Of a DNA stretch of 64,000 nt, positions 1-64,000 are shown piece after piece. Below the pieces are notes generated by a model. That model searched no databases and had not been told where the DNA came from. It was given only the letters and a program-made list of their open reading frames with translations. Position numbers and translations under genes: made by a program. The stretch is taken from contig NZ_CP031148.1 in assembly GCF_003342675.1 (NCBI RefSeq), positions 124,001 to 188,000 on the forward strand, in the 5' to 3' direction. Within the stretch, counting starts at the first letter, position 1. Each line of letters begins with the position of its first letter. This DNA is from Haloplanus rubicundus. GTDB taxonomy: Archaea; Halobacteriota; Halobacteria; Halobacteriales; Haloferacaceae.

Positions 1-1821
1 ACCCCGACTGAGGCGGGTAACTTGCCCGAATCCACTCACGAGTTACCTACCCCTTCGGAGCGAGCCGCAGAGTTCGACCGAACGTTTCCTAATCGGTCAT
101 CGCTTCCGCTCACTCGACGCCACGGCCGCCGCCTGCGACGCTCGCTCGTCGAGGTCGAGTATATCACCCGGACGACCGACACGGTGTCTCCGATGGAAGA
201 CTCGCAATCGGTAAATGAGGTTCGTCGGATCGACCCGCTGACCTGGGGCGCGGCCGTCGAGGACTTGCTTGAATCGCACGAACGAATGCGGAATACGACG
301 CTGAATTTCAAACACGACGACGGGACCGAGTGGTCGCGTCCGTCTGAAAATCGTTGGACAGAGGGCTATCAGAAACGCTACTTCGCGCAGATGAAAGGCT
401 GGCTCCGTGAACTGACCGGTGGAACCCGGCCGAGTGGTGGGGAAACAGAACCGTCGTATGCAAATCCGACGATCTGCCTCATCACTCGGTCGGCATCCAG
501 TACGCCGGATGGTGACCGGCTCGCCCCAACTGATCACGACGCGGCACTCGCTGACTCTTGGTCGGACGTGTATCATACGCTCCGAAACGTCATGCGGTCG
601 CTCGGCTTCGAACTCGGCGAAGACTGGCAGTACGACCGCCGGCAGGAACCCCACACCGGAAAGCGAGGATCGCACGGGACGAATACCTGCTACGGTCACG
701 AACACATCGTCTTGGTCGTCGACGGCTCGATCACGCCGGGCGCCCTTCGGAAAGTCGTCGAGAAACACGTCGACGCCTGCGAACCGGCCGGCCCCGACGC
801 CCACGATCTCGACGTACCGAACTGGGACGCAAACCCCGATGCCGTCGGAACAGTCGAGTGCTTCGATCCCGACGACGTGGAGGATATCGCCGCATACGTG
901 GCGTCGTACTGTTCCATCCAGCCGACGGACCTGCTCGAACGGAGTACGGAGTACCAAGCGTGGGCGGCTGTCAAACACGCGACGAACACGCGCACGATCT
1001 CGCGCTCGGTCGCGGCGAAACACGCGGCGAAAGCTGACCGCTGTCGACAGCGGGCCGAAGATCCGAAAACGGAACAGGAACACGATCACGGGGGAGAGGT
1101 CGTGAAAGCGGCCGACGGCGCCCACCATCACGTAGAATGTGCTGAGTGTGGGTCGGCGCACGATATACCTCAAGAGACGCTGTCTCGCGCCCGACTCGAC
1201 GCTGACAAAGGTCACGATGGCGACCTACCCCCGCGCGGCGGCCACGCCGAGATTGATGATCAAGAAGAGGACGATCAGTCGCGTCAAGAGGAACTGCGCG
1301 AGCGATGGCCTTCGGCTGACTCCGCGGCGACGTTCGGTGAATCGCTGAAACGAACTCGGGTTCGTTCACACATTCGCCGAATTCTGGAACACGAACCGTC
1401 GATTACTGCGCCTCGTCTCGCTGGTCGTATCGGTGAGCCGCCCGATCTCGTCGAGGACCTGCTCGAAGAGGAGCGCCGTGGGACCGATCCGGATGAAGTG
1501 GTCGGCTTCGAGAATCCATCCGAACCGTCGTGGAACCTGACGAGTGTCGAGGTGAACGGTGAGGAGCATACTGTCGCCTGCGATGGCGGGGGTCCCGAAA
1601 TGATCTGCGTCAGAAAGCCGTGGGAAAAGATTCGGCGTGAGACGAAGCTCGGAAGGGAGGACGCTGATCGAACGAAGTGGCGATGTGGAAAGTGCAACTT
1701 TGCGACCTACGATCCAGATACGATGGCCGGACACCTCGTCGAATGCCTCAACTGTTGGCGTCATCTCGATCTCGAAATCATTGATGACGTGCTGCTCGTA
1801 GACCGGCCTCCACGCTCCTGA
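1..1821 (+). CDS. Rolling-circle replication initiator (haloarchaeal RepA/HUH type), 5' partial
   Basis: This protein nicks and joins one strand to start rolling-circle replication of the circular viral genome. A His-Glu-His metal-binding motif lies at 697-705 inside Cys-Tyr-Gly-His-Glu-His followed by hydrophobic residues. A Tyr-x3-Tyr pair lies at 895-909 (YVASY), the place of the catalytic tyrosine motif. A conserved ATNTR-type segment follows, as in haloarchaeal plasmid and pleolipovirus Rep proteins. CxxC pairs and a C-terminal Cys/His finger (about 1681-1770) suggest DNA binding. The frame has no stop between base 1 and the first possible start (TTG at 22), so the gene is probably cut by the edge. 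ATG at 193 is an alternative start but would lose coding-like sequence. Confidence 0.8.
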   Translation, partial: TPTEAGNLPESTHELPTPSERAAEFDRTFPNRSSLPLTRRHGRRLRRSLVEVEYITRTTDTVSPMEDSQSVNEVRRIDPLTWGAAVEDLLESHERMRNTTLNFKHDDGTEWSRPSENRWTEGYQKRYFAQMKGWLRELTGGTRPSGGETEPSYANPTICLITRSASSTPDGDRLAPTDHDAALADSWSDVYHTLRNVMRSLGFELGEDWQYDRRQEPHTGKRGSHGTNTCYGHEHIVLVVDGSITPGALRKVVEKHVDACEPAGPDAHDLDVPNWDANPDAVGTVECFDPDDVEDIAAYVASYCSIQPTDLLERSTEYQAWAAVKHATNTRTISRSVAAKHAAKADRCRQRAEDPKTEQEHDHGGEVVKAADGAHHHVECAECGSAHDIPQETLSRARLDADKGHDGDLPPRGGHAEIDDQEEDDQSRQEELRERWPSADSAATFGESLKRTRVRSHIRRILEHEPSITAPRLAGRIGEPPDLVEDLLEEERRGTDPDEVVGFENPSEPSWNLTSVEVNGEEHTVACDGGGPEMICVRKPWEKIRRETKLGREDADRTKWRCGKCNFATYDPDTMAGHLVECLNCWRHLDLEIIDDVLLVDRPPRS

Positions 1822-1885
1822 TTTTCACTTTCACCCGGGTAGATTGCCCGCTTAAGTCTAGTCTAGAATAACAGTTCATTGTAGT

Positions 1886-2224
1886 ATGTCAACGAACGAA
1901 ACCCCGTCGTTCGACGAACTCGACCCGGTAGAATCGACCCCTGAAACGTCCGGCTCTGACTGGATCAATCCTGAAACCGGCGAGAAGTTCGTCGGTGAGA
2001 TCACCGGATTCAATCCCGGTGCAGGAGGTGAAGGCAACGCTGGAGTGGTCGAAATCGAGGGTCGGCCCTACTCCCTCAACTGGAGCCAGCGGGACGATCT
2101 GATCGCCTCGCTCGTCGTCGGCTCGACGATGGGCATCCACAAGCTGGACGAAGAGGAATCGTTCACCGATGACGACACCGGTGAGGAAGTTGTCTACAAC
2201 CCGACTGAAGTGAGGTTCGCCTAA
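1886..2224 (+). CDS. Small acidic pleolipoviral protein, function unknown
   Basis: A 112-residue soluble acidic protein with no membrane segment and no cysteine. The middle (residues about 30-75) looks like a small beta-rich fold (GEKFVGEITG, VVEIEGRPYSLNW). It sits between rep and the structural genes. Its stop codon overlaps the start of the next gene (TAATG), so the two are translationally coupled. A weak TATA-like CTTAAG at about 1851 lies roughly 30 bases upstream of the start, so a promoter for the structural operon may sit here. It occupies the place of small non-structural ORFs in pleolipoviruses. I do not recognise a specific function. Confidence 0.7.
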   Translation: MSTNETPSFDELDPVESTPETSGSDWINPETGEKFVGEITGFNPGAGGEGNAGVVEIEGRPYSLNWSQRDDLIASLVVGSTMGIHKLDEEESFTDDDTGEEVVYNPTEVRFA

Positions 2225-2628
2225 TGGCGATGAACCACTCTTCACCGTCGGAACTCGTCAGTAACTACGCGAACATCCGCACGATCCCGGCCATGCTGTC
2301 GGTCGTGTTCGCCGTCGCATCCCTCTATCAGTTCGGTGGGATCGCAACAGTCGAACTCGTGTGGCTTTCGAACTACACACTCACCACCGAACACGCGGCA
2401 ATCGCCTCGCTCGCCACGTACGTGGTCGCGCTCCTGTCGAGCGAAACCAAGTCGTTCGAATACTACGAGACGTGGGAGCAGCTGATGATCGGCCTCGGGT
2501 TCGCCGTGATCCTCGGTGACTATCTGACCACCGAAGTCACCGACCTGCTCATGCAACTTGGCGACCCACTTGGCTACCAGATCGCGTTCGTCGTCACGAT
2601 CTTGGCGTGGACGGTCACGGTGAGGTGA
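2224..2628 (+). CDS. VP3-like internal membrane protein of the virion
   Basis: A 134-residue protein with about four hydrophobic helices: near residues 18-40, 43-68, 82-100 and 112-133. Pleolipovirus virions contain a small multi-helix protein lining the inside of the membrane vesicle (VP3 in HRPV-1). This gene has the right size, topology and position, directly upstream of the spike gene. The start overlaps the previous stop, and the spike gene begins 7 bases after the stop. Assignment rests on topology and synteny, not on a sequence motif. Confidence 0.72.
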   Translation: MAMNHSSPSELVSNYANIRTIPAMLSVVFAVASLYQFGGIATVELVWLSNYTLTTEHAAIASLATYVVALLSSETKSFEYYETWEQLMIGLGFAVILGDYLTTEVTDLLMQLGDPLGYQIAFVVTILAWTVTVR

Positions 2629-2635
2629 TTCCACG

Positions 2636-4114
2636 ATGAACCGATCTCGTATTGTCTCCGCGCTGCTCGCCTGCCTGCTCGTGACGGCTGGCGTTGCTGG
2701 CCCGTTGTCCCAACCGGCTCAGGCCCAATCGGTCACCGAGCAATGCAATCCGCTCGACCGTCAGGTTGCATTCCTCGTCAGTCCCCTGAAAGCGGGAGCC
2801 GAGGGTATTCTGTGCGTGGGAGATTACTTCAGTAATCCGCCCAGCATCGACGGCGGAGATGCTGAACAAACCAAGGTAGACATCTACTCGGAGGCGACGA
2901 CGATGAAGGCCGAAGAGGATGTTTACTTCAAGACTGTCGACAACTACCTCAACGACTCCGAAACGGTTGCTTGGAGTAAGGCACAGGTCGCAATTGCTGA
3001 GGCCTATCAGAACGGCTCGACCCAAGCAACGGCTCGGTATGAGGCTGAAAAGGCCATCGAGGAGTATTACGCTGTCAAACAGCGTAATCTCGCGTCTCGC
3101 TGGAATGTGCACGTTGATCGGGTTCAGTATCTCCACGACGCCGCTGAAAATGAGAGCGGCATCGATCAACCGAGGTTCTTCAGTCAGGACTTAGGCGCTG
3201 ACTACGATCTGATGTTCCAAAACGGGACCGTCACGCTGGTCAACGGGACCAGCATCGACGCCCGCGTTCTCCGTGGCACCTTCAGCGGAAACCCCGAGGA
3301 CACGGTTAGTCTGACGACGGACACGAATAACGGCTACTCGCCGGATCAAATCTACGTAGATGCCCCTACGTCCGCGTACAATCAGACAACCGCGATAGAC
3401 GCCGCCGGCTACACCGCTCGATTCGCGGAGATCGAGAATAAGCGGGATTCCCTCGTCGCTGAGGTTCAAACGTACGTCAATGCGACGTACGACGACTACG
3501 AGTCCGGCAACATCAACGCCTCCGACGTGATCTCGTCGCAGACTGCCATGTTCGAGTACGGGACTGTCGGCACTAATGAGTCGTCGTCGCTGTATGACGC
3601 TGTTGGTGCGCTTGCTCTCTCGGGCTACGATACGCCGAACCTGAACGGAACCGGCACGATGGACGTGCGCTATGATAATCAGACCTACACCGGTCTCGTC
3701 ATGGCTCACAACGTCCCCGGTGGCTCGTGGTCGGTGAACTCGACGTACAACACGTCGAATATCGACGGCCCTGTGTTCATCACAACGACTGACGGAACCA
3801 AGGTAGACATACCAGAGGGAGAGACCTTCACCATCGAGGCGATCCGCGCTCAAGATGGCTCGTCGATCTCGTCTGTCAACACCACAGTCAACAACTACAA
3901 AACTGCAAACGCGAGCGAACTGAAAGAAGTTCAGGAGCAACTAACAGCGCTTCGCGCCGAAATCGAGGAGCGTGAAACCTCCAGCGGAGCCGGTGGGGGC
4001 TCCGGCGGCATCGGTGGCAACACCATGCTAATCGTGCTGGCCGCTGTCGCCGCCGCCGCCATCGCCCTCGGCTCCCAGAACGGAGGTGGTCGTCAAGGTA
4101 GGGGCCGTCGATGA
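2636..4114 (+). CDS. VP4-like spike protein of pleolipovirus
   Basis: The major surface spike that binds and fuses with the host membrane. The 492-residue protein has an N-terminal signal peptide (residues 1-30, ending near QAQ), many N-x-S/T sequons suited to haloarchaeal N-glycosylation, and a coiled-coil stretch (about residues 425-450). A Gly/Ser-rich linker, one transmembrane helix (about 463-480) and a short basic tail follow. Signal peptide, ectodomain, coiled coil and C-terminal anchor in this order are the hallmark of pleolipovirus VP4. It follows the VP3-like gene and overlaps the next small gene by four bases (ATGA). Confidence 0.85.
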   Translation: MNRSRIVSALLACLLVTAGVAGPLSQPAQAQSVTEQCNPLDRQVAFLVSPLKAGAEGILCVGDYFSNPPSIDGGDAEQTKVDIYSEATTMKAEEDVYFKTVDNYLNDSETVAWSKAQVAIAEAYQNGSTQATARYEAEKAIEEYYAVKQRNLASRWNVHVDRVQYLHDAAENESGIDQPRFFSQDLGADYDLMFQNGTVTLVNGTSIDARVLRGTFSGNPEDTVSLTTDTNNGYSPDQIYVDAPTSAYNQTTAIDAAGYTARFAEIENKRDSLVAEVQTYVNATYDDYESGNINASDVISSQTAMFEYGTVGTNESSSLYDAVGALALSGYDTPNLNGTGTMDVRYDNQTYTGLVMAHNVPGGSWSVNSTYNTSNIDGPVFITTTDGTKVDIPEGETFTIEAIRAQDGSSISSVNTTVNNYKTANASELKEVQEQLTALRAEIEERETSSGAGGGSGGIGGNTMLIVLAAVAAAAIALGSQNGGGRQGRGRR

Positions 4115-4254
4115 TCTGGCTCTTGCTCCGCCCGAAACTGCTGATCGGCCTACTCGTGTTGGCCGCTGCCGGGGTGACTGCGCTCGGCGTCCCGGTCTAC
4201 GCGACCGTGGCCGATCTGCTCTCCGGGTTCGGAATCGACTGGCTACCGCTGTAA
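4111..4254 (+). CDS. Tiny two-helix membrane protein
   Basis: A 47-residue ORF starting with ATG inside the last codons of the spike gene (ATGA overlap), so it is translationally coupled to it. The product is almost entirely hydrophobic, with one helix at about residues 8-30 and a second amphipathic or hydrophobic stretch at 33-46. Tiny membrane ORFs downstream of the spike occur in this virus group and their roles are unknown. Conserved overlap and codon use comparable to its neighbours support it as a real gene. Confidence 0.6.
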   Translation: MIWLLLRPKLLIGLLVLAAAGVTALGVPVYATVADLLSGFGIDWLPL

Positions 4255-4271
4255 CATCACAACCTCCGTTT

Positions 4272-4850
4272 ATGAGACACGCAATTACCATGATCCTGAT
4301 ACTGAGTTGTATAGCCCCTACTGCGGCGCCTGTCGTCGCACAGGAGAACACGAACGCAACCGAGACGCCGGCGCCAACGACCACGGCCACGCCCTCGAAC
4401 TCGTCGGCTGCCCTCGTGATCGACAAGACCCTGCAGATCACCGAGTGGTCCTACCGCGGAGGGACGTTCGTCATCACGTTCCACTCCGACACCTACCAGT
4501 CGGTATCCCTGACTGCAGTCCCTGAATCGTCGAGTTCCGGCGAGTCGTCGGGAACGGTCAACTACAGAGAGCGGTTCGTCCAGCCCAACGCCGAGACGGT
4601 CGTCCGTATCGACGTTCCCAAGTCCGACGGTCGGGCGCGGGTCTGGATCTTCTCGTCTCGCTCCGCCGAGACTGGAACGGTTCACTATCTCGAAGCTGGC
4701 CGTTCGGCATCCCTGCTATCCGGTCCGTTCGACGGCTCGGACGTTCGAGACGGTGCCATCGGCGGCGCCTCCGGCGTCGGCTTCGCTGTTCTCTACGTCG
4801 TCGCCCGTGCCAAACTCGGCGCCGATCAACGAGGTGAGCGGCTGGCATGA
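4272..4850 (+). CDS. Secreted, membrane-anchored pleolipoviral protein, function unknown
   Basis: A 192-residue protein with a signal peptide (residues 1-23), then a Thr/Asn/Pro-rich low-complexity stretch (24-50). A beta-rich ectodomain follows (ITEWSYRGGTFVITF onward), then a C-terminal hydrophobic helix (about 165-182) and a short basic tail. The frame is open further upstream, but only this start gives a signal peptide and avoids overlap with the spike gene. The next gene overlaps its stop by four bases. It resembles secreted ORFs that follow the spike in betapleolipoviruses. A virion or host-surface role is an inference. Confidence 0.68.
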   Translation: MRHAITMILILSCIAPTAAPVVAQENTNATETPAPTTTATPSNSSAALVIDKTLQITEWSYRGGTFVITFHSDTYQSVSLTAVPESSSSGESSGTVNYRERFVQPNAETVVRIDVPKSDGRARVWIFSSRSAETGTVHYLEAGRSASLLSGPFDGSDVRDGAIGGASGVGFAVLYVVARAKLGADQRGERLA

Positions 4851-4942
4851 CCTTCGAGTTCAAACTGTTCCTGTTGATCTTCTGCGCGATGTTCGCCGCC
4901 CACATCTCCGGTATCCTCGTCTGGAGGTGGCTCGGCCGATGA
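4847..4942 (+). CDS. Tiny single-helix membrane protein
   Basis: A 31-residue ORF lying between two genes with four-base overlaps at both ends (ATGA at 4847 and ATGA at 4939). It is almost wholly one hydrophobic helix (FKLFLLIFCAMFAAHISG) with a short basic end. The double coupling is the main evidence that it is translated. Function unknown. Confidence 0.5.
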   Translation: MTFEFKLFLLIFCAMFAAHISGILVWRWLGR

Positions 4943-5784
4943 GTGCCGACGACCAGGACGTTCCCCTCGACGAGTACGAGACTGACGACGCACTCAATCG
5001 GCGCGAAACGGTCGACGACTCCGGAACTCGCGTTCCCCGAGACTCGACCCTGTTTCGCGTGTTCACGTGGTTCGTCGTTGTTTCCCCGATCCTGCTCGCG
5101 GGCGTGGCCGGTTCAGTCGTCATCGCCGCCGAGATTCTGGACTTCACGATTCCGCGACCGGTCCACGTCGTTGGCATCGCCTTCGCCATCGCCGCGCCGA
5201 CGGCCGGCCGCTGGGTCGGTGGAAAGGCGAAAGACTGGCTGTGGGACCCGAACTGGATCTACGTCGTCGATCTCGACGCCCGCTACCAGAAAGGCGCTAT
5301 CTTCAGGTGGCCGTCTCAACAGTTCCGAGAACTGGAGGTTACTGAGGGTAAACTCGACTGGCTCTCGCCGAACCTCGCCTGTGCCCGTGAGGTCGACCTG
5401 AACGAACAGACACTCAAAGGAACGTGGCGCGGGACGTTCTCCGACCGTGACCTGCTCCGGGCGCTCTCTGTCGTCCATGAGTGCCGCGAATCGCTCGAAG
5501 AGGACGCCAAGCGAGGGTTCGCTATCGAGGTCCAAGCGTTCGGCATCGTCCGTCGTGCCACTCGAAATGTCGTCCGACAGATCGTCTCGAACTTCGAAAG
5601 CTGGACGCTTCCCGACGAAGGCGATTCACTCTCTGACGAAATAGAGACGGCCATCGAACAGTACGGACTCGAAGACCGCATTCGGCAGGTCCGTGAAGAG
5701 AATCCCGACGAAGACGAGTTGAATATCGGCTTCGATGATCTCGACGGCTTCCAAAACGGCCCGGAGGCATCCGCCGATGACTGA
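4939..5784 (+). CDS. Pleolipoviral membrane protein with cytoplasmic domain
   Basis: A 281-residue protein. It has an acidic N-terminus (1-35), two transmembrane helices (about 40-64 and 70-92) and a soluble C-terminal domain of about 180 residues with conserved Trp and acidic residues. An acidic tail ends it. A large two-helix protein is conserved between the spike and the NTPase in pleolipoviruses, so it probably works in assembly or genome packaging into the membrane vesicle. ATG at 4939 is chosen because it overlaps the preceding stop; the frame is open further upstream but would overlap two genes. Confidence 0.7.
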   Translation: MSADDQDVPLDEYETDDALNRRETVDDSGTRVPRDSTLFRVFTWFVVVSPILLAGVAGSVVIAAEILDFTIPRPVHVVGIAFAIAAPTAGRWVGGKAKDWLWDPNWIYVVDLDARYQKGAIFRWPSQQFRELEVTEGKLDWLSPNLACAREVDLNEQTLKGTWRGTFSDRDLLRALSVVHECRESLEEDAKRGFAIEVQAFGIVRRATRNVVRQIVSNFESWTLPDEGDSLSDEIETAIEQYGLEDRIRQVREENPDEDELNIGFDDLDGFQNGPEASADD

Positions 5785-5902
5785 GGTCGTCGCCATGACC
5801 TTCGCCGAGGAGGTCGCCGCCGGCTGGTTCGTCATGACCGGCTCGTTCCTGATCGTGGCCTACCACCTCGCTCGCTACGCCCAACGGAGGCGCGGATACT
5901 GA
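5777..5902 (+). CDS. Tiny membrane protein
   Basis: A 41-residue ORF with a single hydrophobic helix (about residues 12-33) and a basic end. It starts inside the previous gene, and its stop overlaps the next start (TGATG at 5900-5904). It is coupled to both neighbours in the structural operon. Function unknown. Confidence 0.5.
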   Translation: MTEVVAMTFAEEVAAGWFVMTGSFLIVAYHLARYAQRRRGY

Positions 5903-6057
5903 TGTCCGGCATCGAGGACGCGCTGATGCACGGTCTGATCGTCGCCTGCTTCGTGCTGTTTCTGACCGATACTGCGACGGCTGATGCTGCACTCGTCGCT
6001 GGCGGTTCTGCGCTCTCTATAGAAGCGTACTGGGAGGTGGTTCGATCCGATGCCTGA
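5902..6057 (+). CDS. Tiny two-helix membrane protein
   Basis: A 51-residue ORF starting on the last base of the preceding stop and running eight bases into the NTPase gene. It has two hydrophobic stretches (about 7-24 and 26-42). Coupling on both sides and codon use like the neighbours argue that it is expressed. No known family is recognised. Confidence 0.5.
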   Translation: MSGIEDALMHGLIVACFVLFLTDTATADAALVAGGSALSIEAYWEVVRSDA

Positions 6058-7012
6058 TCTGAACGAAGAACTGTTCACCGCGGCCAAGCTGTACGAACAG
6101 GTCGCTGGCGATCTCGACGGTGACCGGCGCCTGCTCGATCACGCCGGACTCCCCGTCGACGACAGTACGAGCAAACACCTGTCGTTTCTCGAATCCACAA
6201 TCGAGGAAGACTGGTCGTCGTCGAGACTTGCAGCTGCGTCAGAGGCGACGATTGCCTCGGGCGCAGCGTCCCGCGCAGTTAGCGAGGGCGACGCCACCGC
6301 GCTTTCCTATCTCGTCGGTGTGACCGAACGCGAACTCGACGGCTCGTCGCTCCGACTGCCGCTCCAACTGAACGCGGCGATGGACAACAATGACGCGACG
6401 GCCTTCATCGGCGGCGCCGGAAACCCGAACACCGGGAAGACGAACCTCGTCGCGCTGCTGGCCGAACTCCGACGGGCGACCGTCGACGATCTCCTGGTGG
6501 TCTCGAACTCGCGCAGTTGGCCCGGCACGGACGAACTCGTCACCAGCGCCCACGATCTCGCCGTGACCTGTCTCAAACACCGGGAGCGACCGAAGTTCGT
6601 TTTCATCGACGAAGGCTCGACGCACTTCGACGCGCGAACTCATAGCCGAGAGGTGGCCGTCCAGTTCACCCCGCTGGCGAAGCGGTTCGCCAAGATCGGC
6701 GTCGACGTGTTCGCCACGGTCGGCCACACCGGAAAAGACCTGCATCCTGAGGTGAAGCGTCTGCTCACGCTTGCGTTCTTCAAGACCGCAAAGAAGAGCG
6801 CCAACTTCTACGGAAACTGGCCTGCTGATGCTGATATGCCGACTGATCGGTTATTCGGTGGGACTGTCGAGGAACTCGAACCCGCGCTCAAAGAGCCTGA
6901 TCCCGACGACGCGGCGCCGTGGGCGTGGAATCTCGAAGCCGAACTATTCGCTCGGGATCTTGACTGGCCCGAACTGTTTGACCGACTACGAACCCGTGGC
7001 CCCGCCGACTAA
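6050..7012 (+). CDS. VP8-like P-loop NTPase of pleolipovirus
   Basis: A 320-residue predicted NTPase, the counterpart of VP8 in HRPV-type viruses. Walker A is GNPNTGKTN with the lysine at residue 130. Walker B is FVFIDEG with Asp187-Glu188. Such proteins are conserved in pleolipoviruses and are presumed to act in genome handling or packaging. The C-terminal 65 residues (RLFGGTVEELEPAL onward) recur as a separate copy at 8521-8718. The start overlaps the previous small ORF by eight bases, ending the structural operon. The stop is followed by an AT-rich intergenic region. Confidence 0.82.
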   Translation: MPDLNEELFTAAKLYEQVAGDLDGDRRLLDHAGLPVDDSTSKHLSFLESTIEEDWSSSRLAAASEATIASGAASRAVSEGDATALSYLVGVTERELDGSSLRLPLQLNAAMDNNDATAFIGGAGNPNTGKTNLVALLAELRRATVDDLLVVSNSRSWPGTDELVTSAHDLAVTCLKHRERPKFVFIDEGSTHFDARTHSREVAVQFTPLAKRFAKIGVDVFATVGHTGKDLHPEVKRLLTLAFFKTAKKSANFYGNWPADADMPTDRLFGGTVEELEPALKEPDPDDAAPWAWNLEAELFARDLDWPELFDRLRTRGPAD

Positions 7013-7275
7013 TCAACCACCGACCGACTCAAATTGCCAATGAGTCGACCCGTCTACATCCATTTTACCAGGTGTGAGGGCGATAGCCTGTCATTTTTGT
7101 ACTAATAATTACCATTAATCATGCTCTAATTCTCAATTACAATAATTCGGCCACCGAATTTATCATCTCGCCCAAGGGAAGGGTAGGTAGCGCCGAATAA
7201 GAACGCGTAGCGGCCCCCCCGGACGCGACATGCCAGACCCGGCCGCGGCCGTTCTGGTCTTTCGGCGGAGAAACC
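7013..7275. other. AT-rich intergenic region after the NTPase gene
   Basis: 263 bases without a convincing gene. The part at about 7090-7165 is strongly AT-rich with T and A runs (CATTTTTG at about 7091), suitable for terminating the structural operon. A possible TATA-like GAATAAG at about 7194 could serve a transcript for the pilin gene, which would then have a leader of some 50 bases. It marks the left border of the variable cassette. Confidence 0.5.
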
Positions 7276-7683
7276 ATGCAACTGAAAGAACTATTCACCG
7301 ACGAATCGGCAGTCAGCCCGGTCATCGGCGTGATTTTGATGGTCGCGATTACCGTCATTCTCGCCGCTGTGATCGGCACCTTCGTGCTTGGCCTGGGCGA
7401 CCAGGTCAGCGAGAGCGCACCACAAGCCAGTTTCAGCTTCGATTTCAATGATAGCGACGGGGTGGATATCACTCATGAGGGTGGTGAGACGCTAGAGAAA
7501 GGCAATCTGAACGTCTCCAACTCATCCGCATCGGTCGCGATGAACTTCCCAGAAGACACGGTAACTGCTGGGGATACCGCCCAACACACAAATATCGCAC
7601 CATCCGGTGAAACGGTCCGTGTCATTTGGATCAATCCGGCTGGTGGCGGCACCAACACTATCGCTCGCGCGACGGCACCGTAA
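7276..7683 (+). CDS. Type IV pilin N-terminal domain protein carried by the provirus
   Basis: A 135-residue archaeal pilin/archaellin-like protein. The N-terminus has a short basic leader, the prepilin peptidase motif around Ser-Pro-Val, and the conserved hydrophobic domain (residues 14-40, [20 protein letters not shown]) typical of haloarchaeal PilA proteins. The rest is a short Ser/Thr/Asn-rich beta domain. Pilins are host surface genes and not part of the pleolipovirus core. It stands alone between the NTPase gene and a partial copy of that gene's end, so it looks like cargo. It could change host pili and affect adhesion or superinfection; that is an inference. Confidence 0.85.
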
Positions 7684-7730
7684 TAACGTCTCGCGATCAT
7701 ATTTTATTCGATGCGTAGAACCACCAACCG

Positions 7731-8519
7731 ATGAGTAGCTGGCCGCTCACCGAACAGTCCCTCGCGCGAACATACCAGTCCTCTTACGACGACGCCTACG
7801 AGTCCATCCTTGACTACCGACGCGTCCAGTCGTACCGACAGACACACCCGGATGCCAGCAACTACCACGTTTCGAAGGCGCTCGAACTCCCGCGCGGTCG
7901 GGTCCGCGCCTGGATGGATGGTGCGAAGCCCGACGCCCTCTCGGCCGTCAAGCGCGCGGAGGAGTTGGACTGGTTCGACGCTGACGCCACCGATCCGTCA
8001 GATCCACTTCTCGGTGCGTTCGTTAGGTTGCTCGCTGGGATTTACGCCGGCGGGTCGATCCGAACCTCAGGATGGACACCGCACTGGACGAGTGATGGTC
8101 CCATCGACGAAATCAGGCGGTCGCTTCGAACCCTGGGTATAGAGTACCGTCGTATCCACATCCATGATTCTCAGCGGGCGACCGAACTTGTTCCCAGCTC
8201 TGATGGCAGCCTTCTCGGGCGATCGCTTTTTGTTTTGGGTGCACCCATCGAGGATAAGAATAAATCCTCTGTTGATCAGCTTCCAGAGTATTTGTTTGAG
8301 CTTCCTCATTTGATTCAGCGAACTTTCGTTTATATTTATTTGACGTATAGGCAGAGCGGAAATCAGCGGACAATTAGTATTCAAGAGAACCGTAGTAAAT
8401 CATATCATAACAGTCTCGCAGATCTCATTACAGAGGTCGTTACTGACTCTAATAGCGTAACTGTCGGTGAAAATGGAATCTATGTTTCTGCAAGCGCTCG
8501 TGAAGAGTTGTCGCTTTGA
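7731..8519 (+). CDS. HTH protein with degenerate LAGLIDADG-like region
   Basis: A 262-residue protein of a common haloarchaeal family. The N-terminus contains an HTH (about residues 33-60: RQTHPDASNYHVSKALELP, then an arginine-rich helix). A segment like a homing-endonuclease core follows (about 86-102, AFVRLLAGIYAGGSI), with Gly-Gly where an endonuclease would have acidic residues, so catalysis is unlikely. The first half has haloarchaeal GC-rich codons. From about 8220 the gene turns AT-rich, which suggests a recombinant or recently exchanged 3' half. It may be a transcription regulator; its target is unknown. Confidence 0.68.
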   Translation: MSSWPLTEQSLARTYQSSYDDAYESILDYRRVQSYRQTHPDASNYHVSKALELPRGRVRAWMDGAKPDALSAVKRAEELDWFDADATDPSDPLLGAFVRLLAGIYAGGSIRTSGWTPHWTSDGPIDEIRRSLRTLGIEYRRIHIHDSQRATELVPSSDGSLLGRSLFVLGAPIEDKNKSSVDQLPEYLFELPHLIQRTFVYIYLTYRQSGNQRTISIQENRSKSYHNSLADLITEVVTDSNSVTVGENGIYVSASAREELSL

Positions 8520-8520
8520 G

Positions 8521-8718
8521 TATTGGCCTGCTGATGTAAATATACCGGCTACTCGGCTATTCGGAGGGACTGTCGAGGAACTCGAACCGGCACTCGAAGA
8601 GCCTGATCCCAACGATGCGGCGCCGTGGGAGTGGAATCTCGAAGCCGAACTGTTCGCTCGTGATCTTGACTGGCCCGAATTGCTTGACCGTTTGCGGAGC
8701 CGAAACCTTGCGGAATAG
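8521..8718 (+). pseudogene. Duplicated 3' end of the VP8-like NTPase gene
   Basis: About 198 bases encode a near copy of the last 65 residues of the NTPase at 6050-7012 (shared RLFGGTVEELEPAL, then NLEAELFARDLDWPEL). It lacks the P-loop part. By eye the nucleotide match to about 6817-7014 is above 80 percent. It begins directly after the stop of the preceding HTH gene. An in-frame ATG at 8467 inside that gene would give an 83-residue product, so translation is possible. It is best read as a truncated paralogue left by recombination. Confidence 0.8.
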
Positions 8719-8843
8719 TCCACCGCCTGTAGAGTTACACGTTTTCGATGGTTGCATCACCTCAAGCTTATTTTTCTCCGCGAGGCTGGCATAATGATAA
8801 CTTCCCAATAGATTTTCAGGGGTTGACTTCTTTTTGCAGGTAT

Positions 8844-9752
8844 ATGGAGCTTGACAAACAGATCATGGAGCGTCTCGCGTTTGCGAAGAGTCTCCAGCAA
8901 GAAGCCGTTCAAAAATCCAACAAACCGCAGCCAATGGCGGCTTCTTCAGTCTTATCTTTCCATGATTCTGTGGAAATTTTCTTCTATACATCTGCAGAAT
9001 ATTTGGGAATCAATGCAGACCCGAATCATATAACAGAATATTTTGAAGAAATAAAGAGAGAAATTGGAGAGGACTTAGTGGGAAAAGCGGGTGTAAAGAG
9101 ACTAAACAAGGTGAGAAAAAATCTCAAACACAAAGCATCATTACCCGATGAGTTGGAAATAAATGCATTTCAGTCCACAGTATCTAATTTTTTCGTTGAA
9201 AATACGCCCAAAATATTTGATGTGGAATATTCAGAGGTTGGGGTAGAACATTTAGTCAAATTCGACAGAACACGGGAATCGCTTGTTAGGGCGAGTGAGA
9301 AATACAAATTTGGGAATATAAAAGAAGCAATGGGTCATCTGGCGCTTGCACATAACGACTTGCTTTCTGAACACCAGAATGCCACAATCAGAGAGATAGA
9401 ATATCGATCATTTCCGGATTACCCAGGCTTCGAATTTGAGGGAGACCGGTTTGGAAAATTGGACCAGTTTTTTGAAGACCTTAGTGAAGCAATAATGTAT
9501 GTTAGTTTAGGTATAGATTACCGACGATACTCACGTTTTAAACATTTAACTCCTTCAATAGTAATCAACAACGATATCGACGAATATCAAAAATATCGCC
9601 CTTATTTTGAAAATTATAAGTTCGATGAAATTGGTCCAGAGGAATATCACTTCTGTAAAGATTTTGTCGTTGAACTCTCATTGTCTCTACAAGAAGCGCC
9701 CTTTGAAGAGTACGACGGCTCTGAATTCACACCAGATGAATCAGTTCTGTAA
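8844..9752 (+). CDS. AT-rich accessory protein, possible HEPN-like fold
   Basis: A 302-residue soluble, largely helical protein with codon use (AAA, ATA, TTT, GAA) unlike anything else in the window, so it is recently acquired. Residues RKNLKH (about codon 92-97 from this start) fit the R-x4-H spacing of HEPN ribonuclease motifs. The preceding part is a helix-rich region with conserved Phe/His. That similarity is short and unproven. ATG at 8844 is preferred over 8748 because the upstream 32 codons are poor and a T-rich TATA-like site (8765-8775) precedes it. Its position at the cargo end of a provirus suits a defence or superinfection-immunity gene. Confidence 0.62.
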   Translation: MELDKQIMERLAFAKSLQQEAVQKSNKPQPMAASSVLSFHDSVEIFFYTSAEYLGINADPNHITEYFEEIKREIGEDLVGKAGVKRLNKVRKNLKHKASLPDELEINAFQSTVSNFFVENTPKIFDVEYSEVGVEHLVKFDRTRESLVRASEKYKFGNIKEAMGHLALAHNDLLSEHQNATIREIEYRSFPDYPGFEFEGDRFGKLDQFFEDLSEAIMYVSLGIDYRRYSRFKHLTPSIVINNDIDEYQKYRPYFENYKFDEIGPEEYHFCKDFVVELSLSLQEAPFEEYDGSEFTPDESVL

Positions 9753-9769
9753 TTAGGCTCCACTGAGAT

Positions 9770-10060
9770 TTAACCAACTGACCAACGAGGCAAATGCCCC
9801 GCGTCGAGATCGCCACGCAGATACGCCAGTCCCCACGTCGAGATCTCGTACATACTGCTTCCTTCAACAACCGGAGCAACTAATTCGCGCTTAACCAACT
9901 GCTCGCATCGCTGCCTGATGTATCCCTCATCGGCATCCAACTGCTGAAATCGAGGGTCGGAAGCCATCGACGCTGGAGCACCCCACGATTCTTCATCGAG
10001 ATATTCTAAAATCCGCTCGTCGACCGGGTACATCCATCTCCCCATTCGACGAATCGGCAT
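9770..10060 (-). CDS. Winged-helix repressor-like protein
   Basis: A 96-residue protein with a winged-helix layout. It has an N-terminal basic stretch, helices with DERILEYLDEE, a recognition-type helix around YIRQRCEQLVKRELV and a wing ending in a Tyr-Glu-Ile strand. It resembles the PhiH1 repressor fold and lies three bases downstream of a clearer PhiH1-type repressor gene, in the same operon. The pair may have arisen by duplication. It may modulate lysogeny control. Confidence 0.7.
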   Translation of the reverse strand: MPIRRMGRWMYPVDERILEYLDEESWGAPASMASDPRFQQLDADEGYIRQRCEQLVKRELVAPVVEGSSMYEISTWGLAYLRGDLDAGHLPRWSVG

Positions 10061-10063
10061 GGA

Positions 10064-10375
10064 TTAGGCTTGGTCTTGTGCCTCGCCAGCGTCGTTAGTA
10101 TCCGATACCCCTGCATTTCCATTCTCCGCGGCGTTGTATTCCCCTTTTAGATATTCTTGGCCTTCATCCGTGATCGTGTAGAGGCCCCTGCCGACCGCTT
10201 TTAGTAAGCCGTGCTTTGCCAACTTCCGGCACCTCTTCGCGACGTATGCCCCGCTGTACGGAATGCGTTCGTGTTCTCCGATATCGGATGGTGCCATGAA
10301 TTCCTCCTCACTCTCCACGAAGAGTTCGAGGATTCGTTCATCGAGGAGTACCATCCACTTCCCCGATTTTCTCAT
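10064..10375 (-). CDS. PhiH1-type phage repressor (winged helix)
   Basis: A 103-residue protein that closely resembles the haloarchaeal phage PhiH1 repressor. It starts MRKSGKWMVLLDERILELF and has a helix-turn-helix with AKRCRKLAKHGLL and a wing ending YTITDEGQEYLKGEY. The acidic tail is variable. An AT-rich TATA box (about 10398-10406, read on the minus strand) lies about 25 bases before the ATG, so the mRNA is probably leaderless. Direct repeats upstream are candidate operators. It is the likely lysogeny repressor of the provirus, controlling the divergent integrase-side genes. Confidence 0.82.
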   Translation of the reverse strand: MRKSGKWMVLLDERILELFVESEEEFMAPSDIGEHERIPYSGAYVAKRCRKLAKHGLLKAVGRGLYTITDEGQEYLKGEYNAAENGNAGVSDTNDAGEAQDQA

Positions 10376-10396
10376 AATTCGAATAGAACGTGGTTT

Positions 10397-10445
10397 GTTT
10401 TATAATCAGTTGCAACAAACTATCTCACTCGTCACAAACTATATG
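10397..10445. promoter_or_regulatory. Divergent promoter/operator of the provirus repressor
   Basis: The region contains a TATA-like TTTTATAATC (10397-10406) serving the minus-strand repressor. It also holds two perfect copies of ACAAACTAT at 10415-10423 and 10434-10442, 19 bases apart start to start. The second copy overlaps a further TATA-like ACTATATGA suited to a plus-strand transcript starting near 10470. Two turns of spacing between direct repeats and overlap with both promoters are what a dimeric repressor operator would look like. Binding is inferred. Confidence 0.6.
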
Positions 10446-10565
10446 ACACGCTACGTTCTATTGTAGTCTGCAGCCCCAACACGGCGTCACCACTCCCGGT
10501 GATCGTCGTGAGAACCGCGGTCGGTGCGCCAACACCGCCGCGGTGAGGGGTTCGCAGGATCACGA

Positions 10566-10754
10566 ATGGACGAGCGAACCCTAGCGGGCGTAGAAGCCCG
10601 CGCACGACTGGACGAACCGAATACTGAAACACCCTCCGATGATCGCTGTTTCGAGTGTGGCAACCTGCTCGTCATTCGAGCGGGCGACGGGAATCGGTGT
10701 CTCGAATGCCTGCTCGATCACCTCGCTGTCGGTGACCGGGGTGGTCGTCGATGA
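10566..10754 (+). CDS. Small zinc-ribbon protein upstream of integrase
   Basis: A 62-residue protein with two CxxC pairs (CFEC and CLEC, about residues 28-31 and 45-48) that should bind zinc. It forms an overlapping run with the next small ORF and the integrase. In SNJ2, two small ORFs co-occur with the integrase and affect recombination, so this may be an integration accessory factor. The ATG at 10566 is preferred to an upstream in-frame start because of codon quality. Confidence 0.65.
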   Translation: MDERTLAGVEARARLDEPNTETPSDDRCFECGNLLVIRAGDGNRCLECLLDHLAVGDRGGRR

Positions 10755-10885
10755 CGATTCCATACGAAGTGTGGGGGTCGCTCTGCTTCCTGCTCGGATT
10801 CCTCGGCCGCGCGTCGTGGGATCGCTTCGGTGACGATCACGACGACGACCAGGACGAAGAGGAAACGGAGGAGGATTCGGAGTGA
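10751..10885 (+). CDS. Small membrane/acidic-tail protein upstream of integrase
   Basis: A 44-residue ORF coupled by four-base overlaps to the zinc-ribbon gene before it (ATGA) and the integrase after it (GTGA). The N-terminal half is hydrophobic (EVWGSLCFLLGFLG) and the C-terminal half almost purely Asp/Glu. The tight coupling in the integrase operon supports that it is expressed. Its function is unknown; it may correspond to one of the SNJ2 integrase-associated ORFs. Confidence 0.55.
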   Translation: MTIPYEVWGSLCFLLGFLGRASWDRFGDDHDDDQDEEETEEDSE

Positions 10886-11931
10886 GCGATCTCGATCCGC
10901 TTTCGCCCGAGGAGGGTGTTCGACTGTACCTCGACGCGAAGAAGGATGATCTCGCTGCGGAGACGCTGAAAAGTCAGGAGTACCGCCTCAATGCGTTCGT
11001 TCAATGGTGCAACGAGGAGGGCATCGAGAACCTGAACGAACTCTCTGGTCGTGACGTGTACGCCTACCGTGTGTGGCGTCGGGAAGGCCAAGGCGAAGGC
11101 CGTGAATCGGTTGCCCCGATCACGCTTCGTGGACAGCTGGCAACGGCGCGCGCCTTCCTCCGGTTCTGTGGTGATATCGAGGCGGTCCCTCCCGATCTCT
11201 ACGACCGCGTTCCTCTGCCGACTCTGAGCAACGGGGAAGAGGTGAGCGACAGTACGCTCGACCCCGATCATGTCGCGGCGATCCTCGACTACCTGAGTCA
11301 GTTCAAGTACGCGACCCGCGATCACTTGATCGTCCTACTCGGCTGGCACACCGGTGCCCGCCTCGGCGGCCTTCGCGGGCTCGACCTGGGCGACGTGGAT
11401 CTCGACGGCGACCATCCCCGAGTTTCGGGACCGGCCGTCCATTTCGTCCACCGTCCGGAAACCGGGACGCCGCTGAAAAACAAGGACAAGAGTACGCGCT
11501 GGAATCGAATCAGCGAGTACGTCGCTGAGGTCATCCGCGACTACCTCAAGGAAACCCGTGATGATGTGACCGACGAGTACGGACGGGAGCCGCTATTCAC
11601 GACGCGAAACGGTCGTCCAGTTCCGTCGACGATTCGGGAGTCGCTCTATCGAGTGACGCGTCCCTGCTGGAGAAACGAACCGTGCCCGCATGATCGGGAT
11701 ATCGAGGACTGTGAAGCGACGAATATACAGAAGGCCACCAGGTGCCCTTCGTCTCGATCACCTCACGATCTCCGTAGTGGCCGAGTCACGTTCTACCGTC
11801 GACAGAACGTCCCTCGACGGATCGTCGAGGATCGGCTGAACGCGAGCGAGAACATTCTGGATAAGCACTATGATCGTCGTAGCGAGCCTGAAAAGGCCGA
11901 ACAGCGTTCCGAATATCTCCCCGACTTCTGA
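10882..11931 (+). CDS. int: SNJ2-type tyrosine integrase
   Basis: A 349-residue site-specific recombinase that integrates and excises the provirus. The N-terminal SAM-like core-binding domain (residues 1-110) begins with the phage-integrase pattern (LSPEEGVRLYLDAKKDD). In the catalytic domain, Arg160 (TGARLGGLRG), His295 and Arg298 (SPHDLRSG) and Tyr330 (DKHYD) fit the R...HxxR...Y set. A Cys-containing insertion before HDLR is typical of the haloarchaeal SNJ2 group. GTG start overlaps the previous stop. The gene points at the att region. Confidence 0.92.
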   Translation: MSDLDPLSPEEGVRLYLDAKKDDLAAETLKSQEYRLNAFVQWCNEEGIENLNELSGRDVYAYRVWRREGQGEGRESVAPITLRGQLATARAFLRFCGDIEAVPPDLYDRVPLPTLSNGEEVSDSTLDPDHVAAILDYLSQFKYATRDHLIVLLGWHTGARLGGLRGLDLGDVDLDGDHPRVSGPAVHFVHRPETGTPLKNKDKSTRWNRISEYVAEVIRDYLKETRDDVTDEYGREPLFTTRNGRPVPSTIRESLYRVTRPCWRNEPCPHDRDIEDCEATNIQKATRCPSSRSPHDLRSGRVTFYRRQNVPRRIVEDRLNASENILDKHYDRRSEPEKAEQRSEYLPDF

Positions 11932-12261
11932 CCGATGACACACGACAAAATAGTCCGCGCAACAGACGGCGGCGCGCAGTACCGGCAGTGCCCACCCCAC
12001 TTTTTCCTCGGTCGCTTCGTCGCCGGCGCAGTGCGGCGGCTGCCCGAGGGACCTGCGGTCCCTCGCTGCTCCCTCGGGAAAGCTTGGGGTAAAAGACCGC
12101 AAGAAGGATTCGAACGAGAGAAACGCGGAGCGAAGCGACGAGTTTCGCGTTGTTCGAATCCGCCAAGGACCCACAGTTCCACAGTCACTTCGTTATCCAC
12201 ACCCCGCCGTCCTGCCGTCAGTCGACGCCGGCCGTGGTCGGCGGCGGTCACAAAATCCGTC
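11932..12261. other. Provirus-chromosome junction with inverted repeats, probable att region
   Basis: 330 bases with no supported gene. A perfect hairpin (CGAGGGACC at 12045-12053 and GGTCCCTCG at 12057-12065) may end the integrase transcript. Further right, GGATTCGAAC (12106-12115) and GTTCGAATCC (12152-12161) form an inverted pair with the consensus of a tRNA T-arm, the usual 3'-end target of such integrases. Neither copy is part of a complete tRNA here: the T-stems do not pair. The likely reading is an attachment site or scars of repeated integration. Confidence 0.5.
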
Positions 12262-12423
12262 TCAGTCCAACTCCCCCAACGACGCCGCCACCGTCGACTG
12301 AATCCACGCCCGACAGTTCTCGCGGTCGTAGATGATACACTCGCCGGTGTCGATGGTCAACTCGCCGTATCGTCGTCGGTCGTCGGCCGGCACAGGGCCG
12401 GAGTCGCTGTGGTCCGTGTTCAT
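12262..12423 (-). CDS. Small conserved haloarchaeal protein
   Basis: A 53-residue acidic protein. Its pattern (RYGELTIDTGECIIYDRENC, then a Trp-Ile-Gln-Ser motif) matches a small family common in haloarchaea (DUF7331-like, from memory). It has no membrane segment. A TATA-like stretch (reading TAGTATTTAC on the minus strand, about 12485-12495) lies upstream. It is the first chromosomal gene after the provirus. Function unknown. Confidence 0.65.
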   Translation of the reverse strand: MNTDHSDSGPVPADDRRRYGELTIDTGECIIYDRENCRAWIQSTVAASLGELD

Positions 12424-12563
12424 GCGTGTTCAGATCGGCGTCGACCGTGGGTGCCTCCGTTCGGCGATCCGACGTACACCATGGTAAATACTAGCATCCA
12501 ATTATCAACTGAGAGAGGGACGACGCCGAAGGTTCAAGTACCGAACCGGGACCACGACTGCCC

Positions 12564-13220
12564 GTGCTCACGTTCGGATCGCTCGCCCGGGCCGCCTACT
12601 GCCCGCGACAGCACTACTACGCCGAGCGGGACGGGGACGACGAGCCGCCGCCCGAGGCCCGCGCCCGCCGCGACCTGGCCTTTCGGTACCCCGAACTGCG
12701 CGGGGTGAGCGACGCCGAACTCGCCGCCGAACCGATCGAACGGACGCCGAACGCGTACCGGGCGGCGCTCGACCGACTCGCGGCACGCGACGACTGGGCC
12801 GAACTGGTCGCGCCGTCGCGTCGGGAGGTGTTACTGGCGGGTCGGGAGTGTCGGGGGGTCGCACACAAGATACTGGCCAGCGATCCGCCGACGCCGACGT
12901 TCGTCTCGCCGGGGCGCCCGCCGGAGCGGGGCGTGTGGCGACCACAGCGGGTGCGGGCGGTGGCGATGGCGAAGGCACTGGCGTGGGAGCTGGAGCGGGA
13001 GGTTCCGGCGGCGCTGGTGGAGTATCCGGCCCACGGCGTCGTTCGTCGGGTGCGGCTGACGACGCGCAACCGGGCGGCGTACCGGGAGACGGTGCGAACG
13101 ATCCGGGAAGTGGACGGCCCGCCGCCGCGGGTCGACGACGAGGCCAAATGTGCGGCCTGCGACTACCGCGAGGAGTGTGGGGTGCGGACGCGGTCGCTCC
13201 GGTCGTTACTGGGCCTGTAG
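12564..13220 (+). CDS. Stand-alone Cas4-like protein (PD-(D/E)XK superfamily)
   Basis: A 218-residue protein annotated in haloarchaea as Cas4-like. An N-terminal YCPRQHYY and a C-terminal CAACDYREEC supply the four cysteines for an iron-sulfur cluster, as in Cas4/RecB-type nucleases. The central strands that should hold Asp and Glu-x-Lys are poorly conserved (ECRGVAHKILASD is the nearest), so nuclease activity is uncertain. No other cas gene or repeat array is present. GTG start; TATA-like TTCAAGTA about 28 bases upstream suggests a leaderless mRNA. The end overlaps the convergent tsaC by 15 bases. Confidence 0.72.
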   Translation: MLTFGSLARAAYCPRQHYYAERDGDDEPPPEARARRDLAFRYPELRGVSDAELAAEPIERTPNAYRAALDRLAARDDWAELVAPSRREVLLAGRECRGVAHKILASDPPTPTFVSPGRPPERGVWRPQRVRAVAMAKALAWELEREVPAALVEYPAHGVVRRVRLTTRNRAAYRETVRTIREVDGPPPRVDDEAKCAACDYREECGVRTRSLRSLLGL

Positions 13221-13784
13221 CCACGCCTCGATCTCGTCGGCCATCGCGCCGCGGCGGTGGACGACGCCCTCGCCGGGATCGACGACGGTGCTTTCCGTTC
13301 CGGGCGTCTCGCCGCCGTCGACGACGACGGCGACGCCCTCCCGAATCCGGTCGTCGAGGTCGGCGACGCGGGTGACGCTCGGCGCCCCGGAGCGGTTGGC
13401 GCTGGTGGCGGTCAGCGGCGGCGCCCGTTCGAGCAGGGCGAGCGCCGTCTCGTGGTCGGGGACGCGGACGCCCACGCGCTCCCGGCCGGCGGTGAGGACG
13501 TCGGGGAGCGAGGGGCGGCGCTCGACGACGACGGTCACGGGGCCGGGGAGGAAGCGGCGCATGAACCGCTCTTCGCGCTCCGTCGGTCGGGTGTAGTCGA
13601 GGGCGGCGTCGACGGAGGAGACGCCGAGCGAGAGCGGGTTCTCCCGCGGCCGGCCCTTCAGGTCGAAGACGCGTTCGACCGCGTCGGGGTCGGTGGCGTC
13701 GGCGCCGAGACCGTACACCGTCTCGGTCGGGTAGACGACGGCTTCACCCCGACGGACGGCGGCCGCAGCGTCGGTGATGCTCAT
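13206..13784 (-). CDS. tsaC: L-threonylcarbamoyladenylate synthase (Sua5/TsaC/YrdC family)
   Basis: Makes threonylcarbamoyl-AMP from threonine, bicarbonate and ATP for the t6A37 modification of ANN-decoding tRNAs; KEOPS then transfers it. The 192-residue protein is a single YrdC domain. It has GEAVVYPTETVYGLGADA near the N-terminus, the conserved KGRPRENPLSL loop, SANRSGAPS and a final ESTVVD segment. It lacks the C-terminal Sua5 extension, so it is the short form. The ATG at 13784 is chosen because the upstream frame is not protein-like. Confidence 0.93.
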   Translation of the reverse strand: MSITDAAAAVRRGEAVVYPTETVYGLGADATDPDAVERVFDLKGRPRENPLSLGVSSVDAALDYTRPTEREERFMRRFLPGPVTVVVERRPSLPDVLTAGRERVGVRVPDHETALALLERAPPLTATSANRSGAPSVTRVADLDDRIREGVAVVVDGGETPGTESTVVDPGEGVVHRRGAMADEIEAWLQAQ

Positions 13785-13824
13785 GCGAGACAGTCGGGCG
13801 AGGGGTGAGAAAAGCGTGGCGTCG

Positions 13825-14337
13825 TCAGTCGACGAGCGCCCGAATCTCGCGTTCGAGGTCGTCGTACGGGGGGAAGTCGGGCCACTCCTCGGCGACCCAC
13901 GCGTACTGGACGGTGCGATCCTCGTCGAGCAGGAAGGTGGCCGGGCGGGGTTCGGAGACCCCGGCCATCCCGTCGAGGTCGTGGGCGATGCCGTACGCCT
14001 CGGCGACGCCGTTGGCGGGGTCGGCAAAGAGATCGTAGTTCATCCCGCGTTCGGCGACGAGTCGCTTGTGGGCGTACGGCGTCGAGATGGAGACGCCGAC
14101 GACGGTGAGCAGGTCGTCGAACGCGCGGTCACGGAGTTCGTTCCAGATGTACGTCGCGGGGAAGGCGCCGTCCATGGGGTAGAAGACGAGACAGACGGGA
14201 CCCTCGTCGGTCAACTCGGAGAGGGAGGTGTCCTCCCAGAACTCGTCGTTGACGAGCGGGCGGGTGAAGTCGGGGGCGCGGTCGCCCTCGGCGACGTGGT
14301 CGGTTTCGGGCAGAGGGACGACGTCGAACTCGACCAT
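13825..14337 (-). CDS. Redoxin-fold protein lacking the peroxidatic cysteine
   Basis: A 170-residue thioredoxin-fold protein of the AhpC/TSA group (APDFTRPLVNDEFW, then CLVFYPMDGAFPATY). Where a peroxiredoxin has its peroxidatic Cys (PxxxTxxC) this one has FPATY, so it should not reduce peroxide by the usual mechanism. Later parts (GVSISTPYAHKRLVAERG, TFLLDEDRTVQYAW) follow the family. It is coupled to an upstream glutaredoxin-like gene (stop and start overlap at 14337), so it may be a redox partner or scaffold. Confidence 0.78.
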   Translation of the reverse strand: MVEFDVVPLPETDHVAEGDRAPDFTRPLVNDEFWEDTSLSELTDEGPVCLVFYPMDGAFPATYIWNELRDRAFDDLLTVVGVSISTPYAHKRLVAERGMNYDLFADPANGVAEAYGIAHDLDGMAGVSEPRPATFLLDEDRTVQYAWVAEEWPDFPPYDDLEREIRALVD

Positions 14338-14618
14338 CAGTCGGCACCCCCGTCGACGAGCCCGGAGCCGTACGTGGATTCGAGATACTCGACGACGTTC
14401 GCCGACTCGGACATGGTGACGCCGGTGCGTTCGTCGACGATGGCGGGGACGGGGCGGGAGCCGGCGACCCGCTTGACGACGTTCCGTTCGGAGTGCATGG
14501 GCTCGACAAACCGAGAGGTGTAGTCGAGGTCGAGGTCCTGAAGCACCCGGACGACACGCTCGCAGTACGGACAGGCCTGCAGTCGATACAGGGTGATCGG
14601 CGGATCGCTCGCTGGCAT
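14337..14618 (-). CDS. Glutaredoxin-like protein (GST N-terminal domain)
   Basis: A 93-residue single thioredoxin-fold domain with the active-site motif CPYC (YRLQACPYCERVVRVLQDL) and the cis-proline region SRPVPAIVD, followed by an SESANVVEYLE helix as in glutathione-S-transferase N-terminal domains. It likely reduces mixed disulfides. Haloarchaea use gamma-glutamylcysteine rather than glutathione, so the physiological thiol would be that. The ATG at 14618 excludes an unlikely upstream extension. First gene of a two-gene operon with the redoxin. Confidence 0.85.
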   Translation of the reverse strand: MPASDPPITLYRLQACPYCERVVRVLQDLDLDYTSRFVEPMHSERNVVKRVAGSRPVPAIVDERTGVTMSESANVVEYLESTYGSGLVDGGAD

Positions 14619-14721
14619 GTGACTCCGTACGGAAGCCCCCGGCCTAAGCCCTTCGTTCGGGTGATGCGGGGCTCGTGAGGGCAACGCTTAATTCAAGGCC
14701 GTGATAAGGGCCAGTACTTAC

Positions 14722-16101
14722 ATGGGTTTGTCGTCGACAGCGAGCGCCGCCGGAGCCGGAAGCGTGGCGCAACTCACCGAATTCGTGCCACTGACGGACA
14801 CGACCGTCACCATCGCCGGCTCGCTAGCGATCCTGGTATTGATCGCGCTGTCGGCGTTTTTCTCCTCCTCCGAGATCGCGATGTTCTCGCTGGCCCGCCA
14901 CCGGGTCGAGTCGCTCGTCGAGGAGGGCGTCCCCGGAGCCGCGGTAGTCCAGGAACTGAAATCCGACCCACACCGGCTCCTGATCACGATCCTCGTCGGC
15001 AACAACATCGTCAACATCGCGATGTCCTCCATCGCGACCGGACTCTTCGCCATCTACCTCTCGCAGGGGCAGGCCGTCCTCGCGGCGACGTTCGGGATCA
15101 CGACGCTCGTGCTCCTGTTCGGGGAGAGCGCACCCAAGTCCTACGCGGTCGAGAACACGGAGTCGTGGGCGCTCCGGATCGCGAGCCCGCTCAAGTATTC
15201 GGAGCTGGCCTTGCTCCCGCTGGTCGTCGTCTTCGATCACCTGACCCGCATCGTCAACCGGGTGACTGGCGGGCGCTCGGCCATCGAGACGACGTACGTC
15301 ACCCGGGACGAGATCCAGAACATGATCCAGACCGGGGAGCGCGAGGGCGTGATCGAGGAGGAGGAACGCGAGATGTTCCAGCGCATCTTCCGGTTCAACC
15401 GCACCATCGCCAAGGAGGTGATGACCCCCCGACTCGACATGACGGCCGTGCCGAAAGACGCCACGCTCGACGAGGCCATCGAGACCTGCGTCCAGAGCGA
15501 TCACGAGCGTATCCCCGTCTACGAGGGGAACCTCGACAACATCATCGGCATCGTCACCCTTCGCGACCTCATCCGTGAGAAGGATTACGGCGCGGGGGCG
15601 ACCGACCTGACGGACGTCGTCCAGCCGACCCTCCACGTCCCCGAGTCGAAGAACGTCGACGAACTGCTGGAGGAGATCCAGGACAACCGGATGCGCATGG
15701 TGATCGTCATCGACGAGTTCGGCACGACGGAGGGGCTGATCACGCTGGAGGACATGGTCGAGGAAATCGTCGGCGACATCCTCGAGGGCGACGAGGAGGA
15801 GCCGTTCGAGTTCGTCGAGGACGACGTGGTGATCGTCCGCGGCGAGGTCAACATCGACGAGGTGAACGAGACGCTCGATCTCGACTTGCCGGAAGGCGAG
15901 GAGTTCGAGACGCTCGCGGGCTTCATCTTCAACCGCGCTGGCCGCCTCGTCGAGGAGGGCGAGCAGATCGAGTACGACAGCATCACCATCCGGATCGAGC
16001 AGGTGGACAACACCCGTATTATGAAGGCACGGCTCACGATCCACGACGACGACGATACGGAGGCCGAGGAACCGGTCGACGAACCGGAGCCCGAGGAGTG
16101 A
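14722..16101 (+). CDS. CNNM-type transporter / hemolysin C family protein
   Basis: A 459-residue membrane protein. Residues about 1-185 form the DUF21/CNNM domain with several helices (ALSAFFSSSEIAMFSLARHR is the signature). A pair of CBS domains follows (about 205-330; VMTPRLDMTAVPKD, DEFGTTEGLITLEDMVEEI). A CorC_HlyC C-terminal domain (about 345-430) and an acidic tail end it. Relatives move or sense Mg2+ or Na+ and bind nucleotides at the CBS pair. The start at 14722 is chosen over GTG at 14701 because the TATA-like CTTAATTCAAG lies near 14687-14697. Confidence 0.88.
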   Translation: MGLSSTASAAGAGSVAQLTEFVPLTDTTVTIAGSLAILVLIALSAFFSSSEIAMFSLARHRVESLVEEGVPGAAVVQELKSDPHRLLITILVGNNIVNIAMSSIATGLFAIYLSQGQAVLAATFGITTLVLLFGESAPKSYAVENTESWALRIASPLKYSELALLPLVVVFDHLTRIVNRVTGGRSAIETTYVTRDEIQNMIQTGEREGVIEEEEREMFQRIFRFNRTIAKEVMTPRLDMTAVPKDATLDEAIETCVQSDHERIPVYEGNLDNIIGIVTLRDLIREKDYGAGATDLTDVVQPTLHVPESKNVDELLEEIQDNRMRMVIVIDEFGTTEGLITLEDMVEEIVGDILEGDEEEPFEFVEDDVVIVRGEVNIDEVNETLDLDLPEGEEFETLAGFIFNRAGRLVEEGEQIEYDSITIRIEQVDNTRIMKARLTIHDDDDTEAEEPVDEPEPEE

Positions 16102-16107
16102 GCGGGG

Positions 16108-17280
16108 TTACGCGACCACGACGTCGATAGCCGTGAAGATGCCGTAGCTGAGCGCGAGTGCGAGGACCAACGAACCGATCCAGGCGAGAACCGTGTAGAG
16201 CATCTTCCGGCGGCTGACCCCGCCACCGCCGGCGGCGTAGCCGGAGCCGATGATCGCCGAGACGACGATTTCGTTGAACGAGACGGGGATGCCGAAGGCG
16301 ACGGCCGCCTGCGCGATGGCGAAGGAGGGGATGAGCGCCGCGATGGAGCGACGGGGGCCGAGCGAGGAGTAGTCCTGTGCGAGCGCCTTGATCATGCGCG
16401 GGGCGCCGGTCCAGGAGCCGAGCAGGAGTCCGATCCCGCCGCCGGCGAGCACCGCGGGGAGCGGAACCGCGAAGTCGTCGAGCAGCGGCACGAGCGGGCC
16501 GATGGCGAGGCCGACCTGGCTCCCGCCGGCCGAGAAGGCGACGAGGCCGCCGAGCGAGAGGAGAAAGCGCCGCTGTGTGGCCTCCGGATCGGTCACGAGA
16601 CCGCGGTAGAGGACGGCGACGACGAGGAGCGCACAGACGGCCGCGACGACGCTCGCCCCGACCGGGAGGTCGGCGCCGAGGGCGGCCGCGATGGACGCCG
16701 ACTCGCCGGCCGGCCCGAGGAGGCTGAACTCGATGGTGGCGACGAGGGCGCCCACGAGGCCGCCGAGAACCGAGATGGCGTAGCGTTCGGGGACGCGCGG
16801 CGACCGGAGGAGCCGGGCGGTGGTGTACGCGATGCCGCCGCCCACGAAGGGGGTGAGGACCCACAGCGTCGCGATCTGTCGGTACTTCGCCCACGCGGGG
16901 TCGCCGCCGAGGGCGAGACCGACGCCGACGACGGCGCCGGTGACGGTGAAGGCCGTGGCGATGGGGTAGCCGGTGAAGACGCCGACGGCGACGAGCCCCG
17001 CGGCGGTGAGCAGGCCGACGATGGCCGCGGTGGCGGTGAGCGAGACGCCCCCGATGAGCTGGGTGCCGACCGCCTCGGTGACGTTCGCTCCCTGTAACAC
17101 CGCGCCGGCGAAGCCGAGCAAGCCGACGACGAAGCCGGCCCGCATCACGGAGATGGCGTTCGCGCCGACGGCGGCGGCGAAAGGCGTCGATCCCGAGGAG
17201 CCGGCGCCGATGGCCCAGGCCATGAAGAGGCTGGCGAGGGCGGCGACGACGAACGTCAGCAGTGTGCCGGTGGCGACCAT
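16108..17280 (-). CDS. Inorganic phosphate transporter, PiT family
   Basis: A 390-residue integral membrane protein with about ten helices. It carries the two PiT signature repeats: the N-terminal one (GANAISVMRAGFVVG) and a C-terminal one (NEIVVSAIIGSGYAAGGGG). Conserved acidic and polar residues lie in the repeats. PiT proteins import phosphate with a cation. No PhoU-like partner is adjacent. It is convergent with the CNNM gene, six bases apart. Confidence 0.88.
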   Translation of the reverse strand: MVATGTLLTFVVAALASLFMAWAIGAGSSGSTPFAAAVGANAISVMRAGFVVGLLGFAGAVLQGANVTEAVGTQLIGGVSLTATAAIVGLLTAAGLVAVGVFTGYPIATAFTVTGAVVGVGLALGGDPAWAKYRQIATLWVLTPFVGGGIAYTTARLLRSPRVPERYAISVLGGLVGALVATIEFSLLGPAGESASIAAALGADLPVGASVVAAVCALLVVAVLYRGLVTDPEATQRRFLLSLGGLVAFSAGGSQVGLAIGPLVPLLDDFAVPLPAVLAGGGIGLLLGSWTGAPRMIKALAQDYSSLGPRRSIAALIPSFAIAQAAVAFGIPVSFNEIVVSAIIGSGYAAGGGGVSRRKMLYTVLAWIGSLVLALALSYGIFTAIDVVVA

Positions 17281-17350
17281 CAGACTGTATCCGACTGTGC
17301 GAGGGGGGTACTAAGGGGTGTCGGGCGCGGGCGACGGGGCGGGGCAGCGA

Positions 17351-17506
17351 TCAGCGATACCCCTCGTCGTACCCCTCGCGGAGCGAGAGGAGCGTTCGGC
17401 GGACGAGCAGGTAGCCGAAGAAGACGAGCAAGAGCATCAGCGCCACCAACCCGAGGAAGATGGGGTCCTCGAGGAGGCCGGAGAGCTGGAGAACGGACGC
17501 CTGCAT
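17351..17506 (-). CDS. Small single-helix membrane protein
   Basis: A 51-residue protein with one strong transmembrane helix (FLGLVALMLLLVFFGYLLV) followed by a basic/aromatic tail (RRTLLSLREGYDEGYR). Small tail-patterned proteins of this type are conserved among haloarchaea but unnamed. The ATG at 17506 is preferred over an upstream start that adds unlikely residues. Confidence 0.6.
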   Translation of the reverse strand: MQASVLQLSGLLEDPIFLGLVALMLLLVFFGYLLVRRTLLSLREGYDEGYR

Positions 17507-17594
17507 GGTCGGGACGTGGCCCGGCGCGCACAAAGCCGTTTCGGGGTCCGGACGACGGCGTGTGAGGAAAGCTACAACGGCGTTTTGAGTCTAC

Positions 17595-17669
17595 GTCGTT
17601 TATAATATCCTCACCGCTGTAGGTGAGAGTGCGTGGTCCCCCGACCTCGCTTCGGCCCTCCACTTCTCG
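17595..17669 (+). promoter_or_regulatory. TATA-like element without an obvious gene
   Basis: A good TATA-like GTTTATAATAT (17597-17607) on the plus strand is followed by an imperfect hairpin (CTCACC...GGTGAG, about 17610-17627). No plus-strand gene follows for more than 600 bases. Downstream is the end of the convergent phosphoesterase gene. A short untranslated RNA is possible, or the AT-rich stretch is simply a terminator for the minus strand. Confidence 0.3.
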
Positions 17670-18230
17670 TTAGACCGGCGGCACGCGGAACCGGCGAATC
17701 ACCTCGCCGTCCGGGGTGCGAACGACGCCGACGAGACCCGTCTCCGCGTCGACGGGAGCGTCGACCCCGTCGGGCGCGTCGTCGCTCCCCGCCGGCCACA
17801 GTTCGGCGTGGCCGGGACGATTCCCCCGTGGATCGGCGTGACTCCCCGGATTGAGGAGCGCCGGCCCCGCCTCGGGCGTGTCGACCGTCGGCCGGTGGGT
17901 GTGCCCGGAGACGACGAGGGCGGCCCCACGTTGCCGGCCGAACAGGGAGAGGGCCGTCGCGCCGCCGCGTTCGGTGTGGGTGACGGCGACCCGGACGCCG
18001 GCGTACGTCGTCGTCGCGGCCGAGAGGAGACGGTCCCGCACCGCGGCGGTGTCGGCGTTGCCGTGGACCGCGACGAGTCGCGCGGCGTGGTCCCGGAACT
18101 CGTCGAGGACAGCGGTCGTGGTGAAGTCGCCGGCGTGGATCACGAGGTCCGCGGCGTCGACGGCCTCGCGGGTGCGGCCGGTCAGGCGGGCGTCGTCGGT
18201 GCCGTGCGTGTCGGAGCAGACGACGAGCAT
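17670..18230 (-). CDS. Metallophosphoesterase, YfcE/MJ0936 family
   Basis: A 186-residue calcineurin-like phosphodiesterase. The metal ligands appear in order: CSDTHG (residues 5-10), HAGDFTT, VHGNAD and VSGHTHRPTVD, followed by LLNPGSHADPRGN. That is the full set for a two-metal site. Relatives hydrolyse phosphodiesters in vitro and their in vivo substrates are unknown. The ORF is open far upstream, but the ATG at 18230 places the first motif at the N-terminus as in all relatives. Divergent from the CDF transporter gene, 75 bases apart. Confidence 0.88.
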   Translation of the reverse strand: MLVVCSDTHGTDDARLTGRTREAVDAADLVIHAGDFTTTAVLDEFRDHAARLVAVHGNADTAAVRDRLLSAATTTYAGVRVAVTHTERGGATALSLFGRQRGAALVVSGHTHRPTVDTPEAGPALLNPGSHADPRGNRPGHAELWPAGSDDAPDGVDAPVDAETGLVGVVRTPDGEVIRRFRVPPV

Positions 18231-18305
18231 GGGGGGAGGTGTCGGCCCATCCGCAACTCCGTTTCGGTCGGAAGGTTGAATCGGCGCCCGGTCGACGGAG
18301 CGACC

Positions 18306-19247
18306 ATGGCTGGTAGCAAGTCGGTGGTTCTGGCCGCCCTCGTCGCGAACGGCGCCATCGCCGTCCTGAAGTTCCTCGCCTTTCTCCTCACCGGGAGCCC
18401 CTCGATGCTCTCGGAGACGTACCACTCCATCTCCGATACGGGCAACCAGGTGTTTCTCCTGATCGGCATCCGCTACAGCGGGAAGGCGCCGAGCCGTGCG
18501 CACCCCTTCGGCTACGGCAAGGCGCAGTTCTTCTACAGCTTTCTCGTCTCCGTCCTCCTGTTCGGCATCGCGGGGTGGGAGAGCCTGAAACACGGCGTCG
18601 AGGCCATCCGCTCCGGCCACGCCGCCAGCCCGGGGACCGTCACCCTCGCGGGCGTCACCTTCGACACCGTCTACGTGAGCGTCGCCGTCCTGCTCGGCGC
18701 CATCGCGTTCGAGACGTACGCGTTCGTGAAGGCGAACGCCGAACTCCGGCGACAGATGGAGGCGTACGGCTGGGCGAACCTCGTCGAGGCGTTCAGGTCG
18801 ACCAGCGACGTGACGACGCTCACCGCCTTCACGGAGGACGCCATCGCCCTCGGCGGGGCGGCGCTCGCCCTCGTCGGCATCGTCCTCACACGCGTGACGG
18901 GGAACCACATCTACGACGCCGTCGCCGCGGCGCTCATCGGCCTCCTCCTGATGGGCTTCGCGCTCGCGTTGGCGTGGGAGAACAAGCGGCTCCTGCTCGG
19001 CGAGAGCGCACCGAAGGAGCTGGAAGCCGACTTCCAGTCGATCATGCGCGACCACCCGGGCGTGACCCACGTCGACCGCTTCCGGACGATGTTCGTCGGA
19101 CCGAAGGGTATCCTCGTCGCCGCCGACGTGAGCTTCGACCCGGAGCTCGTGACCGACGACATCGACGCCGACATCAGCCGGATCGAGGAGAAACTGCGTG
19201 CGCGCGACGACCGGGTGCGGTTCGTCTACGTCGAACCGGAGCTCTAG
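18306..19247 (+). CDS. Cation diffusion facilitator (CDF) transporter
   Basis: A 313-residue metal/proton antiporter of the cytoplasmic membrane. The six-helix domain shows [16 protein letters not shown] with Glu and Asp in the second helix (the transport site) and a second polar set ([17 protein letters not shown]) in helix five. The cytoplasmic C-terminal domain (about 215-313) is the usual dimeric ferredoxin-like one. Likely exports Zn2+, Fe2+ or Mn2+. The first site has D/E rather than the clear HxxxD pattern of zinc-specific members. Its stop overlaps the convergent aldolase gene. Confidence 0.88.
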
Positions 19248-20260
19248 ATCGTTTCGATCCGATCCAGCGCCGTCTCGACGGCCGCGCGGTCCACGTCGCG
19301 GTGGGTACAGAACCGGACGTGCGCGTCGTCGATGGCGCCACAGCCCACCCCGCGGTCGGCGCAAGCGTCGACGAACGCCGAGGCGTCGAACGGGGCGGCA
19401 GAGACGTCGACGACGACGATGTTCGTCTCCGGCGTCGGGACCGACAGGTCGTCGAGGGCGTCCAGCCCCGCGGCGAGGCGGGCGGCGTTCGCGTGGTCCT
19501 CGGCCAGCCGGTCCCGGTTCTCCAGCGCGAGGAGGCCGGGGGCGGCGATAATGCCCACCTGCCGCATCCCGCCGCCGTGGAGTTTGCGCAGCCGACGCGC
19601 CTCGTCGATGAAGGCCTCGCTCCCGGCGAGGATGGAGCCGACGGGGGCGCCGAGACCCTTCGAGAGACAGAAGAGGACGGAGTCGACGGGCGCGACCATC
19701 TCCGCGGGGTCGACGTCGAGGGCGACGCAGGCGTTGAACAGACGGGCGCCGTCGAGGTGGACGGGCACGTCGTGGGCGCCCGCGGCGTCGGCGACGGCGC
19801 GAATCCGGTCGACCGGAACCGCGAGGCCGCCGCGGGCGTTGTGCGTGTTCTCCAGACAGACGAGACCGGTGCCGGGGCGGTGGAGGTCCGCGTCGTGACA
19901 GACAGCGTGGATCTGCTCGGGGGTGAAAATCCCGTTTTCGGCGTCGAGGGTGCGGGTCTGGAGGCCGGCGTTGCGGGCGAGACCGCCGAGTTCCCAGCGG
20001 ACGACGTGGGCGTCGGCGTCGGCGACGACTTCGCTGCCGGGGTCGGCGTGAACCTGGGCTGCGATCTGGTTGCCCATCGTCCCCGTCGGGACGAAGAGGG
20101 CGTCCTCGCAGCCGACGAGGGCGGCCGCACGACGTTCGAGGTCGTTCACCGTGGGGTCGTCGCCGTACACGTCGTCGCCCACGTCGGCGTCGCGTGCGGC
20201 GTCGCGCATCGCGTCGGAGGGGCGGGTGACCGTGTCGGATCGCAGGTCGATATCGAACAT
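19244..20260 (-). CDS. ltaE: Threonine aldolase (low-specificity, PLP-dependent)
   Basis: A 338-residue fold-type I PLP enzyme that cleaves L-threonine to glycine and acetaldehyde. Evidence: [17 protein letters not shown] at the N-terminus, the glycine-rich [10 protein letters not shown] cofactor loop, [10 protein letters not shown] with the Asp that holds the pyridine nitrogen, and [10 protein letters not shown] with the PLP-binding lysine. It ends with the family's small C-terminal domain. ATG at 20260 is chosen because the upstream in-frame extension is unlike any relative. Confidence 0.9.
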
Positions 20261-20370
20261 ACTGGCCTTCGGACCGGCCACGAGAAAAAGAGGTAGGTCG
20301 TGTCGTCGTTGCGTTCGAACGTCATCGCACACCCGACCACAGGACTGTGCGGACAGTTTCGAACCCGACG

Positions 20371-20664
20371 CTACGGGAGCCCCGCGATCAACTCGCGGTA
20401 CTCGTCCTCGGGGAACGCCCGCAGCGTCTCCGTGCGGATCGCACCCCCGCCGGAGATGGTGATTCCGGCCTGCGTCGCCGTCTCCGCGTCCGGCATCTCC
20501 ATGATCGCGACGGCGTCGTACTGCCCCATCGTGAGGAAGAAGTGGGTCAGTTCCCCACCCATCGACTCGACCACCCCCCGCGCGTCGTCGAGTCGGTCCG
20601 GGCTCTCGTCCATGTGCTGTACGCCCTCGCCCGTGTAGCTCACGAGGCTGATGTACGTCTCCAT
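20371..20664 (-). CDS. GYD domain protein
   Basis: A 97-residue single-domain protein of the GYD family (ferredoxin-like fold): it begins [11 protein letters not shown], contains the [15 protein letters not shown] core and the [20 protein letters not shown] end. Function is not known for the family. It stands alone, divergent from the M29 peptidase gene with about 108 bases between them. Confidence 0.85.
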
Positions 20665-20772
20665 GTTGGATCGGTCGTCCGGGTGAACGACCGCCCGTTA
20701 TTTGTCAGCCAAGTATAAGAAATCATCCCCACACTCCGAAAGGCTTTGCCCGCCGCGCCGGAAGACCGTGGC

Positions 20773-21861
20773 ATGGACCCGCGCATTCGCACGCACGCGG
20801 AGATCATCGTCGATCACTCGACGCGCATCGAGTCGGGCGACAACGTGGTCATCAGCATGCCGGCGGCCGCCGAGGACCTCGCCGTCGCGCTCCACGAGGT
20901 GCTGGGCGACCGGGGCGCCAATCCGGTCTACGTGAACAACTCCGAGCGCGCGGCGCGGGCGTACCTCCGTGCGAGCGACGAGGAGGACTTCGAGACGCCG
21001 AGCCACCAACTCGCGATGTTCGAGGAGGCGGACGCGTTCGTCATCGCCCGCGGCGGCGAGAACGTCTCGGAACAGAGCGACGTGACGCCCGAGACCAACG
21101 CCGCCTACCGGCGGGCGATGCGGCCCGTCCTCGACGAGCGGCTGGGCAAGCGCTGGTGTCTCACGCAGTTCCCCTCCTCCGGCCACGCCCAGCTCGCGGG
21201 GATGAGCAGCGAGGCCTACGAGAACTTCGTCTGGGACGCGGTGACGCTGGACTGGGACGAACAGCGCGACCACCAGGCCCAGATGGTGGAGATTCTGGAC
21301 GGCGCCGACGAGGTGCGGATCGAGAGCGGCGACGAGACGGACGTGACGATGTCCGTCGCGGGCAACCCGACGATCAACGACTACGGCGAGCACAACCTCC
21401 CCGGCGGCGAGGTGTTCACGGCGCCGGTCACGGAGTCGGTCGAGGGGTACGTCCACTTCGACATGCCCCTGTACCGCAAGGGCAAGGAGATCGAGGACGC
21501 CCGCCTCCGGTTCGAGAACGGGAAGGTGGTCGGCCACAGCGCCGAGCGCAACGAGGACGTGCTGACCGGCATCCTGGAGACGGACGAGGGCGCGCGCTAC
21601 CTCGGCGAACTCGGCATCGGGATGAACCGCTCCATCGACCAGTTCACGTACAACATGCTGTTCGACGAGAAGATGGGCGACACCGTCCACATGGCCGTGG
21701 GCAACGCCTACGCCGACACCGTGGGCGAAGAAAACGAGCGCAACGAGAGCGCCGAACACGTCGACATGATCGTCGACATGTCCGAGGACTCGGTGATCGA
21801 AGTGGACGGCGAAGTCGTCCAGCGGAACGGGACGTTCGTGTTCGAGGACGGGTTCGAGTAA
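20773..21861 (+). CDS. M29 family aminopeptidase (thermophilic aminopeptidase type)
   Basis: A 362-residue metallo-aminopeptidase. Conserved parts: DNVVISMPAAAEDLA near the N-terminus, TQFPSSGHAQLAGMS, GNPTINDYGEHNLPGGEVF (Glu and His metal ligands), GIGMNRSIDQF and HMAVGNAYADTVG, then VDMIVDMS near the end with the Asp ligand. These match M29 enzymes such as AmpS/aminopeptidase T. It removes N-terminal residues in the cytoplasm. The last codons and stop lie inside the first copy of an 81-base tandem repeat. Confidence 0.9.
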   Translation: MDPRIRTHAEIIVDHSTRIESGDNVVISMPAAAEDLAVALHEVLGDRGANPVYVNNSERAARAYLRASDEEDFETPSHQLAMFEEADAFVIARGGENVSEQSDVTPETNAAYRRAMRPVLDERLGKRWCLTQFPSSGHAQLAGMSSEAYENFVWDAVTLDWDEQRDHQAQMVEILDGADEVRIESGDETDVTMSVAGNPTINDYGEHNLPGGEVFTAPVTESVEGYVHFDMPLYRKGKEIEDARLRFENGKVVGHSAERNEDVLTGILETDEGARYLGELGIGMNRSIDQFTYNMLFDEKMGDTVHMAVGNAYADTVGEENERNESAEHVDMIVDMSEDSVIEVDGEVVQRNGTFVFEDGFE

Positions 21862-22042
21862 CGGGGTTTTTGGTCCAGCTTTTTGCCGCGAGCGATCGGT
21901 GGGAGCGAGCGGGAAAAAGGTGGGAGCGAGGGGTTCGAGTAACGGGGTTTTTGGTCCAGCTTTTTGCCGCGAGCGATCGGTGGGAGCGAGCGGGAAAAAG
22001 GTGGGAGCGAGGGGTTCGAGTAACGGGGTTTTTGGTCCAGCT
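21851..22042. repeat. 81-bp tandem duplication carrying the stop codon and terminators
   Basis: Two perfect-looking 81-base units start at 21851 and 21932, and a 30-base partial third starts at 22013. Each unit begins with the final three codons and TAA of the peptidase gene, then two T5 tracts. These lie at 21867-21871 and 21880-21884 in unit one, with the same pattern 81 bases on. Each unit also has an A5 tract at 21914-21918 (T5 on the minus strand). The block sits between two convergent genes, so it works as a multiplied bidirectional terminator. The unit length is 27 codons, so every TAA stays in the same frame. Confidence 0.93.
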
Positions 22043-22355
22043 ACAGCGCGCCACGCACGAGCACCACCGCGCCGACGCCGAGGAGGAGCGCGACCAGCAC
22101 GTTGCCGGTCCGGCGGACGGCGACGACCACGACACCCGCCGCGACCCACGTCGGCGGGCCGGCGGTGGCGACGGCGGGTGCGAGAATCGAGACGACGACG
22201 GCACCCGGCAGGGCGTCGAGCGCCGTCTCCGCGTCGTCGGGCAGGTCGACGTGACCCAGCGCCCAGAGGCCGCCGGCCTTGGTCAGGTAGGTGACGGCGG
22301 CCATCGCGAGGACGACGCCGACGGTCCGTGGCGCGAGGGCGAACGGATCAGTCAC
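22041..22355 (-). CDS. azlD: AzlD family branched-chain amino acid exporter subunit
   Basis: A 104-residue protein with three to four helices matching the AzlD domain (VLAMAAVTYLTKAGGLWALG, then LDALPGAVVVSILAPAV). Together with AzlC it forms a LivE-like exporter. GTG at 22355 overlaps the end of azlC by eight bases; the frame is open upstream but that part is azlC antisense-quality sequence. The stop falls in the partial third unit of the tandem repeat. Confidence 0.85.
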   Translation of the reverse strand: MTDPFALAPRTVGVVLAMAAVTYLTKAGGLWALGHVDLPDDAETALDALPGAVVVSILAPAVATAGPPTWVAAGVVVVAVRRTGNVLVALLLGVGAVVLVRGAL

Positions 22356-23046
22356 GGCGGACCACCACCGCCAACACCCCGGCAAGCGCGCCACAGAGGA
22401 CGTACCAGCGGCCGGGGAGAAGCGCCTCGGTCGCCACGGCGACGACGGCGGCCGCACCCCACGGGGCGAGGGTCGACCGCCCCTCCCAGAGTTCGACCGC
22501 GATGGCGAGGAAGACGGCCGTGAGCGCGAAGTCGAGACCGTAGCGCGACGGATCACCCACGACGCCGCCGGCGGTGGCGCCGACGACGGTCGCAGCCACC
22601 CAGAACGACCAGATGGCGAGCCCCGAGCCGAGGAGAAAGGCGCCCAGACGGCTGCCGGATCGGAGTTCGCCCATCGTCAGCGCCCAGTTCTCGTCGGCGG
22701 TGAAGAAGACGCTCGCGTACGCCTGGCGCGGGGCGATCCGACGGAACCACGGGCGGAGCGCGGCACCCATCAGCACGTATCGGAGGTTGACCACGAGGGT
22801 CGTCCCGACGACGGCGACGACGGGGACGGGGTCGGCCCAGAGTTCGATGGCGATCAGTTGGGCGGCGCCGGCGAGCACCGTCGCGCTCATCAGCGTCGCC
22901 TCGGCCACACTGAGGCCGGCCTCGCGCGCGAGGACGCCGAAGACGACGCCGTAGCCGGCGACACCGAGCGCGACCGGGACACACTGGACGAAGCCGTCGC
23001 GGAGGCCCGCCCACCCGAACTGCACGTCCGGCGGAGCGGTGGTCAC
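22348..23046 (-). CDS. azlC: AzlC family branched-chain amino acid exporter
   Basis: A 232-residue membrane protein of the AzlC/YgaZ family. It has GFVQCVPVALGVAGYGVVFG at the start, the conserved VLAGAAQLIAIELW helix, NLRYVLMGAAL and FFTADENWAL. Works with AzlD, whose gene follows directly, to export branched-chain amino acids or analogues. The ATG at 23046 gives the usual family length. Confidence 0.88.
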   Translation of the reverse strand: MTTAPPDVQFGWAGLRDGFVQCVPVALGVAGYGVVFGVLAREAGLSVAEATLMSATVLAGAAQLIAIELWADPVPVVAVVGTTLVVNLRYVLMGAALRPWFRRIAPRQAYASVFFTADENWALTMGELRSGSRLGAFLLGSGLAIWSFWVAATVVGATAGGVVGDPSRYGLDFALTAVFLAIAVELWEGRSTLAPWGAAAVVAVATEALLPGRWYVLCGALAGVLAVVVRRD

Positions 23047-23150
23047 GGGGCGACACCTCTCCGTTGGAGGGTAGTCGACATCGTCCCCTCGAACGACGTC
23101 GAGAACGGTAAACGCTCGGAGAAGCGCGTTTCTCCCAACGCGATGAGCGG

Positions 23151-23492
23151 TCAGTCGTCGCGGAGGTGAGCGTCCGTCGAGAGCGTCCGGACGGCCGACC
23201 GGCCGGCGGGCGTCGGCGCGTAGCCGTCGTCACGGCGAACGACGAATCGGTCCCGGAGCTGTCGCAGGTGGTAGTTGAACCGCCCCTTGTCCTCGACGGC
23301 GGTGGCCGCGCGGAGCGACGAGTACTCGAGGGCGTCCTCCGACCGGACGAGCGCGAACAGGATTTCGAGGCGGAGGGGGTGAGAGAGGGTCGAAAGCGTC
23401 TCGGCGAGCGGGTCCGCCGGCGGCGACGACGGCTGCCCGGGCGGCGCGTCGGGGGCGGATGCGTCGTCCCACGTCCAGTCGGGAATCGCCAT
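23151..23492 (-). CDS. ArsR-like winged-helix regulator
   Basis: A 113-residue DNA-binding protein. After an acidic/Pro-rich start (1-30), a winged helix runs from LSTLSHPLRLEILFAL through EYSSLRAATAVEDKGRFNYH (recognition helix) to the wing FVVRRDDGYAPTPAG. This is the haloarchaeal ArsR-like type that binds DNA as a dimer. The target is unknown; the azlCD operon lies just downstream in the same direction, 105 bases away, and is a candidate. No metal-binding cysteines. Confidence 0.8.
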   Translation of the reverse strand: MAIPDWTWDDASAPDAPPGQPSSPPADPLAETLSTLSHPLRLEILFALVRSEDALEYSSLRAATAVEDKGRFNYHLRQLRDRFVVRRDDGYAPTPAGRSAVRTLSTDAHLRDD

Positions 23493-23563
23493 ACTCGGCT
23501 CTCGAACGGGCGGCGAAAAAATAGTTCTGGACCCCCGTCGGTCGCCCCGGGTGCTCGCGGGGC

Positions 23564-24025
23564 TTACTCGTCGGTGATGTCGAGGTCGAACTGCTTGTTC
23601 TCGACGACGGCGTTGAGGACGACGCTCGTGTTGGACTCGCGGATGTCGGCGTCGGTCAGCAGGGTCTTGATCTGCTCGTTCATGCCGTCGGTGTCGATGA
23701 ACTTGCCGACGGCGATGACGTCGTAGTCGCCGGTGACTTCGTAGACGCTGATCATCTGTTTCTGCTCTTTGAGGCGGTCGGTGATGTCGGGCAGGGCGCT
23801 CCCCTCCACCTTCAACTGGAGGATGGCGGTCACGTCGTAGCCGAGGGCGCCGTAGTTGACACGCGGGGTGTACCCCTCGATGACGCCCTCCTCCTCCAAG
23901 TCGCGAAGGTGGTTCGAGACGGTGGTGACGGAGACGTCGAGTTCTTCGGCGAGGCTGCGAAGGCTGGCGCGTCCGTCGCCGAGGAGTGCGTTGATGAGCT
24001 TGGCGTCGAGATTTTCGTACGTCAT
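23564..24025 (-). CDS. lrp: Lrp/AsnC family transcriptional regulator (Lrp)
   Basis: A 153-residue regulator with an N-terminal HTH (residues 7-50, [25 protein letters not shown]) and a C-terminal RAM/AsnC ligand-binding domain ([13 protein letters not shown] ... [16 protein letters not shown]). It is divergent from glnA with 126 bases between, the arrangement known in haloarchaea where Lrp affects glutamine synthetase expression. The AT-rich stretch at 24040-24075 holds its own promoter (TAAACTTCTATA read on the minus strand). Confidence 0.9.
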
Positions 24026-24151
24026 GGCAGTTACGCACGTATCGAGGGGTATAGAAGTTTACGAATATCCAATTCCGGTCGAGGCGGGGAGGAAATTGCA
24101 GACAACAAAAAGGGCTTAATACTAGGAGTATAGATTAACCCTGTCCAGAAC

Positions 24152-25531
24152 ATGACGGACGAAAATACGGCGACTGACGGCGGTTTGACGGCGACAGAAC
24201 AGGACGTGATCGACGAAATCGACGAGAAGAACGTCGACTTCCTCCGGCTCCAGTTCACCGACATTCTCGGGACGGTCAAGAACGTCTCGGTGCCGGCGAC
24301 GCAGGCGGAGAAAGCGTTCACCGAGGGCATCTACTTCGACGGCTCCTCCATCGACGGCTTCGTCCGGATTCAGGAGTCCGACATGCGTCTCGATCCCGAT
24401 CCGGAGACGTTCGCGGTCCTCCCGTGGCGGAACGGCGACTCCGACGGCGGCGCGGCGGCGCGACTCATCTGTGACGTCGTCGATACGTCGACCGGCGAGC
24501 CGTTCTCGGGCGACCCGCGTGGCGTCCTGAAAAACGCCATCGAGCGCGCCGAAGAGATGGGCTACAACGTCAACATGGCCCCCGAGCCAGAGTTCTTCCT
24601 GTTCGAGGAGGACGAGGACGGGCGCGCGACGACGAAGACGAACGACGCCGGCGGTTACTTCGACCTCGCACCCAAGGACCTCGCCTCGGACGTGCGCCGT
24701 GACATCATCTACGGCCTCGAGAGCATGGGCTTCGACATCGAGGCCTCCCACCACGAGGTGGCCGAGGGGCAACACGAGATCAACTTCACGTACGACGACG
24801 CCCTCTCGACGGCGGACAACGTCGCCACCTTCCGCTCGGTCGTGCGCGCCATCGCGGCGGAACACGACCTCCACGCGACGTTCATGCCCAAGCCCATCGC
24901 CCGGATCAACGGCTCGGGGATGCACACCCACATGTCGCTGTTCACCGAGGACGGCGAGAACGCCTTCCACGACGAGGACGACGAGTTCAACCTGAGCGAC
25001 ACGGCCAAGAGCTACCTCGCGGGCATCCTCGAACACGCGCCGGCCATCACGGCCATCGCCGACCCGACCGTGAACAGCTACAAGCGGCTGGTGCCCGGCT
25101 ACGAGGCGCCGGTGTACGTCGCCTGGTCCGACCGCAACCGCTCGGCGCTCGTCCGCAAGCCCGCCGCGCGCGTCCCCGCGGCCTCCCGGATCGAGCTTCG
25201 GTCGCCCGACCCGTCGTGTAACCCCTACCTCGCCTTCGCGGCCATGATCCACGCGGGTCTCGACGGCATCGAGAACGACCTCGACTGCCCCGACCCGGTC
25301 CGCGAGAACATCTACGAGTTCGACGAGGAGAAACGCGAGGAGTACGGCATCACGACGCTCCCGTCGAACCTCGGCGAGGCCGTCGAGGCCTTCGAGGAAG
25401 ACGAGGTCATCAAGAACGCGATGGGCGACCACGTCGCCGAGAAGTTCGTCGAGGCCAAGTCCCAGGAGTTCGGCGAGTACATCGTCGAAGTCTCCGACTG
25501 GGAGCTCGACCGCTACCTCGAGAAGTTCTGA
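24152..25531 (+). CDS. glnA: Glutamine synthetase type I
   Basis: A 459-residue enzyme that condenses glutamate and ammonia with ATP hydrolysis. Evidence: [19 protein letters not shown] (Asp loop), [20 protein letters not shown] (metal-binding Glu), [20 protein letters not shown], the [10 protein letters not shown] arginine loop and [18 protein letters not shown]. The segment around the adenylylated tyrosine of the GSI-beta type is absent, so control should be GSI-alpha-like plus Lrp. A TATA-like GGCTTAATACT lies at about 24113-24123, giving a short leader. Confidence 0.97.
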
Positions 25532-25549
25532 GGACCGCCCCACCGACTA

Positions 25550-25555
25550 TTTTTT
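25550..25555 (+). terminator. T-run terminator after glnA
   Basis: Six consecutive T bases 19 bases after the glnA stop, in otherwise GC-rich sequence. This is a typical archaeal intrinsic terminator. On the other strand the PAP2 gene ends about 35 bases further right. Confidence 0.6.
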
Positions 25556-25589
25556 CGCGCACGCGACGACGGCGAGCGACGCGGCCGAC

Positions 25590-26462
25590 CTACGGCGGAC
25601 GGGTCCGCGCGCCGCGCACCCACAGGCCGGGCGCGACGACGACCAGCGCGACGACGCTCCCGGCGAGGACGGCGGCGACGGCGAGCGAGACGTCGCCCTC
25701 GGCGACGAGGGTCGCGACGAAGCCGACGGCCGGGAGGACGACCACGGACGCGACGAGCTGTCGGGTCGTGCCGGCGGTTTCGGTCACGCGCTCCGCGACG
25801 ACGCGCCAGCCGATCCAGCCGCCCGCGGCCGCGGCCACGGCGACGACGGTGTCGACGACGACCGTCACGCCCACCGCCACGAGACCGAGGCCGACGGCGA
25901 GGGCGAACGTCCGAGCCGCGGCGGCGGTGGATACGTCCTCGGCCCCCCACCCGGGACCGAGTCGGAAGGCGACGGCGAGGTAGCCGACGCCGACGGCGAC
26001 GCCGACGATCACGTCGACGAGGTAGTGGACGCCGATGAGCACCCGCGAGGCGGCGACGAGGACGACGAGGGCGGCGGCGACGCCCGTCGCGCGCCGGTCG
26101 TCGGGGGCGACCAGTCGGGCGAGGCCGCCGTACACCACCGTCGCGCCGATGGCGTGGCCGCTGGGGAAGCCGAAGCCGTCCGTCCCGGCGTCGGGGGGAC
26201 GCGGGAGCGCGAAGCCGTGCTTGAGCGCGAGCGTCAGCGCGAGCGCCCCGAGAGCGAGTGCGAGGGCCGTGGCCATCCGCGTCGACGGGACGTCGAGGTG
26301 GTCCGCGAGGAGGTAGCCGGCGGTCACGAGCAACAGGAGCGTCACCGGGTCGCCGAGATGGGTGAGCAGGTGAGAGAGGGCGACGACCGCGTCCGGGAGC
26401 GCCTCGACGACGCTCGCTTCGCCGACGCCGCGGTCGGCGACCGGACGGGCGACGCGGAGCAT
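25590..26462 (-). CDS. PAP2 family membrane phosphatase
   Basis: A 290-residue membrane phosphatase. The three PAP2 motifs appear in order: KHGFALPRPP (motif 1), FPSGHAIGA (motif 2, catalytic His) and SRVLIGVHYLVDVIVG (motif 3). Motif spacing and six or more helices fit a phosphatidate/isoprenyl-diphosphate phosphatase. The C-terminal half adds several very Ala/Val-rich helices beyond the catalytic domain. Substrate unknown. Confidence 0.9.
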   Translation of the reverse strand: MLRVARPVADRGVGEASVVEALPDAVVALSHLLTHLGDPVTLLLLVTAGYLLADHLDVPSTRMATALALALGALALTLALKHGFALPRPPDAGTDGFGFPSGHAIGATVVYGGLARLVAPDDRRATGVAAALVVLVAASRVLIGVHYLVDVIVGVAVGVGYLAVAFRLGPGWGAEDVSTAAAARTFALAVGLGLVAVGVTVVVDTVVAVAAAAGGWIGWRVVAERVTETAGTTRQLVASVVVLPAVGFVATLVAEGDVSLAVAAVLAGSVVALVVVAPGLWVRGARTRPP

Positions 26463-26504
26463 GGGTGGCCGATGGGGGCGAATCAGTTTATACTCCCCGG
26501 ACGG

Positions 26505-27740
26505 TCAGCGCCGGAACCGGCGGAGCGAGTCGAGGGCCTGCCCCGGTTTGCCGAGCAGGGAGAGCCCCGCCCCGAAGATGACGAAGAGGACGTACAGCCC
26601 GAGCGTCGAGAGGAAGATCACGATCATGGCGACGAGGGCGACGAGATCGGAGAGCAGGTAGAAGGCGCCGAGGGTCATGACCGTCCCGTAGAGGAGGACG
26701 AGATAGGGACCCCAGCCGCGGGCGTGGCCGCGACGCATCCGCCGGCGGACGTACGCCTTGAGTTCCGACTCCAGCGCCGGCCGGTCGACCGTTCGGTCCT
26801 CCACGTCGGCCTCGAAGGCGTCCAGATCCTCGCGAACCTCGTCGACTCGGTCGGCGAGGTCCTCGATGTCCGGTGCCGGGGATGGATCCTTGTCGTCGCC
26901 GGTCATTGCCGTCGTCACGTCGTCTCGGTCCGGCGGGTGTTGTACCTGCCGATCCGAGTCGGTGAGCCGGTCGGCCCGGACGGCGTTGATCGTCGCGCCG
27001 ACGAGGAGGACGAGGCCGGCGAGGTAGAACCACGTCACGAGCAGCAAGATCGCGCCGAGGGCGCCGTAGAGCGCGAACCGGCCGCTCGTCGTCGCGATGG
27101 CGGCATAGAGGGCGAAGGCCGTCCCGAAGATCGTCCACCCGCCGGCACAGAACAGCGTTCCTGGGAGCGCCTCGCGCGGCGCCAGATCGGCCGTGGGCGT
27201 CAGGTAGTAGACCGGAAAGAGCGCGGCGACGAGGACGACGAAGAAGGCCAGCGGGGCGAGGAGGGCGACGGGTGTCCGGAGGAGGGCGACGACGCCGACG
27301 AGGACGACGCCGCCGAAGGAGCCGACGCCGACGGCGGCGAGCACCGTCGCGCCGATCCGGAGGCTCCCGAGGAAGTCGCGGGCGGGGGTGCCGTAGATCC
27401 GGGCGAAGGCGGTGTCGATGCCGCGGAAGAGCTTGAGCGAACTCCAGAGGAGGAGGAGCAAGCCGACGAACGTGACGCCGCCCCGCCCCGTGGTGTTCGC
27501 CAGCGCCTCGCCGACGAGATCCTGCCCGACGGGGAGGAGATACCGATCGGCGAGGCCGAGGACGGCCGTCCGAAGCCCCGTCCCGCCCAGGACCGTGGCG
27601 ACGACGGTCGTCAGGACGAGCAGGGGCAACAGGGAGACGAAGGCGTAGTAGGCGATGCTGGCGGCCAAGAGGGTGGCGTCCCGCGCCTGGACCTCGCGGA
27701 CGACGGTCCGAACGAGGGCGAGCCGTGATCGAGCGGACAC
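26505..27740 (-). CDS. YihY/BrkB family membrane protein
   Basis: A 411-residue inner membrane protein. Residues about 1-265 are the YihY/BrkB domain with six helices (ASIAYYAFVSLLPLLVLTT is the signature, also WSSLKLFRGIDTAF and WFYLAGLVLLVGATINA). An acidic cytoplasmic linker with a heptad-like stretch (DLADRVDEVREDLDAF) follows, then two more helices at the end. It is not an RNase BN despite old names. GTG at 27740 is preferred over TTG at 27767 because it gives the family start. Confidence 0.85.
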   Translation of the reverse strand: MSARSRLALVRTVVREVQARDATLLAASIAYYAFVSLLPLLVLTTVVATVLGGTGLRTAVLGLADRYLLPVGQDLVGEALANTTGRGGVTFVGLLLLLWSSLKLFRGIDTAFARIYGTPARDFLGSLRIGATVLAAVGVGSFGGVVLVGVVALLRTPVALLAPLAFFVVLVAALFPVYYLTPTADLAPREALPGTLFCAGGWTIFGTAFALYAAIATTSGRFALYGALGAILLLVTWFYLAGLVLLVGATINAVRADRLTDSDRQVQHPPDRDDVTTAMTGDDKDPSPAPDIEDLADRVDEVREDLDAFEADVEDRTVDRPALESELKAYVRRRMRRGHARGWGPYLVLLYGTVMTLGAFYLLSDLVALVAMIVIFLSTLGLYVLFVIFGAGLSLLGKPGQALDSLRRFRR

Positions 27741-27809
27741 GCCGCCCGGTTCGCGCGGCGGCGACAAAAGCCCGTGCCCGTTCGTAGGTTGTTGCGAGTC
27801 GGTACAGTC

Positions 27810-27962
27810 TCAGTCGACGGGGGCGAAGTACGCCGCGGCGCCGTCGGCGTCGCCGAGTTCCGCGAGTCGCCCGTCCGCACACCGGTCGCAGCCGCTCGGC
27901 TCTTCGGGGGCGGCGTACACCGTTTCGCACCGTTCACAGGCGAAAAACCGGAGTCCGGGCAC
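27810..27962 (-). CDS. Small zinc-ribbon protein
   Basis: A 50-residue protein with two CxxC knuckles (ACERCE at residues 8-13, GCDRCA at 24-29), a rubredoxin/zinc-ribbon pattern, and an acidic end with Tyr-Phe. GTG start. No recognised family name. It lies between the BrkB gene and the divergent site-2 protease gene. Confidence 0.6.
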   Translation of the reverse strand: MPGLRFFACERCETVYAAPEEPSGCDRCADGRLAELGDADGAAAYFAPVD

Positions 27963-28094
27963 GGCTGTCGTTCGTGACGCGGGAGCATAAGCGACACGCC
28001 GAACCGCCCGATTCGACCGCGTGACGGCCCACGAACCGCAATCACGAGGGCGTCGGCCACGGGATACTAGTGGCTGTAGGCCCTACCGACGACG

Positions 28095-29192
28095 ATGGAC
28101 GAACCCACGGTTTCGGGCGATCTCCCCGACCCGGAGTCGCTCACGGACGCGTTTCTCGTATACGAGGTGGAGGCGGCCGAGGAGGGGGTTCGATACTACG
28201 GCGAACTCACCGAGGCGAGGGAGGCCGTCCTGCGGACGCTCGCCCCGGCGTTTCGCGAGCGGGGCTACCGCGTGACCCTCACCCGGGAGATGGGGGAGTA
28301 CGTCCTCGTCGCGACGGAGCGGTCGACGGGGGTCGACGGCGTGCCGTGGACCCACGTCGCGCTGTTCGGGGCGACGCTCGTGACGACGCTCTATGCCGGC
28401 TCGCAGTGGTACGGCATCGACCTGCGCGCCGATCCGCTCGCCGTCGTCGGGGCGTGGCCCTTCGCCCTGTCGGTCCTGGGCGTCCTCGCGGTCCACGAAC
28501 TCGGCCACTACGTTCTCAGCCGCCACCACGAGGTGGAGGCGTCGCTGCCCTACTTCATCCCGATTCCGAGCGTCCTCGGCACGCTCGGGGCGGTGATCCG
28601 CATGAACGACACCATTCCGAGCCGTCGCGCCCTGTTCGACATCGGCGTCGCCGGCCCCCTCGCCGGGCTGGGCGCGACCGTCGTCGTCACCGCAGTGGGC
28701 GTCTCGCTCCCGCCCGTCGCGTCGGGGTCGACGCTCGTTGCCGACCTTCAACTGGGCTACCCGCTCCTGGTGCAGGGCATCGCTGCCCTCCTGGGCGAGC
28801 CGTTGAGCTACGGGGCCGGACGGACGGTCAACCCGGTGGTCGTCGGCGGGTGGGTCGGCGCGTTCGTCACGTTCCTCAACCTGCTTCCGGTCGGCCAGCT
28901 CGACGGCGCCCACGTGACGCGGGCGCTCGTGGGGGAGCGCCTCGACTCGATCCAGCGGGTGATCCCACTCGCGCTGTTCGGGCTCGCGGGCTATCTCGTG
29001 GTGGTCGAGGGCGGCCGGGGCGCACAGATCTGGGCGTTCTGGGGCGTGCTGACCCTCCTGTTTTCCCGCGCCGGGAGCGCGACGCCCATGGACGAGACGC
29101 CGGTGGGCCCGAAACGGCGGGTTGTCGGCGCTCTGACGCTCGTGCTCGGGGTGCTGTGTTTCACGCCGGTCCCCATCGCGTTCGCGGGGTGA
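28095..29192 (+). CDS. Site-2 protease family intramembrane metalloprotease
   Basis: A 365-residue membrane protease. HELGH (in VLAVHELGHYVLSRHHEV) supplies the zinc ligands and catalytic Glu. NLLPVGQLDGAHVTRAL is the second S2P motif with the third ligand Asp. The N-terminal ~90 residues are a soluble domain; about seven helices follow. The haloarchaeal members resemble the EGY1/RseP relatives without PDZ. Its substrate may be a membrane-bound regulator, but none is adjacent. Confidence 0.9.
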   Translation: MDEPTVSGDLPDPESLTDAFLVYEVEAAEEGVRYYGELTEAREAVLRTLAPAFRERGYRVTLTREMGEYVLVATERSTGVDGVPWTHVALFGATLVTTLYAGSQWYGIDLRADPLAVVGAWPFALSVLGVLAVHELGHYVLSRHHEVEASLPYFIPIPSVLGTLGAVIRMNDTIPSRRALFDIGVAGPLAGLGATVVVTAVGVSLPPVASGSTLVADLQLGYPLLVQGIAALLGEPLSYGAGRTVNPVVVGGWVGAFVTFLNLLPVGQLDGAHVTRALVGERLDSIQRVIPLALFGLAGYLVVVEGGRGAQIWAFWGVLTLLFSRAGSATPMDETPVGPKRRVVGALTLVLGVLCFTPVPIAFAG

Positions 29193-29269
29193 GACGGGGG
29201 ACGGTGAGTCAGTGTCGGTTGGTCGCCGAGGCGGTCCGGAAAACAGGGACAGTGCTCCGTCCGAGTCGG

Positions 29270-29950
29270 CTACGGCGCGACGCCGACGGTCAGGAGCGTC
29301 CCCCACGTCCGGTAGCGATCCACCATCTCCTCGCGGGAGTCCCAGTCCTCGGTCGGGAACGCGTCGGCGGGCGGAATGTCGATTTCGCGGTCCGGAATGG
29401 TGTCCTGTTCGGCGACGTGGAAGCCGGCGTCGCGGAAGGCCTCGCGATAGCGCTCGCGGTCCCACAGCTGCATCTCGACGCCCACCGTCTCCTGCCACTC
29501 GTGGGTGTGGACGCTCTCCGCGAAGAAGTTGACCGCACAGAAGAACGTGCCGCCGGGGCGCAGGATTCGGCGGAGTTCCCGGAGGACGGCGTCGGGGTCT
29601 TGGGCGTAGTAAAAGGCCTCCATCGACCAGACGTGATCGACGCTCCCATCACGGAAGGGGAGGTGGCCGAAGTCGCCGCGGAGGAAATCGAGCAGGTCGT
29701 CGTCGGTGTAGCTCCGTGCGTTCCGCACCATCTCGCCGGAGGCGTCGAGGCCGACGCTCCGACCGACGTCGCGCGTCTCGCGGAGCGCCCGCAGGGCGTA
29801 GCCGGAGCCGGTGCCCAGGTCGAGCACCGTCTCGCCGGCTTCGGCGGGCATCCGGGCGAGGGCCTCCTTCGCCGTGTGCCAGTGTCGCTCCTCCATCCCC
29901 CGATCCTTCCCCTCGCTCGCCCACCGGTCGAACTCGGCTTGCACGCTCAT
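29270..29950 (-). CDS. Class I SAM-dependent methyltransferase
   Basis: A 226-residue methyltransferase of the UbiE/COQ5-like group. Motif I is VLDLGTGSGYALRAL, followed by GLDASGEMV (acidic end of strand 2), FGHLPFRDGSVDHVWSMEAFYY (motif post II) and LRRILRPGGTFFCAVNFF. The N-terminus (EFDRWASEGKDRGMEERHW) helps identify a small-molecule methyltransferase. Substrate unknown. ATG at 29950 matches the usual family start. Confidence 0.85.
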   Translation of the reverse strand: MSVQAEFDRWASEGKDRGMEERHWHTAKEALARMPAEAGETVLDLGTGSGYALRALRETRDVGRSVGLDASGEMVRNARSYTDDDLLDFLRGDFGHLPFRDGSVDHVWSMEAFYYAQDPDAVLRELRRILRPGGTFFCAVNFFAESVHTHEWQETVGVEMQLWDRERYREAFRDAGFHVAEQDTIPDREIDIPPADAFPTEDWDSREEMVDRYRTWGTLLTVGVAP

Positions 29951-30082
29951 TGTGGATGGGGAGGGAGCGGGCCCACTAATCGCTACTGATAGGGCGTATC
30001 GGGGGTGGTCGGAGATTCTCGGCGACGCCACGCAACGACGAACCCGGAAGCCGGTGGCGACGATACGCCCCGGATAACGCGG

Positions 30083-32476
30083 TCAGTGCGACCGGTTCTC
30101 GGCCGATGACGACGATTCGGATTCGTCGACGGGGCCGCGCCGCCGCCCGGTCAGGGCGCGGTAGACGGGGTAGACGTAGTCCTCGATGGGGCCGTGGACG
30201 CCGCGCGGACTCGCGTAGACGAGGACGGGCAGGTCCGCGCCTTTCGCGAGTTCGATGACGCGGTCCGGCGTGCTCCCGAACACCCACCGCCGGAGTCGCC
30301 GGGTGCGGGTGGCGCCGATGACGAGGATGCCACCGTTCTCCGCTGCAGTCCGGACGAGGCCTTCCGCGACGGAGGCGGCGGCGACGTTCTGAACCTCGAC
30401 GGTCGGCGCATCGGCGAGTCGCGAGATGGTCGTCTCGGCGTTCTCCGGGCGTCCCTGTCCACCCTCCGGCGTGACGTTGATGACGTGGAGTTCGGTCCCC
30501 TCCTGTCCCATTCGTTCGATCAGCGAGAGGAGATCGAGGTGGTGCGGGCCGCCGCCGGCGCCGATGTTGACGACGCCGATGTCCGGATCGGAGACGCCGC
30601 TGGCAAAGAGGACGCCGCAGGGCGCGGAGTACTCCACCTGCTCCGCGATCCGGGTGTGTTCCTCGGGGTAGCCCATGAGAATCAGGTCGGCCCCGTCGTC
30701 GCGAGCGGTCTGGACGATGTCGAAGGCGACGTCCTGACAGATGTGCCCCTCGACGGTGTAGTCGACGTCGATATCCGCGTCCGCGAGTTGCGACTCGATG
30801 CGCTCGGTCCGCCGTCTGGCGGTGTCCTCAACGATTTCCCACGGCGTCTGGTCGGGGATGTGGGTGACGGTGACCACCTGCACGAGCGGGTCGTCGCTGC
30901 GGAGGCGGCCGAGCGTCGCGGCAAGCTGGGTGTACTGGGGCGCCCGCTCCGGACGCGCGACGGCGACGAGGATGCGGTGGCGCTCGCCCGCCGTTTCTTC
31001 CGCTTCCGCCCCGGCGGCTGCCGTCGTCTCGCCGGCCGCCGTCGGCCTAGACGGGGCCACCACCTGCTCGAACAGCTCCTCGACGCCGGGCGCGCCGCCC
31101 CAGACGAGGTACGCGGCGAGCATCCCGACCACGAGGAGGAGACCGACGATCACGCCCTTGACCGGGAGATTGTAGATGAGCGCGACGTTGGCGAGGATGC
31201 CGAGGACGGGGACGGCCGGAACGCCGGGGACGCGGAAGCCGCGTTCGAGGTCGGGGAAGCGCCGTCGGGAGTAGACGAGCGCGGCGTTGACGACCGAGAG
31301 GGGAAGCAGGAGGTTGAGCGTCGCGAAGCCGGTGAGCGTCGTGAGACCGAGTTCGGTCAGGGTGAGTGGGCCGACGGCAGGCAGGGTGACGGTGAGGTCG
31401 ACCGGCACGATGCCGCCCTCAGCCGGGAACAGCCCGATGAAGACGACGATCATGGCGACGATGGTGGCCGTCGTCGCCATCACGCTCCAGAAGGGAGTGC
31501 CGTAGCGGGTGTGGATGCGGGCGAAGGGACGCGGCGCCTGTCCCTGCCGGCCCATCAGGGAGCCGATACCGCTGGCGGCGAGGACGCTGGCGTTGGAGGC
31601 GCTGACCATGCTGAACACCGCGCCGGCGACGATTAGCGACCGGCCGAGCGGACCGAGGAAGCCGGCGGCGACGCGGCCCATCGCCGTCTCGCCCTCCTGA
31701 GCGATCACTTCGGCCGGGACGGGCGAGTTGACCATCGCGACGATGACGAACGCGTAGAGGACGGTGACGGTGACGATGCTGGCGGCGATGGCCCGCGGCA
31801 CGGTCTTGCGGGGTTCGATGATCTCGCCCGCGCTGGCGGCGATGGCGGAGAAGCCGAAGAAGGTGATGAAGGCGAGGGCGGCGATGGTGACGATGCCGAC
31901 GGCGTCGGCGGTGAAGCGGGTGGTGAAGGTGTCGACGGCCACGGTCGGTCCGCGAAACGTGAACGCGCCGGCGACGAAGGCGACGAGGACGGCCACCTTC
32001 GCGCCGGTGACGAGCAGTTGGAAGGTGCCGCTCTCCTCGGTGCCCCGGGCGTTGAGCGTGCCCAACAGGACGGCCGCGACGACGCCGGTCGTCCCGTGCG
32101 GGAGGAAGTGCAGGGAGTCGGGGAGGATGAAGCGGACGAACCACTCGTCCATCGTCGCGAGATAGAAGGCGGTGGTGCCGGTGTAGCCCAGAAAGAGCAT
32201 GGCGCCGACGGCGTAGACGAGCGTCTCGTGTTCGAAGGTGCGCGTCGAGAAGAGGTAGCCGCCGCCGTTCTCGGCGTAGATGGAGGCGAACTCGGAGTAG
32301 GAGGCGGCGGTGAGGCCGGCGACGACCGCCGCGAGGACGAAGGCGACGACGGCGCTACTGCCGATGGCGGCGACGGCGGTGCCCGACAGCGAGAAGATGC
32401 CCGCCGCGATCATGGTGCCCAGCCCGATCGCGAAGGCGATCTTGAAATCCAGCGTGCGTCTGTGCTCGACCATCAC
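30083..32476 (-). CDS. APC amino acid permease fused to two universal stress domains
   Basis: A 797-residue fusion. The first ~450 residues are an APC-superfamily transporter with twelve helices (KIAFAIGLGTMIAAGIFSLSG is the helix 1 signature; ENGGGYLFST). After a flexible Ala/Thr/Glu linker (about 465-495) come two UspA-like modules (ILVAVARPERAPQYTQLA ... DLILMGYPEE; then VNIGAGGGPHHLDLLSLIERM ... ILVIGATRTRRLRRWVFGS with the ATP-type Gly-Arg loop). The fusion is well known in haloarchaea. The Usp part probably senses ATP or energy state. Second ATG at 32473 is equally possible. Confidence 0.9.
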   Translation of the reverse strand: MMVEHRRTLDFKIAFAIGLGTMIAAGIFSLSGTAVAAIGSSAVVAFVLAAVVAGLTAASYSEFASIYAENGGGYLFSTRTFEHETLVYAVGAMLFLGYTGTTAFYLATMDEWFVRFILPDSLHFLPHGTTGVVAAVLLGTLNARGTEESGTFQLLVTGAKVAVLVAFVAGAFTFRGPTVAVDTFTTRFTADAVGIVTIAALAFITFFGFSAIAASAGEIIEPRKTVPRAIAASIVTVTVLYAFVIVAMVNSPVPAEVIAQEGETAMGRVAAGFLGPLGRSLIVAGAVFSMVSASNASVLAASGIGSLMGRQGQAPRPFARIHTRYGTPFWSVMATTATIVAMIVVFIGLFPAEGGIVPVDLTVTLPAVGPLTLTELGLTTLTGFATLNLLLPLSVVNAALVYSRRRFPDLERGFRVPGVPAVPVLGILANVALIYNLPVKGVIVGLLLVVGMLAAYLVWGGAPGVEELFEQVVAPSRPTAAGETTAAAGAEAEETAGERHRILVAVARPERAPQYTQLAATLGRLRSDDPLVQVVTVTHIPDQTPWEIVEDTARRRTERIESQLADADIDVDYTVEGHICQDVAFDIVQTARDDGADLILMGYPEEHTRIAEQVEYSAPCGVLFASGVSDPDIGVVNIGAGGGPHHLDLLSLIERMGQEGTELHVINVTPEGGQGRPENAETTISRLADAPTVEVQNVAAASVAEGLVRTAAENGGILVIGATRTRRLRRWVFGSTPDRVIELAKGADLPVLVYASPRGVHGPIEDYVYPVYRALTGRRRGPVDESESSSSAENRSH

Positions 32477-32526
32477 GTCCTCCTGCCCCGTCAGTCGTCA
32501 AAAATCACGGGGGTCGTTACGCGGAG

Positions 32527-33045
32527 TTAGAACAGCCCCTTGACCGTGTTGATGACCGTCCACGTCGCCTGCTTGACGAGTTTGCCGTCCTCGCCGTTGA
32601 TCACGATACCCCGGACGGTGTTCCCGGTCCGCCGCCCGTTCTGGACGTGCTCGACGAACTGTGGGACGGGGTTGTCGAGGGCGACCAAGTTCTCGGCGGT
32701 GTCGCGGGTCATCAGCATCTTCAGGCTCGCGTCGTCGCGCCGGGACTGCCGGAGGTCGGTGATCGTTCCATCGGGACGCATGTAAAAGGAGAAGGCGACG
32801 TCCGTGTTGACGAAGTAGACGTTGACGACGTTGCCCGTGAGCTGGTTGTACACCTGCCGCTCGGCGAAGTTCATCTCGACGTCGCCGACGTTCGAGTTGA
32901 ACCGCGGCTGCATGTCCTGCAGGTCGGCAAAGAGGTCGTCGGCCCACGCCGGCTGTGACGACTGGGCGGCGACTGGCACCCCCGCAGCGGCGAACGAGAG
33001 CGTGACGAGAACGGCGACCGCGGTTCGGGCGAGAAGCGATACCAT
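32527..33045 (-). CDS. Secreted protein of unknown function
   Basis: A 172-residue protein with a classic signal peptide (residues 1-27, ending VAAQ). A mature domain of mixed alpha/beta character follows (MNFAERQVYNQLTGNVVNVYF, then a DGTITDLRQSRRDDASLKML segment). No cysteine near the cleavage site, so not a lipoprotein. I do not recognise the family. It follows the APC-USP gene convergently-free, in the same direction, 50 bases upstream of it. Confidence 0.72.
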   Translation of the reverse strand: MVSLLARTAVAVLVTLSFAAAGVPVAAQSSQPAWADDLFADLQDMQPRFNSNVGDVEMNFAERQVYNQLTGNVVNVYFVNTDVAFSFYMRPDGTITDLRQSRRDDASLKMLMTRDTAENLVALDNPVPQFVEHVQNGRRTGNTVRGIVINGEDGKLVKQATWTVINTVKGLF

Positions 33046-33141
33046 ACCGTACCGGACGCGGCCGGCGTATTTGTGGATTTGGGCTGGCGTCTCAGCGATG
33101 ATACTCGCGACGTGGTGGTCGGCGGGCGCGCGGTCCCGCCG

Positions 33142-34254
33142 TCACGCCGTCGCGTCCCGAATCTCCTCGACCGACGCGTCCGTCTTGAACGCCGTCCCGT
33201 GGTAGTGGGCGCGGGAGGCCTCGAACCCGGCCGCCCGCAGGTCCGCGAGGAACTCGTCCATCGCGGGCGCGGACCGGGTCCACTCCTTGCAGAGGCGGTG
33301 CTGGTCGTAGTGAGTGGGTTCGTCGAGTTCCGTCGCCAGTCGGTCGAGCATCCGGCGGGCGCGGGCCGCCTCGCCCATCCCGTCGTCGACGCCCTCGCGG
33401 ACGGCGGCGACGAACTCGCGGTCGCGGATCGCCCCCAGCCAGAGGGGACCGGCGGTGACGACGCGATTTCCTCCGCAGGCAGGACAGTCGTCAGGTGGGT
33501 GGGCGATCAGCCCCCACTCCGCCTCCCGGGTGAGACAGTCCTCGCAGTGGTGGACGTAGCCGAGTTCGTCGAGACACGCGTCGGCTTCGGTCGCCCGGCC
33601 GTCGAGTTCGAGGTAGGTGCGGGCGTAGTGGCGGGAGACGTGCGAGCAGATGGGGCGGGCGGCGGTGTCGTAGCGGGCGGCGGTGCGGACGAGGGCCGAG
33701 AGCAGGACCCGAAGCCCCATCTCGGGGTGGTAGTCGGTGTTCCGGGCGACGGCGCCGTAAGAGCGGACGCCGCTCTCGAAGTGGGCGCCACAGAGCGGCG
33801 CGGTGTCGGTGGCGGTGACACAGACGAGATCGCGGGCGTTGGCGAAGGCGGCGTCGGCGAACGGGATGGGGGTACCGAAGGGGTCGAGGTCGATCACGTC
33901 GGTCGTCGAGTCGTGCATATGGACGTTGGCGTCGCGTTCGATCACGTCGACGGCCAGTCCGTTGCGGTCGGCGTTCTCGCGGGCGAGCGAGACGGCGTCG
34001 GGGTCGGTGTCGAGAGCGGTCACGTCCCAGCCCTCGCTCGCGGCGCGACAGGCGCGGACGCCGCTGGCGGTCATGGCGTCCAGATACGTCTCGGCGCGGG
34101 GTTCGCGCTCCCGATAGGCGCGAAGGACAGCGACCGTCACGTCGCGGTTCAGTTCCTGCGTGGGGTTGTAGAAGACGCCCTCGCCACGGCCCTGGCTCGC
34201 GCCGTCGCGGGCGTCCTCGACTGCGAACTCGATGCTCCCCTCGGTGACGCGCAT
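33142..34254 (-). CDS. trm1: tRNA (guanine26-N2)-dimethyltransferase
   Basis: A 370-residue tRNA modification enzyme that dimethylates G26. Evidence: the Trm1 opening [20 protein letters not shown], the SAM-binding [31 protein letters not shown] (catalytic motif IV region) and CHVSRHY-type segment. A zinc-binding set ([27 protein letters not shown]) is interrupted in writing but gives four cysteines at about residues 235-262. Length matches archaeal Trm1. Confidence 0.93.
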
Positions 34255-34377
34255 GGATCGAGTGGACGGTGAGCGCCGAAAAACGCCGCGGTTCGGCGTG
34301 ACGGACGGCGGACGCCCGTCGCACGGCCGTCCGACCGACCGAACCGCTTTAGACGCGGAGGCCCAACGGTTCGCGTC

Positions 34378-34725
34378 GTGAGCGAGGTCGAGGACTGGCG
34401 CGAGGCGCTCTCGGCGGCCGGAGAGCTATCAGGCCCCATCGTCGACGCCATCCTCGCGACCCACGGCGACCGCGGGAGCCGGGCCATCGAGGCCGTCTCC
34501 GAGGAGCGGGTGAAGGAGTACCGCGATTTCACCGTCGTCGTCGGCCACGACGACGAGTACATCATCGAGGACGGCGGCTGTACCTGCAAGGACGCGGAGT
34601 ACAACCTCGATACGGCCGATCCGTCCCAGCGGTGCTGGCACGCCCTCGCCGTCGACATCGCCGAACGGGTCGGTGCCGTCGACTACCACGACATGTGGTA
34701 CTCCGAAGTGCGGGAGTTCATTTGA
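34378..34725 (+). CDS. SWIM zinc-finger protein
   Basis: A 115-residue protein with a SWIM motif: [12 protein letters not shown], then [10 protein letters not shown] (CxC...CxH, residues about 64-85). SWIM domains mediate DNA or protein binding and in archaea occur in small stand-alone proteins of unknown partner. The start codon is GTG, with a TATA-like GCTTTAGAC about 30 bases upstream (34346-34354). An acyl-CoA dehydrogenase gene follows 35 bases later. Confidence 0.85.
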
Positions 34726-34760
34726 GGAAGGTCTTTCACCGACCCGCCCCGACCCCAGCC

Positions 34761-35921
34761 ATGCTCGACTACGTCGACCTCGAAGCCGACCTCGGCGAGG
34801 AGGAGCGGCTGATCCGCGACACCGCCCGTCGGTTCGTCGACGAGCAGGTGCGCCCGGACATCGGCGATCACTTCCTCGACGGCACCTTCCCGACCGACCT
34901 GATCCCGGAGATGGGCGAACTGGGCTTCTACGGATCGAATCTCGACGGCTACGGCCTGCCGAACGTGAGCGAGCGGGCGTACGGCCTCCTGATGCAGGAA
35001 CTGGAGGCCGGCGACTCGGGCGTGCGGTCGATGGCGAGCGTGCAGGGGGCGTTAGTGATGTACCCCATCCACCGATTCGGCACCGAGGGGCAGAAAGAGC
35101 GGTGGCTCCCCGAGTTGGCGACGGGTGCGGCCGTCGGCTGTTTCGGCCTCACGGAACCGGAACACGGCTCGGACCCCTCGTCGATGGCGACGCGGGCGGA
35201 GCGCGACGGCGACGGCTACCGGCTCACGGGGTCGAAGACGTGGATCACGAGCGCGCCCATCGCGGACGTGGCGGTGGTGTGGGCGCGGGACCGGAGCGAC
35301 CCCGACGACCCGGTCCGGGGCTTCCTCGTCGAAACAGAGCGCGACGGCGTGCGGACGCCGAAAATCGACGAGAAACTCTCCCTCCGCGCGTCGATCACGG
35401 GCGAGATCAGCCTCTCGGACGCGTGGGTGCCCGGGGAGAACGTCCTCGACGTGACGGGGGTGAAGGGGCCGCTCTCCTGTCTCACGCAGGCGCGCTACGG
35501 CATCGCGTGGGGGGCCGTCGGCGCCGCGCGCGACTGCTTCGAGACGGCCCGGGAGTACGCGACGGAACGGGAGCAGTTCGGCAGGCCCATCGGGGGCTTC
35601 CAGCTCCAGCAGGAGAAGCTCGCGGAGCTGGCGACGCGGGTGACGACCGGCCAACTGCTGGCCCACCGCCTCGCGGACCTGAAAGAGCGGGGTGAGCTGC
35701 GCCCCCAGCAGGTGTCGATGGCCAAGCGCAACAACGTCCGGATGGCCCGTGAGGGGTCGCGGGTGGCCCGCGAAATCCTCGGCGGCAACGGCATCACGGC
35801 CGACTATCCGCCGATGCGCCACCTCGCCAACATGGAGACGGTCTACACCTACGAGGGGACCCACGACATCCACTCGCTGATCCTCGGCGAGGATCTGACG
35901 GGGCTGTCGGCGTTCGAGTAA
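34761..35921 (+). CDS. Acyl-CoA dehydrogenase (glutaryl-CoA dehydrogenase-like)
   Basis: A 386-residue FAD enzyme that oxidises acyl-CoA to enoyl-CoA and passes electrons to ETF. Evidence: GCFGLTEPEHGSDPSSM (FAD/substrate loop), TGSKTWITSAPIADVAVVWA, RYGIAWGAVGAARDC, EREQFGRPIGGFQLQQ, and MARLGSRVAREILGGNGI-like region with the catalytic Glu in YTYEGTHDIH near the C-terminus (YEGT). The YEGT position fits short-chain or glutaryl-CoA dehydrogenases. A menaquinone-side ETF oxidoreductase candidate is encoded at 38731-40845. Confidence 0.92.
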   Translation: MLDYVDLEADLGEEERLIRDTARRFVDEQVRPDIGDHFLDGTFPTDLIPEMGELGFYGSNLDGYGLPNVSERAYGLLMQELEAGDSGVRSMASVQGALVMYPIHRFGTEGQKERWLPELATGAAVGCFGLTEPEHGSDPSSMATRAERDGDGYRLTGSKTWITSAPIADVAVVWARDRSDPDDPVRGFLVETERDGVRTPKIDEKLSLRASITGEISLSDAWVPGENVLDVTGVKGPLSCLTQARYGIAWGAVGAARDCFETAREYATEREQFGRPIGGFQLQQEKLAELATRVTTGQLLAHRLADLKERGELRPQQVSMAKRNNVRMAREGSRVAREILGGNGITADYPPMRHLANMETVYTYEGTHDIHSLILGEDLTGLSAFE

Positions 35922-36004
35922 GTGACGCGGTCGTGCGCAGCCGGCACCCAGCGGGCGTAGCCACAAAGGTCTCGTACCCCTACGGCCAATCGAGGTGAAC
36001 AGTC

Positions 36005-36307
36005 ATGTCCCCGACCACCTGTCACGGTCCCGACGGCGTCGACCTGTCCCGCGAGGAGGCGTGGGTGCTCCACGCCGCGGTGCTGGAGCACGTCGAACGG
36101 GTCGTCGCGGCCGACGGATCGCCGGATCGTTCCCTGACGGTCCTCGACCGGATCGAGTCGTGTGCGCCCCTCGACGCGGCCGACCGCGACGTCGTGCGTG
36201 AGGCGCTTTCGACGTACGACGCCCCCGACCGCGACCGGGCGTCGGTCGAGGCGATTCGGGCCGCCCTCCCGGCGCGTCGGACGGACGGGTGTGCGTCCCG
36301 CCGGTGA
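36005..36307 (+). CDS. Conserved haloarchaeal protein, unknown function
   Basis: A 100-residue acidic helical protein (LSREEAWVLHAAVLEHVERVV is the conserved part) without membrane segments. The last part (RRTDGCASRR) is low quality. Homologues are widespread in haloarchaea under a DUF name that I will not guess. It stands alone between the dehydrogenase and a convergent cupin gene. Confidence 0.65.
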   Translation: MSPTTCHGPDGVDLSREEAWVLHAAVLEHVERVVAADGSPDRSLTVLDRIESCAPLDAADRDVVREALSTYDAPDRDRASVEAIRAALPARRTDGCASRR

Positions 36308-36392
36308 CGACGACCCGTCTCGTAGGAGGTATCGTCACTGTCCAGGCCGGACCGTCTCGGCGAGAATCTCCGCTGGCTTCCGATAGTCCCCA

Positions 36393-36872
36393 TCAGCCCT
36401 CGTCGAGCCAGTAGTCCACGTCGTCGCCGCGGCGGTAGTAACCCTCCACGATCCGTTCGTCGTCGCTCCCCGGCGCCGACCCCGCGTAGATGCCGATCTT
36501 GTCCGAGTCGGGGTAGACCGTCACGTCCGGGTCGTCCATCGTCGACAGCGCGAGATAGCGAAGCGACTCGTCGCCGTCGTTGATCACGCGGTGGCCGCCG
36601 TCCTCGCCGACCGGAAAGGTGACGTAGTCGCCGGAGGCGAGCGAATCGGTGCCGTCCGGGGTGCGGAGTTGACCCGAACCCGCGAGGACGTACAGCGCCT
36701 CCTCGTTGCCGGTGTGGTAGTGGAAAGGCCACGACTTCTTGCCGGGCGGGAGTTCGTACAGCGAACAGCCGAGGCGCTCGCCGCCCGCCGCGGCCGCGAG
36801 TTTCTTCCGCCGGAACGCCGTCTCGCCGTGCTCCGTCGTCGTCCAGTCCACGTCGGCCTCGTTGACGCGCAT
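36393..36872 (-). CDS. Cupin domain protein
   Basis: A 159-residue cupin. Motif 1 is FHYHTGNEEALYVLAGSGQL with the His, His and Glu metal ligands. Motif 2 is PVGEDGGHRVINDGDESL with the last His. The C-terminal third (YPDSDKIGIYAGSAPG) matches a subgroup of small cupins found near sugar or detoxification genes. Enzymatic role unknown. Confidence 0.85.
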   Translation of the reverse strand: MRVNEADVDWTTTEHGETAFRRKKLAAAAGGERLGCSLYELPPGKKSWPFHYHTGNEEALYVLAGSGQLRTPDGTDSLASGDYVTFPVGEDGGHRVINDGDESLRYLALSTMDDPDVTVYPDSDKIGIYAGSAPGSDDERIVEGYYRRGDDVDYWLDEG

Positions 36873-36923
36873 GGCACCCGTTCGGACGCCCGGCCGGTTA
36901 GGGGTTGGCGTCCGGCGCCCCGA

Positions 36924-36935
36924 AATATATATTGC
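36924..36935 (+). promoter_or_regulatory. TATA box of the MFS transporter gene
   Basis: GAAATATATATT in a GC-rich context lies about 30 bases before the ATG at 36961. It is the strongest TATA box outside the provirus, consistent with a leaderless or short-leader transcript. Confidence 0.65.
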
Positions 36936-36960
36936 TATTGAGTGCTATGCATGACAAGTT

Positions 36961-38244
36961 ATGTCACGGTTTTCGGGAGGGCGGTGGAACGAGCGCTACG
37001 CCGCGCTGTCGGTGTGCGTGGGGTCGTACTTCGCGGTACGGCTCGCGCAGTTGCTCGTCAGCCCCGTCGTCCCGTCGCTCCGTGAGGCGTTCGGCGTCTC
37101 TCGGGGAGCCGTCGGGGCGATACTCACCGGCATGTGGCTGGTGTACGCCTGTTCGCAGGCACCGAGCGGTGCCGCCGGTGATCGGTACGGTCCCCGGCGG
37201 GTCGTCCTCGTCGCGCTCGGCTGTACGGCCGTCGCGGCGCTCGCACTCGCCGCGGCGCCGTCGCTGCTCACGTTCGGCGCCTTCGCGCTCCTGCTCGGGA
37301 TGGGCGCCGGCCTCTACTACACCCCGGCGACGGCGCTGCTCGCGGCGCGGTTCGAGGACGTGGGACGGGTCATCGGCGTCCACCGCGTCGGCAGTCAGGC
37401 CGCGGGACTGGTCGCGCCCGCGCTGGCCGCGCTCCTCGGCGCCCGGTTCGGCTGGCGCGTCGCCCTCGGGAGCGGCGCCATCGTCGCCGTCGTCGTCCTC
37501 GGCGCCGTCCTCGTCGGCGGTCGGTCGCGTTCACGTCCGCGACCGACGACGCGGACGGACGGCGGCGCGGCGGTGCGGCCACGCACGCTGGTGGGCGTCC
37601 TCTCGCGGCCGGCGGTCGCCTTTTCGACGATCCTCGCCGCCGTGGGGGAGTTCGCCGCGCTGACGACCGTCTCCTTTCTCCCCACCTTCCTCGTCGACCA
37701 CCACGGCCTCCCGTTGCCGACGGCCGGGGCGCTCTTCGGGGCGTACTTCGTCGTCGTGGCGTCGCTCCAGCCGGTGAGCGGGTGGTTCTCGGACCGGTTC
37801 GGCCGCGACGCCGTCACCGCCGCGCTGTTCGCCGCGGGGGCCGTCGGCTACGCGACGCTCGCGCTCGGATCGGGACTCGCCGCCGCCGTGCCGGCCGTGG
37901 CGCTCGTCGGCATCGCGATGGCGTGGGGGCCGCCCGTCCAGTCGCGGGCGGTCGACGCCCTCGCCGACGCGGAACGTGGCGTCGGCTTCGGCGCCGTCCG
38001 CACGGGCTACATCCTCGTCGGGGCGCTCGGCCCCGTCGTCGTGGGCACCCTCGCCGACGGCGCGGGGTGGGGGGTCGGCTTCGGCCTGCTCGCAGGGGTG
38101 TTGACGCTCGCGGCCGTCGCGCTCGTCGGCGCACAGCTCGTCGGTCGGGGACGGCGGCCGCTCGGCTCGGGGGCGTTCGGGCTGTTCACCCCGTCGCAGG
38201 ATGGCCGTGGCGGCGACCGACGCCACGGCAACGTCGACGACTGA
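36961..38244 (+). CDS. MFS transporter
   Basis: A 427-residue major facilitator with twelve helices. The loop 2-3 motif reads GAAGDRYGPRRVVL, and the symmetric loop 8-9 motif GWFSDRFGRDAV. The last 20 residues are a Gly/Arg-rich tail. The substrate cannot be read from sequence. It has its own strong TATA box. Confidence 0.88.
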   Translation: MSRFSGGRWNERYAALSVCVGSYFAVRLAQLLVSPVVPSLREAFGVSRGAVGAILTGMWLVYACSQAPSGAAGDRYGPRRVVLVALGCTAVAALALAAAPSLLTFGAFALLLGMGAGLYYTPATALLAARFEDVGRVIGVHRVGSQAAGLVAPALAALLGARFGWRVALGSGAIVAVVVLGAVLVGGRSRSRPRPTTRTDGGAAVRPRTLVGVLSRPAVAFSTILAAVGEFAALTTVSFLPTFLVDHHGLPLPTAGALFGAYFVVVASLQPVSGWFSDRFGRDAVTAALFAAGAVGYATLALGSGLAAAVPAVALVGIAMAWGPPVQSRAVDALADAERGVGFGAVRTGYILVGALGPVVVGTLADGAGWGVGFGLLAGVLTLAAVALVGAQLVGRGRRPLGSGAFGLFTPSQDGRGGDRRHGNVDD

Positions 38245-38268
38245 CGACCGCCGTCCGGGAATGCGGTC

Positions 38269-38619
38269 CTAGCCGTCGTCGTCCGATCCGGGCTCGACGT
38301 CGATGTGGTGTGGCCCGTCTCGGTCGGTGTCGTCGCTTCCACCCAGAAGCGTCGATTGGATGTCCTTGGCGAACGACTCGACCTGGTGTCGGAGCGTCTG
38401 CATCTCGTCTTCGAACGCCTCGACGGAGCGGTCGACGTAGTGGACCCGCTGGTACGGGATGCGACGGACGATGTCGTTGCCCGCCTCGTCCTCGTCGAGT
38501 TTGACGATCCAGTGGTCCTGAAAGTAGGCGATGCGCTCGTTGTCGACCGTCCGCTCGACGGTGCCCTCGTCGGGGTCGTCGTAGACGATGATCGCCTCGC
38601 CGAGATTCGGCTGGGCCAT
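38269..38619 (-). CDS. Conserved haloarchaeal protein, unknown function
   Basis: A 116-residue acidic protein. Residues 1-70 look like a small beta domain (AIIVYDDPDEGTVERTVDN, HWIVKLDEDEAGNDIVRRIP), then a helix with heptad spacing (FEDEMQTLRHQVESFA) and an acidic tail. Not recognised. ATG at 38619 excludes an unlikely arginine-rich extension. Confidence 0.7.
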   Translation of the reverse strand: MAQPNLGEAIIVYDDPDEGTVERTVDNERIAYFQDHWIVKLDEDEAGNDIVRRIPYQRVHYVDRSVEAFEDEMQTLRHQVESFAKDIQSTLLGGSDDTDRDGPHHIDVEPGSDDDG

Positions 38620-38730
38620 GTCTCGGCGTGTCCCTCCACGCTTGTAGGTCCGTCGGCGGCGCTGGGCGACTGAAGCCGTCGGCGACGCCCCCGATGAACG
38701 CCGCACGCGGTGAGAACGGCGACGGCAGTC

Positions 38731-40845
38731 TCAGTCCGCCGGCGTACCGGGCTGGCCGTCTGCATTCGCCGCCGCGCCGTCGTCCGCGGCGTCCATCGCT
38801 TCCACCAACAGCTCGGTCAGATCCAGGATTTCGAGGTCGTCCTCGAACCCACCCGTCTTCCGCCCGTCCTCGAACATCGTCGTACACATCGGGCAGGCGA
38901 CGACGAACTGCTCCACGTCGCCGTCGGTGTCGGCCACGGCTTCACGGAGGCGCTCCTCGCTCGGTTTCATCTCCTCTTCGACTTCGGTCCAGACGCCGCC
39001 CCCGCCGCCGCCACAGCAGAAGGAGTCCGCGCGGTTGCGCGGCATCTCCGCGAGCGTCGCGCCCGTCGCGCGCACCAGTTCGCGCGGTGCCTCGTACACG
39101 TCGTTCATGCGCCCGAGGTGACAGGGGTCGTGGTACGTGACGGTCCGGTCGAGGGCGGCGGGCACGTCGAGGCGACCCTCGCGCACGAGGCGTTCGACCA
39201 CCTCCGTGTAGTGGGAGACGGGGTAGTCGAACTCCTCGCTCATCTCGGGGTACTCGTGGGTGAACGTGTTGTAGCTGTGCGGGTCGGTACAGACGATCTC
39301 CTCGAACTCGGCGTCGGAAAAGGCGGCGGCGTTGTCCTCGACGAGCATCTCGTAGAGGCCCTCCTCGCCGACGCGTCGCACGTCGTTGCCGTCGTGTTGC
39401 TCGTCTTCGTAGAGGATGCCGTAGGAGACGCCCGCGGCCTCGAAGATGCGGGCGAGCGACCGCGCGACGCGCCGGTTCCGCTCGTCGTAGGAGGGATAGT
39501 CGCCGACGTACCAGAGCAGGTCCACGGCCTCCTCGCGGGCGTCGGGCACCTCGAAGTCGAGGTCCTCGGTCCACTCGGGGCGCTTGCGGGCTGGGTCGCC
39601 GAAGACGTTGCCCTGCTGGAAGGCGTTCATCATCGCGTCCTGCACGTGGGGGTCCATCTCCCCCGACTCGGTGAGCCGGCGATTCATCCCCGTGAACTGC
39701 TTGACGTGCTCGATATCGACGGGACAGGCGTCCATGCAGGCCATACAGGAGAGGCAGGCGTGCATCGACTCGGCGTCGATCACGCTCTCGCCGCCGTCCG
39801 CGACGATGGGCACCTCCTCCCGGTCGCCCGCCGCCCGCCCCTCGCGGTAGGCCTTCAGGTCGAGGATGACGTTCCGCGGGTCGAGGTTGCGGCCCACCTC
39901 GTTGGCCGGACAGACGGAGGAACACCGACCGCAGGTGGTGCAGGCGTCCTGGTCGAGGCGTTCGCGCCACGTGAAGTCGTCGACGGAGCCGGTGCCGATT
40001 TCGTCCGGCGGCAGGTCGGCGGGGACGCCCGGGAGGCGCTTGCCCGCCTTCTCGTCGCGGGTGACGATGTTCGCCATCGACGTGAGCATGTGGACGGGTT
40101 TGGCGTAGGGGAGGAGGGCGACGAAGCCGAGCGCGAGGAGGGCGTGGCTCCACCAGACGGCGGCGTAGGCCGCCTCGGCCATGGCGGGCGAGATGCCCGC
40201 GGCCCGCCCCGCGAGGGCGAGGGCGTAGCCGACGAAACTCACCGTCTCGAAGTCGGGGAAGCCGGTGCCGAGGATGCGGAGCGCCTCGACGACGTAGCCG
40301 CCGACGCCGAGGGCAAAGAGGGTGAGGACGAAGGCGTCGTCCTCCAGATCGGTGTGTTTCCCCCACAGCCGCGGGTCGCGGACGCCGTAGCGCCGCCAGA
40401 GCGCCATGCCGACGCCGACGACGAACAGGAGGCCGAGCGCGTCCATCACCAGCGAGTACGAGAGGTAGAAGTCGCCGACGAAGAAGGACGGCTGGCCCAG
40501 CAGTTTCGTCCAGATGTCCATGTCGACCGCGAGGATGGTCGTCCCGATGAGCAGGGTGAGAAAGCCCCACACGATGAACGTGTGCATGACGCCGGCGTAG
40601 GTGTCGCGGTCGAACTGCGCCTCGTTGGAGAGGAGGAGGCGAGTCGCGTGGGCGATACGGCCGGGCAGGTCGTCGAGGCGGTCGAACGGGTCGGCCGGCG
40701 CCGACGCGTACTCCGTGATGCGGGCGTAGACGCCGTAGCCGAAGACGAGGATGGCGACGGCCGCGAGGTAGTAGAACGCGGCCTCGCCGACGGGACCGAT
40801 GGTCCAGAACGTCTCCCGCGTGACGGTCGTCTGGAGGACGGGCAT
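38731..40845 (-). CDS. Membrane Fe-S oxidoreductase, probable ETF:(mena)quinone oxidoreductase
   Basis: A 704-residue membrane-bound electron carrier. N-terminal six-helix NarI/HdrE-like domain (residues about 15-275), then two [4Fe-4S] motifs (CTTCGRCSSVCP and CLSCMACMDACP). Two CCG-type cysteine domains follow as in HdrD/LldE (DPCHLGRMNDVYEAPRE ... FCCGGGGGG; last part VACPMCTTMFED). This architecture (heterodisulfide-reductase-related, Rv0338c-like) takes electrons from ETF or directly from dehydrogenases to menaquinone. With the acyl-CoA dehydrogenase nearby, a beta-oxidation role is plausible. ATG at 40845 chosen over 40884. Confidence 0.87.
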   Translation of the reverse strand: MPVLQTTVTRETFWTIGPVGEAAFYYLAAVAILVFGYGVYARITEYASAPADPFDRLDDLPGRIAHATRLLLSNEAQFDRDTYAGVMHTFIVWGFLTLLIGTTILAVDMDIWTKLLGQPSFFVGDFYLSYSLVMDALGLLFVVGVGMALWRRYGVRDPRLWGKHTDLEDDAFVLTLFALGVGGYVVEALRILGTGFPDFETVSFVGYALALAGRAAGISPAMAEAAYAAVWWSHALLALGFVALLPYAKPVHMLTSMANIVTRDEKAGKRLPGVPADLPPDEIGTGSVDDFTWRERLDQDACTTCGRCSSVCPANEVGRNLDPRNVILDLKAYREGRAAGDREEVPIVADGGESVIDAESMHACLSCMACMDACPVDIEHVKQFTGMNRRLTESGEMDPHVQDAMMNAFQQGNVFGDPARKRPEWTEDLDFEVPDAREEAVDLLWYVGDYPSYDERNRRVARSLARIFEAAGVSYGILYEDEQHDGNDVRRVGEEGLYEMLVEDNAAAFSDAEFEEIVCTDPHSYNTFTHEYPEMSEEFDYPVSHYTEVVERLVREGRLDVPAALDRTVTYHDPCHLGRMNDVYEAPRELVRATGATLAEMPRNRADSFCCGGGGGGVWTEVEEEMKPSEERLREAVADTDGDVEQFVVACPMCTTMFEDGRKTGGFEDDLEILDLTELLVEAMDAADDGAAANADGQPGTPAD

Positions 40846-40890
40846 ACGTAGTGGGCGGCGCAGGTGGGGGTTAAAGGTTGTCACACCGCA

Positions 40891-41595
40891 TCAGAGAACG
40901 GCCCACACCACCAGCCCCACGCCCACCAGCGCCGCGGGCGCGTCCCGCCACGTCGCGGAAAGCGGCGGCAACGTCGGGTTCCACGCGAAACAGCGAGCCT
41001 GCAGGGCGAGCGCGAAGCGGTCGGCGCGGGCGAACACGCGCCGGAGGCCGGTGACGCCGATCAGCCGAATCCGCTCCCGGAGCGACCGTTCGGAGCCGAG
41101 ACGGGCGTCCATCGCCGACCGGATGGAGGCGAGGTCGTCGCGCAGGAGGGGGAGAAAGCGGAGGACGAACCCGACGCCGGCGCCGAGGACGACGCCCGCG
41201 CGGCCGGGGAGGAGCCACTGGATCGCCGCCCGCGACTCCCGGACCCGTGTGGTGCGGATGTACGCCGTCGAGACGAGCAGCAGGAGGAGGACCCGATAGC
41301 TCGCCAGCGCGGGCGTGACGGCGTCGGCGGGGACGAACCACGGCGCCCCGAGCGTCGCGCCCTCGACGAGGGGCGCGGCGACGAGGAAGGGGAGGAAGGC
41401 GCGGTAGGAGCGCAGGCTGGCGAGAAGCGGCGTCGCCGCCAGCCAGCAGACACAGAGGACGAAGGCCGTCAGGGCGACCAGCCCGCGGGGCGTCGTATGC
41501 GCGAAGGCCGCGACGGCGACGGCGGCCTGCACGAACAGCTTGCTCCGGGGGTCGAGGCGGTGGACGAGGGTGTCGCCCGCGGCGTAGGTGATCAT
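40891..41595 (-). CDS. ecfT: EcfT transmembrane subunit of biotin ECF transporter (BioN-like)
   Basis: A 234-residue membrane protein of the CbiQ/EcfT family. It has the start DTLVHRLDPRSKLFVQ, four to five helices and two coupling-helix arginine motifs: SIRSAMDARLGSERSLRERIR and ALALQARCFA. It couples the ATPase to the substrate-binding subunit BioY. The gene is translationally coupled to the ATPase gene (stop-start overlap of four bases). Confidence 0.9.
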   Translation of the reverse strand: MITYAAGDTLVHRLDPRSKLFVQAAVAVAAFAHTTPRGLVALTAFVLCVCWLAATPLLASLRSYRAFLPFLVAAPLVEGATLGAPWFVPADAVTPALASYRVLLLLLVSTAYIRTTRVRESRAAIQWLLPGRAGVVLGAGVGFVLRFLPLLRDDLASIRSAMDARLGSERSLRERIRLIGVTGLRRVFARADRFALALQARCFAWNPTLPPLSATWRDAPAALVGVGLVVWAVL

Positions 41596-42293
41596 GGGGG
41601 GCGGACGCCGAGTTCGCGCAGCGCGGCCGGCGACGGGTCGGCGGCGTCGAGGGCGACCGAGCCGTCCGAGAGGACGACGACCCGGTCGGCGAGGGACGTG
41701 AGGTCCCGCAGGTCGTGGGTGACGACGACGACGCTGACGCCGTCGGCGTCGAGGGCCGCCAGCCGATCCAGCACCGACTCCCGCGCACGCAGGTCGAGGC
41801 CGGTGAACGGTTCGTCGAGGACGAGGTGGTCCGGCGCCATCGCCAGCGCGCCCGCGATGGCGACGCGTTCGCGCTCGCCGCCGGAGAGTTCGTCGATGCG
41901 GTCGGTCTCCCGCCCCTGCATCCGCACGGCGTCGAGGGCGTCGTCGACGCGGCGGTCGATCTCCGCCCGATCCAGCCCGAGGTTCTCCGGGCCGAAGGCC
42001 ACGTCGGCGCCGACCGTCGCCGCGACGAAGCCGTCGCGGGGGTCCTGAAACACCATGCCGACGGCGGTGCGGGCGGCGACGAGGTCGTCGGCGACGGGGC
42101 GGCCGTTCACGCTGATGTCGCCGGCGTCGGGCGTCAGGAGGCCGTTGAAGCCGCGGACGAGCGTCGTCTTCCCCGATCCGTTGGGGCCGGCGAGGACGAG
42201 GAACTCGCCGTCGGCGACGGTGAGGGAGACGCCGTCGACGGCCGGCGCCCCCTCGCCGTAGCGGTACGTGTAGTCCGCGGCCGTGATCGTCAT
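41592..42293 (-). CDS. ecfA: ECF transporter ATPase (BioM-like)
   Basis: A 233-residue ABC ATPase. Walker A LAGPNGSGKTTLVRG (residues about 33-47), Q-loop MVFQDPRDGFVA, signature DELSGGERERVAIAGALAM, Walker B HLVLDEPFTGLD, then the switch histidine (VVVTHDLRDL). It energises biotin uptake with EcfT and BioY. The start overlaps the end of bioY by four bases, so all three genes form one operon. Confidence 0.93.
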   Translation of the reverse strand: MTITAADYTYRYGEGAPAVDGVSLTVADGEFLVLAGPNGSGKTTLVRGFNGLLTPDAGDISVNGRPVADDLVAARTAVGMVFQDPRDGFVAATVGADVAFGPENLGLDRAEIDRRVDDALDAVRMQGRETDRIDELSGGERERVAIAGALAMAPDHLVLDEPFTGLDLRARESVLDRLAALDADGVSVVVVTHDLRDLTSLADRVVVLSDGSVALDAADPSPAALRELGVRPP

Positions 42294-42874
42294 CGCGCGA
42301 CCAGACCCTCGCTCCGGACGATGGCCACCGTCGCGGCGACTTTCAGCCCCGCGACGGGCAGGAAGGGGACGACGACGGCGGAGACGGAGGCGACGAGGCC
42401 GATGGCCTGGACGAGGGCGTAGCCGACGGCGCCGCCGGCGTAGACGACGGCCGATCCCGCGATCAGCGCGGCGACGACGCGCGGGACCGGAATCTCGCCG
42501 GGGGCCGTCAGCCCGTCGGTGCCGTGGGCAACCGCGCCGATGGCCATGGCCCCGAGGGGGAAGCCGATCAGAAAGCCGCCGGTCGGGCCGAGGATGACGC
42601 CGAGACCGGCGTTACCGCCGGCGAAGACCGGCAGGCCGATCAGGCCGGCGAGCAGGTAGAGGGTGAACGCGACGCCCGCCCACAGGGGACCGAGGACGAG
42701 GCCGGCGAGGTAGACCCAGAGCGTCTGGAGCGTGATCGGGACGTTCGGCGCGAGAGGGTGAACCATGTCCACGGGGGCCGTGGCGCTGGTCGCCGCCGCG
42801 AACAGCACCGCGCGGGCGACGTTACCCGTCACCTCGTCGCCGACCAGTTCGACGGAGTCCGTTGGAGTCGCCAT
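42290..42874 (-). CDS. bioY: Biotin transporter substrate-binding subunit BioY
   Basis: A 194-residue S component with six helices. It has the BioY-type VPITLQTLWVYLAGLVLGP, GLPVFAGGNAGLGVILGPTGGFLIGFPLG and an Asp/Ala-rich C-terminus. It captures biotin for import by the EcfA-EcfT module encoded directly downstream. ATG at 42874 is chosen because a TATA-like stretch is centred about 25 bases upstream. Confidence 0.92.
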   Translation of the reverse strand: MATPTDSVELVGDEVTGNVARAVLFAAATSATAPVDMVHPLAPNVPITLQTLWVYLAGLVLGPLWAGVAFTLYLLAGLIGLPVFAGGNAGLGVILGPTGGFLIGFPLGAMAIGAVAHGTDGLTAPGEIPVPRVVAALIAGSAVVYAGGAVGYALVQAIGLVASVSAVVVPFLPVAGLKVAATVAIVRSEGLVAR

Positions 42875-42892
42875 ACCGGCGCCTCGTCGGTA

Positions 42893-42917
42893 AACCACTT
42901 AATTTGTCAGGGTTGAC
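42893..42917 (-). promoter_or_regulatory. Promoter with inverted repeat upstream of bioY
   Basis: Read on the minus strand, the TATA-like CAAATTAAGTGG (42894-42905) lies about 25 bases before the bioY ATG. Directly upstream is GTCAACCCTGAC (42906-42917), an inverted repeat with GTCA/TGAC arms. Placing it over the BRE region would block TFB, so it could be a BirA-type operator. The match is short. Confidence 0.4.
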
Positions 42918-42968
42918 GAACTGCCCGCCGATGGGTTTTTGACCGGGAACGAACTGTCTACACGTAGT

Positions 42969-43475
42969 ATGGACGACAAGACCGCGGAGCTACGCGACAT
43001 CTTCCTCGACGCGACGGACGGCGAGGGAACGGTGACGGAGCGACAGGCCGAGCGCCGCGGGTCACTCGTCGACGTCGACGACCCCGAGGTGGTCGACGAC
43101 CGACTGCGCGAACTGGTCGCGACCATGCGCGAGCGCTACGACTTCGAAACCGACCTCGACCCCGACGCCTACGTCCGCCTGATTCGCGGGTTCTACGACG
43201 GCGACGACGACGCGGCGCTAGCCGAGGCACTCGGTGTCGACCAGAAGGCCGTGGTCCGGGCCCGACTCGACTGCCATCTCGTCCGCGAGAGCGACGGCGA
43301 CACGCCCGCCGTCGAGGCGAGTCGAGGACGAGCAACCCGCGCCAACGGCCGCTTCCGCGACGCCTTCGTCGAACTCCTGACGGACGACGACCTGTCCGGT
43401 CGTCTCGCGAGCGACTCCCGCGAGGACGGGTTGCGGGAGGCGACCGAGGACATCGAGACGAACGTGTCGCTCTGA
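42969..43475 (+). CDS. Conserved haloarchaeal protein (conditioned medium-induced protein 4 type)
   Basis: A 168-residue acidic helical protein. The N-terminus (KTAELRDIFLDATDGEGTVTE) matches what haloarchaeal genomes call conditioned medium-induced protein 4, from memory. It has a repeated helical pattern, with possible helix-turn-helix character around ALAEALGVDQKAVVRARLDC. Function unknown. Confidence 0.75.
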   Translation: MDDKTAELRDIFLDATDGEGTVTERQAERRGSLVDVDDPEVVDDRLRELVATMRERYDFETDLDPDAYVRLIRGFYDGDDDAALAEALGVDQKAVVRARLDCHLVRESDGDTPAVEASRGRATRANGRFRDAFVELLTDDDLSGRLASDSREDGLREATEDIETNVSL

Positions 43476-43542
43476 CGGTGTGTGCAACGCGCATTTGAGC
43501 GTCGAGAAGGCACTTACCCGGACGCGGCGTCACGGTCGGTGC

Positions 43543-43716
43543 ATGGTACACTGTCCCGAGTGTGACGCAGATATCGCCGAGGAATCGGACGTCGAGTTCG
43601 TCGACATGGACTCGAAGATGGCCGGGCTGTTCCGGTCGTCCAAACGCTTCTACGTCGTCGCGTGCAACGACTGCGGCACCGCCATCGGAAGCGGGGTCGC
43701 CGGCGGCGGTGGCTGA
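43543..43716 (+). CDS. Small zinc-ribbon protein
   Basis: A 57-residue protein with two zinc knuckles (CPECD at residues 4-8 and CNDCG at 42-46) and a central aromatic strand (RFYVVACNDCGTAIG). It resembles small haloarchaeal zinc-ribbon proteins. It sits 114 bases upstream of the MCM gene, in the same direction. Confidence 0.72.
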   Translation: MVHCPECDADIAEESDVEFVDMDSKMAGLFRSSKRFYVVACNDCGTAIGSGVAGGGG

Positions 43717-43830
43717 GAACGGCCCATAGCAAGCCGTTAGCGTCCGAATACGCCCCTGTCGTCGGGGCAAGGAATCCGCGAACGTCGCGGTAGCGAAGAC
43801 TCTTAGGGCATCCCGCGCAAGGGAGATTCA

Positions 43831-46800
43831 ATGGCGCAGTCGTCGCCGAATCAGGAACTGGTCGACCGCTTCGTCCGGTTCTACCGGAACTACTACCGCG
43901 ACGCGATCAGCCAGCTCGCCCAGCGGTACCCCAACGAGCAACGCTCTCTCCACGTCGACTACGACGACCTCTATCAGTTCGATCAGGACCTCGCCGACGA
44001 CTACCTCTCCCAGCCCGACCAGATCGGCGACTTCGCGGAGGAAGCCCTCCGGGTGTACGATCTCCCCGCCGACGTGTCGCTCGGCCAGGCCCACGTCCGC
44101 CTGCGGAACCTCCCCGACAACGTCGACATCCGGTCGATCCGCGTCCACGACAACCACGTCGGGCGGATGATCGCCGTCTCGGGCATCGTCCGCAAGGCGA
44201 CCGACGTGCGGCCGAAGATCACCGAGGCGGCCTTCGAGTGCCAGCGCTGTGGCACCATGACGTACATCCCCCAGTCCGACGGGGGCTTTCAGGAACCCCA
44301 CGAGTGTCAGGGCTGTGAGCGACAGGGCCCCTTCCGCGTCAACTTCGACCAGAGCGAGTTCGTCGACTCCCAGAAGCTCCGCGTACAGGAGTCGCCGGAG
44401 GGACTCCGCGGCGGCGAGACGCCCCAGAGCATCGACATCGACATCGAGGACGACATCACCGGCAAAGTGACCGCCGGCGACCACGTCACCGTCACGGGCG
44501 TCCTCCACATCGACCAGGTGACCGAGGGCAACGAGAAGTCCCAGCTGTTCGACCTCTACATGGACGGCGTCAGCGTCGAAATCGAGGACGAGCAGTTCGA
44601 GGACATGGAGATCAGCGAGGCGGACAAGCGGGAGATCATCGAACTGTCGAACCACCCCGACATCTACGGGGAGATGGTCGCCTCCGTCGCCCCCTCCATC
44701 TACGGCTACGACGAGGAGAAACTCGCGATGATCCTGCAGTTGTTCGCGGGCGTGACCAAGACGCTCCCCGACGGCTCGCGGATTCGGGGTGACCTGCATA
44801 TGCTGTTGATCGGGGATCCGGGGACTGGGAAGTGCCAGAAATTCGATACAAACGTCGTTCTCGGCGACGGAACTGAACGGCAACTCGGAGAACTGGTCGA
44901 ATCACGGTTGGAAAATCCTGTGCCGGTCGACGACGGGGTCTATCAGTCGGTCGACTTCCCCGTCCGGACGGTGACGGCCAGCGGGAAAATTACCCGTGGA
45001 CAGGCGACAAAAGTCTGGAAGCGGGACGCACCCGATCGGATGTACCGCATTCGCACCAAATTCGGTCGGGAGGTGGAAGTAACGCCGTCACACCCCCTGT
45101 TCGTTCCCGGAGACGGGCGCATGGACGCAACGAGAGCCGACAAACTCGAAGTCGGCGATCGTATCGCAGCGCGTCGAAGCGGCGTAATCGACGGCGTGGG
45201 GAACGAATCGACGACGCCGACTTCTCCCGTCCCAGATGGTGGTTCAACTGCCGCCGACGGGATGGAGATTCACGACGACATCCGCTGGGACCACATCGAA
45301 TCCATCGAACCGGTCGCCCCCGACTACGACTGGGTGTACGACCTCGAAGTCGCGGGCACGCATACGTATCTCGGCAACGGAATCGTCTCGCACAACTCGC
45401 AGATGCTCTCGTACATCCGCAACATCGCCCCACGCTCGGTCTACACCTCGGGGAAAGGCTCGTCCTCGGCTGGCCTCACGGCCGCCGCCGTCCGCGACGA
45501 CTTCGGGGAAGGCCAGCAGTGGAGCCTAGAGGCCGGGGCGCTCGTGCTGGCCGATCAGGGGATCGCCGCCGTCGACGAACTCGACAAGATGCGGTGTGTG
45601 ACTGGCGACACGCTGGTCCACTTGGCCGACGGCACGGTCCAGCGTATCGAGGAAGTAGCACGCGACGCCGCCGCCACGGGAACGATCGAAGAACTCGACA
45701 ACGGCCGGACAATCAGGGACGTCGACGTCGACGCGTGGACCATGACCGACGACGGCCGGATCGTCTCTCGGCCCGTGACAGCCATCCACGAGTACGTGGC
45801 ACCGGAGCAACTGACCGAAGTGCGACTGGAGACGGGCGAACGGCTCACCTCGACGGCGGATCATCCGTTCTTCGTCTTCGAAGACGGGAAACGGGTGGAA
45901 CGGGCGGCCAGTGATCTATCGTCCGGAGACTGGGTGTACGTGCCACGGGAGGTGCCACAGTCGGCGACGGACGGCGGTAGTCTGACTAGTCGTCCAGAGT
46001 CGGGAGAAGATCCGATCGCCGAACACGAGGAATCGATCAGCCCCGCGTTGGGAGCGATTCTCGGCTATCTTTCCGGCGACGGGAACGTCTTCTACGATCG
46101 CGACCACGGCAGTTACGGGATCCGATTTACGAACGCCGAAGAGGAACTACTCTCCGACTTCGAGCGCGTGTGTGGGGAGGCGTTCGACGCGGACCCGATT
46201 CGAGCCCCCAGCGAACAGCGCGCCGACGGCGTCGAGACGATTCGACTCTGCGGACGGGAGTACGCCGACGCCGTACTCGATGCAGGCATGAATCTGAAGA
46301 CGTACGACCGGAAAGCCTTCCCCGACGGGGTCTCGGGCGCTTCGAGACGGAGCAAAGCCACTTTCGTTCGCGCACTCGCTGACAGCGAAGGAAACGTCGA
46401 CACAGAGACGGGGAACGTACGGATCTTTTCGGCGAGCTATGAACTGCTCCTCGGAACGAAACAACTCTTGTTGGAGTTCGGCGTGTCGAGCCAAATTCAA
46501 ACACGTGAGCGCGACGACAGCCGCGACGTGTACGTCCTTGCCATCACCGCTGCCGACTCGCTTGAGGCGTTCGCTCGTCATATCGGCTTCGTCCTCGATC
46601 GGAAGGCGTCGGCACTCGAAACCGTTCGAGAGAGCGCGGTGGGCAACCGAACGATACTGGACGTGATTCCGTCGTGTGGCGGTCTGCTCGCCGAATTACG
46701 CGACACGCTCCGTCTGTATCAAAGCGAATGCGGTATCGAGAGTCCCACGTACTGTGACTTTGAGAACGGCAACGCGAACGTCTCACTTCGACTCGGGTGG

Positions 46801-48450
46801 AAGATACTCGACGCGTTCGAACAGCGACGAGCAATGGCCTCGGAAGATCTGGCTGAATTGGATTCGAACCCGGAGTGGGAAACCCTCTCAGCGTTGCAGG
46901 ATCGATACCACGTCTCACAGTCGGAACTCGCGTCGCGGATGGACGGCGTCACGCAGCAAGTAATTTCCAGCAACTGGCAGACGGACACGTCACTCCGGCC
47001 GAGGATCGCCGACGCGCTTCGAGATGTATTGCGGAACGTAGCACGGACGGACCTCACACCATTCAGAGAACTGCTCGAAGGGGACGTGAAATGGCGTCGC
47101 GTCGCCGACGTGGCGACGACTGTCGGAGACGAGGACGACGATCGGATCGAACGACTCGAACACGAACTGGCCGACGAACTCGGCTGCGACAAGGACGAAG
47201 CAGTCGAACACGCCAGGCGACTCCTCGCCGCCGATCCCGATCCCGAAACGTGGAGCGAGATTCGAGAACTCGCGGCGCAGTACGGTATCTCGTTGACTTT
47301 GCTCGCCGACGACCTTGACGTCGATGCATCAACGCTCTCACGCTGGACTCGGGGCGTCGTCGAGACGGGTCGGTTCGACGACGTACGAACCGTCGCGCTC
47401 GATCGGATCGAGGGCGTGCGACGCGACTTGCGGGAGATCATCGGGGAAATTACCGAACGGGAAGCACCACCACGCGTCTACGACCTCACCGTCGACGGCA
47501 CCCACAACTTCGTCGCGAACGGGATGGTGGTGCATAATTCCGAAGATCGATCTGCAATGCATCAAGCATTGGAACAGCAAGAAATTAGTATAAGTAAAGC
47601 TGGAATAAATGCCACCCTCAAATCCCGCTGTTCCCTGCTCGGTGCCGCGAACCCCAAGTACGGCCGGTTCGACCAGTACGAACCAATCGGCGAACAGATC
47701 GACCTCGAACCCGCGCTCATCTCTCGGTTCGACCTGATCTTCACCGTGACGGACCAACCGGACCCGGACGAGGACGCCGCCCTCGCGGAGCACATCCTGC
47801 GGACCAACTACGCCGGCGAACTCGAAACCCAGCGGACGAAGGTGGCGAACTCGAATCACAGCGCCGAGGAAGTGGCCTCGGTCACCGACACGGTCGAACC
47901 CGCCATCAACCCCGACCTCCTGCGGAAGTACATCGCGTACGCCAAGCGCACCTGCTTCCCGACGATGACCGACGCGGCGAAGGAAGCGATTCGGGACTTC
48001 TACGTCGACCTGCGCGCGAAGGGGGCCGACGAGGACGCGCCGGTGCCGGTGACGGCGCGAAAGCTGGAGGCGCTGGTCCGACTGGCCGAGGCGAGCGCCC
48101 GGGTGCGCCTCTCCGATACCGTGGAGAGCGAGGACGCCACCCGCGCGACCGACATCGTCCGCTCCTGCCTGCAGGACATCGGCGTCGACCCCGAGACCGG
48201 CGAGTTCGACGCCGACGTGATCGAGACGGGGACCTCGAAGAGCCAGCGCGACCGCATCAAGAGCATCAAGGACGTGATCGAGACGGTCGACGCCGAGTAC
48301 GAGAGGGAAGCGGGGGCGCCGCTCGAGGCCATCGTCGAACGCGCCGAGGCGGAGGGCATCGAGGAGTCGAAGGTGATGGATCAGATCGAGCAGTTGCGCC
48401 GGAAAGGCGACCTGTACAGCCCGAAGACGGATCAGTACAAGGTGGTGTGA
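43831..48450 (+). CDS. mcm: Replicative MCM helicase precursor with two inteins
   Basis: A 1539-residue precursor; the mature helicase is about 703 residues. N-terminal domain (1-260): oligonucleotide-binding fold with zinc ligands in CQRCG and CQGCE. AAA+ core: Walker A GDPGTGK split by intein 1 after Lys334, Walker B ALVLADQGIAAVDELDK (about 570-586), split two residues later by intein 2. Arg finger region SRFDLIFTVTD and C-terminal winged helix (about 1450-1539). Exons: 1-334, 523-588, 1237-1539. It is the main replicative helicase. Five small genes and a MinD-like gene follow in the same direction. A TATA-like CTCTTAGG lies near 43799. Confidence 0.95.
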   Translation: MAQSSPNQELVDRFVRFYRNYYRDAISQLAQRYPNEQRSLHVDYDDLYQFDQDLADDYLSQPDQIGDFAEEALRVYDLPADVSLGQAHVRLRNLPDNVDIRSIRVHDNHVGRMIAVSGIVRKATDVRPKITEAAFECQRCGTMTYIPQSDGGFQEPHECQGCERQGPFRVNFDQSEFVDSQKLRVQESPEGLRGGETPQSIDIDIEDDITGKVTAGDHVTVTGVLHIDQVTEGNEKSQLFDLYMDGVSVEIEDEQFEDMEISEADKREIIELSNHPDIYGEMVASVAPSIYGYDEEKLAMILQLFAGVTKTLPDGSRIRGDLHMLLIGDPGTGKCQKFDTNVVLGDGTERQLGELVESRLENPVPVDDGVYQSVDFPVRTVTASGKITRGQATKVWKRDAPDRMYRIRTKFGREVEVTPSHPLFVPGDGRMDATRADKLEVGDRIAARRSGVIDGVGNESTTPTSPVPDGGSTAADGMEIHDDIRWDHIESIEPVAPDYDWVYDLEVAGTHTYLGNGIVSHNSQMLSYIRNIAPRSVYTSGKGSSSAGLTAAAVRDDFGEGQQWSLEAGALVLADQGIAAVDELDKMRCVTGDTLVHLADGTVQRIEEVARDAAATGTIEELDNGRTIRDVDVDAWTMTDDGRIVSRPVTAIHEYVAPEQLTEVRLETGERLTSTADHPFFVFEDGKRVERAASDLSSGDWVYVPREVPQSATDGGSLTSRPESGEDPIAEHEESISPALGAILGYLSGDGNVFYDRDHGSYGIRFTNAEEELLSDFERVCGEAFDADPIRAPSEQRADGVETIRLCGREYADAVLDAGMNLKTYDRKAFPDGVSGASRRSKATFVRALADSEGNVDTETGNVRIFSASYELLLGTKQLLLEFGVSSQIQTRERDDSRDVYVLAITAADSLEAFARHIGFVLDRKASALETVRESAVGNRTILDVIPSCGGLLAELRDTLRLYQSECGIESPTYCDFENGNANVSLRLGWKILDAFEQRRAMASEDLAELDSNPEWETLSALQDRYHVSQSELASRMDGVTQQVISSNWQTDTSLRPRIADALRDVLRNVARTDLTPFRELLEGDVKWRRVADVATTVGDEDDDRIERLEHELADELGCDKDEAVEHARRLLAADPDPETWSEIRELAAQYGISLTLLADDLDVDASTLSRWTRGVVETGRFDDVRTVALDRIEGVRRDLREIIGEITEREAPPRVYDLTVDGTHNFVANGMVVHNSEDRSAMHQALEQQEISISKAGINATLKSRCSLLGAANPKYGRFDQYEPIGEQIDLEPALISRFDLIFTVTDQPDPDEDAALAEHILRTNYAGELETQRTKVANSNHSAEEVASVTDTVEPAINPDLLRKYIAYAKRTCFPTMTDAAKEAIRDFYVDLRAKGADEDAPVPVTARKLEALVRLAEASARVRLSDTVESEDATRATDIVRSCLQDIGVDPETGEFDADVIETGTSKSQRDRIKSIKDVIETVDAEYEREAGAPLEAIVERAEAEGIEESKVMDQIEQLRRKGDLYSPKTDQYKVV
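44833..45396 (+). other. Intein 1 of MCM (mini-intein in Walker A)
   Basis: 188 residues, Cys335 to Asn522. Block A starts CQKFDTNVVLGDG. Block B is TPSHPLFVP, block F/G runs YDLEVAGTHTYLGNGIVSHN, followed by Ser523 as the +1 residue. There is no LAGLIDADG segment; the middle (about 430-475) is a short Ser/Thr/Gly linker, so this intein can splice but not home. Insertion directly after the catalytic lysine of Walker A makes splicing essential. The exon just before it (44809-44832) uses unusual codons. Confidence 0.93.
45595..47538 (+). other. Intein 2 of MCM with LAGLIDADG homing endonuclease
   Basis: 648 residues, Cys589 to Asn1236. Block A is CVTGDTLVHLADG, block B TADHPFFVF. The endonuclease motifs are LGAILGYLSGDGNV (about 740-753) and FVRALADSEGNV (about 847-858), both keeping the acidic residue, so the endonuclease looks active. 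Blocks F/G are VYDLTVDGTHNFVANGMVVH and Asn, then Ser1237. Between endonuclease and block F lie about 300 residues with two HTH-like stretches (about 1020-1050 and 1150-1175), which is more than the endonuclease core needs. Confidence 0.93.
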
Positions 48451-48731
48451 TGGACCGCATCTCCGCGATCCGAAACGTCGAGCAGGCGCTTCGGGAGTTC
48501 GAGGCCGGCGAGGCCGACCTCGCGGCGACCGAGGAACGCGTCCTGGCGGCACTGCGGACGTACGCGACCGAGTTCGACGACGAGACGGGGCTGGCGGCGT
48601 ACGTCGGCCGCGGCGACGAGGCCGTCGAGGGCGTGGTCGTGGTGGCGTCGTCACGCGCCGAGGCCCGGGACCGGATCGCCGAGCACGCGTCGGGCGCGCC
48701 GGAGACGTTCGACATCGAGCAGGTGACGTAG
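48450..48731 (+). CDS. Conserved haloarchaeal protein in MCM gene run
   Basis: A 93-residue helical acidic protein. It starts on the last base of the MCM stop (TGATG), so it is translationally coupled to the helicase gene. The N-terminal helix (AIRNVEQALREFEAGEADL) has heptad character. The rest is a small alpha/beta domain (GVVVVASSRAEARDRIAEH). Not a family I can name. It is the first of five co-directional genes after mcm. Confidence 0.75.
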   Translation: MDRISAIRNVEQALREFEAGEADLAATEERVLAALRTYATEFDDETGLAAYVGRGDEAVEGVVVVASSRAEARDRIAEHASGAPETFDIEQVT

Positions 48732-48780
48732 GCTGCCGGTACCGACAGCGTTAGGTGATCACTGCAGACATGCCGAGACG

Positions 48781-49119
48781 TTGCTACTCGTCGTCACGTA
48801 CTCGCGGGCCGCCCGAACGACGCTCCGGAACGTCCGTCGAACGCACGAGTCGGCGGTCGTTCGGGAGCTGGGGCGGGCGGCGCTGTTCGAGGAGACGGAG
48901 TTGGGCGCGTTTCTGGCGCTCCGTCTCAGGGCGAAACACGGCGACGACGTACAGATCGAGCGGACGCAACCGTTCAACGAGTTCGCCGCCGTCCGGGAGG
49001 CGGTGCGGGACGCCGCCGAGGCGTACGAGGATCGGGAGGCGGCGAGCACGCCGTACGTCAAGTTCGCCGCGGGAACCGATCACCCCGATCCGGACTCGAT
49101 GCGCGGGACCGACCTGTAA
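48781..49119 (+). CDS. Conserved haloarchaeal protein in MCM gene run
   Basis: A 112-residue alpha/beta protein starting with TTG (LLVVTYSRAARTTLRNV). Conserved core around THESAVVRELGRAALFEETE, and an end rich in Asp/Pro. No catalytic motif seen. It lies 49 bases after the previous gene and 12 before the next, so it belongs to the same probable transcript. The TTG start is chosen for lack of an ATG that leaves the first strand intact. Confidence 0.72.
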   Translation: MLLVVTYSRAARTTLRNVRRTHESAVVRELGRAALFEETELGAFLALRLRAKHGDDVQIERTQPFNEFAAVREAVRDAAEAYEDREAASTPYVKFAAGTDHPDPDSMRGTDL

Positions 49120-49131
49120 GGGGGACCGGGG

Positions 49132-49962
49132 ATGCGAGTGATCGTCGACGGGCGGAGCTACGAAGGACGGGTGATCGATCTGACGGGAACGGACGTGTCG
49201 GCGGCGACCGCCGTGGAGTCGGTCGGCGCTACGGACCCGCCGATTCACGTCGACTGCCCCGTACCGGGAGACGCCCACGAACACGTGCGGCGCCTCCCCC
49301 CGGAGACGTTCGACCGGCGGGCAGCACTCGCCGCGGCGGCGCGGGCGCTGGGCCACGCGTCGCCGGCGCGGTCGGCGCTCGACGAGGCCCGGTCCGAACT
49401 AGCCGACCTGTCGGCGCCGTCGGTCGATGTGGACGCGGCGCGGCGCCGCGTCGCCGAGACGGGCGAGAAGGAGGAACGCCTCCGCGAGCGCGTCGCCGAA
49501 CTACGGGGGCGACTGCAGGCCCGCCGGGAAATCGACGCGGACACGACGGCGGTCGAAGCGCAGTTGAACGAGGCGACGAGCCGGTTGGCGGAGGCAGAAA
49601 CCGAGCGAATCGCGGCCGAACAGGCGCTCGAGCGCGCGGAGGCGGTGGCCCGGGACGCACGCGACAGCCGCGAGCGGCGCCTCGAACTCGAGGACCGCGT
49701 GGCGAACCGCGAACGCGAGATCCGGCGGGACCTGGCGGCCGCAGTGTGGGATCGGTTCCGGGCGGCGATCCGATCCGTCCCGGGGACGGCGACGGTGGGG
49801 GCGGCACCGGGGACGTACGACGGCGACCGGGTGACGGCCGCACTCGCGGTGGCCCGCCTCGCCCCGCTCGACGCGCCGGTCGTCGTCGACGGCCTCGACC
49901 GGATCGACGGCGCCGAGGCGGCCGCATCGATTCTGGAGGCGCCGGTGATTTATATCGGGTGA
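49132..49962 (+). CDS. Coiled-coil protein in MCM gene run
   Basis: A 276-residue protein. Residues 1-50 are a small beta region, about 60-215 a long Ala/Glu/Arg-rich coiled coil (TSRLAEAETERIAAEQALERA as an example in part). A C-terminal alpha/beta part ends VVVDGLDRIDGAEAAASILE and VIYIG, reminiscent of a P-loop fold end without Walker motifs. SMC-like in shape but with no ATP site. It may be a structural partner of the adjacent MinD-like ATPase; this is inferred from adjacency. Confidence 0.75.
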   Translation: MRVIVDGRSYEGRVIDLTGTDVSAATAVESVGATDPPIHVDCPVPGDAHEHVRRLPPETFDRRAALAAAARALGHASPARSALDEARSELADLSAPSVDVDAARRRVAETGEKEERLRERVAELRGRLQARREIDADTTAVEAQLNEATSRLAEAETERIAAEQALERAEAVARDARDSRERRLELEDRVANREREIRRDLAAAVWDRFRAAIRSVPGTATVGAAPGTYDGDRVTAALAVARLAPLDAPVVVDGLDRIDGAEAAASILEAPVIYIG

Positions 49963-49979
49963 CGCGGCCACTCCCGGGC

Positions 49980-50654
49980 ATGGACTCCAACTGGTCGGTC
50001 ACGCCGCTCGACGGCCACGACGTGACGCTCGTGACGGTCGACCTGCGGAACCCGTCGCCGGTCGACCGCCGCGTTCGCGTCTCGAACCGCCTCGACGGTC
50101 CCGTGCTGCCGCCGAAACGCGCCGGTGTCTCCGAATCCGGGTGGGACGAGGAGGGGTTCGACGGCGTCGTGCCGGCATCGGGGCGGCGAACGCTCGGCTA
50201 CGCCTGCCCGGCGCCGGCGAGACGACCGCCGGTGTCGGTCGTCGACGAGGGGCGTGCCGACGCGGAAGCCGCCGACTCGACGGCAGTCGCGGTCCGGGAA
50301 CTGGGCGATCCACGGCCACCCGGCGACGCGATACCGGGCGTGGAGGAAGCCGAGGACGACGGTACGGGGGACGAGCCGCCGGTCCCGACGGACGCCGAAG
50401 CGGGGGTTCCCCCCGCGGTCGAGTCGTGGCTGACGGCGGTCGAAGCGCGGGTCGACCGCGGGGAGCGGTTGACGGACGCGTCGGTCGAGTCGGCGACGGC
50501 GGCGCTCGGCGAAATCGACGACGCGTCCGAACTGGCGGAGCAGGTGTCGGCGGACGCCGCCGCGCTCGAAGCGGTGGCGGAGCGGGCGGCGGCGCTCGCG
50601 GAACGGGCGTCGGTGGTGGACGTGCCGGCCGAGGCGCTCCGGAGGCTCCCGTGA
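49980..50654 (+). CDS. Conserved haloarchaeal protein in MCM gene run
   Basis: A 224-residue protein. The N-terminal ~85 residues form a beta domain (VTPLDGHDVTLVTVDLRNPS, RVSNRLDGPVLPPKR), followed by a Pro/Glu/Asp-rich linker. A C-terminal helical region with Ala/Glu heptads ends it. ATG at 49980 lies 17 bases after the previous gene. The stop overlaps the GTG of the MinD-like gene by four bases, so the two are coupled. Function unknown. Confidence 0.75.
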   Translation: MDSNWSVTPLDGHDVTLVTVDLRNPSPVDRRVRVSNRLDGPVLPPKRAGVSESGWDEEGFDGVVPASGRRTLGYACPAPARRPPVSVVDEGRADAEAADSTAVAVRELGDPRPPGDAIPGVEEAEDDGTGDEPPVPTDAEAGVPPAVESWLTAVEARVDRGERLTDASVESATAALGEIDDASELAEQVSADAAALEAVAERAAALAERASVVDVPAEALRRLP

Positions 50655-51328
50655 TCGTCGCCGTCGCGGGCGGGAAAGGCGGGGTCGGGAAGACGACGGT
50701 CGCGTACAACCTCGGCGCGGCGCTCGACGCCGTCGTCGTCGACGCCGACCTGGGGATGGCGGACCTGCCCCGCGGTCGCGGGCCGGACCTCCACGACGTG
50801 CTCGCGGGGCAGGCCGACGTTGCCGAGGCAATTCGCGGCGGTCCCGTGTCGCTCCTGCCGTGTGGGCGGTCGCTCGCCGGCGCCCGCGCGGCGGACGTGC
50901 GCGAACTCGCCGCGGTCCTCCGGCGGGTCGAGGGCGAGTGGGGTGACGACGTGGTGGTCGACTGTCCGGCCGGCCTGCGTGCGGACGTTGGCGTCCCGCT
51001 CGCCGTCGCCGACGCCTGCGCCCTCGTCGTCTCGCCGCGCCGGTTCGCGCTCGCGGACGCGGTGCGGACGCGCGAACTGGCACGCGAACTCGACGCCGGG
51101 CTGGCGGGGGTCGCTCTCAACCGGACGACCGACGCCGACGACCCGCCGACGGACGTGTTTCGGCGGGTGCTCGGGGCGCCGATTGCGACGGTGCCGGCCG
51201 ACCCGCGCGTGGGGCGGTCGGTCGAGGCGGAGCGGCCCGTGGAGCGGGCGGCGCCGGAGTCGGTTGCGGCGGCGGCGATCCGGTCGCTCGCGGCGTCGAT
51301 ACGTGAGTGTCGGCGGGCGCGGCACTGA
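50651..51328 (+). CDS. MinD/ParA-family ATPase in MCM gene run
   Basis: A 225-residue deviant-Walker ATPase. Walker A is AGGKGGVGKTTVAYNLG with both lysines (residues about 7-15), switch I VVVDADLGMADLP, Walker B VVVDCPAGL. It has the fold of MinD but lacks an obvious C-terminal amphipathic membrane helix. GTG start. It is the last gene in the run that begins with mcm, coupled to its predecessor. It may position a complex or partition DNA; the partner is probably one of the three proteins encoded just upstream. Confidence 0.85.
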   Translation: MIVAVAGGKGGVGKTTVAYNLGAALDAVVVDADLGMADLPRGRGPDLHDVLAGQADVAEAIRGGPVSLLPCGRSLAGARAADVRELAAVLRRVEGEWGDDVVVDCPAGLRADVGVPLAVADACALVVSPRRFALADAVRTRELARELDAGLAGVALNRTTDADDPPTDVFRRVLGAPIATVPADPRVGRSVEAERPVERAAPESVAAAAIRSLAASIRECRRARH

Positions 51329-51361
51329 GAACCGGGACCGAACGGAACGGACCGGGACGAA

Positions 51362-52225
51362 TCAGTCCTGCAGCAGTCGGTAGGTGTTGCGGACGGTGAC
51401 GGGCGTCACGTCGGCCACGTCGGCGGCGGCCTGTTGGGTGAGCGACGCGCCGGCCTCGCGGGCGGCGGTGTAGAGGCAGGCGGCGGCGACGCCGCTCGGA
51501 TTCCGGCCGGCGGCGTCGCCCGACTCGCGGAGTCGACGGGCGTGTTCCTCGGCCCGCCGGCGCACGGATTCGCTCACGTCGAGTTCGCTCGCGTACCGCG
51601 GGACGTACTCGACGGGGTGGATCGGGCCGGTCGCGACGTCGAGTTCGCGGTTCAGCGCACGGTAGGCCGCCCGGTGTTCGTCCTCGGTGGCCTTGGCGGC
51701 GTCGACGACTTCCTCGACGGTGCGAGAGACCGAACACACCCGACAGGTGGCGTACACCGTCGCGGAGGCGAAGCCCTCCAGCGACCGGCCGCGGAGTAAG
51801 TCGGCCTCCTGTGCCGAGCGAAAGAGCGAACACGCCGACTCCCGGACGTGTGTCGGGAGCGACAGCGCGCCGACGAGCCGCCGAATTTCGGTAAACGCGT
51901 ACACCTGGTTACGCTCGCGCTTCGTGGAAATCTGTGCCCGATTGTGCTGGGTCCGCATGCGGGAGAGTCGCCGGCGCTTCCGGCCTTTCACCCGCGTCGA
52001 CCGTCCGATGTCGGTCGAGAGGCCGCGGTCGTGACGCGACTGGACGAGCGGCGCGCCCGTCCGCTCGGGGTTCGTGTCGTCGTCCGCGAAGGACCGCCAC
52101 TCGGGACCGTGATCGATCCGGTACTCGTCGACGACGAGGCCACATTGGCCACAGACCGTCTCGGTTCCCTCGGTGTTCAGTCGACCGCTGCACTCCGGAC
52201 ACTCCATCCGTGCCTGGCTCATCAC
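51362..52225 (-). CDS. tfb: Transcription initiation factor TFB
   Basis: A 287-residue TFIIB homologue. N-terminal zinc ribbon (CPECSGRLNTEGTETVCGQC), B-finger region (GPEWRSFADDD; RTGAPLVQSRHDRGLSTDI), then two cyclin folds (residues about 100-195 and 200-287) with the HTH SLTQQAAADVADVTPVTVRN. Somewhat divergent and short compared with the main haloarchaeal TFBs, so it may be one of the alternative TFBs. The TATA box GTGTTTAAATAC lies about 26 bases upstream; the mRNA is leaderless. Confidence 0.93.
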   Translation of the reverse strand: MMSQARMECPECSGRLNTEGTETVCGQCGLVVDEYRIDHGPEWRSFADDDTNPERTGAPLVQSRHDRGLSTDIGRSTRVKGRKRRRLSRMRTQHNRAQISTKRERNQVYAFTEIRRLVGALSLPTHVRESACSLFRSAQEADLLRGRSLEGFASATVYATCRVCSVSRTVEEVVDAAKATEDEHRAAYRALNRELDVATGPIHPVEYVPRYASELDVSESVRRRAEEHARRLRESGDAAGRNPSGVAAACLYTAAREAGASLTQQAAADVADVTPVTVRNTYRLLQD

Positions 52226-52244
52226 AGTCGAAACTTGGTCCCGA

Positions 52245-52360
52245 TGGAGTATTTAAACACGGGCGGCGCCGGGCCGAATCGGCGTCTCGGATCGGCGTAA
52301 GCCTACCGGTAACCGGTACGTTCGTGCCGGCGTCCATCGATTCGGGCTAGCTTTTACAGT
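52245..52360. promoter_or_regulatory. Divergent tfb promoter region with a perfect palindrome
   Basis: 158 bases separate tfb (minus) from the uncharacterised gene at 52384 (plus). The tfb TATA box (minus strand GTGTTTAAATACTC, about 52246-52259) is strong. The plus-strand TATA-like CTTTTACAG is at about 52351-52359. Between them TACCGGT-A-ACCGGTA (52304-52318) is a perfect 15-base palindrome, the sort of site a dimeric regulator binds. It lies 45-60 bases from either TATA box. Confidence 0.6.
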
Positions 52361-52383
52361 GATCGGCTCGCGACTTGCGGTCG

Positions 52384-52899
52384 ATGGGACTGTCGGACAT
52401 CGCCGCGGGGATCGAGGTACACGAACGCCAGCGTGATCGGGGTGTCCCGACGGTGGACGCGACGGGTGACGACCTGATCGCTCGGCTCGACGCGCACGAG
52501 GACACACTCCCGTGTACGCCGGCGGCGGCGACGAGCGTCTTGGAGGCGTACGCCGCCGGAACGAGCGTCGGTGACTGCGCACGCGAGGCGGGCATCGCGC
52601 CGATGACGGCCGCCAAACTCCTGCATCGGTGTGGGGTCGCGGGGCTGTCGCCGCTCGGCCCAACGGCCCGGGACATCCTCCGCGACTGGCTCGACGGCGA
52701 CCTCTCCCGAACCGAGGCGGTCGAACTCGTCGGCGCCGACGAGGCGGACGTGGCGCTAGCGACGTACGTCGAGACCCACGACGCCGTCCCCGAACTCGCC
52801 GACGCGGTGGCGGGCGTCCTCGAACCGGACGCGAACGCGACGGTCGAAAAGCGGGACGCGCTGGCGGAGACGATGAGTTCGGTCGGCGACCTGCGGTAG
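52384..52899 (+). CDS. Conserved haloarchaeal HTH-like protein next to tfb
   Basis: A 171-residue acidic helical protein. Residues about 55-85 form a clear HTH-like segment (AAGTSVGDCAREAGIAPMTA, then KLLHRCGV). A second helical repeat (SRTEAVELVGADEADVALA) follows. The promoter gives a leaderless transcript. It is a candidate binder of the palindrome in its own promoter. Function otherwise unknown. Confidence 0.72.
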   Translation: MGLSDIAAGIEVHERQRDRGVPTVDATGDDLIARLDAHEDTLPCTPAAATSVLEAYAAGTSVGDCAREAGIAPMTAAKLLHRCGVAGLSPLGPTARDILRDWLDGDLSRTEAVELVGADEADVALATYVETHDAVPELADAVAGVLEPDANATVEKRDALAETMSSVGDLR

Positions 52900-52947
52900 G
52901 CGGCGAACGCCCGCGGGAGTTATGTCGGTTCGTGACGAGAGACGTAC

Positions 52948-53946
52948 ATGTCCGCTGCGGAGCTCACGCGGTCGGTCTGGGACGTGAACGCCGACGACTA
53001 CCCCGCGGACGCGCCGTTCGGCGAGCGGCTACGGTTCCTCCTGCGGTACGCGATCCTGGCGCCGTCGAGCCACAACTCGCAGCCGTGGCGGTTCCGGATC
53101 GAGGGGCGCGCGGTCCACGTCGCCGCCGACGAGTCGCGGTGGCTTCGGGCCGCGGACCCGGACCGGCGCGAACTGTTCGTGAGTCTCGGCTGTGCGGTGG
53201 AGAACCTCGTCGTCGCCGCCGAACACTTCGGCTTCGATCCGGCAGTGTCGTATCCCGACGGGGGGACGGAGCGCATCGCGACGGTGACGATGGACGACGG
53301 TGCGTCGGAGCGCCGACCCGCGGCGCCGTTCGACGAACTCACCGCCCGGTACACGAGTCACGAGCGATTCGACGGGACGCCACTGGATTCGGCGACGCGG
53401 AACCGCTTGGTGGCGGCCGTCGAGGGCGCTCCCGTCGCCCTCCATCTCGTCAACGGCGATGCGAAACGCGCGGTCGGCGAGTTGCAGGCGGAGGCGGACC
53501 GCCTGCAGATGAAAGATCGGGCGTACCGGGAGGAACTCGGGCACTGGATCGGCCTGGGTGCGCTCGGCCACTCGTGGTTGCTGGCCCGCGTCGGGCAGGC
53601 CGTCGTTGCGCACCTCGATATCGGCGACCGGGAGGCCGCGAAGAACTCGGCGCTCGTCGAGAGCGCGCCCGTCGTCGGCGTGTTGACGACGGCGTCCGAC
53701 GACCCGGCCGCCCGCGTCGAGACGGGACGGGCGTTCGAGCGCGTCGCCCTCCGTGCCAGCGCCGCGGGCGTGGCCGTCCACCCGATGAGTCAGATTCTGG
53801 AGCGACCGGCCCTTCGGAGGCGACTCGCGTCGGAACTCGACTTCGACGGGGCGACGCCACAGCACCTCTTTCGACTCGGCTACGCGGACGAGGCGGCCGA
53901 GCACACCCCACGGTGGCCGGTCGAGTCGGTGCTCGACGGGGAGTGA
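52948..53946 (+). CDS. Acg-type nitroreductase family FMN protein
   Basis: A 332-residue twin-domain nitroreductase fold of the Acg family. FMN-binding start AILAPSSHNSQPWRFRIEG, second-half conserved EELGHWIGLGALGHSWLLAR and the FRLGYADEA end. Acg proteins of mycobacteria bind flavin but may lack typical reductase activity. The gene is convergent with an HxlR regulator gene, 22 bases apart. Confidence 0.85.
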   Translation: MSAAELTRSVWDVNADDYPADAPFGERLRFLLRYAILAPSSHNSQPWRFRIEGRAVHVAADESRWLRAADPDRRELFVSLGCAVENLVVAAEHFGFDPAVSYPDGGTERIATVTMDDGASERRPAAPFDELTARYTSHERFDGTPLDSATRNRLVAAVEGAPVALHLVNGDAKRAVGELQAEADRLQMKDRAYREELGHWIGLGALGHSWLLARVGQAVVAHLDIGDREAAKNSALVESAPVVGVLTTASDDPAARVETGRAFERVALRASAAGVAVHPMSQILERPALRRRLASELDFDGATPQHLFRLGYADEAAEHTPRWPVESVLDGE

Positions 53947-53968
53947 GGCGGGCGCCGGGTCGCGCCGA

Positions 53969-54346
53969 TCAGTCGTCGCGCAGCCGCGGGTTCGGTCCTG
54001 CGGGGACTTCCTCCCCCCAGCGCCGCGCCCACGCGTCGAGTTCGTCGAGCACCCGGGTGAGCTCCCGGCCCTTCTCGGTGAGACCGTAGTAGACGGCGAC
54101 CGGGGCGTCTTCCTCCATTCGCCGGGCGACCACGTCGGCGTCGACGAGTTCGTCGAGCGCCTCCGAGAGCGTCTTCGAGCGGGCGTCGGTGGCGCGCTTG
54201 AGTTCGTTGAAGCGGTGTTCGCCGTCCTGCAGGGCGTAGACGACGTTGAGACGCCACGGCGTCCCGACCTGTGAGAGGGCGCTGACGACGGGACAGGCCG
54301 AGGCGTTGTGCGTCTCGACGGACTCCTGTCGGGAGTCGGTCGTCAT
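53969..54346 (-). CDS. HxlR family winged-helix regulator
   Basis: A 125-residue regulator: ACPVVSALSQVGTPWRLNVVYAL with a conserved Cys near the N-terminus (possible redox or electrophile sensor), HRFNELKRATDARSKTLSEAL as recognition helix and VYYGLTEKGRELTRVLDEL at the end. HxlR proteins often sense aldehydes or quinones. The adjacent nitroreductase, MFS and DoxX genes are likely targets. ATG at 54346. Confidence 0.88.
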   Translation of the reverse strand: MTTDSRQESVETHNASACPVVSALSQVGTPWRLNVVYALQDGEHRFNELKRATDARSKTLSEALDELVDADVVARRMEEDAPVAVYYGLTEKGRELTRVLDELDAWARRWGEEVPAGPNPRLRDD

Positions 54347-54492
54347 CGGGCACCACCCCCCGAGCGGGCGCGGCGGGGCGGCGTCGTTGCGGGAACGTAT
54401 CTGGTATCGAGTAGGTTCATCGCTGTCGAAACCCACGCACGAAATCCAGTTAAGCGCTCGGTGGATCGCATTCCAGTAAGAATTCGTATATG

Positions 54493-55731
54493 TCAGGGAT
54501 CGAGCGGGAGGACAGCGAGGGCGGCGACACAGACGGCGGCGACGCCGGCGGCGCCGAGGAATGTCGGGCGGTAGCCGACGAGACCGCCGAGGAAGGTAAA
54601 GCAGGCCGGGCCGGCGGCCTGCCCCGCGCCGATGGTCGTCGTCTGGAGGCTCATCACGCCGGCGCGTACGTGGTCGGGGGCGAGGGCGCTGAGCCCCGCG
54701 AACAGCGTCGGCGTGACGAGGCCGCTGCCGACGCCGAACGGCAGGAGGGCAGCGACGAGGACGGGAAGTGTCTCCGCGAGGGCGACGCCGAGAAAGCCCG
54801 TCGCGAAGAGCGCGAAGCCGAGAGCGAGCAGCGTCGTCGTCGACGCACGAGCGGAGAGCCGGCCGTTTTGCGTCGAGACCACGGCGGTCACCAGGAGGAC
54901 GCCGCTGGTGACGAGGCCGACGGTGGTGGGTGAGAGGGCGTACACGTCAGCGAGGTGGAAGGGCAGAGCGGTGTAGATACCGCCGAACAGGAGCGAGAAG
55001 GAGACGAACATGACGCCGTAGAGCACGGCGACGCGACCGAACGGGACGGCGCGAAGGGCCGAACGGAGGTAGCCACGGTCCGGGTCGCGGGCGTCGCCGT
55101 CGTGGCTGTCGCGGCTGTCGCGGGCATCGTGGCCGTCGACACCGGCGAGGCCGACCCACACGAGGCCGGCGGCGGGGAGCGCGAGCGCGTAGACGAGGAA
55201 GGGGGCGTTCCAGGCGCGGGCGGCGAGCGCGCCGCCGACGAGGGGGTAGACGGCCGTCGCCACCGAGAGCGCCGCGGCGGTGACGCCCATGGCGGCGTCG
55301 TGCCGGCGGCCGTCGTACCGGTCGCCGACGACGGTCATCGCGAGCGCCGAGAGGACGCTCCCGGCGGCGACGCCCTGGAGGACGCGGAGCGCCAGCGCCA
55401 CCGCGAACGTCTCGGCGAACGCGACGGCCGTCCCGGCGGCGCCGAAGAGGGCGAGACAGCCGACGAGGACGGGACGGCGGCCGACGCGGTCGGCGAGCAT
55501 GCCGACGACCGGCGCCAGCAGGACGCCGGGGAGGGCGTAGCCGGTGACGAAGAGACCGGCGCGGGGCGGGGAGACGCCGAAGGCGGCCCCGATGGCGGGG
55601 AGCGCCGGGCTGACCAGCGGCACGTCCATCGGCGTCACGAGCGTCGCGGCGAGCACCGCGACGAGGGTCGGCGACCGCCAGGGAACGGTCCCCGACCGCC
55701 CGTCGGCCGTCGGCGTCTCGGTCGCTGGCAT
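54493..55731 (-). CDS. MFS transporter
   Basis: A 412-residue drug-type major facilitator (DHA1-like) with twelve helices. The loop 2-3 motif reads GMLADRVGRRPVLVG, and motif C-like LRVLQGVAAGSVLSALAM follows. A His/Asp-rich central loop (DGHDARDSRDSHDGDARD) lies between the two halves. Overlaps nothing; the DoxX gene lies two bases upstream in the same direction, so they share an operon. Confidence 0.88.
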   Translation of the reverse strand: MPATETPTADGRSGTVPWRSPTLVAVLAATLVTPMDVPLVSPALPAIGAAFGVSPPRAGLFVTGYALPGVLLAPVVGMLADRVGRRPVLVGCLALFGAAGTAVAFAETFAVALALRVLQGVAAGSVLSALAMTVVGDRYDGRRHDAAMGVTAAALSVATAVYPLVGGALAARAWNAPFLVYALALPAAGLVWVGLAGVDGHDARDSRDSHDGDARDPDRGYLRSALRAVPFGRVAVLYGVMFVSFSLLFGGIYTALPFHLADVYALSPTTVGLVTSGVLLVTAVVSTQNGRLSARASTTTLLALGFALFATGFLGVALAETLPVLVAALLPFGVGSGLVTPTLFAGLSALAPDHVRAGVMSLQTTTIGAGQAAGPACFTFLGGLVGYRPTFLGAAGVAAVCVAALAVLPLDP

Positions 55732-55733
55732 CG

Positions 55734-56147
55734 TCAGAGACCGACGCCGGCCGCCAGCGGCCACGCCGCCGTCGAGAGCGCGAGGAAGACCAGCGCCCCG
55801 CCGACGAGGCCGACGTTCTTCAGGAAGTGAATCCGCTCGTTCTGCCGGTCCTCACCCGTCATCGTCCAGAAGTCGTGCATGATGGCGGTCACGGGGACGA
55901 GAAAGACGGCCACCGCGAGTGCCCCGACGCCGGGATAGACACCGGTCAGGACCGCGAGCGACCCGGCGACGAGGCCGAGGCTGCCGAGGGGGACGCTCAC
56001 CGACGCCAGGGGCACCCCCTTGTGCTCGGCGTAGCCGACGGACGTTTCGAGGTCGAGCAGGTTGCCGAGCGCGAGGTAGCCGACGACGAGGGCAAAGAGC
56101 GCGCGGCCGGCGAGGAAGCCGACGGCGGCGAGCGACGAGTCGAACAT
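55734..56147 (-). CDS. DoxX family membrane protein
   Basis: A 137-residue protein with four helices and the DoxX pattern (AGRALFALVVGYLALGNL; FLVPVTAIMHDFW; ERIHFLKNVGLVGGALVFLAL). DoxX-like proteins appear in oxidative stress responses and sulfur or thiosulfate oxidation. It forms an operon with the MFS gene downstream (two-base gap). Confidence 0.87.
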   Translation of the reverse strand: MFDSSLAAVGFLAGRALFALVVGYLALGNLLDLETSVGYAEHKGVPLASVSVPLGSLGLVAGSLAVLTGVYPGVGALAVAVFLVPVTAIMHDFWTMTGEDRQNERIHFLKNVGLVGGALVFLALSTAAWPLAAGVGL

Positions 56148-56480
56148 CAGGGCGCCCTCCCCTGCCAGTCGGGCCGGTCGGTCAGGAGGCGTTGCTGGAT
56201 CGAACCGCGAACCACGAGTGCGTTCGTATCGAACATCGCATGTGGATCGACGGTGGAATCCGTAAAATGTCTAAGGCAAGTTATACGAAATCAGGTTACG
56301 GGCGCTATACCGGGACCGGAAGTCGTCGAGAAACCCGAGTTCGAGGCGTTCGTATCGGCCGTGACGGTCCGTTCGTGGACGCGCCGCTCGACGGGCAGTA
56401 GCTATCGGAAGAGAAACACTTTCGTTCCGGGCGGGGAGAGGCGGGCCGTCGTGGAGGACCGTCGGTGAACCAACGCGAAC
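56148..56480. other. Intergenic region upstream of doxX-type gene
   Basis: 333 bases without a gene. A less GC-rich part at 56258-56300 (TAAAATGTCTAAGGCAAGTTATACG) may hold the promoter for the DoxX-MFS operon, with a leader of about 100 bases. GTTCGTATCGAAC at 56224-56236 is a perfect 13-base palindrome and a candidate operator. Nothing else could be assigned. Confidence 0.45.
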
Positions 56481-57440
56481 CTACGCCGCGTCGGGCGCCG
56501 CCGTCGAAAGCGCCGCCCGATTCTGTGACGCCGTCCAGTCGGCGTCCGGCCCGACGGGAACGATGCCGGTCGGGTGCAGGTCCTCGTGGCTCCGGTAGTA
56601 GTGGGCCGTCACGTGGTCCATGTCGCAGGTGGCGGCCACCCCCGGCGTCGCGTACACGTCGCGGGCGTACGGCCACAGGTGGTCGTAGTCGACGAGGCGG
56701 CGGCGGTTACACATGAAGTGGGTGTGGTACACGGCGTCGAAGCGATACAGCGTCGGGAACAGGAAGACGTCGGCGAGCGTGAGGCGGTCGCCGACGGCGT
56801 ACCGCCGATCCGCGAGTCGGTCGTCCCAGCGTTCCAGCGCGTCGAAGAGCTCCGCCACCGCGTCGTCGTAGTCGGCCTGCGAGTCGGCGAAGCCGGCGCG
56901 GTAGACGGCCGTGTTGATCGACGTGTGCACGTCGTCGATGGCGGCGTCGATGGCGTCGCGCAACCGCTCGGGGTAGAGGTCGCGGTCGGTCGTGGCGTAC
57001 CCGTCGAACGCCGTCGCGAGGGTGCGGGCGATGTCGGCCGACTCCTCCTGGACGACGGCGTCGGTCGCTGTATCGTAGAGTATCGGGACGGTGACCCGCC
57101 CGGTGTAGGTGGGGTCGGCCCACCGGAACACCTCGTACAGCGTGTCGAAGCCGTGGGTCGACTCCGGCGTGCAGCCGTCCTTGGCGGGGGTGAACTCCCA
57201 GCCCCGGTCGTTGCGCACGGGATCGACGACGTCGACGCTCACCGCGTCTTCGAGCCCGCACAGGCGGCGGACGAGCGCCACCCGGTGGGCCCACGGACAC
57301 GCCCGGGAGACGTAGAGGTGGTACCGCCCGGCCGCTGGTGGGTGGTCGGTTCCGGGACCGACCGCCGCGTCGAAGGTATCGTGGTCGTACTGGCCGCGCG
57401 TCGCGTCGGGGTCCCACTCGCCGTCGTGGAGGAGGCCCAT
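56481..57440 (-). CDS. Glutathione S-transferase family protein, YqjG/ECM4 (hydroquinone reductase) type
   Basis: A 319-residue Xi-class GST. Active Cys in VSRACPWAHRVALV, the substrate-binding TVPILYDTATDAVVQEESAD, and the C-terminal helical domain with GDRLTLADVFLFPTLYRFD and HFMCNRRRLVDYDHLWPY. These enzymes reduce glutathionyl-hydroquinones; in haloarchaea gamma-glutamylcysteine would be the thiol. Its start codon overlaps the stop of the DsbA-like gene upstream. Confidence 0.88.
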   Translation of the reverse strand: MGLLHDGEWDPDATRGQYDHDTFDAAVGPGTDHPPAAGRYHLYVSRACPWAHRVALVRRLCGLEDAVSVDVVDPVRNDRGWEFTPAKDGCTPESTHGFDTLYEVFRWADPTYTGRVTVPILYDTATDAVVQEESADIARTLATAFDGYATTDRDLYPERLRDAIDAAIDDVHTSINTAVYRAGFADSQADYDDAVAELFDALERWDDRLADRRYAVGDRLTLADVFLFPTLYRFDAVYHTHFMCNRRRLVDYDHLWPYARDVYATPGVAATCDMDHVTAHYYRSHEDLHPTGIVPVGPDADWTASQNRAALSTAAPDAA

Positions 57441-58279
57441 CAGTCCGCCCCTCCCGTCGCGTGCCAGAAGACGCCGTTCCCCCGCGGGTCGCGGCGCACG
57501 GCGCCGTCGTCGGCGAGCGTGGCGAGGGCCTGCCGGGCCGCCGCGCGGTCCATGCCGTACACCTCGGCGACTTCCTGGGTCGCCAGCGGAGCGTGGTGGT
57601 CGACGAACGTCCGGATCGGCGGGGGCGAGGACGGGGAGAGCGACGGCGCCACCGTCTCGACGGCGTCCGACAGGTCCGCGAACGGCTGAAACCCCGCCAG
57701 CCGTCGCTCGCCCTCCAGTCCGGCGATCCGGTAGGTGGGGAAGGCGCGCACGTCGGCCCGTCGGGTGCGGGCCAGGTCGGCCTCGAACGCCTCGCGCGCG
57801 CTCCCGTCGGAGAGGGCCGTCGTGAACGCGTCCACGTCGAGGCCGACGGCCTCGGCGAGGCGAATCTGCTCGTCCCGCCGGTTGACGTTCCGGACCTCAG
57901 TCGCGTACGCTTCGCGCAACCGCCGCAGATACCGGTGGCCGAGGGCGCGGTCCTGTTGCCGGGCGGCCGCGAACGCCACGCTGGCGGGGTACGTCGACTG
58001 CGCCGGGTCGGTCTCGAAGATGGCCGTATCGACCGGCATCCCGTGCCGTTCGGACGCCTCCAGCCAGTGCGGCGCCACGTCGCCGGGGTCGGCGATGTCG
58101 TTGGCGGCGTCGTAGAACGTCTCGAAGTCCTCGATCAGCCCACCCATGACGAACCGAACGTCGAGCCGGTCGCCGTACGCCGTGCGGAGATGTCGAAGGA
58201 TCGGTTCGGACCCCCAGCACCACGTACACATCGGGTCCGTGAACTGCGTCACCGTGACGGTCGCGTCTGCTGTCGCCAT
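57440..58279 (-). CDS. DsbA/FrnE-like protein with C-terminal winged-helix-like extension
   Basis: A 279-residue thioredoxin-fold protein with the active site PMCTWCW (residues about 17-23 from this start), the DsbA helical insert and the cis-proline strand VRAFPTYRIAGLEG. There is no signal peptide, so it acts in the cytoplasm, like FrnE-type oxidoreductases. The C-terminal ~60 residues (ATQEVAEVYGMDRAAARQAL, then DDGAVRRDPRGNGVFW) look like a winged helix. ATG at 58306 is an alternative start. Coupled to the GST-like gene by one base. Confidence 0.82.
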   Translation of the reverse strand: MATADATVTVTQFTDPMCTWCWGSEPILRHLRTAYGDRLDVRFVMGGLIEDFETFYDAANDIADPGDVAPHWLEASERHGMPVDTAIFETDPAQSTYPASVAFAAARQQDRALGHRYLRRLREAYATEVRNVNRRDEQIRLAEAVGLDVDAFTTALSDGSAREAFEADLARTRRADVRAFPTYRIAGLEGERRLAGFQPFADLSDAVETVAPSLSPSSPPPIRTFVDHHAPLATQEVAEVYGMDRAAARQALATLADDGAVRRDPRGNGVFWHATGGAD

Positions 58280-58433
58280 GGGGACGACGACCCCGTCGAC
58301 GTACATATGCGTCAGGCAACGCACAGGAAAGCAGGTGTGGCGCGCGAAACCGGCCGATAGCGCCACCGCGTGCTCCGTCGGGGCGCCGCTGCCGATCCGA
58401 GGGCAGATGTACCCCGACCCGCAAGGGACGACG

Positions 58434-59357
58434 ATGACCGAGCCCCCGCACGCGAACGCCGGGTATCGACGCCTGTTCGAGTCCGACGGTCTCTCGTTCG
58501 GAACCGGGTTCCCGCTCACGGGCGTGCGGGAGTCGACGCCGGACCCGACGGCCGAGGTTCGACTCGCGGCCCACGCGGAGGCAGTCGGCTTCGACGCGCT
58601 CTGGGCGCGGGACGTGCCGACGTACTGGCCGAAGTTCGGTGACGCCGGCGGCGCGTTCGATCCGTGGACGCTGCTCTCGCACGTGGCCGCGGAGACGGAG
58701 GACGTCGCACTCGGCACGTCGAGTGTCGTCCTCCCCTTGCGCCACCCGATCCACGTCGCGAAGGCCGCGGCGAGCGTCGACCGCCTCTCGGGCGGTCGCC
58801 TCGTGTTGGGCGTCGCCTCGGGCGACCGTGATCCGGAGTATCCGGCGTTCGGCGTGGACCCGGACGAGCGTGGCCGGCTGGTCCGCGAGGGCGTCGACGC
58901 GCTCCGGACGCTCTGGCGGGAGCGGTATCCGACCCTCGACGGCTCGTGGGGCCACCTCGACGGCGAGGTGGACGTGCTCCCGAAGCCGACGACGGAGACG
59001 CTCCCCCTGCTCCCGACCGGGTACGCGCGCCAGTCTATGGAGTGGCTCGCCGACCACGGCGACGGCTGGCTGTTCTACCACCTCCCCGACGACACGCTCC
59101 GGAGCTATATCGAGGAGTGGCGCGACCACGCCGGCGACAAGCCGTTCGTGATCGCGGTTCGCGTCGCGCTCGCGGACGATCCGACGGCCGACCCCGAACA
59201 CCTGCATCTCGGCTACCGCGCCGGCGTCGAGTGGTTCCGGAACTACTTCCGACGACTGGAGGACTACGGCCTCGACCACGTCGTCGTGAGTCTGCAGGCC
59301 GAGGAGCCGAAGCGGGCGATGACGACGTTCGCCACGGAAGTTATCGACGCGGTCTGA
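58434..59357 (+). CDS. Luciferase-like (LLM) flavin oxidoreductase
   Basis: A 307-residue TIM-barrel flavoprotein of the bacterial luciferase-like group: FGTGFPLTGVRES at the start, AVGFDALWARDVPTYWPKF, LPLRHPIHVAKAAASVDRLS with GGRLVLGVASG, then the C-terminal YFRRLEDYGLDHVVVSLQ. It should use F420 or FMN as cofactor. Substrate unknown. An in-frame ATG at 58407 also exists. Confidence 0.85.
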   Translation: MTEPPHANAGYRRLFESDGLSFGTGFPLTGVRESTPDPTAEVRLAAHAEAVGFDALWARDVPTYWPKFGDAGGAFDPWTLLSHVAAETEDVALGTSSVVLPLRHPIHVAKAAASVDRLSGGRLVLGVASGDRDPEYPAFGVDPDERGRLVREGVDALRTLWRERYPTLDGSWGHLDGEVDVLPKPTTETLPLLPTGYARQSMEWLADHGDGWLFYHLPDDTLRSYIEEWRDHAGDKPFVIAVRVALADDPTADPEHLHLGYRAGVEWFRNYFRRLEDYGLDHVVVSLQAEEPKRAMTTFATEVIDAV

Positions 59358-59446
59358 GTGCGACACGGCGGCGGGCGACGGGGGCATCGACGACACCGAG
59401 AGGCCGCGCCGAACCCGTTAACCCGCTCCCGTCCCAACGACGGCCG

Positions 59447-59896
59447 ATGCTCGAACCCGGCGATCCGGCCCCGGAGGTAACGGCGCGGAACCAGGACGGC
59501 GAGTCGATCACCCTCGGCTTCGCGGACCCGACGGTGGTCTACTTCTATCCGAAGGACTTCACCGGGGGTTGTACCATCGAGGCCAACGACTTTCAGGACG
59601 TCTACCCCGAGTTCGAGGAACTCGGCGTCGCCGTCTACGGCGTCTCGATGGACGACGTGGAGAGCCACGCCGACTTCGCGGAGGCGGAGGGAGTCCTGTT
59701 CGACCTACTGGCCGACCCGGACGGAACGGTCGCGTCGGCGTTCGGCGTCCCGACCGACGAGGGTCACACCGGTCGCGTGACCTTCCTGCTCGGGGACGGC
59801 GACGTCGTCGCTACCTACGACCCGGCGCTCGCCGATCCGGCGGGCCACGCCCGCGAAGTGCTCGACGACGCCCGAAACGAGTTCGGCGGCGCGTAG
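59447..59896 (+). CDS. Peroxiredoxin, BCP/PrxQ type
   Basis: A 149-residue thiol peroxidase. The peroxidatic Cys lies in YPKDFTGGCTIEAND (about residue 45). Conserved Arg is in GHTGRVTFLLGDG. There is no second cysteine five residues on, so it is a 1-Cys form or uses another partner for resolving. It reduces hydroperoxides in the cytoplasm. It follows the LLM gene by 89 bases. Confidence 0.9.
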   Translation: MLEPGDPAPEVTARNQDGESITLGFADPTVVYFYPKDFTGGCTIEANDFQDVYPEFEELGVAVYGVSMDDVESHADFAEAEGVLFDLLADPDGTVASAFGVPTDEGHTGRVTFLLGDGDVVATYDPALADPAGHAREVLDDARNEFGGA

Positions 59897-59901
59897 GGGG
59901 G

Positions 59902-60171
59902 CTACGGCCTACCGAGTCGGCCGACTGCGGCGGCCACGCGGCGGGTCACCGACGGGCCGCCGACGCGGACGACGACGGCGCCGACCACGACGGCGACGGC
60001 GACGAGCGTGGCGACGGCGACGGCGGCCACGAACGGGTAGCTGAGGGCCCAGATTGCGGCCGGGACGGTGGCGGTCAGCAGGATGCTGGCGACCACGTCG
60101 CGGCGCGTTGCCGGGCGGGGACGATACGGCTCGGGGGCGGGAAACGGCGAATCTGATCGTCGTCTCGACAT
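59902..60171 (-). CDS. Small membrane protein
   Basis: An 89-residue protein with a basic N-terminus (1-25) and two helices (about 27-47 and 48-70), ending in an Arg/Gly-rich part. Not recognised. It lies five bases from the convergent peroxiredoxin gene. An AT-rich element at 60318-60336 (AACGTATTAATTATTTT) may be its distant promoter. Confidence 0.6.
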   Translation of the reverse strand: MSRRRSDSPFPAPEPYRPRPATRRDVVASILLTATVPAAIWALSYPFVAAVAVATLVAVAVVVGAVVVRVGGPSVTRRVAAAVGRLGRP

Positions 60172-60431
60172 GTGTGGCGGGGTTGGAGGGACAGTCGGGG
60201 GACCGTGCGTCTCGAATCGGGGAGCCCCGCCGGAGGGCGAACGTCGTGCCTCGCGACTGGGCTCGTGTTCACTCGTGGTTGTGGAGGGTCATCGTAGCCG
60301 ACCCGACCGCGCGGAACGTATTAATTATTTTCCAAGTGATGGTACCGAATCACACACCGGGGAAGGCGCGGGTCGCCGGATCGACGACGGCGTCGTGGGC
60401 GTGGGCGAACGACCGGCCGCGGGGTGTGGAG

Positions 60432-61175
60432 TCAGCGGGAGACGAACTCGCCGACGGAGTCGAGGAGTCCGGCGCCGTCGCCGGTCGACGGGTCGGCGTC
60501 GAAGGCGGCGTCCGCGACGGCGGCGACGGCGGTGGCGGTCGACCGGTCCGAGAGGCAGGTCGGTGCCGTCACGTCGGCGTCCATCTCCGGAACCGCCACG
60601 TCGGCGACGGAGAGTTCCCCCCGGGTCGTGACGACGGCGTCGACGCCGACGGCTAAGTCGTCGAGACGGCCGGTCGTGCGCTGGACGGCGTCCCGGCCGC
60701 GGGTCGACGCGGGGGCGACGACGACGGTTCGGGCCGTGGCGGTCACCGCGGCGACCGACTGGTTGGCCGCCACGGGCGGCGTGTCGACGAGGACGTGATC
60801 GAACGTCTCCGTCGCGGCGGCGATGCGGGATTCCAGCGCCTGCGCGGCGTCCGGCGACTTCGCGCGGGCGAGGCGTTCGAAGGGGGCGGCGGTGGGACAA
60901 CACGCCAGCCGCCCCGGCACGTCGCCGAGGGGGAACTCGACCAGTCCGTCCGCGAGCGGCGCGTCGCGGGCGTCGGTGAGCAGTGCGGTCAGATCGGGGT
61001 CGATCCGGCCGGGAAGGTAGTCGGACAGCCCCTGCGTCGCGAACGCGGCGTCGAAGACGGCGACGTCGCGCCCGTCGTTCGCGAGGAGCGTCCCGAGTTC
61101 GACGGTCAACCGCGTCGTCCCCGCGCCGCCCGTCGCACCGACGAGGGCCGCGGCGGCGTCGCTGGCGTCTGCCAT
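60432..61175 (-). CDS. MinD/ParA-like protein with degenerate P-loop
   Basis: A 247-residue member of the MinD/CpaE group. The P-loop region reads ALVGATGGAGTTRLTVELGT: both the signature lysine and the catalytic lysine of KGGxGKT are missing. Walker B-like FDHVLVDTPPV and the overall fold remain. ATP binding is therefore doubtful, as in CpaE-like localisation factors. The minus-strand TATA (CGTATTTTAATC, 61199-61210) gives a leaderless mRNA starting at the ATG. Divergent from the TlpA-like gene. Confidence 0.8.
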   Translation of the reverse strand: MADASDAAAALVGATGGAGTTRLTVELGTLLANDGRDVAVFDAAFATQGLSDYLPGRIDPDLTALLTDARDAPLADGLVEFPLGDVPGRLACCPTAAPFERLARAKSPDAAQALESRIAAATETFDHVLVDTPPVAANQSVAAVTATARTVVVAPASTRGRDAVQRTTGRLDDLAVGVDAVVTTRGELSVADVAVPEMDADVTAPTCLSDRSTATAVAAVADAAFDADPSTGDGAGLLDSVGEFVSR

Positions 61176-61274
61176 ACACCGGGATGGAGGCGGCCTCTGA
61201 TTAAAATACGGGGGCGACGCGAGAACACGAGTCACCGGCACTTATGTGCGGGCGGGAAGAACCCTCGGAGTTGC

Positions 61275-61829
61275 ATGCCCTCCAGACAGCGTCGGCTCTT
61301 CCTGAGAGCCATCGGTACAGCGATGAGTGTCGGTATCGGCGGCTGTGCGGGCCGGTCGACGGGTAGCGCGGCGGACGATGCCGCGCCGACGACGGCGGCG
61401 GACGACCCGCTCACCCTCCCCTCGGCGGTGACGACCGGTGACCTGCCGGACGGGCGGGTCCGTCTCGTGGCACCGGGGACGGTCACCCTGTTGAACTTCT
61501 TCACGACGTGGTGTCGGCCGTGTCAGCGCGAGATGTCGGAGTTTCGGAGGCTCCGGGCCGAGTACGACGCCGACGCGCTCCACATGGTGTCGATCACGCC
61601 GGAGGTAGAGGAGACGCTCGTCGAGGAGTTCTGGGCGGAGTACGAGGGGACGTGGCCGGTCGTCATGGACCCCGCCCTGACGGCGACCGAGCGGTGGAAC
61701 GCCAACCGCTACCCGACGAACCTGCTGTTCGACGCGGACGGGACGCCAGCGGGCGACGGCCCGAAGGTTCGGGCGCGGACCTTCGAGGAGTTCGACGCCC
61801 TGATCGAACCGCTGGTTGCGGAGGCGTGA
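61275..61829 (+). CDS. TlpA/ResA-like thioredoxin lipoprotein
   Basis: A 184-residue extracytoplasmic thiol-disulfide protein. The N-terminus has twin arginines (RQRRLFLRAIG) and a lipobox-like GIGGC, so it is probably a Tat-exported lipoprotein. The thioredoxin domain has TTWCRPCQREMSEF and the cis-Pro in NRYPTNLLFDADG. With the adjacent CcdA-like membrane protein it would pass reducing power across the membrane, for cytochrome c or cupredoxin maturation. TATA-like ACTTATG about 33 bases upstream. Confidence 0.87.
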   Translation: MPSRQRRLFLRAIGTAMSVGIGGCAGRSTGSAADDAAPTTAADDPLTLPSAVTTGDLPDGRVRLVAPGTVTLLNFFTTWCRPCQREMSEFRRLRAEYDADALHMVSITPEVEETLVEEFWAEYEGTWPVVMDPALTATERWNANRYPTNLLFDADGTPAGDGPKVRARTFEEFDALIEPLVAEA

Positions 61830-61831
61830 CG

Positions 61832-62557
61832 ATGGCCGGTCTCGCTCCACCGGCCCTGCTCGCACTCGCCTTCTCCGCGGGCACCGCGACTTTCTTCGCC
61901 CCGTGTGCGTTCCCACTGCTCCCGGGCTATCTCTCCTACTTTCTGGGGGATACCGTCTCGGCGACGGCGGCGGAGACGCCGACTCGCTCGTTCACCGACC
62001 GCGTGCGCGGACCGCTGGCGCGTGCGGGCCTCGTCGGCGTCGTGGCGAGTCTCGGTATCACGCTCGTCTACGTCGGCCTCGCGGGGACGACGGCCGCACT
62101 CGGCGCCCGAGCGCTGGCCGACATCGCGATACTCGAAGTCCTCGTCGGCGGCCTGTTCGTCGTCGCAGGGACGGCGATGGCCGCGGGGTGGAAAGTCTCC
62201 CGCTCGGTCGTCCGGTTGCCGAAGCGGCGGCGGTCGGTCGTCGGCTTCTTCATCTTCGGCGTGCTGTACGCGGGCGCCGCCGCGGGCTGTACGGCGCCGC
62301 TCTTTCTCGCCGTCGTGGCGCGGGGGCTGACCGCCGGCCCGCTGGTCGGCGTCGGCATCGCCGCCGCCTACGCGGCCGGGATGAGCACGGTGCTGGTCGT
62401 CGTGACCGGCGTGTCGGCGGTGGGGAGTTCGTCGCTCGTCTCCGCCCTCGCCGGCCACGCGGAGCGGATCTATCGGGTCGCGGGCGGGCTGCTCGCGCTC
62501 TCGGGGGCCGCGGAGCTCTACTACTACGCCTACGGTTTCCCGGAGGTGTGGCCGTGA
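61832..62557 (+). CDS. ccdA: CcdA-like thiol-disulfide transporter membrane protein
   Basis: A 241-residue protein with six helices and the two conserved cysteines in FFAPCAFPLLPGYLSYF and GAAAGCTAPLFLAVV. It carries electrons from cytoplasmic thioredoxin to an outside thioredoxin-like partner, here the TlpA-like product of the preceding gene (two-base gap). The next gene overlaps its end by four bases. Confidence 0.9.
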   Translation: MAGLAPPALLALAFSAGTATFFAPCAFPLLPGYLSYFLGDTVSATAAETPTRSFTDRVRGPLARAGLVGVVASLGITLVYVGLAGTTAALGARALADIAILEVLVGGLFVVAGTAMAAGWKVSRSVVRLPKRRRSVVGFFIFGVLYAGAAAGCTAPLFLAVVARGLTAGPLVGVGIAAAYAAGMSTVLVVVTGVSAVGSSSLVSALAGHAERIYRVAGGLLALSGAAELYYYAYGFPEVWP

Positions 62558-63324
62558 CGCGGCGCCGTCGACTGATCGCCGTCGTCGTTGCCCTGCTGCT
62601 CGTCGGTGCGGGCTGTGTGGCGCCGACGAGTCAATCGGCGCCGCCCCCGGGCCTCGACGACGACGCCGTGACGGACGCGAACGCGCTCGTCCGGGCGCAC
62701 ACGACGGCGCTCGAATCCCGGTCGTTCACCGCCCACGTGACGACGACCAGCCGACCGACCGACGCGGACTACCGCGTCGTCCTGAACCGGACGTGGCGCG
62801 TCGATCCGACCGGGACGCTCCGGGGGTCGGTCGTGGACACCTCGGCGACCGTCGGCGACGCGCCGGAGCGATACGCGCGCCGGCCGGACGAGCGGGCGGC
62901 GTGGCGCGAGGGGACGACCACCTACCGACGCGTCGACAGGGGCGAGAACGTCACGTACCGCCGCGTCGACCTGTTCAACTCGTCGGTGAAGCTGAGCGCG
63001 GCCATCCAGCGGCAGGCGCTGTACCGGCTGAACACGCGGACCGAGGCGACGGTCACGCCGGTGCTGCGGGACGGGAGCCGCCGGTACCGCATCGAGGCGC
63101 GATTGAACGACACCGCCGTGACGACGAACGCGTCCATGACGCTTCTCGTGGATACGAGCGGCGTCGTGCGGACGATGCGGACGAATCAGACCGTCCGGTA
63201 CCGCTCCGGGAACCGCGTCGTCACGCGGACGGTGCGAATCGAAGACGTGGGAACGACCACCGTCGAGCGACCGGACTGGTACCCGACGGCGGCCGAGGCG
63301 ACTCGGACGGCGACGGACGGCTGA
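62554..63324 (+). CDS. Secreted lipoprotein, haloarchaeal family
   Basis: A 256-residue lipoprotein: signal (residues 1-20) with lipobox VGAGC, then a LolA/LppX-like beta-rich domain with Asp/Arg/Thr-rich strands (SFTAHVTTTSRPTDADYRV, TYRRVDRGENVTYRRV). Many haloarchaeal genomes carry several such proteins (DUF7537-like, from memory). GTG start overlaps ccdA by four bases, so it is co-expressed with the thiol system. Function unknown. Confidence 0.78.
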   Translation: MTRRRRLIAVVVALLLVGAGCVAPTSQSAPPPGLDDDAVTDANALVRAHTTALESRSFTAHVTTTSRPTDADYRVVLNRTWRVDPTGTLRGSVVDTSATVGDAPERYARRPDERAAWREGTTTYRRVDRGENVTYRRVDLFNSSVKLSAAIQRQALYRLNTRTEATVTPVLRDGSRRYRIEARLNDTAVTTNASMTLLVDTSGVVRTMRTNQTVRYRSGNRVVTRTVRIEDVGTTTVERPDWYPTAAEATRTATDG

Positions 63325-63576
63325 CCGCCGACGGCGTGCCGTCCGTCCGCTCGAACTAGTATCACTATTGTGGTATATCTAGTCGAACGTTGATGAACTA
63401 TCATCGAAATAACTCGATATGTCGAATCGTGAAAATCGCTTGTCAGCCACTCTTAGACGCTTATAGTGGTATTTTCACACGCGTAGGAACGCCCCAACGA
63501 CAGTCGTTCCCGATCGATCACGACATATCATATCGCAGAAACATTTATCCGTTCGGCGGTTGACATACCAATCGTA
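63325..63576. other. AT-richer intergenic region before the winged-helix gene
   Basis: 252 bases of relatively AT-rich sequence without a gene. It holds several short TATA-like stretches (GTGGTATATCTAG at about 63371-63383, CTTATAGTGG at about 63460-63469, ACATTTATCC at 63541-63550). The last is placed about 30 bases before the start at 63577. The number of elements suggests regulated or multiple promoters. Nothing repeat-like. Confidence 0.5.
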
Positions 63577-63822
63577 ATGAGCGCCACGACGTTCGACACG
63601 ACCGAGACGGACCGCATCGCCATCGACGTGCCGGAAGGGCTGACCGCCGCCGAGTCGAAACTCGTCTACGTGTTCCTCGCCGCCTCGGACGGGGCGACGG
63701 TCGAGGAACTCAACGCGGCCCTCGACATCAGCAAAATCTCACTCTTCCCGGTCCTGCGGACGCTGACCGAGCGGGGCGTCGTCGCCCGCGACGGATCGGC
63801 GTACGTACCGAGCGCGTCGTAA
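63577..63822 (+). CDS. Small winged-helix/TrmB-like regulator
   Basis: An 81-residue single winged-helix domain: LTAAESKLVYVFLAASDGAT, the recognition helix AALDISKISLFPVLRTL and wing GVVARDGSAYV. It is of the TrmB/MarR-like small type. No sensor domain, so it may respond through its own abundance or a partner. Target unknown. Confidence 0.75.
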   Translation: MSATTFDTTETDRIAIDVPEGLTAAESKLVYVFLAASDGATVEELNAALDISKISLFPVLRTLTERGVVARDGSAYVPSAS

Positions 63823-63929
63823 AGTGACGACGGACGTGGCGCGTTCGCGCCGACGATTCTGCGACACTCGTACTCCTGATCGGGGAGCGTGTCACAGCTC
63901 GCCGAACTGGCGTGTCGTGAAACTCAGCT

Positions 63930-63959
63930 GACGCCCCCGCGGGATTGGACGGGGGCGTC
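63930..63959. terminator. GC-rich hairpin near the right edge
   Basis: GACGCCCCC (63930-63938) and GGGGGCGTC (63951-63959) form a perfect nine-pair stem with a 12-base loop. No T-run follows. It could be a terminator, or the end of a small mobile element continuing past the window. The rest of 63823-64000 holds no supported gene. Confidence 0.35.
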
Positions 63960-64000
63960 GGCCATGGATGAATAGGGTAGCATGTCCCGGATGTCGTACC

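Follow-up and report, generated by a model that had tools for sequence, protein, structure and literature searches.

The 64-kb window (the whole stretch of DNA that was analysed) contains, across its left edge, an alphapleolipovirus-like provirus of ~13 kb (about 13.3 kb when measured from the putative att sites). The genes for Rep, a 4-TM protein, the spike, the ATPase and the integrase are found in the canonical order. The Rep protein (DUF1424, Pfam 1.2e-15) is encoded at 22..1821 (+ strand), the spike protein at 2636..4114 (+) shows 39.7% identity to VP4 of Halorubrum pleomorphic virus 1, and the VP8-type ATPase at 6050..7012 (+) is 72% identical to that of Humcor2 over 76% of the length and 92% identical to that of a congener provirus (G281). 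Two winged helix-turn-helix (wHTH) regulator genes, at 9770..10060 and 10064..10375 (both on the - strand), are conserved in the sister proviruses and are followed by a XerC/D-like tyrosine integrase gene at 10882..11931 (+; Pfam Phage_integrase, 5.1e-9). The 11-bp sequence GTTCGAATCCG at 12152..12162 (+) is the putative attR; its second copy, the putative attL, is found at window position -1166 (G000:C2, about 122834), within an intron-containing tRNA-like gene, in its T arm and 3' end. Judged from this short repeat, the two copies are likely to mark the provirus attachment site, and the homology to the G281 provirus starts at window position -884. The tRNA-like gene, which is not among the ARAGORN calls, shows by eye a CAT anticodon.

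The gene at 8844..9752 (+) is an intact ORF of 302 amino acids, with its stop at 9752. The ATG at 8844 is to be taken as the start, since the relatives, which come from several phyla, align from residue ~2–3 of that reading; an alternative ATG at 8748 adds 32 residues that have no counterpart in them. The GC content of the gene is 0.387 (38.7%), the lowest of the element (0.53–0.63 for the other provirus genes), and the kilobase 9001–10000 has the lowest GC across the window (0.418), as expected from the initial annotation, which had described the gene as very AT-rich and compositionally foreign. The same annotation had placed it at the cargo end, and indeed the ATPase and pilin genes lie on one side and the two wHTH genes with the integrase on the other. 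Directly upstream, at 8482..8718 (+), there is a partial second copy of the ATPase gene's 3' end (71% to ATPase residues 242–319 at the protein level, and 86.8% identical in DNA to the same gene end in G281). Such a scar suggests recombination at the ATPase end as the way in which cargo is exchanged. ATPase tail fragments are also present in another genome (G068) and, in G267, downstream of the integrase (L101), which suggests recurrent recombination here.

The only R-x4-H in the protein is RKNLKH, residues 91–96. By itself it is weak evidence, because shuffling the protein yields R-x4-H in 35% of the copies (R-x4-6-H in 72%). With the query only, nothing useful came from Pfam, PADLOC, the PDB (by phmmer) or phage records, nor from scanning genome and viral contigs for patterns; relatives were retrieved by alignment-based scans, which succeeded in both genome contigs (29, with Actinomycetota, Bacteroidota, Chloroflexota and WOR-3 among them) and viral contigs (nine), and by tblastn and profile-guided scans, which added two other haloarchaea and plasmid records of Streptomyces, Embleya, Parabacteroides and Paraburkholderia. 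The conservation alignment consists of 38 sequences from haloarchaea, Actinomycetota, Bacteroidota, Chloroflexota and WOR-3, most of them 25–32% identical to the query and the most distant one 21%.

Six columns are invariant in all 38 sequences: D41, E44, R91, K95, H96, and F116. Rx4-6H is the catalytic motif of HEPN proteins (PMC3710099), and both its Arg and its His are thus kept throughout the family, together with the upstream acidic residues that are characteristic of the superfamily. R91-x3-K95-H96 (9114..9131, +) is the predicted RNase catalytic motif, and D41-x2-E44 (HDxxE; 8964..8975, +) is the probable acidic part of the active site. The 29 genome contigs (L011–L039) were found with a SILSFHDAVE-like pattern; the R-x4-H stretch was not part of it, so the conservation of R-x4-H in them is not circular. 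The residue that follows R91 is V in 25 of the 38 rows, N in 7, K in 2, R in 2, and T in 1; N, D or H is typical of HEPN at this position, though not obligatory.

The AlphaFold2 model, built with the alignment of the relatives, has a pLDDT of 89.7 and a pTM of 0.82, with pLDDT values of 94–98 in the N-terminal HEPN domain (residues 1–125; 8844..9218, +). Helices extend over residues 5–25, 31–54, 63–74 (a short insert), 81–97, and 103–125, and are followed by a further helical part with a beta hairpin. The first part is thus an all-helical domain arranged in the way canonical for HEPN: a pair of hairpins, an insert separating helices 2 and 3, the HDxxE residues in helix 2, and the R-x4-H motif at the end of the penultimate helix (81–97, helix 4). 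In the Foldseek search against the PDB, the best match is the HEPN protein 2hsb (probability 1.00, TM 0.80 by target length, rmsd 2.8, 125 columns), and the next ranks are mostly HEPN toxins of HEPN-MNT systems (7ae6, 7bxo, 5yep, 6m6u), along with 1ufb (TM 0.75). We infer that the 2hsb match belongs to residues 1–125, as the 125 columns, gaps included, cover a target of 126 amino acids, and the gapped C-terminal part could not give such coverage. The E-values are weak (best 0.64, none below 0.001), which is usual when a short helical domain sits within a longer query. No convincing match was obtained in the viral fold library. The initial annotation had proposed that RKNLKH is compatible with the spacing of HEPN RNases, naming structure prediction with Foldseek and motif conservation among homologues as the checks; both came out in favor of the proposal, with Arg and His sharing one helix in the canonical position and R91, K95 and H96 without exception in the alignment.

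The C-terminal helical domain (residues 128–302; 9225..9749, +) contains the small beta hairpin and the conserved G-I-D-Y..RF..LTP residues. It has at most a weak local match to DUF4145, and its model from the single sequence (pLDDT 36) was not used. A tandem arrangement, with this domain as a second, degenerate HEPN, found no support in the profile comparison with the N-terminal domain. The C-terminal domain (~150 residues) probably serves in sensing or in regulation.

At the sequence level, the family is not matched by any Pfam, NCBIfam or PADLOC model, in line with the earlier statement that it was not a recognized one. Below the Pfam thresholds, HEPN_Swt1 (best E 0.016) and HEPN (best E 0.041) appear in 4 of the 38 members each, and no other family matches more than one; hits to DUF3014 and YfdX (E 0.04–0.06) were regarded as noise. 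Neither Pfam nor the profile comparisons linked the family significantly to a known HEPN family, and hhalign of the family against small DUF4145 and PF05168 alignments gave nothing. Membership of the HEPN superfamily (Pfam clan CL0291) is therefore based on fold plus motif, by which divergent HEPN families have been defined (PMC3710099). The failure of the three model collections to recognize the family makes it a new HEPN family with a C-terminal domain of its own. It shares with the superfamily the helix-hairpin bundle, in which an insert parts helices 2 and 3, the R-x4-H ending the penultimate helix, the upstream acidic residues, and neighborhoods with restriction-modification (R-M) and Abi genes, and it is unlike the other families in having mostly V after the Arg, an invariant K before the His, and the additional ~150-residue domain.

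The gene is rare in haloarchaea: the family is present in 3 of 391 genomes, and in 1 of 12 within the genus. All three copies are ~12–25 points lower in GC than their surroundings. This patchy presence, together with the low GC, indicates separate lateral arrivals. In the tree, the window copy pairs with that of genome G039, a join that may be false, both being long branches. One relative (L080:8250-9164) stands alone beside ftsZ and a nusG-like gene, with a GC of 0.425 in a locus of 0.67, and no mobile-element gene was noticed there.

The neighborhoods of the relatives frequently contain R-M genes. In five Bacteroidota loci (L018, L022, L024, L025, L029) the relative is part of a type I R-M operon with HsdM, HsdS and HsdR. 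In L006, L031, L036, L037 and the haloarchaeal L081 it directly follows an Eco57I/N6-type methylase gene, and L012 has a methylase gene at a distance of two ORFs. The set of genes in L006 comprises an SNF2 helicase, the Eco57I methylase and the HEPN protein. L008 has two Abi_C genes directly upstream of the relative. In a PADLOC scan of 106 neighbors, the type I restriction, specificity and methylase models lead; the mad2 and mad5 tallies are probably cross-matches of type I methylase and specificity subunits, and no claim of MADS is made. Most actinobacterial copies have no obvious defense partner and the tallies are raw, without a background rate, so the R-M link holds strongly for Bacteroidota and one haloarchaeon and not for the whole family. 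In the haloarchaeal locus (L081:8218-15793) the genes are, in order, a PHP-AAA/SMC-like ATPase (857 aa), an Eco57I/TaqI_C methylase (1299 aa) and the HEPN relative, an operon that looks like a type IIG or BREX-related defense operon.

Coupling of HEPN proteins to R-M has been described (PMC3710099). The closest parallel is the anticodon nuclease PrrC, a HEPN RNase whose gene lies within a type I hsd operon, as in the five Bacteroidota loci; the window gene is unlike it in having no adjoining R-M system. Moreover, PrrC, like RloC, differs in architecture: PrrC carries an N-terminal ABC ATPase, which is missing in the present family, where the HEPN domain is at the N-terminus of the 302 residues. 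The HEPN back-up effectors of BREX and BREX-related systems (PMC12839542) are similar as stand-alone HEPN RNases located beside N6-methylase/helicase systems, which L006 resembles, while the window copy differs by being alone in a virus. With respect to AbiJ, Abi_C (PF14355) is absent from the Pfam families that match the 38 members at E ≤ 1.

The position occupied by the gene in the provirus is a slot of changing content. Nineteen sister proviruses keep the ATPase–slot–integrase backbone, the integrase often being preceded by one or two wHTH genes, and the content of the slot varies and tends to be AT-rich. It includes a GmrSD type IV restriction gene (L099:4759-6741, with a RelE-like small ORF recognized by eye at 4004-4288), SLFN_AlbA_2 (Schlafen-AlbA; L088), a trypsin-like protease (L095), and a weak PIN match (L100). 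In the known virus Halfgib1 the slot holds a Dcm methylase and a TPR protein. The G281 provirus, despite its 92% identical ATPase, has cargo entirely different from that of the window, and the HEPN gene is present neither in the 19 sister proviruses nor in the described pleolipoviruses. The best reading is that the HEPN gene is horizontally transferred cargo, acquired at the 3' end of the ATPase gene.

Taken together, we consider, with a probability of about 0.6, that the gene product is a stand-alone HEPN endoribonuclease, from a family with no model in the searched databases, acting as an abortive-infection or superinfection-blocking effector; its RNase activity, dimer, trigger, target and benefit to the provirus are what we infer within this reading. 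An antiviral role is probable from the context, i.e. the R-M operons, the Abi neighbors and a slot common to defense-type genes; next to the window copy, no R-M or Abi gene was identified. Residues 1–125 would form the HEPN bundle and probably dimerize, as other HEPN RNases do, with R91 and H96, along with D41 and E44, from two protomers composing a metal-independent active site, while the C-terminal ~150 residues would sense a signal or restrain the HEPN domain. The effector would be silent in the lysogen and switched on by a competing virus, and, once activated, it would cut RNA (tRNA, mRNA or rRNA), stopping growth or virus production. For the R-M-linked relatives, the trigger is perhaps a disturbance of the R-M enzyme or disabled restriction, by analogy with PrrC; for the virus-borne copy it would have to be a different one. 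A more specific version is rather doubtful: that a family of HEPN RNases guarding R-M systems, a second line in case restriction is disabled, has moved out of the operon and acts by itself in a membrane-vesicle virus of archaea, where it belongs to an interchangeable anti-rival cargo at one fixed pleolipovirus slot.

HEPN proteins are also classic toxins of toxin-antitoxin systems, and the gene could instead encode an addiction toxin that maintains the provirus stably, restrained by a neighboring wHTH protein or an unseen small antitoxin, with virus protection secondary or absent. The fold matches bring the protein close to HEPN-MNT pairs (HepT/MntA; 7ae6, 7bxo, 5yep), which are the best represented among them and have the R-x4-H at a helix end, and the wHTH gene at 10064-10375 weakly matches AbiEi_4 (E 0.068). 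However, the protein is twice the size of those toxins and has no tyrosine after the motif (HxY), and an HEPN-MNT pair was rejected, as no MNT nucleotidyltransferase was found, adjoining the gene or elsewhere, among the provirus genes scanned with Pfam. The wHTH genes are conserved backbone in sister proviruses that have no HEPN gene, the relatives have no conserved small partner gene, and the copy in L002 is inserted by itself, with ftsZ on one side and a nusG-resembling gene on the other. We regard this explanation as unlikely.

It is still less probable that the protein is a non-catalytic, RNA- or nucleotide-binding member of the HEPN fold, or a HEPN-like fold with another function, as the missing profile link to catalytic HEPN families and the weak Foldseek E-values would allow. 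Inactive HEPN proteins are devoid of the motif (PMC3710099), whereas the present family keeps R-x4-H, and to retain R, H and the acidic residues so strictly across such a large divergence (~25–32% identity) is what catalysis demands. Least probable of all is an RNase that serves the virus itself, by cleaving host RNA or by regulating viral or host transcripts in induction or replication: the gene is virus-borne and cargo may directly serve its carrier, but the relatives are mostly found in chromosomes, plasmids and R-M operons, and the absence of the gene from the sister proviruses and described pleolipoviruses makes it dispensable for the virus life cycle.

The proposal of the initial annotation is supported at the level of predicted fold and motif. 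HEPN effectors are already known as a kind; what is notable here is the carrier, with its archaeal pleolipovirus cargo slot, and the R-M-linked relatives. If the endoribonuclease reading is true, it adds a HEPN family that extends across Bacteria and Archaea, is tied to R-M operons and has been missed by Pfam, NCBIfam and PADLOC. The fixed hypervariable slot downstream of the pleolipovirus ATPase gene could then be mined for archaeal defense genes, as bacterial prophage hotspots were. The words defense, toxin and cargo are all absent from the main text of a 2023 family-wide survey of pleolipoviruses.

Two of the slots hold further candidates. In L086 (3780-6256) a PCNA-like protein of 247 residues, recognized by eye, is found next to a 577-residue protein that has no Pfam match, both genes at 42% GC, a possible replication- or clamp-linked defense pair. 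The slot of G185 (L094:4708-6905) comprises two AT-rich genes of 354 and 378 aa without Pfam matches, a candidate defense module. In the window provirus, a 262-residue protein with no Pfam match is encoded at 7731-8519, between the pilin gene and the ATPase scar, with a moderately low GC of 0.54. The gene at 7276-7683 encodes an archaeal type IV pilin-like protein with a leader, which has a 43% relative at the equivalent place in the G106 provirus (L093); a virus-borne pilin could change adhesion or superinfection.
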